Part shown: piece after piece, positions 1 through 34,417 of the stretch
Position numbering within the stretch: the stretch's first letter is position 1
How the letters are laid out: every line of letters begins with the position of its first letter
NCBI RefSeq assembly: GCF_014841105.1
Contig: NZ_JACYWE010000002.1
Coordinates: 1 to 34,417, forward strand
Origin: Lolliginicoccus lacisalsi
GTDB lineage: Bacteria > Actinomycetota > Actinomycetes > Mycobacteriales > Mycobacteriaceae
Reading direction: 5' to 3'
Length of the DNA: 34,417 nt
Notes under the pieces: model-generated
Database searches by the model: none
What the model saw: only the letters and a program-made list of their open reading frames with translations
What the model was told of the DNA's origin: nothing
Program-made: the position numbers and the translations under genes

Positions 1-683
1 CGAGGCGCTCGAGGCGGTTCTTCTCGATCTCCCAGGCGGAGACGAGGGCGCCCCTAACGGTGCGCGGCCAGAAGCGGTAGAACGACTCGCCGATGCGCGA
101 GGAAGCGGGATCCTCGGGGGTGGCGACGCGGACGTGGTGGCCACGGTTGTGCTCGATGTAGAAGTGCCCGTAGAAGGACTGCGCGAGGACGATGCGCGAG
201 AACCAGCGCTCGTGCTCCTCCTTCTTGTGGCCGAGCTCGTGGGCAACGTTGATGCCGATGCCGGAGGTGATGGCGACCGTGGTGGCCAGGCCGATGCTAT
301 CGAGGACGCTCAGGTTGCCGCTGGCCCACAGCCAGCTGGCGAGGAGCAGGCCACCGTACTGCAGTGGCAGGTAGAGGTAGGTGACCCAGCGGTAGAAGGG
401 GTCGTTCTCGAGCTCCTCGATGAACTCGTCCGGCGCGTTCTCCCCGTCATCACCGATGATCATGTCGAGCAGCGGGATGAGCCCGAACACGATCGGGAAG
501 CCGGCCCACCAGAAGGCGCCGATGCCGGTCAGCTCGACGAGTCCCCAGGCGAGGAAGGCGGCGGTCGCCGGGATCAGCGAGAGCGGCCACAGGAGCTTCT
601 TCTTGTCGCGCCAGCGCTGCAGTTCCTCCGCGCTGGTGTCGACAGCCGCGGCCGTCGTGTCCTGGTTCAAGGATGTGGTCATG
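1..683 (-). CDS. alkB: Alkane 1-monooxygenase AlkB, N-terminal part (cut by window edge)
   Basis: Membrane non-haem di-iron hydroxylase that converts n-alkanes to 1-alkanols using rubredoxin as electron donor. About 227 residues are in the window. They begin MTTSLNQD and contain several hydrophobic segments (roughly residues 30-45, 50-65, 95-110 and 115-135). The first two AlkB histidine boxes are intact: HELGHK near residue 140 and EHNRGHH near residue 170. The third His box and the HYG motif lie beyond position 1 and cannot be checked. The ATG at 683 is preceded by an AGGTG element at suitable spacing. In actinomycetes alkB is usually followed by rubredoxin genes and a TetR regulator, which would lie outside the window to the left. 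The recognition is firm; intactness of the gene is unknown. Confidence 0.95.
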
Positions 684-1392
684 GGAGTAACACCTCATCG
701 TGTTCGTGTGCTCGGCCCCGATGCCGAAGCCGCTTGTGGATTTGACTATAAGGGGTACCCCGTTCCTTGGCTAGACACGATCTACGGTTTTGTCCACTCG
801 GGGGACATCTCGAGCGATTTGACGCTAGCTCCAGCAAGCATGATTGCAGCACGATGATCAAGAACTGGTAACAAACAAGCAGGTCAACATGATTTGTTCA
901 CTGGTTCCCTTTTCGCGGCCGAGCGCCGGAATGCTAGCCCCCAGGAGCATGCGACGTTCATCACACCGTCGCCAGAACCCCCTGCCGCCGCCGCGACCCC
1001 GGTGCAATGGGCATGCCATCGACTGGCCGGCCTTGGACAAGCCGCTGCGCCGCGGACCGAGCGCGCCCGTCCTGACGCTCGCGCGATTTCGCCATTAGGC
1101 TGGAGGGGCCCTGCCCCGCAGCGCGCCGTTCGTTCGAGTCATCACCATGTTTGGGGGTCTTGCCGTGTTGCCGTTCCGGCACGTTTTCCGCAGCCCGGAG
1201 CCCGAGATCCTGCCTCCGCAGCGAAAGAGTGGCAGAATTGGTCGGCACTTGCCTGCCCTGCCGCCAGGTGCTCGGCGCTCGCACGAGCTGGCGGGCCGTC
1301 CCAAGCAGAGCCTGCTGGACCAGCGCAGGCCCGTCCGCAACGATCGAGCCATGATTCCCAGCGTGCCCTCGAAGACCCAGTACTCTGGGGGG
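684..1392. other. Gene-free stretch between alkB and the next gene
   Basis: No ORF here resembles a protein, and the open frames look like high-GC noise. The part nearest alkB (about 730-900) is clearly more AT-rich than its surroundings and should hold the alkB promoter. On the minus strand a TATAGT hexamer (plus 745-750) could be a -10 box. Directly upstream of it lies a perfect 10-bp palindrome, GGGGTACCCC (752-761), placed like an operator. Around 868-903 there is an imperfect inverted repeat (AACAAAC...GTTTGTT-like). From about 950 to 1390 I see nothing I can name. Confidence 0.5.
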
Positions 1393-2058
1393 ATGCTGCT
1401 GGTGGATGTCGCATTGTTGCCGGTTCGCGCGAGCATCGTCGGCGTGCGGGTCACGGTGATGGCGAGCCAGTGGGTACGCCCGGATGGGCCGCTGCGCCGC
1501 GAGAACGGCCTGATCGACATGGCCGATGTGATCGTCGGCAAGAATGGCGTCGCCGAGCAAGTGATGACGCTGCTCTCCAATCCCTACGGTCCCGTCGCGC
1601 TGCTGCGCGCGATAACGTCGGCGACCTCGCCGGAGCGGCCGCTAGGCAAGGCCATCCAGGATGGCGGCTTCGTGGATTCCGCGCTCGCTCCTGACGGCAT
1701 GGTCGACCGGGTGTTCCAATCAGGTGGCTTCGTGGAGCGGGTCGTGATGGAGAACGGTCTCGCGGAGCGCGTGCTTGCCCTGCTCGAGAACATGGTGGCG
1801 ATCGCGCCGACCATCGAGGGCTTGCAGGATCCGCTGGCACGCATCGAATCGGCGTCCCGCTACATCACCGAGGCCGCGGAGCCGTTGACCGATCTCGCGG
1901 CACGCCTGCCCCGCCCCCGGTTCCCGCGAGTGGCGTGGCCGAATGGTGTCCGCGAGGACTTGGTCGAGCCACCAGTCGAGGTGAAGCCTCCGTCGCGGAG
2001 CAAGCCCGTTCCAGGAACTCCGCCGAGGACGAGCAAGCGTCCACCGGCGAAGCCCTAG
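1393..2058 (+). CDS. Unrecognised protein with short degenerate G-x-x-E-R-V repeats
   Basis: About 221 residues. I do not recognise the family. The N-terminus (MLLVDVALLPVRASIVGVRV) is hydrophobic but short. The middle contains about five degenerate units of 9-13 residues with a Gly, then Val/Ala/Leu, Glu/Asp, Arg/Gln and Val: NGVAEQVM, GGFVDSAL, DGMVDRVF, GGFVERVV and NGLAERVL. A helical part follows, then a Pro/Arg/Lys-rich low-complexity tail after about residue 180. The start is uncertain: ATG 1393 follows a G-run too closely, GTG 1402 would have better spacing from that run, and an ATG at 1351 is also in frame but has no ribosome site. It converges on glnE with a 29-nt gap. Codon use fits coding sequence, so the gene is probably real, but its function is unknown. 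Confidence 0.55.
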   Translation: MLLVDVALLPVRASIVGVRVTVMASQWVRPDGPLRRENGLIDMADVIVGKNGVAEQVMTLLSNPYGPVALLRAITSATSPERPLGKAIQDGGFVDSALAPDGMVDRVFQSGGFVERVVMENGLAERVLALLENMVAIAPTIEGLQDPLARIESASRYITEAAEPLTDLAARLPRPRFPRVAWPNGVREDLVEPPVEVKPPSRSKPVPGTPPRTSKRPPAKP

Positions 2059-2087
2059 TCCGAAGCCCTGGCCCGGCCCTCTTGCCC

Positions 2088-5000
2088 TCAGCCTCCGAAG
2101 ACCCGCTCGACGACGGTGCGCGCCCTGCGGGTGATGCGGCGGTAGTTCTCGACGAACTCGCCGGGATCCCCGCGCCAGCCCGCGACATAGGCGACCGCGC
2201 GGAGGTCCGGTCCCCCGGCAGGGATCTGGTCGGACGGCTTGCCACGGGACAGGACGAGCGCATTGCGCACCTTGGTCGCCGTGACCCAGGCTTCCCGGAG
2301 CAGGTCGGTGTCCTCCTCGCTGAGCAGCCCCTCGGCGGCAATGGCGTCGAGCGTCTCCAGTGTCGAGGTATTGCGGAGGCTGGTGAGCTCGTGCGCGTGC
2401 TGCAATTGCAATAGCTGCACGGTCCATTCGACGTCCGCGCGCCCGCCACGGCCGAGCTTGGTATGCGTCTTGGGATCGGCGCCGCGCGGCAGCCGCTCCG
2501 AGTCGATCCGCGCCTTGATGCGCCGGATCTCGCGCACCGCGTTGCTCGACACCCCACCCTGCGGGTATCGGGCCTTGTCGGCAATGTGCAGGAACTCGAT
2601 GCCGAGATCGTGATCGCCAGCGACCTGGTGCGCGCGCAGCAATGCTTGCACTTCCCAGATCTGAGCCCACTGGCTGTAGTAGGCATCGTAGGCGGCGAGG
2701 GTGCGCACCATGGGTCCGCTGCGTCCCTCGGGGCGAAGGTTGGTGTCCACCTCGAGGGGCGGGTCCGTGCTCGGCGCGCCGAGATGCTTGCGGAGTGCCT
2801 CGGCGATGCCGGTCGCCCACTTGACCGCGACGGTCTCGTCGATGCCCGGTTGCGGCTCGCACACGAACAGCACGTCGGCGTCGGAGCCGTAGCTGATCTC
2901 TGCCCCACCGAGGCGTCCCATCCCGATGACCGCGATGCGGGCCGGCGCTGGCTCGCCCCGTTCCTCGACGCTCGAGGCGATGGTGGCACCAAGGGCGGCC
3001 TCGAGCACGGCCACCCACACCGAGGAGAGCGCGTGGCATACCGCGGGCACGGAGAGCATGCCGAGGATGTCGGCGGAAGCGACCCGCGCGAGCTCGGCCC
3101 GGCGCAACGAGCGGGCCGCGGAGATCGCCCGCTGGGCGGAGCCGTGCCGCGTGGCGGAGGCGAGCAGCCCCTTGGAGACATCGTCGGGATCAGTGCCGAT
3201 GAGCTTGGGCCCGTGAGCACCGTCGGCGTAGAGCCGCAGCACATCAGGCGCGCGCAGCAGCAGCTCGGGCACGTAGGCGGAGCAGCCGAGGATGTGCATC
3301 AGCCGACGGGCGGCAGCGCCCTCGTCGCGCAGCGTCCGCAGGAACCATTGCTTGTCGCGCAGTTCCTCGGACATGCGGCGGTAGGCGAGCAGGCCAGCAT
3401 CCTGGTTGGGCGTATCGCTCAGCCAATCCAGCAAGGTGGGCAGCAGCAGTGCCTGGATGCGATTGCTGCGCGTGACGCCACCGGAGAGCGCCTGGAGGTG
3501 GCCGAGGGCGTTGCGGGGCGCCGAGTAGCCGAGGGCGGCGAGCTGGCGGGTCGCTGCCTCCTCGGGGAGGCGCAGCGCATCGGTGTCGAGCTTGGAAACG
3601 GATTCGAGCAGCGGCCGGTAGAACAGCTTGGTGTGGATGCGGCGGACGCGGGAGATGTTGCGCTTGATGTCCTGGATGAGCATGCCCGCCGCGTCGGTCT
3701 TGCCGTCGGGGCGGATGTGCGCGGCGCGGGCGAGCCACCGCAGGGCCTCGCCGTCGTCGAGGGCAGGCAGGGTGTGGGTGCGGGAGAGCCGCTGCATCTG
3801 GAGGCGATGCTCGAGCAGGCGAAGGAACTCGTAGGAGGCGGTGAGGTTGGCGGCATCCTCGCGGCCGATGTAGCCGCCGGAGGCGAGCGCGGTGAGCGCC
3901 TCGGTGGTGGCAGTGACGTGGAGGGTGTCGTCGACGCGGCCATGCACGAGCTGGAGCAGTTGCACGGCGAACTCGACGTCGCGCAGCCCGCCGGCACCGA
4001 GCTTGATCTCGCGGTCGCGGATGTCATCGGGGATGAGCGATTCGACGCGACGGCGCATCTTGCGGACGTTGTCGACGAAGTCATCGCGCTCGGAGACGAC
4101 CCACACCATCGGGTTCAGCGCCGTCACGTACTGCTCGCCGAGCGTCATGTCGCCGGTCATCGGGCGCGCCTTGAGGAGCGCCTGGAACTCCCAGGTGTGC
4201 GCCCATCGCTTGTAATAGGCGATATGGGCGTCGAGGGTGCGGACGAGCGCTCCGGACTTGCCCTCGGGACGCAGGGCGGCATCGACCTCGAAGAAGGCTG
4301 CCGAGCCGATGCGCATCATCTCGCTAGCGAGCCGGGTGGCGGTGCTGTCGGCGGGCTCGGCGATGAAGATGACGTCGACGTCGGAGACGTAGTTGAGCTC
4401 GCGGGCCCCGCATTTTCCCATAGCGATCACGGAGAGCCGGGAGGGGCAGGGCTTGTCAGGGCACACAGTGGCCACGGCCACGGCAAGGGCGGCGGTGAGC
4501 GCGGCGGCAGCGAGATCGCTGAGGTGCCGGACCACCGAGGGGTAGGGCAGGACCGGTTCGTTCTGCACGGTGGCCGCGAGGTCGGCGGCGGCGAGGAGCA
4601 GCAGCTCGTCGCGGTAGGCGTTGCGCAGCGCCGGGATCGCCGCGTGCCCGGTGGTGGCGGCGCGATAGATCAGTGACCGTGCTAGGTCTATCCCGTCGAT
4701 CTGCTCGGGCTCGGCCCCGGCCTCGACCGCGGCGAGCATGTTCGCCCGCAGGCCCTCGGCATCGGGGAGATCGAGGTCCTGGCCGCGCAGCTTGTGCCAC
4801 AGGTGGGGCCTGGCGATGAGGTGATCGGCGAGGGCGGTGGAGGATCCGACAACGCTGAGCAACCGTCCGCGCAGGCCAGTGTCCTCGCGCAGCGCTGCAT
4901 CGAGTTCCTCCCACTCGCTGGCGAGGGCATCGCGCAGCCGGTCGATGGCGAGCAACGCACGATCGGGGTCCGGGGCGCGCGACAGGGCCCAGAGCAGGTC

Positions 5001-5120
5001 GATGTCCTCATCGCGGTCCCAGCCCAGCGAGGCGAGGCGGTCGGCGGCTTGCGGATCGACCATGCCGAGGCGAGCAGGGCCGGGGATCAGCGATCGGCCT
5101 TGTGGTGGCCGGGCCATCAC
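2088..5120 (-). CDS. glnE: Bifunctional glutamine synthetase adenylyltransferase/deadenylylase
   Basis: GlnE adds AMP to, and removes it from, the regulatory tyrosine of type I glutamine synthetase (GlnA1). At 1010 residues it is full length for the actinobacterial enzyme. It has the expected duplicated layout: an N-terminal nucleotidyltransferase domain with the acidic motif SDVDVIF near residue 245, a central helical part, and a second nucleotidyltransferase domain with SDADVLF near residue 743. The two halves also repeat REL/AEI, LRPEG and LGxGGxRDVE-type motifs (N half: [12 protein letters not shown] half: [11 protein letters not shown]). A GTG (5120) and an adjacent ATG (5117) can both start it; GAGAGG lies 6 and 9 nt upstream respectively. 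It starts 27 nt after glnA2 stops, so the two are almost certainly cotranscribed, as in M. tuberculosis (Rv2222c-Rv2221c). Confidence 0.97.
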
Positions 5121-5147
5121 GAGGAACCTCTCTTCTCGGGGAGCCTC

Positions 5148-6488
5148 TTACAGGGAGAGATAGGTCTTCAGCTCGAACGGGGTGACCTGGCTGCGGTATT
5201 GCTCCCACTCGGCACGCTTGTTGCGGAGGAAGAAGTCGAACACATGCTCGCCGAGTGCTTCCGCGACGAGCTCGGACTTCTCCATCTCGCGCAGCGCCTG
5301 GTCGAGGTTGCCAGGCAGCTCCTGGTAGCCCATGGCGCGCCGCTCGGCCCGGGTCAGCGACCACACATCGTCCTCGGCCTCGACGGGAAGCTCGTACTCC
5401 TTCTCGATGCCCTTGAGCCCGGCGGCGAGGAGCACGGCGAACGTGAGATACGGGTTGCAGGCCGAATCGGGGCTGCGGACCTCGATGCGGCGGGAGCCAG
5501 CCTTGTTGGGGGTATACATGGGCACTCGCACGAGCGCCGAGCGGTTGGCCCTGCCCCAGGACGCCGCGGTCGGTGCCTCGCCACCGTGGATGAGCCGCTT
5601 GTAGCTGTTCACCCACTGGTTGGTGACCGCGCTGATCTCGCTGGCGTGAGTGAGGATGCCGGCGATGAAGTGCTTGGCGGTGTCCGAGAGCTCCATCGGA
5701 TCGTCAGGATTGAAGAAGGCGTTGTTGTCGCCCTCGAAGAGGCTCATGTGCGTGTGCATGGCCGAGCCGGCGTGCTGGCTGAAAGGCTTCGGCATGAACG
5801 AGGCATTCACTCCCTCGAGCAGCGCGACCTCCTTGACCGCGTACCGGAAGGTCATGATGTTGTCGGCCATCGAGAGCGCATCGGCGTAGCGCAGGTCGAT
5901 CTCCTGCTGGCCCGGCGCCGTCTCGTGGTGGCTGAACTCGACGGAGATGCCCATCGATTCCAAGGCCTCGATGGCATGGCGCCGGAAGTTCGGGGCAGTG
6001 TCGTGCACGGCCTGGTCGAAGTAGCCGCCCTTGTCCGCGGGCAAGGGCTCGGTGCCATCCTCGGGAGAGTCCTTGAGCAGGAAGAACTCGATCTCGGGGT
6101 GCACGTAGCAGGTGAAGCCGAGATCCCCGGCCTTGTTGAGCTGGCGACGCAGCACGTGCCGCGGATCAGCCCAGGAGGGCGAGCCATCCGGCATGGTGAT
6201 GTCGCAGAAGATGCGCGCGGTGTGGGGCTTGCCGTCCTTGTGGACCCACGGCAGGATCTGGAACGTCGAGGGGTCCGGCTTGGCGACGGTGTCGGCCTCG
6301 GAGACGCGCGAGAAGCCCTCGATGGAGGAACCGTCGAAGCCGATGCCCTCGGTGAAGGCACCCTCGAGCTCCGCCGGGGCGATCGCCACCGACTTCAGGT
6401 AGCCGAGTACATCGGTGAACCACAGCCGGACGAACCGGATGTCGCGCTCCTCGATCGTGCGAAGCACGAATTCCTTCTGGCGATCCAT
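5148..6488 (-). CDS. glnA2: Type I glutamine synthetase, GlnA2 type
   Basis: ATP-dependent ligase family that makes glutamine from glutamate and ammonium; cytoplasmic dodecamer. At 446 residues it equals the mycobacterial GlnA2 length. Start ATG 6488 gives MDRQKEFVLRT, the conserved start of this family; an upstream in-frame extension to 6602 has no such support. Visible motifs are GFDGSSIEGF near residue 60, the metal-binding EIEFF near 130, the KP...HTHMS nucleotide-binding segment near 230-245, and NRSALVRVP near 320. At the position where adenylylated synthetases carry NLYDLP, this protein reads DVWSLT: the tyrosine is replaced by tryptophan, so GlnE in the same operon should not modify it. 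The ribosome site is weak. The hydrolase gene ends 44 nt upstream. Confidence 0.96.
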   Translation of the reverse strand: MDRQKEFVLRTIEERDIRFVRLWFTDVLGYLKSVAIAPAELEGAFTEGIGFDGSSIEGFSRVSEADTVAKPDPSTFQILPWVHKDGKPHTARIFCDITMPDGSPSWADPRHVLRRQLNKAGDLGFTCYVHPEIEFFLLKDSPEDGTEPLPADKGGYFDQAVHDTAPNFRRHAIEALESMGISVEFSHHETAPGQQEIDLRYADALSMADNIMTFRYAVKEVALLEGVNASFMPKPFSQHAGSAMHTHMSLFEGDNNAFFNPDDPMELSDTAKHFIAGILTHASEISAVTNQWVNSYKRLIHGGEAPTAASWGRANRSALVRVPMYTPNKAGSRRIEVRSPDSACNPYLTFAVLLAAGLKGIEKEYELPVEAEDDVWSLTRAERRAMGYQELPGNLDQALREMEKSELVAEALGEHVFDFFLRNKRAEWEQYRSQVTPFELKTYLSL

Positions 6489-6532
6489 ACCGGCGAGGTT
6501 ATCACTTGACGGCCCTGGCACACCTGAATCCG

Positions 6533-8125
6533 CTAGCAGCGCTCGCCCTCTGGTGGTAGGCGCAGGTCCACGAGGTAGCGGGTGACGTGCGTGTCGACGC
6601 ACTCGTCGAGGCCGAGCACAACGGTGTGCTGATCGCCCTCGTAGGTGAGCATGCCGCCACCGAGCTGCTGGGCGAGCTCGACACCAGCCTCATAGGGGGT
6701 GGCGGGATCGCCGGTGGTGGACACGACCAGCGACGGTGGCACCGAATCGGGGATGTCGAGCTGCGCTGGCCCGCTAGTGGGATCGACCGGCCAGAACGCG
6801 CAGATGTCGAGCGGCGCCTGGCCCGTGCCTCGCCCGTCGTCGGTGAACGGCGCCACGGACCGGTAGCGCGTGTCGTACTGGCCCCACTGCTCGCGGTCCG
6901 TCACGGCAACAGTGTCAACGCAGTTCACGGCATGGAACGCCGAGGTGGAGTTGAAGTAGCTGCCATCGTCCTGGCGGCCCTCATAGGTATCGGCGAGCAG
7001 CAGCAGGGGATCCCCGATGCCATCACCGAGCTCGATGAGGCCCGAGCGCAGCAGCCGCCACAGCTGGGGCGAGTACAGCGCCTGGATGACTCCCGACATC
7101 GCATCGCTGTAGCCGAGGCCGCGACCGTCGGACGTCCACGCCGGGCTGTCGACGAGGGGATCCACGAGGGCCCGGAACTCCTTGATGGCCACGTCGCGGT
7201 CATCGCTGAGCGGGCACTCGGGCCGGGGCCCGCAATCGGCGACGAACGCATCGAAGGATCGCTGGAAGCCCTGTCCCTGCTGGACGATCGAATCACCGAG
7301 ATCCATCGCTGGATCGACGGCACCATCGAGCACCATGGCCCGCACCGATCCCGGGAACCGCTCCGCGTAGCGCGCGCCGAGGTAGGTGCCGTAGGAGTAG
7401 CCGAGATAGTTCAGCTCGTCATCGCCGAGGACCGAGCGCAGGATGTCGAGATCAAGGACGTTCTCCCGCGTTCCCACGTTGGTCAGCAGCTCCATCCCGG
7501 AGCGCTCGGCGCACGCATCGATGTAGCGCTGCATGTCCGCCTCGGTGCGGGCGATGCCCTCCGCGGACATGTCCACGTGGTCGAGGCGGCGGTACTCGTC
7601 CATCTCCGTTCCGGTGAGGCACTGCACCTCGGGGGTGGAGGCCGCGACCCCCCTCGGGTCCCAGCTCACCAGGTCGAACCGGTCGGCGAGCTCGGTCCCG
7701 CTCCACACCTGCGCGAGGTTCGCTGCCGTGCCAATGCCACTCGCGCCCGGGCCGCCCGGATTCACCACCAGCGAGCCGATCTTGCTCGTCGCGGTCGCCA
7801 GCCGGGTCACCGCGAGCTCCGCTGTGGCCCCGCCCGGATCGCCATAGTCGAGCGGGACGGTGACGCGGGCGCACTCGAAGCCGGTTGATTCCAGCGCCCT
7901 GCCGGTGGCGGGATCCTCCGCGTATCCGGCGCACGCCCCCCAGTCCACGGCTTGCTCATAGAACCGCGCGAGACCGCGATCGCCGTCGCCCCCCGCGGGC
8001 TCCGCGCACGCGGTGGCACCGATGCCGAAGACCGTGCCCAGCGCCACAGCAATCACAGCGCGCCGCCGCCAGGGCGCCAGGCCGGCGCGCGAGCGGGGCA
8101 TTGCGGGGGGAGTGCCGAAGACCAT
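6533..8125 (-). CDS. Exported alpha/beta-hydrolase of the CaeA/Hip1 (Rv2224c) S33 type
   Basis: About 530 residues, predicted to act outside the membrane as a serine hydrolase or tripeptidyl-aminopeptidase-like enzyme. The N-terminus has arginines, a hydrophobic stretch ([15 protein letters not shown]) and a lipobox-like end, ATAC, suggesting a lipoprotein. The alpha/beta-hydrolase oxyanion region NPGGPGASG lies near residue 120. The nucleophile elbow GYSYGTYLG is near 242, the acid is probably the Asp of TTGDPATP near 472, and the His is in GDQHTVV near 498. Several cysteines suggest disulfides. ATG 8101 (MPRSRAG) is an alternative start; neither start has a clear ribosome site. M. tuberculosis has two such genes (Rv2223c and Rv2224c) upstream of glnA2; here there is one. 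Exact substrate is not inferable. Confidence 0.9.
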
Positions 8126-8310
8126 GCCGAGAATCGTGCCATGGCCTGCCCCGGCTTCACCACGCGCGCCACACTGGCGGCCGATCCGTAATCCACGTCA
8201 CATCCGTGCCCAGCAGCGGAGGATTGACCGTGGCAGTGGCAGACTGTGAAGTGTCACCACACCATTCCCGGGGACCCGCTGGCCGGGCCTCGAGGCGCGA
8301 AGGGACATCC

Positions 8311-9168
8311 ATGACGAACGCATCGCCCGAGAACCCGGTATACGGAACCGCCGCGGAAGCTCCCAAGCGGACCCGCACGCGCATCCATCACTTGCAGGGG
8401 TGGAAGGCCGAGGGGCAGGCCTGGCCCATGCTCACCGCCTACGACTACCCCTCCGCGCGCATCTTCGACGAAGCCGGGATCCCTGTCCTGCTCGTGGGCG
8501 ATTCCGCGGCAAACGTGGTCTATGGATATGACACGACAGTGCCCATCTCTATCGATGAGCTGATTCCCCTCGTGCGGGCCGTCGTGCGGGGCGCGCCGAA
8601 TGCCCTCGTCGTCGCCGACCTGCCGTTCGGGTCCTACGAGGTGTCCCCGCAGCAGGCTGTGGAGAGCGCCATCCGCTTCATGAAGGAAGGCGGGGCGCAT
8701 GCCGTCAAGCTCGAGGGCGGCGAGCGAATGGCACCGCAGATCGAGGCCCTCGTGATCGCGGGCCTCCCCGTGATGGCACACATCGGGTTCACGCCCCAGT
8801 CCGTCAATAGCCTCGGCGGCTTCCGCGTCCAGGGTCGCGGCGAGGGGGCCGAGCAACTCGTGACCGACGCCGAGGCAGTGCAGGCAGCGGGCGCGTTCTC
8901 GGTAGTGATGGAAATGGTGCCCGCGGTGCTCGCGCGCAGCATCACGAAGTCCCTCCCCATCCCCACCATCGGGATCGGCGCGGGCAACGAGTGCGACGCG
9001 CAGGTACTTGTGTGGCAGGACATGGCCGGGATGAGCGGAGGCCGCACCGCGGAGTTCGTCCGCCGCTTTGGTGATGTCGGCGCCGTCCTGAGCGAGGCCG
9101 CCCGCGAATACGGCGCAGCGGTGCGCGAGCGGTCGTTCCCCGGGCCCGAGCACACGTTCGACGAGTAA
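8311..9168 (+). CDS. panB: 3-methyl-2-oxobutanoate hydroxymethyltransferase
   Basis: First committed step of pantothenate (vitamin B5/CoA) synthesis: transfers a hydroxymethyl group from 5,10-methylene-tetrahydrofolate to 2-oxoisovalerate to give ketopantoate. It is a cytoplasmic TIM-barrel enzyme of 285 residues, a normal length. Metal-binding aspartates are visible in [11 protein letters not shown] near residue 67 and ADLPFGSYE near 107, the substrate lysine region in AVKLEGG near 133, and the catalytic Glu in VVMEMVPA near 200. ATG 8311 has AGGGA 7-10 nt upstream; an open frame runs further upstream but lacks similarity. The gene is divergent from the CaeA-like hydrolase, with 185 nt between starts; a TTGACC at 8224 is a possible -35 element. 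In M. tuberculosis panB (Rv2225) sits at the same place. Confidence 0.97.
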
Positions 9169-9208
9169 AGACACCGCTCCACCGACCACCGATCCGTAGG
9201 AGGCCCCC

Positions 9209-9613
9209 ATGCGCCATCGTCGAATGATCGCCCTCGCGATCCTGCCCGTGGCGCTCGTCGCCGGCGGCTGCTCGGTGGAGGTCAACAACAACGGCCCGGC
9301 CACCGGCACGCCCTCCCCCGCGCCCGGGCCCAGCGCGGGATTCACCTTGCCGGACGCCTCGGAGCTGTGCACCGACCTCGAGGAACGCGGGCAGGAGATG
9401 CGCACCTACACGCGCACCATCGGGCGCATCACCCTCAACGGGCTCGTCATCGACTGGGCCAGCCGCAACCAGGTCGACCTGGTCGCGCTCGCCAGCAACC
9501 GGGGCGCGGTCGATGAAGCACTCGAGGCGGCCTGCCCAGGCGTACGGTCGAATGTGATGGACGACCTGGAGATCGAATCGATCGCCTCGGCCCTCGTGGG
9601 GCTACCCGAATAG
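9209..9613 (+). CDS. Small lipoprotein of unknown function
   Basis: 134 residues. It has a basic N-terminus (MRHRRM), a hydrophobic core (IALAILPVALV) and a clear lipobox, VAGGC, so it should be lipidated and anchored on the outer face of the cytoplasmic membrane. A Thr/Pro/Gly/Ser-rich linker follows, then a compact domain of about 85 residues with two cysteines (ELCTDL and EAACPG) that could form one disulfide. AGGAGG lies 6 nt upstream of the ATG. It sits 40 nt after panB, and its stop codon overlaps the ribosome site of the CYTH-CHAD gene, so the three genes are probably one operon. I do not recognise a named family. It lies between homologues of Rv2225 and Rv2226, which I recall as adjacent in M. 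tuberculosis. Confidence 0.8.
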   Translation: MRHRRMIALAILPVALVAGGCSVEVNNNGPATGTPSPAPGPSAGFTLPDASELCTDLEERGQEMRTYTRTIGRITLNGLVIDWASRNQVDLVALASNRGAVDEALEAACPGVRSNVMDDLEIESIASALVGLPE

Positions 9614-9624
9614 AGGAGGCGCGC

Positions 9625-11235
9625 ATGGCTGTGACGGAATCGATCGAGCGGGAGCTGAAGTTCGAGGCAGGGATCGATATCGCCTTCCCCCGCCTCGACA
9701 CGGTCAAGCGGGTGGCAGAGGCCCGCGGCCCCGACCGCGCCCAGCTCAGCGCGACGTACTTCGACACCCCGGGGCTCGACCTGTCACGAGCCCGGATCAC
9801 CTTGCGCCACCGCACGGGCGGGAGCGACGCGGGCTGGCACCTGAAGCTTCCCTCCAGCGAGGGCGCGCGGCGCGAGGTCCACTCGCCCCTCACTGATCTC
9901 GCATCGGGCCCGCCCAGCGACCTCATCGACCACATCCAGGTGCACGTTCGCGGGCAGGAACTGTTCCCCATCGCCGTGATCGTCAACCAGCGATCCACCA
10001 CGACGCTCATCGGCAAGGACGGTGCCGCGCTCGCCGAGGTCACCGACGACCACGTCACCGGGCTCTCCGTGCGCCCCGGCCTCCGGCACGAGACGCACTG
10101 GCGGGAATGGGAGGCCGCGCTCATCACCGGCGATGAGAAGCTGCTCGACGCGATCCGCGAACGGGTCCTCGCCGCGGGCGCGCACGACTCGCCGAGCCCG
10201 TCCAAGCTAGCCCGCACGATCGGGCCGCTCACTGACTCGCCAGCGAGAGGCACGAGCCCTGGGCATGGTGATGCTGGGTCTGATCCCGCTGGGTCTGATC
10301 CCGCTGGGTCCGATCCCGCTGGCTCCGAGGATGCGCGGTTCCCGCGCGGAACCGCCGGAGCGCTCGCCGTGGACTCCCTGCGCACTCATCGCGCCGCGTT
10401 CCTCGCGCACGACCCCCTCGTCCGCGCCAACGCCCCCGATGCGATCCACCAGATGCGCGTGGCGGCCCGCCGCATGCGCAGCGTGCTCCGGGCATACCGG
10501 CCCATCCTCGACCGCTCCCGCACCGACCCCGTCGAGTCCGAGCTGAAATGGCTCGCCAAGGTGCTCGGCGAAGCGCGCGACGCCGAAGTGATGCACCGCC
10601 GGCTCGCCGCGCTGATCGACACCCAGGCCCCCGGAACCATCGCCACCTCCACGCGCAAGAGCTTGCTAGGCACTCAGCAGGAAGCATTCGACGCCGCCTT
10701 CGCCGCTGTCGTCGAAGCGCTCCGCTCCGACCGCTACTTCGACCTGCTCACGTCGCTCGATCAACTGCTCGGCGCGGAATCCTTCAACCGAAAAGCCCGG
10801 TCCGACGCGGAGGAGATCGTCGACAAAGCACTCCTGCGCCTGTTCCGGCGCATCCGAGGGCATGTCCGCGACGCCGCGGCCGCGGCAAGCCAGCAGGAAC
10901 GCGACCCGCTGCTGCACACGGTGCGCAAGGAGTCCAAGCGGCTGCGCTACGCGGCCGAGGTCGCCAGCAAGCATCACGTAGGACGGAAGCCGCTCAAGCG
11001 CATCAAGCGAGCGCGCAACGCCGCCGAGGACGTGCAGGAGATCCTTGGTGAGCACCAGGACGGCGTGATCACCCGGGCATTGCTCGACGACTACTCCGGG
11101 CGCGCGGCCGCGATCAGCGTTCCCGCCAACGAGCTAGCGCGCCTCGCCGGTTACGAGCAAGCGCTCGCGGACATCGCCGAAGCGCGGTTCAAGCCAGCCT
11201 GGAAGAAGCTCCGCAAGGCCATCCGCCAGCTGTAG
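9625..11235 (+). CDS. CYTH and CHAD domain protein (Rv2226-like)
   Basis: 536 residues. The N-terminal half (about 1-205) is a CYTH/triphosphate-tunnel domain, shown by the ExExK signature ERELKFE at residues 8-14 and later Arg/Lys/Glu strand residues (TLRHRTG, WHLKLP, EWEAAL). The C-terminal half (about 245-530) is a CHAD domain, an all-helical polyphosphate-binding module, shown by AIHQMRVAARRMRS near 275 and HTVRKESKRLRYAAE near 435. Family knowledge: CYTH domains hydrolyse or bind triphosphates and CHAD domains bind polyphosphate; the cellular role of the fusion is not settled. The linker carries three exact copies of AGSDP plus AGSED. GAGGAGG sits 5 nt before the ATG and overlaps the previous stop, indicating coupled translation with the lipoprotein gene. 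Confidence 0.92.
   Translation: MAVTESIERELKFEAGIDIAFPRLDTVKRVAEARGPDRAQLSATYFDTPGLDLSRARITLRHRTGGSDAGWHLKLPSSEGARREVHSPLTDLASGPPSDLIDHIQVHVRGQELFPIAVIVNQRSTTTLIGKDGAALAEVTDDHVTGLSVRPGLRHETHWREWEAALITGDEKLLDAIRERVLAAGAHDSPSPSKLARTIGPLTDSPARGTSPGHGDAGSDPAGSDPAGSDPAGSEDARFPRGTAGALAVDSLRTHRAAFLAHDPLVRANAPDAIHQMRVAARRMRSVLRAYRPILDRSRTDPVESELKWLAKVLGEARDAEVMHRRLAALIDTQAPGTIATSTRKSLLGTQQEAFDAAFAAVVEALRSDRYFDLLTSLDQLLGAESFNRKARSDAEEIVDKALLRLFRRIRGHVRDAAAAASQQERDPLLHTVRKESKRLRYAAEVASKHHVGRKPLKRIKRARNAAEDVQEILGEHQDGVITRALLDDYSGRAAAISVPANELARLAGYEQALADIAEARFKPAWKKLRKAIRQL
10274..10326 (+). repeat. 15-bp tandem repeat inside the CYTH-CHAD linker
   Basis: About 3.5 copies of a 15-bp unit starting CTGGGTCTGATCC at 10274, 10289, 10304 and partly 10319. 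The third copy differs by one base (T to C). It is in frame and encodes the AGSDP repeats between the two domains, so copy number can change without frameshift. Confidence 0.95.
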
Positions 11236-11252
11236 GGGGTCGTTCGGGAGAA

Positions 11253-11318
11253 ATCTGCGAGCGAAAGTCAACAAACCAGCCTTCGAATTCGGACATCTGT
11301 TGACTTTCGCTCGCAGAT
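11253..11318. repeat. Perfect 21-bp inverted repeat with 24-nt loop
   Basis: Left arm 11253-11273 (starts ATCTGCGAGCG) and right arm 11298-11318 are exact reverse complements over all 21 bases. The loop contains the short palindrome CGAATTCG. It begins 18 nt after the CYTH-CHAD stop and ends about 100 nt before the gene remnant. It could form a strong RNA hairpin and so terminate the panB operon, but there is no T-run on either side and the arms are not GC-dominated. A recombination or protein-binding site, or a scar of a mobile element, are alternatives. Confidence 0.9.
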
Positions 11319-11419
11319 CCGAGGGTGGTGCGTGTGAGCGGCAACCCTAGGCGTCGCGGAATGACACTGATCCTGGTCTGCACCTCCCATGGCGGGGATC
11401 CTTTCCACGCCACGGCCAG

Positions 11420-11895
11420 ATGGATCCTGTCTCGTTCGCCGCGCTGCTGCCTCTCCTGGTGGAGGCCACCCAGCGTGCGGACGGTTCCGTGTTCGGGTTC
11501 TGGTCCGGCCACAACGACGTTCGCCCTCGGCAGAGCGGTGGCTTCACGCAGGGTGAGTTTGACCCTGCGCGCCATGTGCTCGCTGGCCGCGAGTTGATCC
11601 TGTTGCAGGGGGACATCTCCGCGCTGGCCGACCAGGTGACTCAGCATCCGAACAGTGTGGCGCGTCCCCCGACGGTGATGTGGCCGCGCCATAGGTCCTG
11701 GCATGTGTTGTCCGACATTGATTTCGACTCGACCATTATTGGCGGGGGATCGGGGCTCTGGTAGCTGATCCGGACCTCGAGTTGTTCCAGGTCCCACCTG
11801 ACCTTGACCTCAGCTACCGGGGCGACCCAGTGAACTTGGGACGACGAACTAGGGAGAGCGAACTAGGGAGCGGAGCCTGCTGCGCGTCGCCATGA
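11420..11895 (+). pseudogene. Frameshifted, 5'-truncated remnant of a conserved actinobacterial protein
   Basis: The frame from ATG 11420 encodes FAALLPLLVEAT...FGFWSGHND...PPTVMWPRHRSWHVLSDIDFDSTIIGG and then stops at 11762-11764. This resembles the C-terminal part of a conserved hypothetical family of Streptomyces and relatives, with a typical WWPxDRAWCVATEIDFDSTxVGG segment (recalled, not searched). The expected continuation is in another frame: LVADPDLELFQVPP...LSYRGDPVN, ending near 11835. Adding one G to the five-G run at about 11742-11746 joins the frames as GGGIGALVADP. The N-terminal portion expected upstream of ATG 11420 is not recognisable, so the gene looks both truncated and frameshifted. 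A sequencing error in the G-run could explain the frameshift but not the missing 5' part. Function of the family is unknown. Confidence 0.6.
11845..11870. repeat. 12-bp direct repeat, 14-bp period
   Basis: CGAACTAGGGAG occurs at 11845-11856 and again at 11859-11870, just after the probable ancestral end of the remnant gene. It may be a replication-slippage product in decaying DNA; no function is evident. Confidence 0.85.
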
Positions 11896-11960
11896 CATGG
11901 CCGGTTGCGCCCCACACACCGACCATGGCGCGCCATCAGGCGTGCCCGTTCCCGCCCTGG

Positions 11961-12140
11961 CTACCGCCAGTCCTTGTCCTGCTCGTCCGCGGCCTTGTTG
12001 CGCTCCCGCGCGATCTCGAGCGCGCGCCGCGCGGTTGCCTCGTCCGGGTAGGGGCCCATGCGCTCGAGGCCCCGGGATTCCTTGCCCAGGCGCACGGTGC
12101 CATCGGATACGCAGTAGAACCATTCGTTGTCATCGCTCAT
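11961..12140 (-). CDS. Conserved small acidic protein (59 aa)
   Basis: Begins MSDDNEWFYCVSDG, continues with ERMGPYPDEATARRALEIARERN and ends EQDKDWR. It matches the pattern of a small conserved actinobacterial protein that I recall: W-[FY]-Y-C near the start, [RM]-GPY then an alternating Glu/Ala helix. Its function is not known to me. It has one aromatic/Cys strand, a turn and one helix, and no signal sequence or membrane segment. ATG 12140 is the only start that keeps this pattern; a clear ribosome site is not visible, so it could be translated from a short or leaderless transcript. It is divergent from the amidase gene, with a 324-nt gap containing repeats. Confidence 0.75.
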   Translation of the reverse strand: MSDDNEWFYCVSDGTVRLGKESRGLERMGPYPDEATARRALEIARERNKAADEQDKDWR

Positions 12141-12240
12141 GACACCAGTGTGCCGCACGGATCGATCGCGGGGGCGCCAACCTCGGCCGGTTCCTCCGGC
12201 CCGCCTGTGGACTCTCCCCCGCGCCCGGGTTGCCCTGGTC

Positions 12241-12271
12241 GCGGATCCGGCTCGCGGATCCGGCTCGCGGA
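12241..12271. repeat. 13-bp tandem repeat, 2.4 copies
   Basis: GCGGATCCGGCTC at 12241-12253 and 12254-12266, followed by GCGGA at 12267-12271. The units are identical. Each contains the palindrome GGATCC within CGGATCCG. Confidence 0.95.
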
Positions 12272-12281
12272 CCACTTGTGT

Positions 12282-12324
12282 GCGAAAAGCGACCGGCCTG
12301 GGCACATTTCCTGTCGCTTTTCGC
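12282..12324. repeat. Perfect 12-bp inverted repeat with 19-nt loop
   Basis: GCGAAAAGCGAC (12282-12293) and GTCGCTTTTCGC (12313-12324) are exact reverse complements. It lies between divergent genes, about 140 nt before the amidase start and 140 nt before the 59-aa gene start, so an operator or antiterminator-like role is as likely as termination. No T-run follows. Confidence 0.9.
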
Positions 12325-12464
12325 GCTCTTCGACGGGAATGGCACGCCCCCACCGCCGAGACCGGTCTCCGACCCGCGGGCGTCCGGAGTGCATATTGTC
12401 GGGGGTGGCGGGCATGATGGTGGACCGGACGATTTTGCTGCCACGTGGGGAGGATTCAGGAGGC

Positions 12465-13529
12465 ATGGCCTGGGTGGGGAACGTGACGTGGTTGGCCGAT
12501 GTACTGCGGGCCGAGGGCTTGCGGGTCATCGAGCAGGATGGGTGGCGCGCGCGGGGCCATGGCACATTCCGGGATATCCGTGGGGTGATGGCGCATCACA
12601 CGGCGGGGGGCTCGCCCAACGATTGGCGCGTGGTGCTCGAGGGGCGCCCGGATCTGCCGGGTCCGCTCTCGAACCTGGTGCTGGAGAAGGACGGTACGTA
12701 CCGCGTGATCGCCGCGGGCGTGTGCTGGCACGCGGGACGCGGGAGCTGGCCAGGCTGGCCTGTCAACAACGCGAACTTCCATGTGCTGGGCATCGAGGCG
12801 GTGAGCTCGGGGCGGCCGGATTCCCAGGGCCGGTATGACTGGACTCTGGTGCAGCTTGATGCGTACGCACGGGGGTGCGCGGCGCTGGCGGTGCGGGCGG
12901 GCTTCCCCGTTCGCGATGTAGTGGGCCACAAGGAGTACAGCGCGGAGGGCAAGATCGATCCGGCGGGCATTGACATGAATGTGTTCCGTGCCGAGGTGGG
13001 CCGAATCGTGGATCGGATCCGGGCGGGCATTCCTTCCTCGGATCGTTCAGTTTTCCCGCTGCCGTCCGGTTACTACTTCGGGCCACTGGACGGCCCGGAT
13101 GAGTCGATATCCGGGCAGCATTTCTCGGAGTGGCCGATGTGGCGGGTGGGCCTGCGGCAATGGCAGGAAGCCGTGGGTGCCCCCGTGACAGGCGTGTGGG
13201 ACGCGGCGACGGTCTCGGCCGCGCGGGCGGTACAGCGAGCGAATGGGTGGGAGCCGACGGGATTGATCGGCCCGGGCACCTGGTCGGCGGGCCTGCGGGA
13301 TGGCCTTCCCGCTGAGCCTGTCCCACCGGCCCCGGTGCCTCCCGCTGAGCCTGCCCCACCGGCCCCGATGCCACCCCAGCCCCCGGCCCCGGCACCTCCT
13401 GCCGAACCCGCGCCCCCTGGTGGCGATGGCCCGTCGCCGGGTCCATGGTGGCGCCGCATCCTGGAGCGCGTATGGCGATCGCTGCGTGATGCGCTGCGCT
13501 GGGTGCTGCGCCGGTTGGGTCTGCGATGA
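12465..13529 (+). CDS. Phage-endolysin-type N-acetylmuramoyl-L-alanine amidase with C-terminal cationic helix
   Basis: About 354 residues; should cut the amide bond between MurNAc and the stem peptide of peptidoglycan. Amidase_2/PGRP fold at about 5-175: zinc ligands probably His in HHTAG (43-48), His in WHAG (87-90) and Asp in GKIDPAGID (near 163). PGPLSNLVLEKDGT is typical of actinophage lysins. A peptidoglycan-binding-like module follows (about 222-278: WQEAVG...TGVWDAAT...GLIGPGTW), then a Pro/Ala/Glu linker (283-322). The tail, about 28 residues from PWWRRILERV to GLR, is rich in Trp, Leu and Arg and would form a cationic amphipathic helix. There is no signal peptide. ATG 12465 has AGGAGG too close; GTG 12474 or 12483 are alternatives. 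The stop overlaps the next start as ATGA. Confidence 0.88.
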   Translation: MAWVGNVTWLADVLRAEGLRVIEQDGWRARGHGTFRDIRGVMAHHTAGGSPNDWRVVLEGRPDLPGPLSNLVLEKDGTYRVIAAGVCWHAGRGSWPGWPVNNANFHVLGIEAVSSGRPDSQGRYDWTLVQLDAYARGCAALAVRAGFPVRDVVGHKEYSAEGKIDPAGIDMNVFRAEVGRIVDRIRAGIPSSDRSVFPLPSGYYFGPLDGPDESISGQHFSEWPMWRVGLRQWQEAVGAPVTGVWDAATVSAARAVQRANGWEPTGLIGPGTWSAGLRDGLPAEPVPPAPVPPAEPAPPAPMPPQPPAPAPPAEPAPPGGDGPSPGPWWRRILERVWRSLRDALRWVLRRLGLR

Positions 13530-14638
13530 GGCCGCTGGCGCGCCGGGTCGCATCGGTGGCGGGCACGGTGCGGCAGGTCGCCTCGTCCGCGGGGGCGGCG
13601 GGCCGACGGATCCTGCCGGTGCGCGGGTACGGTGCGGGCATGGCACGACTGAGCAAGGCAAGCGATCTCACGGGCCCGGGCACCTCGAGCGAGCGGTTTG
13701 GCGTGGTGGGCACCGATCTAGGGATCCCGGTGGAACTGCCCGGCGGCGAGGAGCTGGGGTGGTTCTTCGGCGATACGTTCTCGGGGCTGGGGCCGGGCAG
13801 CGGGCATTGGCGGTCCCCGGTGCTGCTGCGCTCGCCGATGCCCCGTCCCGGAGAGGACGTCGCTGCGGATGAGGCAGTGAAGTTCTGCTCGTGCGCGGGC
13901 CGCAAGCACGCGCGGCGGTTGATCCGGGAGAGCAACCATCGCGGAGTGACGTGGTTGCCCGCCGATGCGATGACCGTGGGCGGCACCACCTATTTGTGGG
14001 CGATGCGCAATGCCGGGCTGCACAACGTGACGGAGGCCCGGATCTTTTCCTCGCGGGATGGCGAGCGGTGGAAGCGGACTCGCGCGGCGTGGCCGGGTCA
14101 CCATCTCGGCGGGACGATGCAGCTGATCACCTGGGCGGAAGGCGCTGCGGGCGACGATCATGTGTATGTGTTCAGCTCGGGTTTCCAGCGGGACAAGCCG
14201 TTGTTCCTGCACCGGGCGCCCACTGATGGATTGCTGCGACCGGGTCGCTGGGAGTCGTGGGGCTTCCGGCCGGAGTCGGGCTGGCAGTGGGGCAATCCGC
14301 CCACGCCAGTCCTTGATGGCGCGTGGGGCGAGATGTGCTTGCGCCGGATCGACGGCAAGTTCGTGCTGGTCTGGTTCGATGCTTCGGCGTACGCGATCCG
14401 CGCCATGGTCCTCGACCATCCCACGGACAACCTGTTCGAGGCACGCAAGCTGACATTGCTGACGGGCTGCGGGTGGGAGGACGAGGACCATGCGGCCGGC
14501 AAGGTGGCGCAGCTCTATGGCGGCTACATCGTGCCCGGTTCGACGTTGGATACGTTCACGGTGTCGGTGAGCCAGTGGAACACCGCTACCAACGAGACCT
14601 ACAAGGCGATGTTGTTCACCGGGAGCCTGCGCGGCTGA
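13526..14638 (+). CDS. DUF4185 domain protein, candidate GH183 endo-D-arabinanase
   Basis: About 370 residues. The beta-rich domain starts near residue 50 with RFGVVGTDLGIP (60-66) and GWFFGDTF (77-84), the two conserved Asp-containing motifs of DUF4185. Later come NPPTPVL, GEMCLRRIDGKFVLVWFD and GGYIVPGSTLD. Family knowledge: some DUF4185 proteins, including mycobacterial ones, are endo-D-arabinanases (CAZy GH183) acting on arabinogalactan or lipoarabinomannan. Catalysis by the two Asp motifs here is inference. Translation begins inside the amidase stop codon (ATGA), so the two proteins are made together. The first 38 residues are Arg/Ala-rich without a proper signal-peptide core; an internal ATG at 13640 (MARLSKAS) is an alternative start. 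No membrane segment is seen. It could also be a phage tail or lysis protein. Confidence 0.82.
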   Translation: MRPLARRVASVAGTVRQVASSAGAAGRRILPVRGYGAGMARLSKASDLTGPGTSSERFGVVGTDLGIPVELPGGEELGWFFGDTFSGLGPGSGHWRSPVLLRSPMPRPGEDVAADEAVKFCSCAGRKHARRLIRESNHRGVTWLPADAMTVGGTTYLWAMRNAGLHNVTEARIFSSRDGERWKRTRAAWPGHHLGGTMQLITWAEGAAGDDHVYVFSSGFQRDKPLFLHRAPTDGLLRPGRWESWGFRPESGWQWGNPPTPVLDGAWGEMCLRRIDGKFVLVWFDASAYAIRAMVLDHPTDNLFEARKLTLLTGCGWEDEDHAAGKVAQLYGGYIVPGSTLDTFTVSVSQWNTATNETYKAMLFTGSLRG

Positions 14639-14655
14639 AACGGCTGAAACGGCTG
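14632..14655. repeat. 9-bp tandem repeat over a stop codon
   Basis: CGGCTGAAA at 14632-14640 and 14641-14649, then CGGCTG at 14650-14655. The first copy contains the stop codon of the DUF4185 gene. It lies in the 52-nt gap between convergent genes; no terminator hairpin is seen there. Confidence 0.85.
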
Positions 14656-14690
14656 GTGCGCCCGCCTCATTGACGACCTCGCGCTGGTGC

Positions 14691-16028
14691 TCAGGGGCGC
14701 CCTCCGAAGGTGGGCAGCGCGAGGAGCTCCGCCGGGGCAGGGGGCGCGGAGCAGCATCCGCCGGAGCTCGCGGCATCGGGGTCGTCGAACACGCCCGCTC
14801 CCCCGCAGACACCGGTCTCGGGCAGGGTCAGCTCGACGGCTTCCGCGGCCGCGAGGTCGCCGTCGATGGCGGCGACGATGCTGCGCACCTGCTCGTACCC
14901 GGTGAGGGCGAGGAATGTCGGAGCCCGGCCGTAGCTCTTCATGCCCGCGATGAAGTAACCCGGCTCGGGGTGGGCGAGCTCGCGGTGCCCGTGCGGGTAG
15001 ACAGTGCCGCAGGAGTGCACGTTGGGGTCGATCAGCGGGGCGAGGGCGCGCGGCGCTTCGAGGACGGGATCGAGATCGAGGCGGAGCTCGCTGGTGATGC
15101 GATGGTCGGGCCGGAACCCGGTCAGCGCGAGGACGGTATCGACCCCGTCGAGTCGCTGCCCGTCATCGCTGATCAGGGACAGGCCCGGTCCGGTGCTGAC
15201 GATCTCGGTGACCCGAAAGCCGGGGCGGGGGTGGATGAGCCCGGCATCGACGGCTTCGCGGGCCCGGATGCCCAGGGCGCCACGCTGCGGCAGCTCATCG
15301 TTGGTCGCGGCGTCGGGCTGCGAGCTGGCGCGGCGCAGGATCCAGGTGATGGTGGTGGCGGGGTCCTCGGCCGCGAGGTCGGCGAGGAGCCCGATCGCGG
15401 TGAGCGCGGAGTGGCCGCTGCCAGCGATGGCGATGTGCTTGCCTAGCAATGCTGCGCGCTGGCCAGGGTCGGTGAGGTCGGGGATGCGGTAGTGGATGCC
15501 GTCGCGGGCAGCGGTCTCGCCGATCGCGGGAATTCCCTCCGTGCCGAGCGGGTTGGGCCGGCTCCAGGTGCCGGATGCGTCGATGACGGCGCGGGCGAGG
15601 ATGCGCTCGGTGCTGCCATTGCTGCTCGTGGCGTGAACGACGAGGGGCGCGGTATCGCGGCCGGAGTCAACGACGCGGTCGCGGGATTGGCGGGTGATGG
15701 CGGTGACGGTGGTGCCCGTCCGCACCACTTCGGGCCCGAGGGCCTGGGCGAGGGGCTGGAGGTAGCGGGTCGCCCAATCCTGGCCGGTGGGGTAGGCATC
15801 GGGGTCGGGCTCGGTCCAGCCGGTGCTGGCGAGGAGCTGGCGCGCAGCGGGGTCGATGAGCTCGCCCCATCGGGAGAACAGCCGGACGTGGTTCCATTCG
15901 GAGACTGCTGCGCCGGCGATGGGGCCGCGCTCGAGGACGAGGGCGGGGATGCCGCGCTCGGCGAGGCGCGTAGCGGCAGCGAGACCGATGGGGCCGGCGC
16001 CGATGACGAGGACAGGTAGCTCGCTCAT
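14691..16028 (-). CDS. ArsO-like FAD/NAD(P)H-dependent monooxygenase with Cys-rich tail
   Basis: 445 residues, cytoplasmic two-dinucleotide-domain flavoprotein. The FAD-binding fold is at the N-terminus (VIGAGPIGLAAA, about 7-18) and the second Rossmann motif is GSGHSALTAIG near 200. ALTGFRPD near 300 and GMKSYGRAPTF near 360 are typical of the flavoprotein family found in actinobacterial arsenic-resistance operons (ArsO). The C-terminus has CGGAGVF and GGCCSAP (about 405-425): three cysteines that could bind As(III) or another soft metal. ATG 16028 has GGAG 5 nt upstream; the GTG at 16034 is too close to it. Two ArsR-like palindromes lie just upstream, but no arsR, efflux pump or arsenate reductase is in the window. 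Arsenic involvement is inferred from family and operators. Confidence 0.8.
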   Translation of the reverse strand: MSELPVLVIGAGPIGLAAATRLAERGIPALVLERGPIAGAAVSEWNHVRLFSRWGELIDPAARQLLASTGWTEPDPDAYPTGQDWATRYLQPLAQALGPEVVRTGTTVTAITRQSRDRVVDSGRDTAPLVVHATSSNGSTERILARAVIDASGTWSRPNPLGTEGIPAIGETAARDGIHYRIPDLTDPGQRAALLGKHIAIAGSGHSALTAIGLLADLAAEDPATTITWILRRASSQPDAATNDELPQRGALGIRAREAVDAGLIHPRPGFRVTEIVSTGPGLSLISDDGQRLDGVDTVLALTGFRPDHRITSELRLDLDPVLEAPRALAPLIDPNVHSCGTVYPHGHRELAHPEPGYFIAGMKSYGRAPTFLALTGYEQVRSIVAAIDGDLAAAEAVELTLPETGVCGGAGVFDDPDAASSGGCCSAPPAPAELLALPTFGGRP

Positions 16029-16041
16029 GCTCACTCCATTG

Positions 16042-16053
16042 ATAGATGTCTAT
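16042..16053. promoter_or_regulatory. ArsR/SmtB-like operator half 1 (ATAGA-N2-TCTAT)
   Basis: ATAGATGTCTAT, with 5-bp arms exact and two central bases, 14-25 nt upstream of the flavoprotein start. It resembles ArsR-family sites built on ATA...TAT palindromes and is near-identical to the second site 26 bp upstream. Confidence 0.6.
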
Positions 16054-16067
16054 ACAAGCGCCAGGAT

Positions 16068-16079
16068 ATAGATATCTAT
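16068..16079. promoter_or_regulatory. ArsR/SmtB-like operator half 2 (perfect palindrome)
   Basis: ATAGATATCTAT is a perfect 12-bp palindrome in a strikingly AT-rich patch (about 16036-16088) inside high-GC DNA. Its centre is 26 bp from that of the first site, on nearly the same face of the helix (2.5 turns). It would cover the promoter of the flavoprotein gene, so repression by a metal-responsive regulator is likely. The regulator itself is not encoded nearby. Confidence 0.65.
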
Positions 16080-16099
16080 CTATACAGGCAAGGGGCGGA

Positions 16100-16514
<415 letters not shown>

Positions 16515-16523
16515 TCCATCACC

Positions 16524-16529
16524 ACCATA
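16524..16529 (-). promoter_or_regulatory. Candidate -10 box for rnpB
   Basis: TATGGT on the minus strand, ending 9 nt before the first base of helix P1, which fits a transcription start at about 16515-16518. No good -35 hexamer is seen at the expected distance. Confidence 0.4.
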
Positions 16530-16573
16530 GCCCGTCGGCGCACCCCGCCCCGCATCGGCGAACCGGCGGCGGA

Positions 16574-17737
16574 TCAGGACCAAGCGTGGCTTGTATCGTT
16601 GACCAGCCGCACCGACGCTCCCCCATCCGGGTAGAACTCCGCGATGCTCAGCGACACCAGATCAAGGTGCAGCCGGTACAGCAACGACGGCCCCGCATCC
16701 AGCGCCATGCGCAGCATCGTCTTGATCGGCGTCACATGGCTCACGACGAGCACATTCGCACCACCATGCGCAGCGATGAGCTCGTCGCGCGCCCGCCGCA
16801 CGCGCCGATGCACCACATCGAAGCTCTCCCCGCCCGGCGGTGCCACCGACGTATCCGACAACCACCGCTCGAACAGCACAGGATCGCGCTGCGATGCCTC
16901 CGCGAACGTCAGGCCCTCCCAAGCGCCGAAGTCGGTCTCGATCAGCCCCTCGTGCACCTGCACCTCCAGGCCGAGCACGTCGGCGGCCGCGGCGGCGGTG
17001 GCACGGGACCGTTGCAGCGGGGACGACACCACCGCGGCTATGCGCCCCCGCTGCCTCGCCATGCGCTGCGCCGCCGCAGCAGCCTGGCGCTCGCCCTCCT
17101 CGGTGAGCGGGTGATCGCCACGACCGGAGTAGCGGCGCTCCACCGACAGGCGCGTCTGCCCGTGGCGCAGCAGCAGCAGGCGGGTGGGATCCCCCGTGGG
17201 GCGCGTCCATCCGGCGGCGGGAGCGCTTGCCGGCGCGGGGTCCGCTGGCTCTGCCGCTTGCTCGGGAGCACTGCTCGGGGCAGTGCCCGTTCGTGGCTCT
17301 CGCGGCGCCGCACCGCGATCCATCGCGCGGTTGGCCAGGGCATCAGCGTGCTTGTTCTCCGCGCGCGGGATCCAGGTGTAGCTCACCGACTCGAAGCCGG
17401 CGGCGATCTCGCGGGCCCGGCGGGACAGCGGGATCATGTCGGGGTGCTTGACCTTCCACCGGCCCGACATCTGCTCGACGATGAGCTTCGAGTCCAGGCG
17501 CGCCTCGACGATGCGCGCGCCGATCCCCGCGGCGGCCTCGAGGCCAGCGATCAGGCCCTGGTACTCCGCGACGTTGTTGGTGGCCTCGCCGATGTACTCA
17601 TCGCGCTCGGCGAGCACCGCGCCGGTGGTGCTGTCGCGCACGACAGCGCCGAACCCAGCGGGCCCGGGGTTGCCCCGCGATCCACCGTCCGCTTCCAGGA
17701 TGACCCTGCGGTGGGCCGCGGGCTCAGTGCTGCTCAT
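16574..17737 (-). CDS. RNase HI / histidine phosphatase fusion (Rv2228c-like)
   Basis: 387 residues, two enzymes in one chain. RNase HI domain (about 10-145) cuts RNA in RNA-DNA hybrids: carboxylates in EADGGSRGN, NNVAEYQGL, RLDSKLIVEQ and NKHADALANRA. A Pro/Ala-rich linker (about 145-175) leads to a phosphoglycerate-mutase-like phosphatase (about 180-385): LLRHGQTRLS catalytic His, SSPLQRS, ETDFGAWEG and VSHVTPI second His. Family knowledge: this fusion in mycobacteria has RNase H and alpha-ribazole phosphatase (cobalamin pathway) activities. Nearby cobC and cobD support the vitamin B12 role. GAGGCAGGCA precedes ATG 17737. It begins 18 nt after the zinc-ribbon gene, so the two are cotranscribed. 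Confidence 0.95.
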   Translation of the reverse strand: MSSTEPAAHRRVILEADGGSRGNPGPAGFGAVVRDSTTGAVLAERDEYIGEATNNVAEYQGLIAGLEAAAGIGARIVEARLDSKLIVEQMSGRWKVKHPDMIPLSRRAREIAAGFESVSYTWIPRAENKHADALANRAMDRGAAPREPRTGTAPSSAPEQAAEPADPAPASAPAAGWTRPTGDPTRLLLLRHGQTRLSVERRYSGRGDHPLTEEGERQAAAAAQRMARQRGRIAAVVSSPLQRSRATAAAAADVLGLEVQVHEGLIETDFGAWEGLTFAEASQRDPVLFERWLSDTSVAPPGGESFDVVHRRVRRARDELIAAHGGANVLVVSHVTPIKTMLRMALDAGPSLLYRLHLDLVSLSIAEFYPDGGASVRLVNDTSHAWS

Positions 17738-17755
17738 TGCCTGCCTCGCGCATCG

Positions 17756-18478
17756 TCACTTGCGGACCAGGATGGCATCGCACTCGGGGCATTGCAGCAC
17801 CCGGTCGGCGGGGGCGGCGTTGATCCGCGCGAGCTCGCCGCGGTCGAGCTCGATGCGGCACGCGCCGCACTTGCCGCCGTTCAGCACGCCCGCGCCCAGT
17901 CCGCCCGCCCGCACGCGTGACTCGTAGAGCGCGAGCAGCTCCGCCGGGAAGGAGCCCGCGATGGCGTCGCGATCGGTGGCGCAGCGCCGCTCCGCGGTCT
18001 CGATGTCCGCGAGGGCCTCATCGCGATGACGCTTCACCTCAGCGATCTGCGACTCGACGTGGGAGACCTGCGCTCCCGCGTGCTGGAGGTCGGCCTCCGC
18101 TGCCTCGCGCTGCTCCATCACTTCGAGGGTCTCGTCCTCGATGATCGATTTGCGGCGCGCGAGGCTGTCGAGCTCATGCTGCAGCTCGGTGAGCTGCTTG
18201 GCAGGCAGCGTCCCGCCACGCTGCAGCTCAGTGTCCTTCTCCTCGCGCATGCGCACCTGGGAGAGTTCCTTCTCGTGGCGCTTGATATCGCGGTCGAGAT
18301 CGTCGAGCACGATCTCCTTGCCCACCGCGTCGTCCTTGCGGGCGCGGAGCTCCTCGGCGAGACGATCAAGCTCCTTGTCCTCGGGCAGGGTGCGGCGCCG
18401 GTGCCTCAGCCGCAGCATCTCTGCGTCCACGGCGGCGAGGTCGAGGAGCCGTAGTTGAGTCTGGGGTTCGGCGTTCAA
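17756..18478 (-). CDS. Coiled-coil C4 zinc-ribbon protein (Rv2229c-like)
   Basis: 240 residues. A long antiparallel coiled coil rich in Glu/Arg/Leu (about 10-175) is followed by a zinc ribbon with four cysteines: CGAC near 203-206 and CPEC near 229-232. Family knowledge: proteins of this type (for example HP0958) bind zinc and act as adaptors for RNA or protein partners; the actinobacterial role is not established. The start is TTG 18478, giving MNAEPQTQLRLLDL in line with relatives, with GGAG about 10 nt upstream. It is separated from the Nif3-like gene by 108 nt in which I see no gene or hairpin. Confidence 0.92.
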   Translation of the reverse strand: MNAEPQTQLRLLDLAAVDAEMLRLRHRRRTLPEDKELDRLAEELRARKDDAVGKEIVLDDLDRDIKRHEKELSQVRMREEKDTELQRGGTLPAKQLTELQHELDSLARRKSIIEDETLEVMEQREAAEADLQHAGAQVSHVESQIAEVKRHRDEALADIETAERRCATDRDAIAGSFPAELLALYESRVRAGGLGAGVLNGGKCGACRIELDRGELARINAAPADRVLQCPECDAILVRK

Positions 18479-18586
18479 GTCTCTGCGCTCCGTTATTCAG
18501 GTCTAGGTGGTCGTGCAGTGCTGGCTAATCGCACTACCCTACCGCCTCGGTCGTGACGCTTCCGCTGCCTTCCATACCGCTTTTGC

Positions 18587-19747
18587 TCAGCTTGGCCCGA
18601 CCGATGCCACGGTCCAGGGGTCGGTGCGCAGCCCGGTCACGGCCACGTGCACACCGCGCGAAGCCAGGGCTTCATCGAGGAGCCGCCGCGCCTGGTCGCA
18701 CCAGGGAAACTCGCTGGCCCAGTGCGCGACATCGATGAGCGCCGGGCCACCTGCCCGCAGGTTCTCGTCGGTGGGGTGATGGCGGAGGTCAGAGGTGACG
18801 TACGCATCGACACCGAGCCGTGCCACCGTGGCGAGCAGGGAGTCCCCCGCTCCGCCGCAGACAGCGACGCGGCGCACCAGCCGCTCGGGATCCCCGGCAG
18901 CGCGCACGCCCCACACCGTGGACGGCAGCGCCCGCGCCACGCGCTCGGTGAACTGGCGCAGGGGCTCGGGCTCGGGCAGCTCCCCCACGCGGCCGAGGCC
19001 TTCCCGCGAGTGGAGGGAAGCATGCTCGAACACGTCGTAAGCCGGTTCCTCGTAGGGGTGCGCATCGAGCAAGGCCGAGCGGACCAGTTCACGCTTGCCT
19101 CGCGGGGCGACAACCTCGAGGCGGTCCTCGGTGACGCGCTCGAGCTCCCCGATCTCCCCGAGGGTCGGATTGGCTCCCGCAACGGGCCGGAACTGCCCGG
19201 TGCCGGTGACGCGCCAGCCGCATTCGCGGTAGTCGCCGAGCTCTCCGGCACCGGCGGCGAACATCCCGTCGGCAACAGCAGCAGTGTCCTCCACGGGCAC
19301 GAACACGATCCACTTGTCGAGCTGCGCCGTCGGCTTGGGCGCGATGGGGCGCTCGACCCGCAGGCCCAGCGCCTCCGCGAGAGCATCCGAGACCCCGGGG
19401 CTCGCCGAGTCCGCATTGGTGTGCGCGGTATAGAGCGCGCACCCGGCGGTGATCAACCGATGGATGTGGGCGCCCTTCGGAGTGCTCGCCGCGACGGTGT
19501 CGACACCGCGCAGGAGCAGCGGGTGGTGGGCCACGATGAGGTCGGTGCCCAGCTCGATCGCTTCCTCCACGACAGCGCCGGTCACATCCACGCACAGCAG
19601 GATGCGGCGCACGGGCGCGGCGAGATCGCCGCACACCAGGCCGACGGAGTCCCAGTCCTCTGCAAGGCGCGGCGGGTAGGCGGACTCGAGCACGGCGATG
19701 GCATCCGCGATGGTGGCGGGACGCTCGTTCACGCTAGGTTGCTGCAC
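18587..19747 (-). CDS. Nif3-like dinuclear metal-binding protein (Rv2230c type)
   Basis: 386 residues, NIF3/YbgI family, the long form with an inserted PII-like domain in the middle (about 140-240, WIVFVPVED...AHPYEEPAYDVFE). Metal-binding residues are in VAHHPLLL near 73, HTNAD near 109 and DVAHWASE near 335. It is annotated in databases as GTP cyclohydrolase 1 type 2 homologue, but its reaction in the cell is not established. Start GTG 19747 has GAGGAG 5 nt upstream and lies inside the 3' end of cobC (19-nt overlap); a second GTG at 19732 would give a 4-nt GTGA overlap. Either way translation is coupled to cobC. Confidence 0.93.
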   Translation of the reverse strand: MQQPSVNERPATIADAIAVLESAYPPRLAEDWDSVGLVCGDLAAPVRRILLCVDVTGAVVEEAIELGTDLIVAHHPLLLRGVDTVAASTPKGAHIHRLITAGCALYTAHTNADSASPGVSDALAEALGLRVERPIAPKPTAQLDKWIVFVPVEDTAAVADGMFAAGAGELGDYRECGWRVTGTGQFRPVAGANPTLGEIGELERVTEDRLEVVAPRGKRELVRSALLDAHPYEEPAYDVFEHASLHSREGLGRVGELPEPEPLRQFTERVARALPSTVWGVRAAGDPERLVRRVAVCGGAGDSLLATVARLGVDAYVTSDLRHHPTDENLRAGGPALIDVAHWASEFPWCDQARRLLDEALASRGVHVAVTGLRTDPWTVASVGPS

Positions 19748-20820
19748 TGCTGCTCCTCATCCAGGGCGTCGATGGCCTGCACCAGCGTGTCTACCAGAGG
19801 CTGCTCGCGCACCGCGACCCGGATGACGCGGTCGTCGAGGCCGGGAAAGGTATCGCAGCGGCGGACGGCCACGCCACGCCCGCGCAGGCCCTGCCGCAGG
19901 CCTTCGGGAACGCCCAGCAGCACAAAGGGAGCGCTGGCGGGAGCGACCACCGAGATGCCGCGATGGCGCAGTCCACCCAGCCTGGCGAGGAGGTACTCCC
20001 GGTCCGCCGCGATGCGTTCGGCGATCCGCGCGGTCTCTGTGATCGCGCGATCGCTGGAGCACGCGGCGAGCGCCGTCATCGCGAGGGTGCCCACCGGCCA
20101 GTGCGGTCTCGGCCGCGCCAGGCTTTGCAGCAGCTCCGGGGCGCCGAGCGCGTAGCCCGCTCGCAGCCCGGCCAGCCCCCAGGTCTTGGTGATGCTGCGC
20201 AGCACCAGCACATCATCCGCACCCTCCGCCGCGCAGGATCCGATCTCCCCCGGTACGACGTCCATGAACGCCTCGTCGACCACCACGAGTCGTCCTGGCG
20301 CACGCAAGGCCTCGATGCTCGACCGCGGGTGCAGTACCGACGTCGGATTGGTCGGGTTGCCCACGACCACGAGATCAGCATCGCGCGGGATGGTGGCCTG
20401 GGCGAGGTCGAACGGCGGGCGCAGGATCACGCGCGTCACCGGGATGCCTGCGGAGGCAAGGACATGCTCGGGCTCGGTGAAGGACGGGTGGATCACCACA
20501 GCGTGGCGCGGCGCGAGGCCGGGCAGCAGCGCGAACCCCTCGGCGGCACCGTTGAGCAGCAGCACCTCGTCGGGGTGGCGCCCGTGCCGCGCCGCGATGA
20601 CAGCCCGCGTTGCCCAGTCCTCCGCCCGGTCGGGATATCTCGCGAGATCCGGCAGCCGGTCGCGCAGCGCATGCTGCAACCAAGGCGGCGGCTCGGCGCC
20701 ATGCACGTTCACCGCGAGATCCAGCAGTCCGGGCGCCGCGTCGATGTCGCCATGGTGGCGCAGCGCATCCGCCCCGGCTCCCCGTCCGGGATCGAGCGAC
20801 TGCCGCGCGATGATGCTCAC
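19729..20820 (-). CDS. cobC: Threonine-phosphate decarboxylase-like aminotransferase, cobalamin pathway
   Basis: 363 residues, PLP-dependent class I/II aminotransferase fold. The PLP lysine is in SITKTWGLAGLRAGYALG near residue 222; GNPTNPTS near 160 and VVDEAFMDV near 188 are the expected cofactor-binding motifs. Family knowledge: in cobalamin synthesis this enzyme makes (R)-1-amino-2-propanol phosphate from threonine phosphate, for attachment by CobD. GTG 20820 (MSIIARQSL) gives the length of mycobacterial CobC (Rv2231c); the open frame continues upstream to 21069 but runs antisense through the HAD gene and has no similarity. It overlaps the Nif3-like gene and is divergent from the HAD gene by 49 nt. 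Confidence 0.93.
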   Translation of the reverse strand: MSIIARQSLDPGRGAGADALRHHGDIDAAPGLLDLAVNVHGAEPPPWLQHALRDRLPDLARYPDRAEDWATRAVIAARHGRHPDEVLLLNGAAEGFALLPGLAPRHAVVIHPSFTEPEHVLASAGIPVTRVILRPPFDLAQATIPRDADLVVVGNPTNPTSVLHPRSSIEALRAPGRLVVVDEAFMDVVPGEIGSCAAEGADDVLVLRSITKTWGLAGLRAGYALGAPELLQSLARPRPHWPVGTLAMTALAACSSDRAITETARIAERIAADREYLLARLGGLRHRGISVVAPASAPFVLLGVPEGLRQGLRGRGVAVRRCDTFPGLDDRVIRVAVREQPLVDTLVQAIDALDEEQQCSNLA

Positions 20821-20869
20821 GGGGCACCAGCCTAGTGCGGTGGCGATGCGGGACGGCATGATGGTCAGC

Positions 20870-21541
20870 ATGGCTCGCAGGTCCCGCTTCCCCGTTGTCC
20901 TCGTCGATCTCGACGGCACGATGACGGATTCAGCTCCGGGAGTGATCGCGAGCTTCCGCCATGCCGTCGAAGCGGTCGGCTTTGAGGTGCCCGCGGCGTT
21001 CCCGGTGCTGGACGTGGTGGGCCCGCCCATGATCGACACGCTCGCCTCGCTGGGCGTGGAGGGCGCCATCGCGGAGCGGGCGCTCGCCGCCTACTTCGAG
21101 CGCTACGGCACGCTGGGCTGGCAGGAGTCCACCGTCTACGACGGCATTCCCGAGGCGCTGGCGGCATTGCGCGGCGCGGGCGCCCGGCTCGCGGTCGCGA
21201 CATCGAAAGCCGAGACCAACTCCCTGAAGATGCTGCGCCACCACGGTCTCGAGCAGTTCTTCGAGGTGATCGGGACGGCGAGCGACGACGGCACGAGGCG
21301 GCGCAAGGCCGATGTGATCGCGCACGCGCTGCGCGAGCTAGGCATTCCGGTCGAGCGCGCTGCCCGTGATGTGGTGATGGTGGGCGATCGGATCCACGAT
21401 GTGGAAGGCGCCTCGGCCCATGGCATCAGCACCATCTCGGTCACCTGGGGCTACGGCAGCGACACCGAGCATGCCGGGGCGCGATGGGTCGCCAGCTCCC
21501 CCGAGCGCCTGATCGACTTGTTGCTCGACGCCAGCAGGTAG
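20870..21541 (+). CDS. HAD-superfamily hydrolase at the PtkA (Rv2232) position
   Basis: 223 residues, cytoplasmic. HAD motifs: I, VDLDGTMTD (nucleophile Asp near residue 13); II, VATSKAE (near 110); III, RRKAD lysine (near 146); IV, VMVGDRIHDVEG (near 168). The cap region between motifs I and II is helical, the phosphoglycolate-phosphatase type. In M. tuberculosis the syntenic gene is PtkA, reported as a protein tyrosine kinase that phosphorylates PtpA; the same pairing occurs here with PtpA 10 nt downstream. Sequence alone cannot tell whether this one is a kinase or an ordinary phosphatase. Starts at 20858, 20861 and 20870 are all in frame; the choice is uncertain and no strong ribosome site is present. 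Confidence 0.88.
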   Translation: MARRSRFPVVLVDLDGTMTDSAPGVIASFRHAVEAVGFEVPAAFPVLDVVGPPMIDTLASLGVEGAIAERALAAYFERYGTLGWQESTVYDGIPEALAALRGAGARLAVATSKAETNSLKMLRHHGLEQFFEVIGTASDDGTRRRKADVIAHALRELGIPVERAARDVVMVGDRIHDVEGASAHGISTISVTWGYGSDTEHAGARWVASSPERLIDLLLDASR

Positions 21542-21551
21542 AGTCGGATTC

Positions 21552-22007
21552 GTGCACATTACTTTCATCTGCACCGGCAACATCTGCCGCTCCCCGATGG
21601 CCGAGCGGATCCTCGCCGACGCGCTGCGCGAGCAGGGGCTGCACGATCAGGTCCAGGTGAGCAGCGCCGGGACCGGCTCGTGGCATGTCGGCGAGCCAGC
21701 GGATCACCGCACCGTCGCGGCGCTGCGGGACGCGGGCTACACCACCGAGCACGTGGCCGCCACGGTCGCGGCGGAGCACCTGCGGGCTGACCTGATCCTC
21801 GCGCTCGACAAGGGCCATGTCCGCGAGCTGCGCAAGCGCGGCGCGGACTTCGCACGGGTGCGATTGCTGCGCGAGTTCGATCCCGATGCGCAGTCCTGGG
21901 AGGTCTCCGACCCCTACTGGGGCAGCCAGCGGGAGTTCGAGGAAGTGCGCGAGCAGATCGAGGCCGCGATACCCGGCATCCTCGACTGGATCCGCGCGCG
22001 GCTGTAG
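21552..22007 (+). CDS. ptpA: Low-molecular-weight protein tyrosine phosphatase
   Basis: 151 residues, a normal length for the family. The active-site P-loop is CTGNICRS at residues 7-14 (C-x5-R-S) and the general-acid Asp is in SDPYWG near residue 118. It dephosphorylates phosphotyrosine substrates; in M. tuberculosis the orthologue (Rv2234) is secreted into host macrophages, which need not apply to an environmental species. The start codon is GTG 21552, because the next in-frame methionine would remove the P-loop. It follows the HAD gene by 10 nt and precedes SURF1, as in M. tuberculosis. Confidence 0.95.
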   Translation: MHITFICTGNICRSPMAERILADALREQGLHDQVQVSSAGTGSWHVGEPADHRTVAALRDAGYTTEHVAATVAAEHLRADLILALDKGHVRELRKRGADFARVRLLREFDPDAQSWEVSDPYWGSQREFEEVREQIEAAIPGILDWIRARL

Positions 22008-22085
22008 ACCGCGCGCCTGTGATCTTGGCGGCGTTCGGTGGCCGACGGTTTCGACCTGCCCGCCCCGCGCGGCTACCGTGGTAGC

Positions 22086-22913
22086 GTGCGCCGACTCGGT
22101 TTCCTCGTCCGCCCAGGCTGGGTGGTCCTCATCATCATCGTGGGCGTGTTCGCCTACCTCGCCTTCACCGTCCTCGCGCCGTGGCAGCTCGGCAAGAACG
22201 CGGAGACGGAGCAGCGGAACTCCCTGATCGAGCAGTCGCTCGACGCCGAGCCCGTGCCGGTCGATGAGCTGATGTCCGGCCAGGACGCGCTAGCCGCGGA
22301 CGACGAATGGCGGCGGGTCCTGCTCAACGGCTCGTACCTGCCCGCCGACGAGGTGGTCGCGCGGTTGCGGTCGGTCGATGCGACGCCCGGTTTCGAGGTG
22401 CTCACGCCGTTCCAGCTCGATAGCGGCCCGGTGGTGCTCGTCAACCGGGGTTTCGTGCCCACCGATGTGGGCACCGAGGTTCCCTCGTTCGCCGCGCCAC
22501 CCGAGGGCCAGGTCCGGCTCGAGGGCCGGGTGCGCATGCCCGAGGGCTCGACCGGCCGGGATGTCATCGACGGCGACGACGGCGTGATGCAGGTGTACTC
22601 GATCAACACCGAGGAGATCAGCGCGGCCACCGGCACGGACCTTCCTGCCGTCTACGTGCAGCTCGCGGCCGATCAGCCGGGCGGCCTCGGCGTGATCGGC
22701 TTGCCGCAGCTCGATGCGGGCCCGTTCCTGTCATACGGGTTGCAGTGGATCGCGTTCGGGATCATGGCGCCGCTCGGGCTGCTGTACTTCGTGCGCGCCG
22801 AGCTCCGGGAGCGCCGGGGCCGCGGCACCCGAAAGCACGAGGAGGCCACCGAGCCCGCGGCGCCCTCACGCCCGCGCGATGCGCTGGCCGATCGGTACGG
22901 CCACCACCGCTAG
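22086..22913 (+). CDS. SURF1-family cytochrome oxidase assembly protein
   Basis: 275 residues from GTG 22086 (MRRLGFLVRPGW), which matches the start of mycobacterial relatives; a longer reading from GTG 22038 adds 16 residues. Two membrane segments bracket an extracytoplasmic domain: VVLIIIVGVFAYLAFTVLA (about 13-31) and LQWIAFGIMAPLGLLYFV (about 220-238). SURF1 signatures are APWQLGKN, VLVNRGFVP and SYGLQW. Family knowledge: SURF1 helps haem a insertion during cytochrome c oxidase assembly. The tail after the second segment is charged and cytoplasmic. Its last 48 nt overlap the 3' end of cobD on the other strand. Confidence 0.92.
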   Translation: MRRLGFLVRPGWVVLIIIVGVFAYLAFTVLAPWQLGKNAETEQRNSLIEQSLDAEPVPVDELMSGQDALAADDEWRRVLLNGSYLPADEVVARLRSVDATPGFEVLTPFQLDSGPVVLVNRGFVPTDVGTEVPSFAAPPEGQVRLEGRVRMPEGSTGRDVIDGDDGVMQVYSINTEEISAATGTDLPAVYVQLAADQPGGLGVIGLPQLDAGPFLSYGLQWIAFGIMAPLGLLYFVRAELRERRGRGTRKHEEATEPAAPSRPRDALADRYGHHR

Positions 22914-23843
22914 CACCGCCAGCACGGCCGCACCAGCCTGCACGCGCCGGGAGAGGCGCACAGCGCGCCGCACATCAGCGACGCGAGGTGGCGGGCCCTC
23001 CCCCAGTGCTGGCCGCTCCTCCGTGCCATGCCAATACCTCGTGGTGCCGCCGAGCCGGATACCGAGCGCGCCCGCGGCGCTGGCCTCCGCCACTCCGGCG
23101 TTGGGGCTCGGGTGCGAGCGCGCATCCCGCCGCCACGCCCGCCAGGACCGCGCCGGGGATCCCCCCACGACGGGAGCCGAAGCGACGGTGATCATGCCGC
23201 AGCAGCGGGCCGGGAGCAGGTTCGCGGCATCATCAGCGCGGGCCGAGAACCAGCCGAAGCGCCCGTAGCGCTCCGAGCGATAGCCCACCATCGCGTCGAG
23301 GGTGTTGATCGCCCGGTAGGCGAGCGCTCCGGGAGCGCCCAGCAATCCCGCCCAGACGAGCGGGCCGATCGTGGCATCGGAGGTGTTCTCCGCGATGGAT
23401 TCCACCGTCGCCCGGGCGATGCCCGGCAGGTCGAGCAGGGCTGGATCGCGCCCGCACAGCGAGGGCAGCAGGTCGCGGGCCGCCTCCAGGTCACCTGCCT
23501 CGAGATGCCCCGCCATGCGCTCGCCCACCCGGGCCAGGCTCATGCCACCCAGGGTTGCCCACGTGGCACCGGCGGTCCACCCGATCCTCGCCAGCCGGGG
23601 CATTCCGTCCCGGGCCAGCGCGAGCTCCACCAGGCAGGCAGCACCCGTCGTTCCGCCCACCAGAACCAGCCAGTGCACAGCGCCCCGGCCACGGGAATCC
23701 CGGTACCAGGCTTGCTCGGCGCGGTGCGCGATAGTCCCGAATCCCGCGACGGGATGGAATCGCTGCGGGTCGCCCAGCCAGTGGTCCGCGAGGAAGCCCA
23801 GGGCTAGCCCCGCGGCCCTGCCCGCCGCCCACGAATGACGCAT
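22866..23843 (-). CDS. cobD: Adenosylcobinamide-phosphate synthase
   Basis: 325 residues, integral membrane protein (CbiB/CobD). It joins aminopropanol (phosphate) to adenosylcobyric acid, using the product of the CobC-type enzyme. Recognised by GFLADHWLGDPQRFHPV at the N-terminus, SIAENTSDATIGPLVWA near 168, NTLDAMVGY near 200 and ARADDAANLLPAR near 220, all hallmarks of the family. Hydrophobic segments are spread along the chain, with a last one at the C-terminus (AGAAVLAVLAVVAVPIG). ATG 23843 is clear; a longer open frame upstream has no similarity. It converges on SURF1 with a 48-nt overlap of coding regions. With cobC and the alpha-ribazole phosphatase domain it forms a split B12 nucleotide-loop set. 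Confidence 0.95.
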   Translation of the reverse strand: MRHSWAAGRAAGLALGFLADHWLGDPQRFHPVAGFGTIAHRAEQAWYRDSRGRGAVHWLVLVGGTTGAACLVELALARDGMPRLARIGWTAGATWATLGGMSLARVGERMAGHLEAGDLEAARDLLPSLCGRDPALLDLPGIARATVESIAENTSDATIGPLVWAGLLGAPGALAYRAINTLDAMVGYRSERYGRFGWFSARADDAANLLPARCCGMITVASAPVVGGSPARSWRAWRRDARSHPSPNAGVAEASAAGALGIRLGGTTRYWHGTEERPALGEGPPPRVADVRRAVRLSRRVQAGAAVLAVLAVVAVPIGQRIARA

Positions 23844-23978
23844 GCTCGTGCCCGCTCCCGCCTGCCCGTCGTCCTGGTTCGCATCCTGCCCGCGTCCTAC
23901 CCTGGCATGACGGGGCCGCAGCGAGGATCGGACCGTGGCCCGACGCTTCTGCCCGCCCGCCACGGCACCGTGGAGAGC

Positions 23979-24659
23979 ATGACACACACTGCGGTTCTCA
24001 GCGGGCGTGGCCTCACCAAGCGCTACGGTCCCCGCACCGTCCTGCACGACACCAGCATCGACGTCGAGCCACGGGGCACCCTCGCCATCATGGGACCCTC
24101 CGGCTCCGGCAAGTCCACCCTGCTGCATCTGCTGAGCGGCATCGTGCAGCCCGATGCGGGCGAGGTCCTCCTCGAAGGCACCGCCATCAGTGCCTTGCGG
24201 GAATCCGAGCGGACCGCGCTGCGGCGACGCGCGTTCGGGTTTGTCTTCCAGTCCGGCCAGCTCCTGCCCGAGCTGCCCGCGATCGAGAATGTCGCGCTGC
24301 CCCTCATCCTCGACGGCATGGCCGTGCGCGCCGCCCGCGATCGGGCAGCCACGTTCTTCGCGCCGCTCGGCATCGCCGGGCTCGAGGAGCGCCGTCCCGG
24401 CGAGATGTCCGGCGGGCAGGCCCAGCGCGTCGCCATCGCCCGCGCGATGGTGGCCCGGCCGACGGTGTTGTTCGCCGATGAGCCCACCGGCGCCCTCGAC
24501 GCCCGCACGTCCCAGGACGTGATGGGCATCCTCGTGGAGGCAAGCCGCCACCTCGGGACCGCGCTGGTCGTGGTGACCCATGATCCGCAGGTGGCGGGCA
24601 ACTGCGAGCACATAGTCCACATGCACGATGGCCGCCTCGCGCAGCGGAGCGCGTCATGA
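23979..24659 (+). CDS. ABC transporter ATP-binding protein (LolD/MacB type)
   Basis: 226 residues, a complete nucleotide-binding domain: Walker A GPSGSGKST near 39, Q-loop FQSGQLL near 91, signature MSGGQAQR near 145, Walker B VLFADEPTGALD near 165 and switch His in VVTHD near 205. The DEPTGALD form and its length are typical of partners of FtsX-like permeases. ATG 23979 is preceded by GGAG only 3 nt away; GTG 23970 is an in-frame alternative. The stop overlaps the permease start (ATGA at 24656), so the subunits are made together. Substrate unknown; such pairs export lipoproteins, peptides or antibiotics, or sense envelope stress. Confidence 0.93.
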   Translation: MTHTAVLSGRGLTKRYGPRTVLHDTSIDVEPRGTLAIMGPSGSGKSTLLHLLSGIVQPDAGEVLLEGTAISALRESERTALRRRAFGFVFQSGQLLPELPAIENVALPLILDGMAVRAARDRAATFFAPLGIAGLEERRPGEMSGGQAQRVAIARAMVARPTVLFADEPTGALDARTSQDVMGILVEASRHLGTALVVVTHDPQVAGNCEHIVHMHDGRLAQRSAS

Positions 24660-25954
24660 GCGCGGCCACGATCCTGCGCGTGACACGGATGACCGCGCGC
24701 GCCGAGGGTCCGCGGATGCTCGCGGCACTGGCGTTGCCGATCCTCGCGTTCGCTGCCGCGACAGCGCTGGCGCTGACGGTGATCGGTGGGCACGGCGCGT
24801 TCGCGGGCCGCGATTCCCATCCCGATGCAGAGTTCTACCTGAACCTTGCCTCGATCGCGAGCATCCTGGTGATCGTCCCCTGCATCACCCTCGGGCTCGC
24901 CGCCGCCCGGCTGGGTGCCCGCAAGCGCGACGCGCGCCTGGCGTCGTTGCGGCTAGCTGGCGCCACCCCCGGCGATGTCGAGGGAATGGCGATGCTCGAG
25001 GCGGCGATCGCGGGACTGCTGGGAGCACTGATGGGCGCGTTGATCAACGCGGCGCTGCTGCCGGTGGTCGCGCTGCTGCCGTTCCAGGGCGAGCCGTTCG
25101 CCGCCAGCGAGCTGTGGGTGGGGCCGTGGATGCTGCTGGCCACCCTCGCGGGCGTAGTGCTGCTCGCGGCAGCCACGTCGCTGCTCGGGCTGCGAAGCAT
25201 CGCCATCACACCGCTCGGCGTCACCCAGCGGCACGCGCCCCGGCCTCACGGCCTGGTGCTGCTGGTGGTGGCCGGTGGTCTCCTGCTGCTGTGGACGCAG
25301 GCCGCCACGGTGGCCGCGGGCATCACCGCACTGCTCGTCGCGCTCGCGATCACCTTCGCGATGCTCAACGTCGTGGGGCCGGTCATCGTCTCGCTCGTCG
25401 GCCGTGCCATGCTCGCGCGGGCCAGCGACGCCGCGTCCTTGATCGCCGCGCGCCGTGTGCTCGACGCCCCGGCGCAGTCGTGGCGCGCCGTCAGCGGCGT
25501 GGCCGTCGCCAGCTTCGTCGCCGCGGGGACCGCGCTGCTCACCGCGATTGGCAGCGACACTGGCCAGGATCAGATGATGAGCGATATGCGGCTTGGTGTC
25601 GCCTTCACCGTGGTGGTGACGTTCCTGCTCGCCGCGATCTCGTCGGCGCTCACCCAGGCCGCGGCGATCCTCGAGCATCGCGACCTGTATGTGGCGCTGC
25701 ACCATGCGGGCACGCCGGTCGCTGTCATGCAGGCGGCGCGCTCGCGGCAGGCTCGTGGGCCGGTGCTGGTGCTGTCGGTTGTCTCCGCGGGCGCCGCGCT
25801 GGCGTTCCTGTTCCCCATCACGGGTGCCGTGGTCCTCGTTGATCCGTTGGCGCTCGGCCAGGTGCTGGCGCTGCTCGCGCTCGGCAATGCGCTTGTCCTC
25901 GGGGGCGTGCTCGCCACGCGACCGGTGCTGCGCAGGGCCGTTCGCGCGGGCTAG
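24656..25954 (+). CDS. FtsX-like ABC transporter permease
   Basis: 432 residues, strongly hydrophobic. Membrane segments appear at about 23-45, 62-84, 110-140, 155-180, 198-215, 218-250, 282-305, 315-340, 365-390 and 398-422, arranged as two halves. The short cytoplasmic motif ARKRDARLASLRLAGATPGDV after the second segment and LVALHHAG-like YVALHHAGTPVAVMQ in the second half are typical of this duplicated permease type. No large extracellular domain is present, unlike MacB. Its TAG stop shares the CTAG palindrome at 25951-25954 with the stop of the STAND ATPase gene on the other strand. Not found at this place in M. tuberculosis. Confidence 0.88.
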   Translation: MSAATILRVTRMTARAEGPRMLAALALPILAFAAATALALTVIGGHGAFAGRDSHPDAEFYLNLASIASILVIVPCITLGLAAARLGARKRDARLASLRLAGATPGDVEGMAMLEAAIAGLLGALMGALINAALLPVVALLPFQGEPFAASELWVGPWMLLATLAGVVLLAAATSLLGLRSIAITPLGVTQRHAPRPHGLVLLVVAGGLLLLWTQAATVAAGITALLVALAITFAMLNVVGPVIVSLVGRAMLARASDAASLIAARRVLDAPAQSWRAVSGVAVASFVAAGTALLTAIGSDTGQDQMMSDMRLGVAFTVVVTFLLAAISSALTQAAAILEHRDLYVALHHAGTPVAVMQAARSRQARGPVLVLSVVSAGAALAFLFPITGAVVLVDPLALGQVLALLALGNALVLGGVLATRPVLRRAVRAG

Positions 25955-28860
25955 GCCCGGCGTGCGGCGAGCTCCCTGGCCCACCGCGCGCGGCCCTTGC
26001 GAGCGCTGGATGCTCGCGGATGATCGCTGCCCAGCACTCGCTCGAGCAGCGGGATGAGCTCCTCGTAGGCGCGGAGCGCAGCAGCGGCATCACCGTTGCG
26101 CCCCTTGATCCAGGCGAGGTTCGCGCGCGTGGTCAGGGTGGCGGGATGCTCGGGCCCGAGCACGCGCTCCCGGTCCGCGAGCACTTGACCGAACTCGCGC
26201 AGCGAGCGCGGGATCTCGCCGAGCTTTCCGCGCGACAGCGCGAGATTGTTGCGCGCGGCCAGGGTTTCGGGATGGTCGGGCCCGAGCACGCGCTGCTGGA
26301 GAGGGATGAGATCCTCGAGCTCCTTGATCGCGCCGTGCAGCTCGCCGGCATCGGCTTTGGCGAGGGCCAGGCTACCGCGGGCAGCGAGGGTGTCCGGGTG
26401 GTCGGGCCCGAGGAGCTGCGCCCGGCCCTCGGCGAGCGCGATCAGGTCGCCCAGTGCACCATGGTGGTCTCCCGAGCGGAGCCGCCAGGACGCGAGCGAA
26501 TACAGGGTCTCCAGCACGTCCGGGTGCGCGGCGCCCAGGGCCCGGCGCTGATCGCGGAGGAGCTGTTCGGCCTCGGAGATCGCTGCGGCATGGTCGCCGG
26601 GGGCGGCGCTCATCGCGGCGAGCCGGAAACGGGTGGCGAGGGTGGCGCGATGATCGTGGCCGAGCATCCGCTGCTGGTCCCGAAGGGTGGCCCGCGCCGC
26701 GTCCGGTGTCGTGGCGGTGGCGGCCATGCTGGCGAGGTAGTGGCTGAGGTGGTCGCGCATGGCGACGGTGGCCGGGTGCGCGGGACCGTGCAGCCGCTCG
26801 AGCACGGGAAGCATGGCGGCGAACTCGGCGGTGGCGGCCCGGTGCTGGCCAGACTTTCCCAGCCAGACAGCGACGTTGTTGCGGGTGGCGATCGTATCGG
26901 GATGCTCGGCGCCGAGGAGTTGCTCACGATCGGCGGCGAGCGCGGTGAAGTCCTCGGCGGCGCCGGCGGGGTCCCCGGCGATGCCCCGGGCACCGGCGGA
27001 GTTGCCGCGCAGCGACAGCACCACGGGATGGCCCGGGCCGAGGATACCGCTGGCGAGGCTGCTCCAGCGCGACCAGCGGGCATGGTTGTCCGCGGCGTGC
27101 GAGTTCCCCGCTGCGGTGGAGAGCAGCGCCAGCGCCTGCTCGGGCTGGCCGACGTGCAGGCAGTGGAGGGGCAGGGCGAGTCGTTTATACGTGGCGAGGG
27201 CCACGGCGGCGGTGGAGAGGCGCTGGACCGCATCCACGATCGCTCGGTGCGCCACCACCATCGCCGTGCCCGCCGGATCCACGACGGACCGGAGCGCTGG
27301 GGCCAGTACATGCCTGCGGAGGCCGACGGTCTCCTCGCTCGTGCCCGGCGCGGCTCGTTCCACGAGGGGATCGGCCAGGGCGAGGACCTCGCCGACGAAT
27401 GCCCGGGCAGCAGGGAGCCCCCGCGTGGCGAGCGCCGTCTCGATGGCCGACCGGGGCAGGATCGGCGCCGCGCCCGTGGCAAGGAGCAGGGCGAGCACGA
27501 AGCGCGCGGCCTCCGGGTCCCGGCTGGCTGCCATGATGTGCCGGGCCTGGCGCACGGCCAGCTCATCGTGCTCTCCCGCTGGCTCTCCGGACGGCGCGCC
27601 CCGCCACGCCGGGTCGCCGAGCAGGCAGACGCGCAGGCCCGCGGCCAGCGACGGCAGCGTTGCCACGTCAATGGTGTCGCGGATGCTCGCGATGATCCGC
27701 AGCCGCGCGAGCGCGCCCTCGTGCCGGTCTAGCAGCGTGCCGATGGCGTCGTCGAGGCGCTTCATCTCTGGTGGGGGCAGGTGGTCGATTCCGTCGAGGA
27801 TGACGAGGATGGGTCGCCGCCATGCCGTGGCGCACTCAGCGAGCGGGTTTTCCAGGAGCCGCTCGGTGGCCATGGCGGGCACTGTCCCGTTGACGGGGCG
27901 CGGCTCGAGGCCCGGGATGCGCGCGTGCAGCTGGGTCGCTATCTCGGCAGCGATCTCCTCGACGGAGTGCCATGCGTGGATGAGCACGATGGCCGCGACA
28001 TGGCGCGGGCTGCAATGGTCGATCGGTGCGACCTGGTCGGGCCTGGTGAGGGCGGCGAGAACGGTGGACTTGCCGCATCCGGGAGCACCAGTGATCGTGA
28101 CGAGCCGGTGGTCCCGTGCCTCGATGGCATTTTCTGCGGCGCGTTGCTGCGCTGGGGAGAGCACGATTCCCGCGAGCCGCGCATCGATGAGGGTCGCCCG
28201 CGCGGACCCGGCGGTCGCATCGTGCGCGCGGGCCTGGTTGGGGAGGACCCACAAGGATGGATCGCGCGTCGCCGCGGGTAGGCCCTGCCCGCTGGCAGCG
28301 GCGCGGATGTCGCTGGCCGTGATGCACGACGCCGCGGAGCCGATGCCCGTCGCCGCGATCCGGGCTACTTCGGCAGCCAGCCCGTTGCCCACTACCACTT
28401 CGATGCGCCCACCTCCGAGCGCGCTGGCACCGAGCGCGCTGGTCCAGCCCGGCGGCAGCATGATCGGGAGATCGAGCAGCAGGACCAGCCCGTCGATGCC
28501 GCGGTAGTGCTCGCGCAGCTCCCGCACGCATGCGCCCAGGTCCAGGCCGCCGGGCCCAAGCAGCACGGTGGCGTCCTCGGCCTTCACGTCATCGCTGATG
28601 ATCCCGAGCAGCAAGGTCGCGCCGTCGCTGTGCGCAGCGGCGAACGCGCGGTCGATCAGAGCGCGCGAGCTTGCCACTCCTGGTGCGAGCGCGATTCCTT
28701 CCGGGCCTGCCGAGTCCTGCCAGACGCCGGTGCTGAGGAGGGCACGGCGCAGTTCCAGAGCACGGCCTGGCACGCCGGGATCGATGCCGCCCGCCATTGC
28801 GAGGACCAGCGCGTGCCGCTTGCCGTCGCTGGCCGGAGCCTCGGGGTCGCCGCGCATCAC
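25951..28860 (-). CDS. STAND-type P-loop ATPase with degenerate caspase-like N-terminus and TPR array
   Basis: 969 residues from GTG 28860 (ATG 28857 adjacent). Residues about 15-165 have the strand pattern of caspase/CHAT domains of actinobacterial signalling proteins (RHALVLAMAGG..., TLLLGIISDDVKAED near 80-95, LVLLLDLP near 125-132), but the catalytic His (expected FSGHG) and Cys (expected LLLDCC) are missing. A P-loop module follows: Walker A GAPGCGKST (about 256-264), Walker B ILVILDGIDHL (near 353), sensor-like LRIIASIRD (near 385). From about 570 to the end are nine kinesin-light-chain-type TPRs of about 42 residues, each with an LGPDHPDTLAARNNLA-like motif. Family knowledge: STAND ATPases are NLR-like switches in regulation, cell death or phage defence. 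It starts 1 nt after the preceding gene, so it is coupled to it. Confidence 0.85.
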   Translation of the reverse strand: MMRGDPEAPASDGKRHALVLAMAGGIDPGVPGRALELRRALLSTGVWQDSAGPEGIALAPGVASSRALIDRAFAAAHSDGATLLLGIISDDVKAEDATVLLGPGGLDLGACVRELREHYRGIDGLVLLLDLPIMLPPGWTSALGASALGGGRIEVVVGNGLAAEVARIAATGIGSAASCITASDIRAAASGQGLPAATRDPSLWVLPNQARAHDATAGSARATLIDARLAGIVLSPAQQRAAENAIEARDHRLVTITGAPGCGKSTVLAALTRPDQVAPIDHCSPRHVAAIVLIHAWHSVEEIAAEIATQLHARIPGLEPRPVNGTVPAMATERLLENPLAECATAWRRPILVILDGIDHLPPPEMKRLDDAIGTLLDRHEGALARLRIIASIRDTIDVATLPSLAAGLRVCLLGDPAWRGAPSGEPAGEHDELAVRQARHIMAASRDPEAARFVLALLLATGAAPILPRSAIETALATRGLPAARAFVGEVLALADPLVERAAPGTSEETVGLRRHVLAPALRSVVDPAGTAMVVAHRAIVDAVQRLSTAAVALATYKRLALPLHCLHVGQPEQALALLSTAAGNSHAADNHARWSRWSSLASGILGPGHPVVLSLRGNSAGARGIAGDPAGAAEDFTALAADREQLLGAEHPDTIATRNNVAVWLGKSGQHRAATAEFAAMLPVLERLHGPAHPATVAMRDHLSHYLASMAATATTPDAARATLRDQQRMLGHDHRATLATRFRLAAMSAAPGDHAAAISEAEQLLRDQRRALGAAHPDVLETLYSLASWRLRSGDHHGALGDLIALAEGRAQLLGPDHPDTLAARGSLALAKADAGELHGAIKELEDLIPLQQRVLGPDHPETLAARNNLALSRGKLGEIPRSLREFGQVLADRERVLGPEHPATLTTRANLAWIKGRNGDAAAALRAYEELIPLLERVLGSDHPRASSARKGRARWARELAARRA

Positions 28861-28861
28861 G

Positions 28862-29851
28862 TCATGCGAGCATCCGGCGCACGCGCTCGGATTCGACGAA
28901 GTCGCGGAACTGGCGGCGCACGAAGCTCTCGAGCATGCCGTTCTCCTGGACGATCCCCAGCACGCGCGGGGCGAAGCGCAGCGCTTCCTCGATCATGTCC
29001 TCCCGGCTCACGCCCAGCTCCTCGAGGAGATCGGCGAGGGTGTAGTGGGAGTATTTCTGGAAGAACACCGCGACGCCTTCCTCCACGGCGGCGCGCAGGG
29101 CCCGGGTGCCGCGCATGTCGTTCCAGATCTCGAAGCCAAGGACGAGCAGGTCCTCGAGCTCCTGCGCGGTGAGCGACGAGCCGATGTGTGCCTCGAGCAG
29201 CTCAGCGGTGGATGCGCCCGCTGCGGGCCGGGGGGCGGCGAGGTCCGGGGTCTCGGCGGCGTCGAGGGCTCCGGCGACGATCCGTTCCACTGCTCCCCGC
29301 ACCGCGCGGTCGACGTGCGCGGGGGCCGCGGGTGCGACCCGGTTGCCCAGCGCGCCAGTGAGTCGCACCAGCATCCCGAGCCCCGGGGTGCTCGCCATGA
29401 GGTCACGGTTGCGGTTGACCGACTCCACGGCGGCCCGGTAGAGGAACCACGCCACCGAGCCGCGCACCGCCGGGCTGTGGTAGACCAGGTCGATGATGCG
29501 ATGGAAGGCTGGCATCGCGAGGAACTTCTCCGCGGCGACGGCGACGTCCCGGGCATCGTGATCGTGCAGCAGCCTCTCGTGGATGCGGCCGGCGATGTCG
29601 CCCGCGAGCTCCGGGATCGCACCCTCGATGCGCCATTCGAGCGCGTACTTGATCGCAGCGCCACTGACCTGCTGCGGGGTCACGACCTCCCCCAGCGTGA
29701 GCTGCTCCGCGGCCGCGAGCGCGTGCCCGACCTCCACGTGCACCAGTTCAGCGAGCGTGTCGCCACGGAGCTTGTCGCTGACGAACTCGGTCAACGCGTC
29801 CAGCAGTTCCTCGGGGTCGCCATATCCGGCGATCGGCTGTTTTCTCGCCAC
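28862..29851 (-). CDS. Unrecognised, mostly helical protein between cyclase and STAND ATPase
   Basis: About 329 residues from GTG 29851 (MARKQPIAGYGDPEELLDALTEFV). I recognise no family. It is predicted almost entirely helical, with no signal peptide and no membrane segment. Features: an N-terminal helical part with LTLGEVVTPQQVSGAAIKYALEWR near 50-75, HSPAVRGSVAWFLYRAAVESVNRNRDLMA near 125-155, an Ala/Pro-rich linker near 200-215, and a C-terminal helical part ending FVRRQFRDFVESERVRRMLA. The N- and C-terminal parts look like two related helical bundles (inference). It lies 17 nt after the cyclase gene and stops 1 nt before the STAND gene. Position suggests an adaptor or effector for that ATPase. 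Confidence 0.7.
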   Translation of the reverse strand: MARKQPIAGYGDPEELLDALTEFVSDKLRGDTLAELVHVEVGHALAAAEQLTLGEVVTPQQVSGAAIKYALEWRIEGAIPELAGDIAGRIHERLLHDHDARDVAVAAEKFLAMPAFHRIIDLVYHSPAVRGSVAWFLYRAAVESVNRNRDLMASTPGLGMLVRLTGALGNRVAPAAPAHVDRAVRGAVERIVAGALDAAETPDLAAPRPAAGASTAELLEAHIGSSLTAQELEDLLVLGFEIWNDMRGTRALRAAVEEGVAVFFQKYSHYTLADLLEELGVSREDMIEEALRFAPRVLGIVQENGMLESFVRRQFRDFVESERVRRMLA

Positions 29852-29868
29852 GGACCTGACAATAGTGC

Positions 29869-31287
29869 CTAACCGTGCGTACGCGTGGGCGCCACGGGCC
29901 AGGCAAGCCGCGTGAGCTTGCTGCGGCCACGCAGCTCCACGAGGTCTCCGCTCGTCCACAAGGCTTGCTCCGCCTCGGAGGCGAAGCCCACTGCCGTTGC
30001 CGAGGCCAGGACGTGGCCGGGATGCTTCTTGGCCAGCTCGGTCAAGCGGGCTGCCTCGTTGACCGGGTCCCCGATGACGGTGTACTCGAACCGCTCGGCC
30101 GCCCCGACGTTGCCGGCGGTGACCGTTCCCGCGGAGACGCCGATGCCTACTTGGATCTCCGGCATGCCCGCGAGGGCGTCGACGAGCTCCCGCGCTGTCG
30201 CGAGGGCCTGGGTGACGGCCTCCACCTGGAACACGGGGGCACCGAACACGATGAGCGCCTCATCGCCGACGAACTTGTTGACGAATCCCCGGTGCTGATC
30301 GACCACGCGGATCACGGTGTCGAAGAAGCGGTTGAGCATCGCCACGACCTCGCCCGGGCGCATCGTGGATGCCGCGCGCGTGGAGCCCACGAGGTCAACG
30401 AACATCACGGCCACGAAGCGGGTCTCGGCGCGCAGCTCGGTACCGTGCTCGAGCGCCTGCCGTGCCACGTCGCGACCCACGTGCTGCCCGAAGAGCTCCT
30501 GTGATGCCTGCGAGCGGACGGACTCGTCGATCAGCTCGCCCACCACCGCCTGCAGCGCGCCAGCCTCCGTCACCGAGTCCACTACCGGTCGGCGGCGGTC
30601 CCGGATCGCGTGGCGCATCGCGGCGAGCCTCCTGGCGGACATGCCACCGAGCAACAACGACGACACCACGGCGGTGGCCGCTCCCGCCATGATCGCCGCT
30701 TGGGCGGCACCGCCGGATCCGCCGCCACCAGCGAGGGCACCGGCGAGCAGCAGCAGGGGAACCGCGGGCACGGACACCACCCGCACGGTCCACATCCGCT
30801 CCGACCATGCCCGCGACGTGGCGACCGAGCCGACGGCGGCCCGCCCGAACTCGCGCAGCAGCGCTGGCCGCAGCCACCACACGGCGATCCAATGGTTGAT
30901 GCCCGCTGCCAGCCAAGCGACGGAGCCGACGATCCACCACGGCGCCGGATCGCCTGGCATCGCCCCGGTGCCCACGTAGTGATCCAGCACGATGATGCTG
31001 CCGAAGAGGAAACCGCAGCCCAGCGCGACGAAGGTCGCTGCGGCCAGGGCCTGGCGCAGGTCGGCGTCGGTGGGGGCCACGCTCGAGCTCGTCCACGCCC
31101 GGATGAAGCGATCGACGCGCAGCGCGATCACGGCAGCACCGAGCACCGCCACCGTGGCGATTGCCCAGTGCTCGGCGGGGCTGGCCGTGCTGTCATCGAG
31201 CAGCCATGCGCTCGTCCACCACCAGGCGACGACGAAAGCGTTTCCCAGGAGCAGCGCGACCAGCAGCGCGGCACGGGAGGACTTCAT
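29869..31287 (-). CDS. Membrane-bound class III adenylate/guanylate cyclase
   Basis: 472 residues. Six hydrophobic segments in the first 220 residues (about 7-25, 40-57, 83-102, 117-137, 170-190, 195-215) precede a HAMP-like stretch (about 215-265) and a C-terminal cyclase domain (about 280-455), the layout of the Rv1318c group. Catalytic residues are present: metal-binding Asp in MFVDLVGST (near 296), Lys and second Asp in NKFVGDEALIVFG (near 337-342), the purine-pocket Asp and the Asn/Arg in TVIGDPVNEAARL (near 402-412). The K...D pair favours ATP, so cAMP is the likely product. GAGG lies 7 nt before ATG 31287. It is 31 nt downstream of the TetR gene and 17 nt upstream of the helical gene. 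Confidence 0.93.
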   Translation of the reverse strand: MKSSRAALLVALLLGNAFVVAWWWTSAWLLDDSTASPAEHWAIATVAVLGAAVIALRVDRFIRAWTSSSVAPTDADLRQALAAATFVALGCGFLFGSIIVLDHYVGTGAMPGDPAPWWIVGSVAWLAAGINHWIAVWWLRPALLREFGRAAVGSVATSRAWSERMWTVRVVSVPAVPLLLLAGALAGGGGSGGAAQAAIMAGAATAVVSSLLLGGMSARRLAAMRHAIRDRRRPVVDSVTEAGALQAVVGELIDESVRSQASQELFGQHVGRDVARQALEHGTELRAETRFVAVMFVDLVGSTRAASTMRPGEVVAMLNRFFDTVIRVVDQHRGFVNKFVGDEALIVFGAPVFQVEAVTQALATARELVDALAGMPEIQVGIGVSAGTVTAGNVGAAERFEYTVIGDPVNEAARLTELAKKHPGHVLASATAVGFASEAEQALWTSGDLVELRGRSKLTRLAWPVAPTRTHG

Positions 31288-31318
31288 GCGTTTGCCTCGA
31301 TGCCACGCGCGGCGCGGA

Positions 31319-31930
31319 TCACGAATCCTCGTCCTGGCCGGCCTCCAGCGCGCCGAGCACGATCTGCGCGAGGCGAACCATGCGGTGCACCGCTACGTCC
31401 TGGCCGTGGGTTGGCGCGATCGCATGCGCTACCGCCAGCCGGGCGATGGAATCCGCGAGGATGACCGCATCGTCCTCGCACACCGTGGGGGTCAGTTCCC
31501 GGATGAGGCTCGCCAGCCGCTCGACCGTGCGCTCGTTGACCTGGCGCAGCAGCTCGGTGAGGCTCGACCGGTCTCCCCCGCCCGACAGGACAGTGCGGAT
31601 CAACGGCTCGTCGGCCATGTCCAGGAACATCACCAGCGCGGAGCGGAATCCCTCCTCCAGCGTGGAGGAGGTTCGCACGACGGTCGAGACAGAGTCCAGC
31701 ACCTGGTCGAGGCGATGCAGGATGTAGGCCTCCGCCAGCGATTGTCGTGATCCGAACTCGTTGTACACGGTCTGGCGGCTGATACCGACGGTCTTGGCCA
31801 CCCGGTCGATCGTCGTCGCGGCCCAGCCGTCGTGGCGGACCAGCTCATCAACCGCTGTCAGAACGGATTCGCGCAGCAGCGACCGGGCGGCCTGCGCGTA
31901 CGAGGAACGCGAGCGAGGCCTTCCGATCAT
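31319..31930 (-). CDS. TetR-family transcriptional regulator
   Basis: 203 residues. The N-terminal helix-turn-helix is clear: WAATTIDRVAKTVGISRQTVYNEFGSRQSLAEAYI (about 38-72). The C-terminal helical part (75-200) is the ligand-binding and dimer domain; a single Cys lies in LTPTVCEDD. GGAGG is 6 nt upstream of ATG 31930. It is the first gene after an 89-nt gap following the kinase gene and runs into the cyclase gene with a 31-nt gap, so it probably regulates its own operon (cyclase, helical protein, STAND ATPase). The ligand is unknown. No clear TetR operator palindrome was found in the 89-nt gap by eye. Confidence 0.93.
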   Translation of the reverse strand: MIGRPRSRSSYAQAARSLLRESVLTAVDELVRHDGWAATTIDRVAKTVGISRQTVYNEFGSRQSLAEAYILHRLDQVLDSVSTVVRTSSTLEEGFRSALVMFLDMADEPLIRTVLSGGGDRSSLTELLRQVNERTVERLASLIRELTPTVCEDDAVILADSIARLAVAHAIAPTHGQDVAVHRMVRLAQIVLGALEAGQDEDS

Positions 31931-32019
31931 GACAATCCTCCACAGGTACTTCGAACGGGCATCGCAAGCCTACCGGCGCGCGGCATGGGCCGTTGCGCAT
32001 CCTGTGACCGCAGCCGTTT

Positions 32020-33591
32020 CTAGCGCGTATCGCTATCGATCAGCAACCGGCCATCGGCATCGACCACCCGCACCTCGAGATCGCGGCTCTGCCCGTCGTA
32101 GGCGAGCCCGTTGATGCGGAGGTCCACCGATCCGTCCGGGTTGTTGGCACGCTTGTACGCCTCGATCTGCCCGAAGCTCTGCACGACGCGGGAGGACCAG
32201 TACGCCTCGAAGCCCGCGGCATCGCCATAGACCTGCTGAGCGGCCGGGGTGAGCAGGGACCACGAGCCCGCGGGATTGCTGTAGAACCGAGCCACGACCT
32301 CGCCTGCCGCGCCCCACGCCACATTGCCACCCGAGCTTGGCGTCTGCTCGAGGCCCGGCGCCGCGGATTCGGAGGTCGTGCCCGCTCCGCTGCCCACGTT
32401 GCCGCCGGACATGGTGACGATGCCGTACACCAGGCCCAGCACCATCAGCAGCACGATCACGACCGCGCCGGTGAACACCACGGGCCGCGAGCCTGATCTC
32501 GCTGCGGGGACGGGTCGCGCATCGGTCACGAAGGGGGCCATCGCGGTAGCCCGGTCGCCCCGCCGCGGGGTCGTATCAGCCGGGTAGGTGTGGGCCTGCG
32601 CGGTATCGGTTCGCACGGGGCGCGCTGGCGCGGACTGCGCTGGGGGCACGAGCTGCGTGGTCGCCGACCGTGCCGCTGATACCCCCGCCGGAACGCTCGC
32701 GCGGACAGCGTCGATCAGGCCGCGCCGGCGCCCCTGCTGAGGTGCTGCGGCACCACGCGCGCCATTGCTCTCGGCCACGCCAGCAAGCTCGGCCCGGGCT
32801 TCCCGCAGCGAGGGCCGCTGCTCCGGATCCGACGCCAGCATCCGCCGCAGCAGGACGGTCGCCTCGCCCGCGCGCCGTGGCTCGGCCATCTCCCCGCTCG
32901 CGGCCTTGTACAGCACCGCCAGGGGGTTCTGGTCCCGCCCATAGGGCGGCTCGCCCTCCAGCGCGTGGAACAACGTCGCGCCGAGCCCGAAAACATCGGA
33001 TGCGGGGGTCGGCTCGGCACCGCGCGCGATCTCCGGCGGCAGGTAGGCCACCGTGCCCGAGACCAGTCCCGTCGCTGTCAGCGTCACGTCCCCGGCCGCC
33101 TTCGAGATGCCAAAGTCGGTGATCTTCACGAGCCCGGCGTCATTGATCAGCACATTGCCCGGCTTCACATCGCGGTGAACGATGCCGGCGTTGTGGGCCG
33201 ACATCAGGGCCGACGCGACCTGCCGACCGATCCGCGCTACCTGGGGCAAGGGCAGCGTGCCCTCCGCGGACAGCACCTCCGCCAGGCTGCGCGACCTGAA
33301 GTACTCCATCACCAGGCACGGGTTGCCCTCGTGCTCGGCGATGTCGAACACGACGATCGCGTTCGGGTGCTGGAACCTCGCGGCGTTGCGGGCCTCGCGC
33401 ATCGCGCGGTGGCGCAGCATCTCGCGCTCGCTCTCCGGCAAGCCGGGCTGCACGAGGATCTCCTTGACCGCCACGGGGCGCTCGAGGCGCTCATCGATCG
33501 CGCGCCACACCACGCCCGCGCCGCCGCTGCCAATGCGCTCGACGAGGCGATAGTTCTTCGCGATCAACTCCCCGGCCTTGATGACAATCAC
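32020..33591 (-). CDS. Membrane Ser/Thr protein kinase with extracytoplasmic NTF2-like sensor region
   Basis: About 523 residues from GTG 33591 (MIVIKAGELIAKNYRLVERIG). The Hanks-type kinase domain spans about 14-270: Gly loop GSGGAGVVW, ATP lysine VAVKEI, catalytic loop HRDVKPGN near 148, DFGISK near 168 and a Thr-rich activation loop (TLTATGLVSGT). A Pro/Ala/Arg juxtamembrane region follows, then one membrane segment (about 370-391, VVIVLLMVLGLVYGIV). The outside part of about 130 residues has a Ser/Gly-rich spacer and a compact domain (EVVARFYSNPAGSWSLLTPAAQQVYG...) that looks NTF2-like rather than PASTA. It is oriented with the TetR-cyclase-STAND genes. The open frame extends upstream to 33930 without similarity. 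Confidence 0.92.
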   Translation of the reverse strand: MIVIKAGELIAKNYRLVERIGSGGAGVVWRAIDERLERPVAVKEILVQPGLPESEREMLRHRAMREARNAARFQHPNAIVVFDIAEHEGNPCLVMEYFRSRSLAEVLSAEGTLPLPQVARIGRQVASALMSAHNAGIVHRDVKPGNVLINDAGLVKITDFGISKAAGDVTLTATGLVSGTVAYLPPEIARGAEPTPASDVFGLGATLFHALEGEPPYGRDQNPLAVLYKAASGEMAEPRRAGEATVLLRRMLASDPEQRPSLREARAELAGVAESNGARGAAAPQQGRRRGLIDAVRASVPAGVSAARSATTQLVPPAQSAPARPVRTDTAQAHTYPADTTPRRGDRATAMAPFVTDARPVPAARSGSRPVVFTGAVVIVLLMVLGLVYGIVTMSGGNVGSGAGTTSESAAPGLEQTPSSGGNVAWGAAGEVVARFYSNPAGSWSLLTPAAQQVYGDAAGFEAYWSSRVVQSFGQIEAYKRANNPDGSVDLRINGLAYDGQSRDLEVRVVDADGRLLIDSDTR

Positions 33592-33981
33592 TCCGAACTC
33601 TGCGTCTTGAACTCCTGAGGGCCCGCGCCGGATGGCGCAGGCCGAAGGACGCGGGATCCCGGCATCCGGTCCCGTGCCCGGCACGTTCCGTCCTGGGGCA
33701 AGCCCTGCCCGGGGGCTCCCGGTGTCCGAAACCGGTGCCCGAAACGCGCACTGTCGAGAATACCGCCGGAACCACCCGATACCGCTAGGACACGAGTCAC
33801 ACCCGAGCGGATCGGTGAGGCAGCGCCCTGCCTTTGCGCGCCCTGCCTTCGCGCGGGCCGCTCGCCGCCGGAAGTCGCTGGTGATCGCCGGGTTGCCGGA
33901 CGCGCGCCACAGCGTGGTCAATGTGGTCACCAGCGGATGCCTGGCCGGTGATGAGCTAGGGAGGGCTGGCGAGCTACCGAA
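33592..33981. other. Gene-free stretch between kinase and tRNA-Val
   Basis: No gene is supported. The kinase frame stays open upstream to 33930 but encodes only Arg/Ala/Pro/Gly-rich sequence, and the plus-strand frame at 33632-34003 is equally unconvincing. It should contain the kinase promoter. A 15-bp tandem repeat (33823-33852) is present. Confidence 0.6.
33823..33852. repeat. 15-bp tandem repeat, two copies
   Basis: GCGCCCTGCCTTTGC at 33823-33837 and GCGCCCTGCCTTCGC at 33838-33852; one base differs. Confidence 0.9.
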
Positions 33982-34056
33982 TGGTGGGCGCAGAGGGATT
34001 TGAACCCCCGACCACTGCTGTGTAAGAGCAGCGCTCTACCGCTGAGCTATACGCCC
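33982..34056 (-). tRNA. tRNA-Val (anticodon TAC)
   Basis: Cloverleaf on the minus strand: acceptor GGGCGTA pairs with TGCGCCC, the D-arm is GCTCAGCGGTAGAGC, anticodon stem CTGCT/AGCAG encloses the loop CTTACAC with anticodon TAC, and the T-loop is TTCAAAT. Discriminator A (33985) is followed by CCA (33984-33982), so the 3' CCA end is encoded. It reads GTA, and by wobble other GTN codons. Confidence 0.97.
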
Positions 34057-34154
34057 GGATGCCGCGCGACCACTTTACACCGGCGCGCACACCTGACCTA
34101 GTCGGCGCTCGACGGGGGCTGCGCGCCTCCCCGGTCCCGGTCGCCCGCGGACCG

Positions 34155-34417
34155 CTAGTGCTGGCTGGCGAGCGCCTCGATGGCCGCTTGCCATTGCTGC
34201 TGGTCGCGCGGCTTCCCGGGCGGGCCGATCTCCGCATAGCGAATGATGCCCTCGCGATCCACGAGGAAGGTGCCGCGGTCGGGCGTCCCGTTCTTCATAT
34301 TGAGCACGCCGTAGCGCGCGGAGACCTCGCCGTGCGGCCAGAAATCGGCGAGGATCGGGAAGAGGTATCCCTGCTCGGCGGACCAGATCTTGTGGACGGG
34401 CGGAGCACTCACGGAGA
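34155..34417 (-). CDS. ahpE: One-cysteine peroxiredoxin AhpE, C-terminal part (cut by window edge)
   Basis: The last 87 residues are in the window: SAPPVHKIWSAEQGYLFPILADFWPHGEVSARYGVLN...RGTFLVDREGIIRYAEIG, closely similar to M. tuberculosis AhpE (Rv2238c), including DFWPHG and RGTF[VL]VDR. AhpE reduces peroxides and peroxynitrite. The catalytic Cys near residue 45 lies outside the window. It restores the M. tuberculosis order after cobD, so the 10 kb between cobD and here is extra relative to that genome. The tRNA-Val gene follows in the same direction after 98 nt. Confidence 0.94.
   Translation of the reverse strand, partial: SVSAPPVHKIWSAEQGYLFPILADFWPHGEVSARYGVLNMKNGTPDRGTFLVDREGIIRYAEIGPPGKPRDQQQWQAAIEALASQH

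Follow-up and report, generated by a model that had tools for sequence, protein, structure and literature searches.

A genus-restricted TetR-cyclase-helical protein-STAND block beside a resident kinase in Lolliginicoccus, a candidate cAMP signaling locus

Mycobacteriales encode many class III cyclases, the inputs of which are mostly unknown. The six-segment HAMP cyclases Rv1318c-Rv1320c of mycobacteria are presumably similar to the cyclase of the locus described here, with which they share a multi-segment membrane part followed by a class III catalytic domain. Other parts of the locus are familiar from conflict systems, in which STAND, caspase-like, cNMP cyclase, and TPR components occur, according to sections of Kaur et al. 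2020 (PMC7159879). The same sections describe one system in which ~70% of the caspase domains in the effector position are inactive, as well as many inactive caspase and cyclase domains for which dominant-negative or decoy roles are suggested. Caspase-like domains that lack the His-Cys dyad are also described as pseudo-orthocaspases, one type of which carries TPRs; ~90% of them are alphaproteobacterial or cyanobacterial in the part of the account cited here (PMC6426788). In the literature searched, Lolliginicoccus is named in a single taxonomy paper, and a search for Hoyosella genomes together with adenylate cyclase returned no paper.

The locus lies in a stretch of 34,417 nucleotides from Lolliginicoccus lacisalsi (contig NZ_JACYWE010000002.1, positions 1 to 34,417), which is called the window and was analyzed at full length. 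It is composed of the following features.

24656-25954, plus strand: FtsX-like ABC permease (FtsX, 3e-7), left boundary of the block, syntenic in relatives
25951-28860, minus strand: STAND, a STAND-type P-loop ATPase with a putative N-terminal pseudo-caspase domain and TPRs (Pfam AAA_22, TPR_10, TPR_12)
28862-29851, minus strand: HEL, a 329-aa helical protein of an unnamed family and likely partner of CYC, without family match
29869-31287, minus strand: CYC, a predicted membrane class III adenylate cyclase (Pfam Guanylate_cyc, 7.6e-17)
31319-31930, minus strand: TetR-family regulator (Pfam TetR_N, 7.4e-9, and TetR_C_35)
32020-33591, minus strand: PK, a one-pass Ser/Thr kinase and resident gene (Pfam Pkinase, 1.4e-46)
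25951-31930, minus strand: extra block TetR-CYC-HEL-STAND of ~6 kb, not present at the syntenic site in H. rhizosphaerae and in the Hoyosella genomes G051 and G026

A previous interpretation made from the letters of the window (the sequence-only reading) had listed five minus-strand genes with gaps of 89, 31, 17, and 1 nt, and the ORFs and coordinates agree (PK/TetR, TetR/CYC, CYC/HEL, and HEL/STAND, respectively). Its naming of a kinase, a TetR regulator, a cyclase, and a P-loop ATPase with TPRs is borne out by the Pfam matches. The FtsX permease gene converges on the STAND gene with a 4-nt overlap. An ATG one codon past the GTG may be the true start of STAND, and a simple gene caller sets the start further inside the ORF. 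Order and strand of the five genes are the same in L. levis and L. suaedae, the closest genomes with a species name, and the whole-gene dN/dS values of all five range from 0.05 to 0.30 between pairs of Lolliginicoccus-type species; the genes are therefore not chance ORFs. The wider flanks are formed by cobD and aceE, together with an AhpE-like ORF (named by eye) that adjoins masked bases. The window additionally harbors an RNase P RNA gene at 16096-16514 on the minus strand (276.8 bits).

TetR, CYC, HEL, and STAND lie between FtsX and PK in three of the four genomes of the GTDB genus, the exception being H. rhizosphaerae. In the latter, the stretch runs cobD, ABC ATPase, FtsX, kinase, two short ORFs, and aceE. 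The FtsX and kinase matches end ~20 bases apart, which leaves no space for further genes, and the kinase at this site is 57% identical to PK over the full length. The gap between FtsX and kinase contains a DUF4185 protein and a 98-aa ORF in Hoyosella G051, and a similar pair of ORFs was seen by eye in Hoyosella G026. PK is older at the site than the block and not part of it. Since three of the four genus genomes carry the block and H. rhizosphaerae is without it, the ~6 kb block most likely reflects a change that took place on the Lolliginicoccus branch. An ancestral operon of all five genes was rejected, as the kinase occupies the same site without the block in Hoyosella genomes. The five genes proposed earlier as one system are thus better divided into an older resident kinase and a block of four.

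The conservation of this block holds for the three genus genomes and breaks down in the nearest outgroup, where its members are scattered. The best TetR match of H. rhizosphaerae (67%), which adjoins other genes away from the block site, and its cyclase-HEL pair occupy two distant places on contig C1, the kinase is found on contig C3, and STAND has no match in the genome. Homologs found mostly apart had been named beforehand as speaking against a joint system, and this is largely what the outgroup shows, because TetR, kinase, and cyclase-HEL are separate there and STAND is unmatched. A mobile-element origin of the block was considered as well and is not supported, the GC content being like that of the flanks. 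No direct repeats at both block borders were present among repeats of at least 16 nt, and a tRNA-Val is located on the far side of the kinase. A sigma-70 scan gave no site where 0.2 would be expected, which is neutral with regard to transcription.

The closest relative of PK in Smaragdicoccus and in one MAG (L047 and L048) is encoded ~3.7 kb upstream of the local cyclase-HEL pair; the setting differs from the one in Lolliginicoccus. The Smaragdicoccus kinase is 66% identical over the kinase domain (E 6.1e-122 versus 5.9e-45 for the next match in the genome), and in a genome of 5.3 Mb, any one gene would be expected no more than 5 kb from a chosen site in ~0.2% of cases. This proximity is taken as a lead only, since it was noticed post hoc and opposite-strand genes lie between the kinase and the pair. 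Kinase and pair are >3 Mb apart on one contig in G051 and are found on different contigs in H. rhizosphaerae, G026, and G067.

CYC retains the D, K, D, T, N, and R positions when aligned to CyaC (1wc0), which are taken to be the two metal-binding Asp, the Lys/Thr purine pair, and the transition-state Asn and Arg. The same positions are present in eight aligned HEL-adjacent cyclases, and by these residues CYC is predicted to be a class III adenylate cyclase. A Kyte-Doolittle scan yields five merged hydrophobic stretches and therefore five to six membrane segments, so that the membrane cyclase proposed earlier stands, with its six segments loosened to five or six. Unlike in the Rv1318c-Rv1320c enzymes, no HAMP domain is found in CYC by Pfam, and HEL follows directly downstream; the cyclases of four sister loci are short (222-279 aa). 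A triple cyclase cluster is also present in the genome of the window. Partner cyclases with a membrane part occur in H. rhizosphaerae and the three Lolliginicoccus-type genomes; those of H. altamirensis, Hoyosella sp. YIM 151337, Smaragdicoccus, and the MAG are ORFs of 222-279 aa that lack it. The membrane part is optional; what stays constant is the catalytic domain, followed by a short linker and HEL. The PycC models of PADLOC match CYC at up to 1e-18; a Pycsar effector was not found among the PADLOC matches of the other four proteins (for PK, the best 25 of 36), and the five scanned proteins do not compose a Pycsar system.

HEL was unrecognized in the sequence-only reading and is so still: nothing exceeds the curated cut-offs of Pfam and NCBIfam, for HEL as for 31 members of its family, and PADLOC gives no match. 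PDB profiles match only over short helices (best E 0.022-0.44), and a structure search gave no informative fold hit (best E of 0.11, TM of ~0.1). The predicted model is helical and moderately confident (pLDDT 67.5), with ends that are more confident than the middle. For a possible internal duplication of HEL, hhalign gives a score of 18.1, which 100 column shuffles approach with at most 17.9, at a probability of 4%. The family is found mostly in Mycobacteriales and also in Acinetobacter, and is characterized by a length of ~330 aa, a helical makeup, and a conserved C-terminal motif (EEALRFxP in near relatives), to which the HEL of the window conforms. Within the block, HEL is under the strongest constraint, with the lowest dN/dS (0.05-0.08, the upper value between L. 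levis and L. suaedae).

At E 1e-8, the HEL profile has matches in 7 of the 396 genomes searched in the phylum (five from the same family and two from another), and a single-sequence search retrieved six Acinetobacter records of the plasmid collection, two other plasmids, and two Acinetobacter phage records. The Acinetobacter HEL at L210 aligns with the profile across 327 columns at a probability of 99.9. In L209, L210, and L212 the Acinetobacter gene follows the NAD+ synthase gene nadE, whose end it overlaps by 8 nt, and its product has no Pfam or NCBIfam match above cut-off. Another relative adjoins an NAD(P)H-quinone oxidoreductase gene. Divergent HELs are found between genes identified by eye as pheST and as arginine biosynthesis genes (argCJBDF) at 8 of the 54 loci (L061, L063, L064, L065, L074, L075, L083, and L086). 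One relative (L141) is located on a contig labeled as an Acidobacteriaceae MAG, which may be a binning error.

The HEL search was positive in 31 of 151 genomes and returned 57 rows that represent 54 places, three genes being in two pieces. All 54 places were taken with ~8 kb on each side and searched with the window proteins; at loci of lower GC content, L039 and L169 for example, genes were placed by tblastn and by an ORF list based on length. A tree was built from 52 HELs, with L080 and L081 left out for want of a tblastn match. The nine HELs whose gene is immediately preceded by a cyclase gene group in one clade (SH-aLRT 99), in which the cyclase is adjacent at every locus, so the cyclase-helical link is strong within this clade. 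Across the family it does not hold, as 36 of the 52 loci have no cyclase match within ~8 kb on each side; among 30 named loci a cyclase match is near HEL in 12 and absent in 18. These cyclase-free loci and the nadE setting in Acinetobacter show that the family as a whole is not cyclase specific, and the NAD+ synthase, pheST/arg, and quinone oxidoreductase settings make it broader than the cyclase link.

In a tree of 30 catalytic domains, the nine partner cyclases likewise form one clade (98/99), which is nearest to the first cyclase of the triple cluster. Beside the nine-member clade in the HEL tree stand seven sister HELs, encoded ~2.4-2.6 kb from the triple cyclase cluster. Because the partner clade is closest to the first cyclase of that cluster, the pair probably arose once, by duplication of the HEL locus at the triple cluster. 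With a single origin in the trees, the nine loci do not count as nine independent events. The triple class III cluster with a HEL paralog 2.4-2.6 kb downstream occurs in all seven Hoyosella- and Lolliginicoccus-type genomes examined (G000:C18:179000-196000, which is L033, and L041-L046); a gene on the opposite strand, transpeptidase-like by eye, lies between cluster and HEL in L033, L045, and L046.

The gap between CYC and HEL is 17-53 nt in seven named loci (with HEL starts picked by the analyst), and its 17 bases are identical in the three Lolliginicoccus-type species. The pair occupies three chromosomal settings: it adjoins nuoN in H. rhizosphaerae, G026, G051, and G067 and FtsX/PK in the Lolliginicoccus-type genomes, of which there are three, and lies at other sites in Smaragdicoccus and one MAG. 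The nuo locus of the three Lolliginicoccus-type genomes contains no match to HEL or the partner cyclase. CYC and HEL are likely a functional pair; a literature search on helical proteins together with cyclases found no matching paper. HEL could instead have a different, general role, perhaps in redox or NAD metabolism, and lie by the cyclase incidentally. The relatives beside nadE, the NAD(P)H-quinone oxidoreductase gene, and nuoN, and those seen by eye beside pheST and arg genes, would fit such a role, but the cyclase-adjacent clade keeps its cyclase through all three settings, which makes this explanation improbable.

STAND is laid out as a putative pseudo-caspase domain (~1-235), an NBD (~236-590), and nine TPRs (589-968). 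The count of nine had been given before, and the predicted model shows the same number of helix pairs. Pfam finds TPR_10 (1.6e-35, seven stretches) and AAA_22 (1e-8), with NACHT under its cut-off (0.0012). The Walker A/B residues K264, S265/T266, and D356 are invariant in three species, and the position of the P-loop NBD between an effector-type domain and repeats predicts a STAND NTPase. The N-terminal 240 residues have no Pfam match; among 397 genomes of the order they are found in only 3, each belonging to the same genus. Against 201 genomes of the family, 25 match STAND, at full length only the three of its own genus, and most other matches fall within the TPRs. Among plasmids, 160 records match and none covers 80% of the query. 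The FxSxx-COOH TPR protein model NF040586 scores 178 bits in two stretches, best in the TPR part and below its curated cut-off of 300 bits, so STAND falls outside that family; no FxSxx-COOH partner is present among the five proteins.

The N-terminal domain resembles that of a caspase-like protein, P0001 (locus L178, genome G243), with E 6e-10 in a single comparison, and the C-terminal half of STAND is 34% identical to it. P0001 has a caspase domain with GHG and DAC motifs that scores 21.1 bits, just under the Pfam cut-off of 21.4. Its N-terminal domain matches 29 of 397 genomes, including two of Lolliginicoccus (E 1.4e-6 and 6.0e-5), and has no match in the genome of the window at E 0.001. Both proteins combine a caspase-homologous N-terminus, a P-loop ATPase, and C-terminal TPRs; they differ in the dyad, which only the window protein has lost, and in their gene neighbors. 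At L178 the gene, with its intact dyad, and a neighbor judged by eye to be a possible alpha/beta hydrolase gene (the ORF has no Pfam match) are divergently oriented; ORFs of 111 aa and 832 aa also adjoin the caspase-STAND-TPR gene.

All 14 outside rows of the alignment, including 8 near-copies from one genus, retain the catalytic His/Cys dyad, and all three Lolliginicoccus-type proteins have lost it. This alignment used 16 of 20 loci (L181-L196), of which L195 and L196 had no match at 1e-2 and L194 is L. levis and was not counted. No Cys before residue 262 is invariant among the three species. By these residues, the domain appears to descend from a caspase-like protease and is not predicted to be an active C14 caspase-like protease. 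The pseudo-caspase assignment is drawn from sequence, since outside the TPRs the AlphaFold model of STAND is of poor quality. Compared with the pseudo-orthocaspases as far as they are described in parts of PMC6426788, the STAND ATPase is placed between caspase-like domain and TPRs here, and the substitutions differ. In two of three species pairs (the window against the other two species), the N-terminal domain is the fastest part of STAND (dN/dS 0.405 and 0.525), followed by the ATPase part (0.25-0.28) and the TPRs (0.16-0.19). With the dyad lost and dN/dS high only at the N-terminus, the protease looks dead, while ATPase and repeats are under selection.

The same values could be read as a loose neighborhood, in which a moved CYC-HEL pair, a TetR gene, and a decaying STAND gene have their strand in common but not a function: in the same two comparisons HEL has a dN/dS of 0.05, and the best outgroup TetR match sits elsewhere beside other genes. 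Order and strand are kept in three species, however, HEL and STAND are 1 nt apart in the window, the Walker A/B residues are invariant, and the TPR part is constrained, which leaves this reading doubtful.

A conflict system, in which an infection signal would travel through kinase and cyclase to the STAND switch and bring about dormancy or death, is unlikelier still. It draws on the occurrence of such parts in conflict systems (sections of PMC7159879), on the restriction of the STAND gene to three genomes, and on its fast-evolving N-terminal domain. Against it, no recognized toxic-activity domain occurs in the four block proteins, the immediate flanks are FtsX and the kinase without mobile genes, and HEL is strongly constrained. 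The death-type switch fed by the kinase, as proposed in the sequence-only reading, fails on two counts, the kinase being outside the block and the dyad lost in three of three proteins; with both catalytic residues gone, caspase-type killing is unlikely. Strong PADLOC matches are limited to the kinase (PD-T4-6 and mad6, among the best 25 of 36) and the cyclase (PycC) and are read as generic to these enzyme classes. Since inactive caspase and cyclase domains are described for conflict systems in sections of PMC7159879, a defense role is possible, for which positive evidence was not obtained here.

The favored explanation, held with moderate confidence, is a genus-specific four-gene signaling operon, TetR-CYC-HEL-STAND, between FtsX and the resident kinase, with CYC-HEL as its core, HEL as regulator of the cyclase, and a non-proteolytic STAND. 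CYC would make cAMP from ATP, and HEL would bind CYC as a dedicated regulator that sets how active the cyclase is or how it responds to a signal. TetR would control expression of the block. STAND may serve as a nucleotide-driven TPR scaffold, whose former caspase domain would bind without cutting, as an adaptor or decoy. We infer the physical contact of CYC and HEL, the direction of control, the roles of TetR and STAND, and co-transcription. The most likely function is cAMP signaling regulated by HEL. A bolder version, with HEL as a new class of adenylate cyclase regulator and the pair signaling through the pseudo-caspase STAND-TPR platform, perhaps with input from the kinase, has a rather small chance of being correct.

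If true, this would be a cAMP-linked, non-proteolytic STAND signaling complex, of a kind not found in the literature searched. The putative pseudo-caspase STAND would be a case of a conflict-type protein that keeps its ATPase and repeats while the protease has decayed. The HEL clade, which has stayed with one cyclase clade through three settings, whether the cyclase is membrane-bound or soluble, is an easily tested candidate for a regulator.
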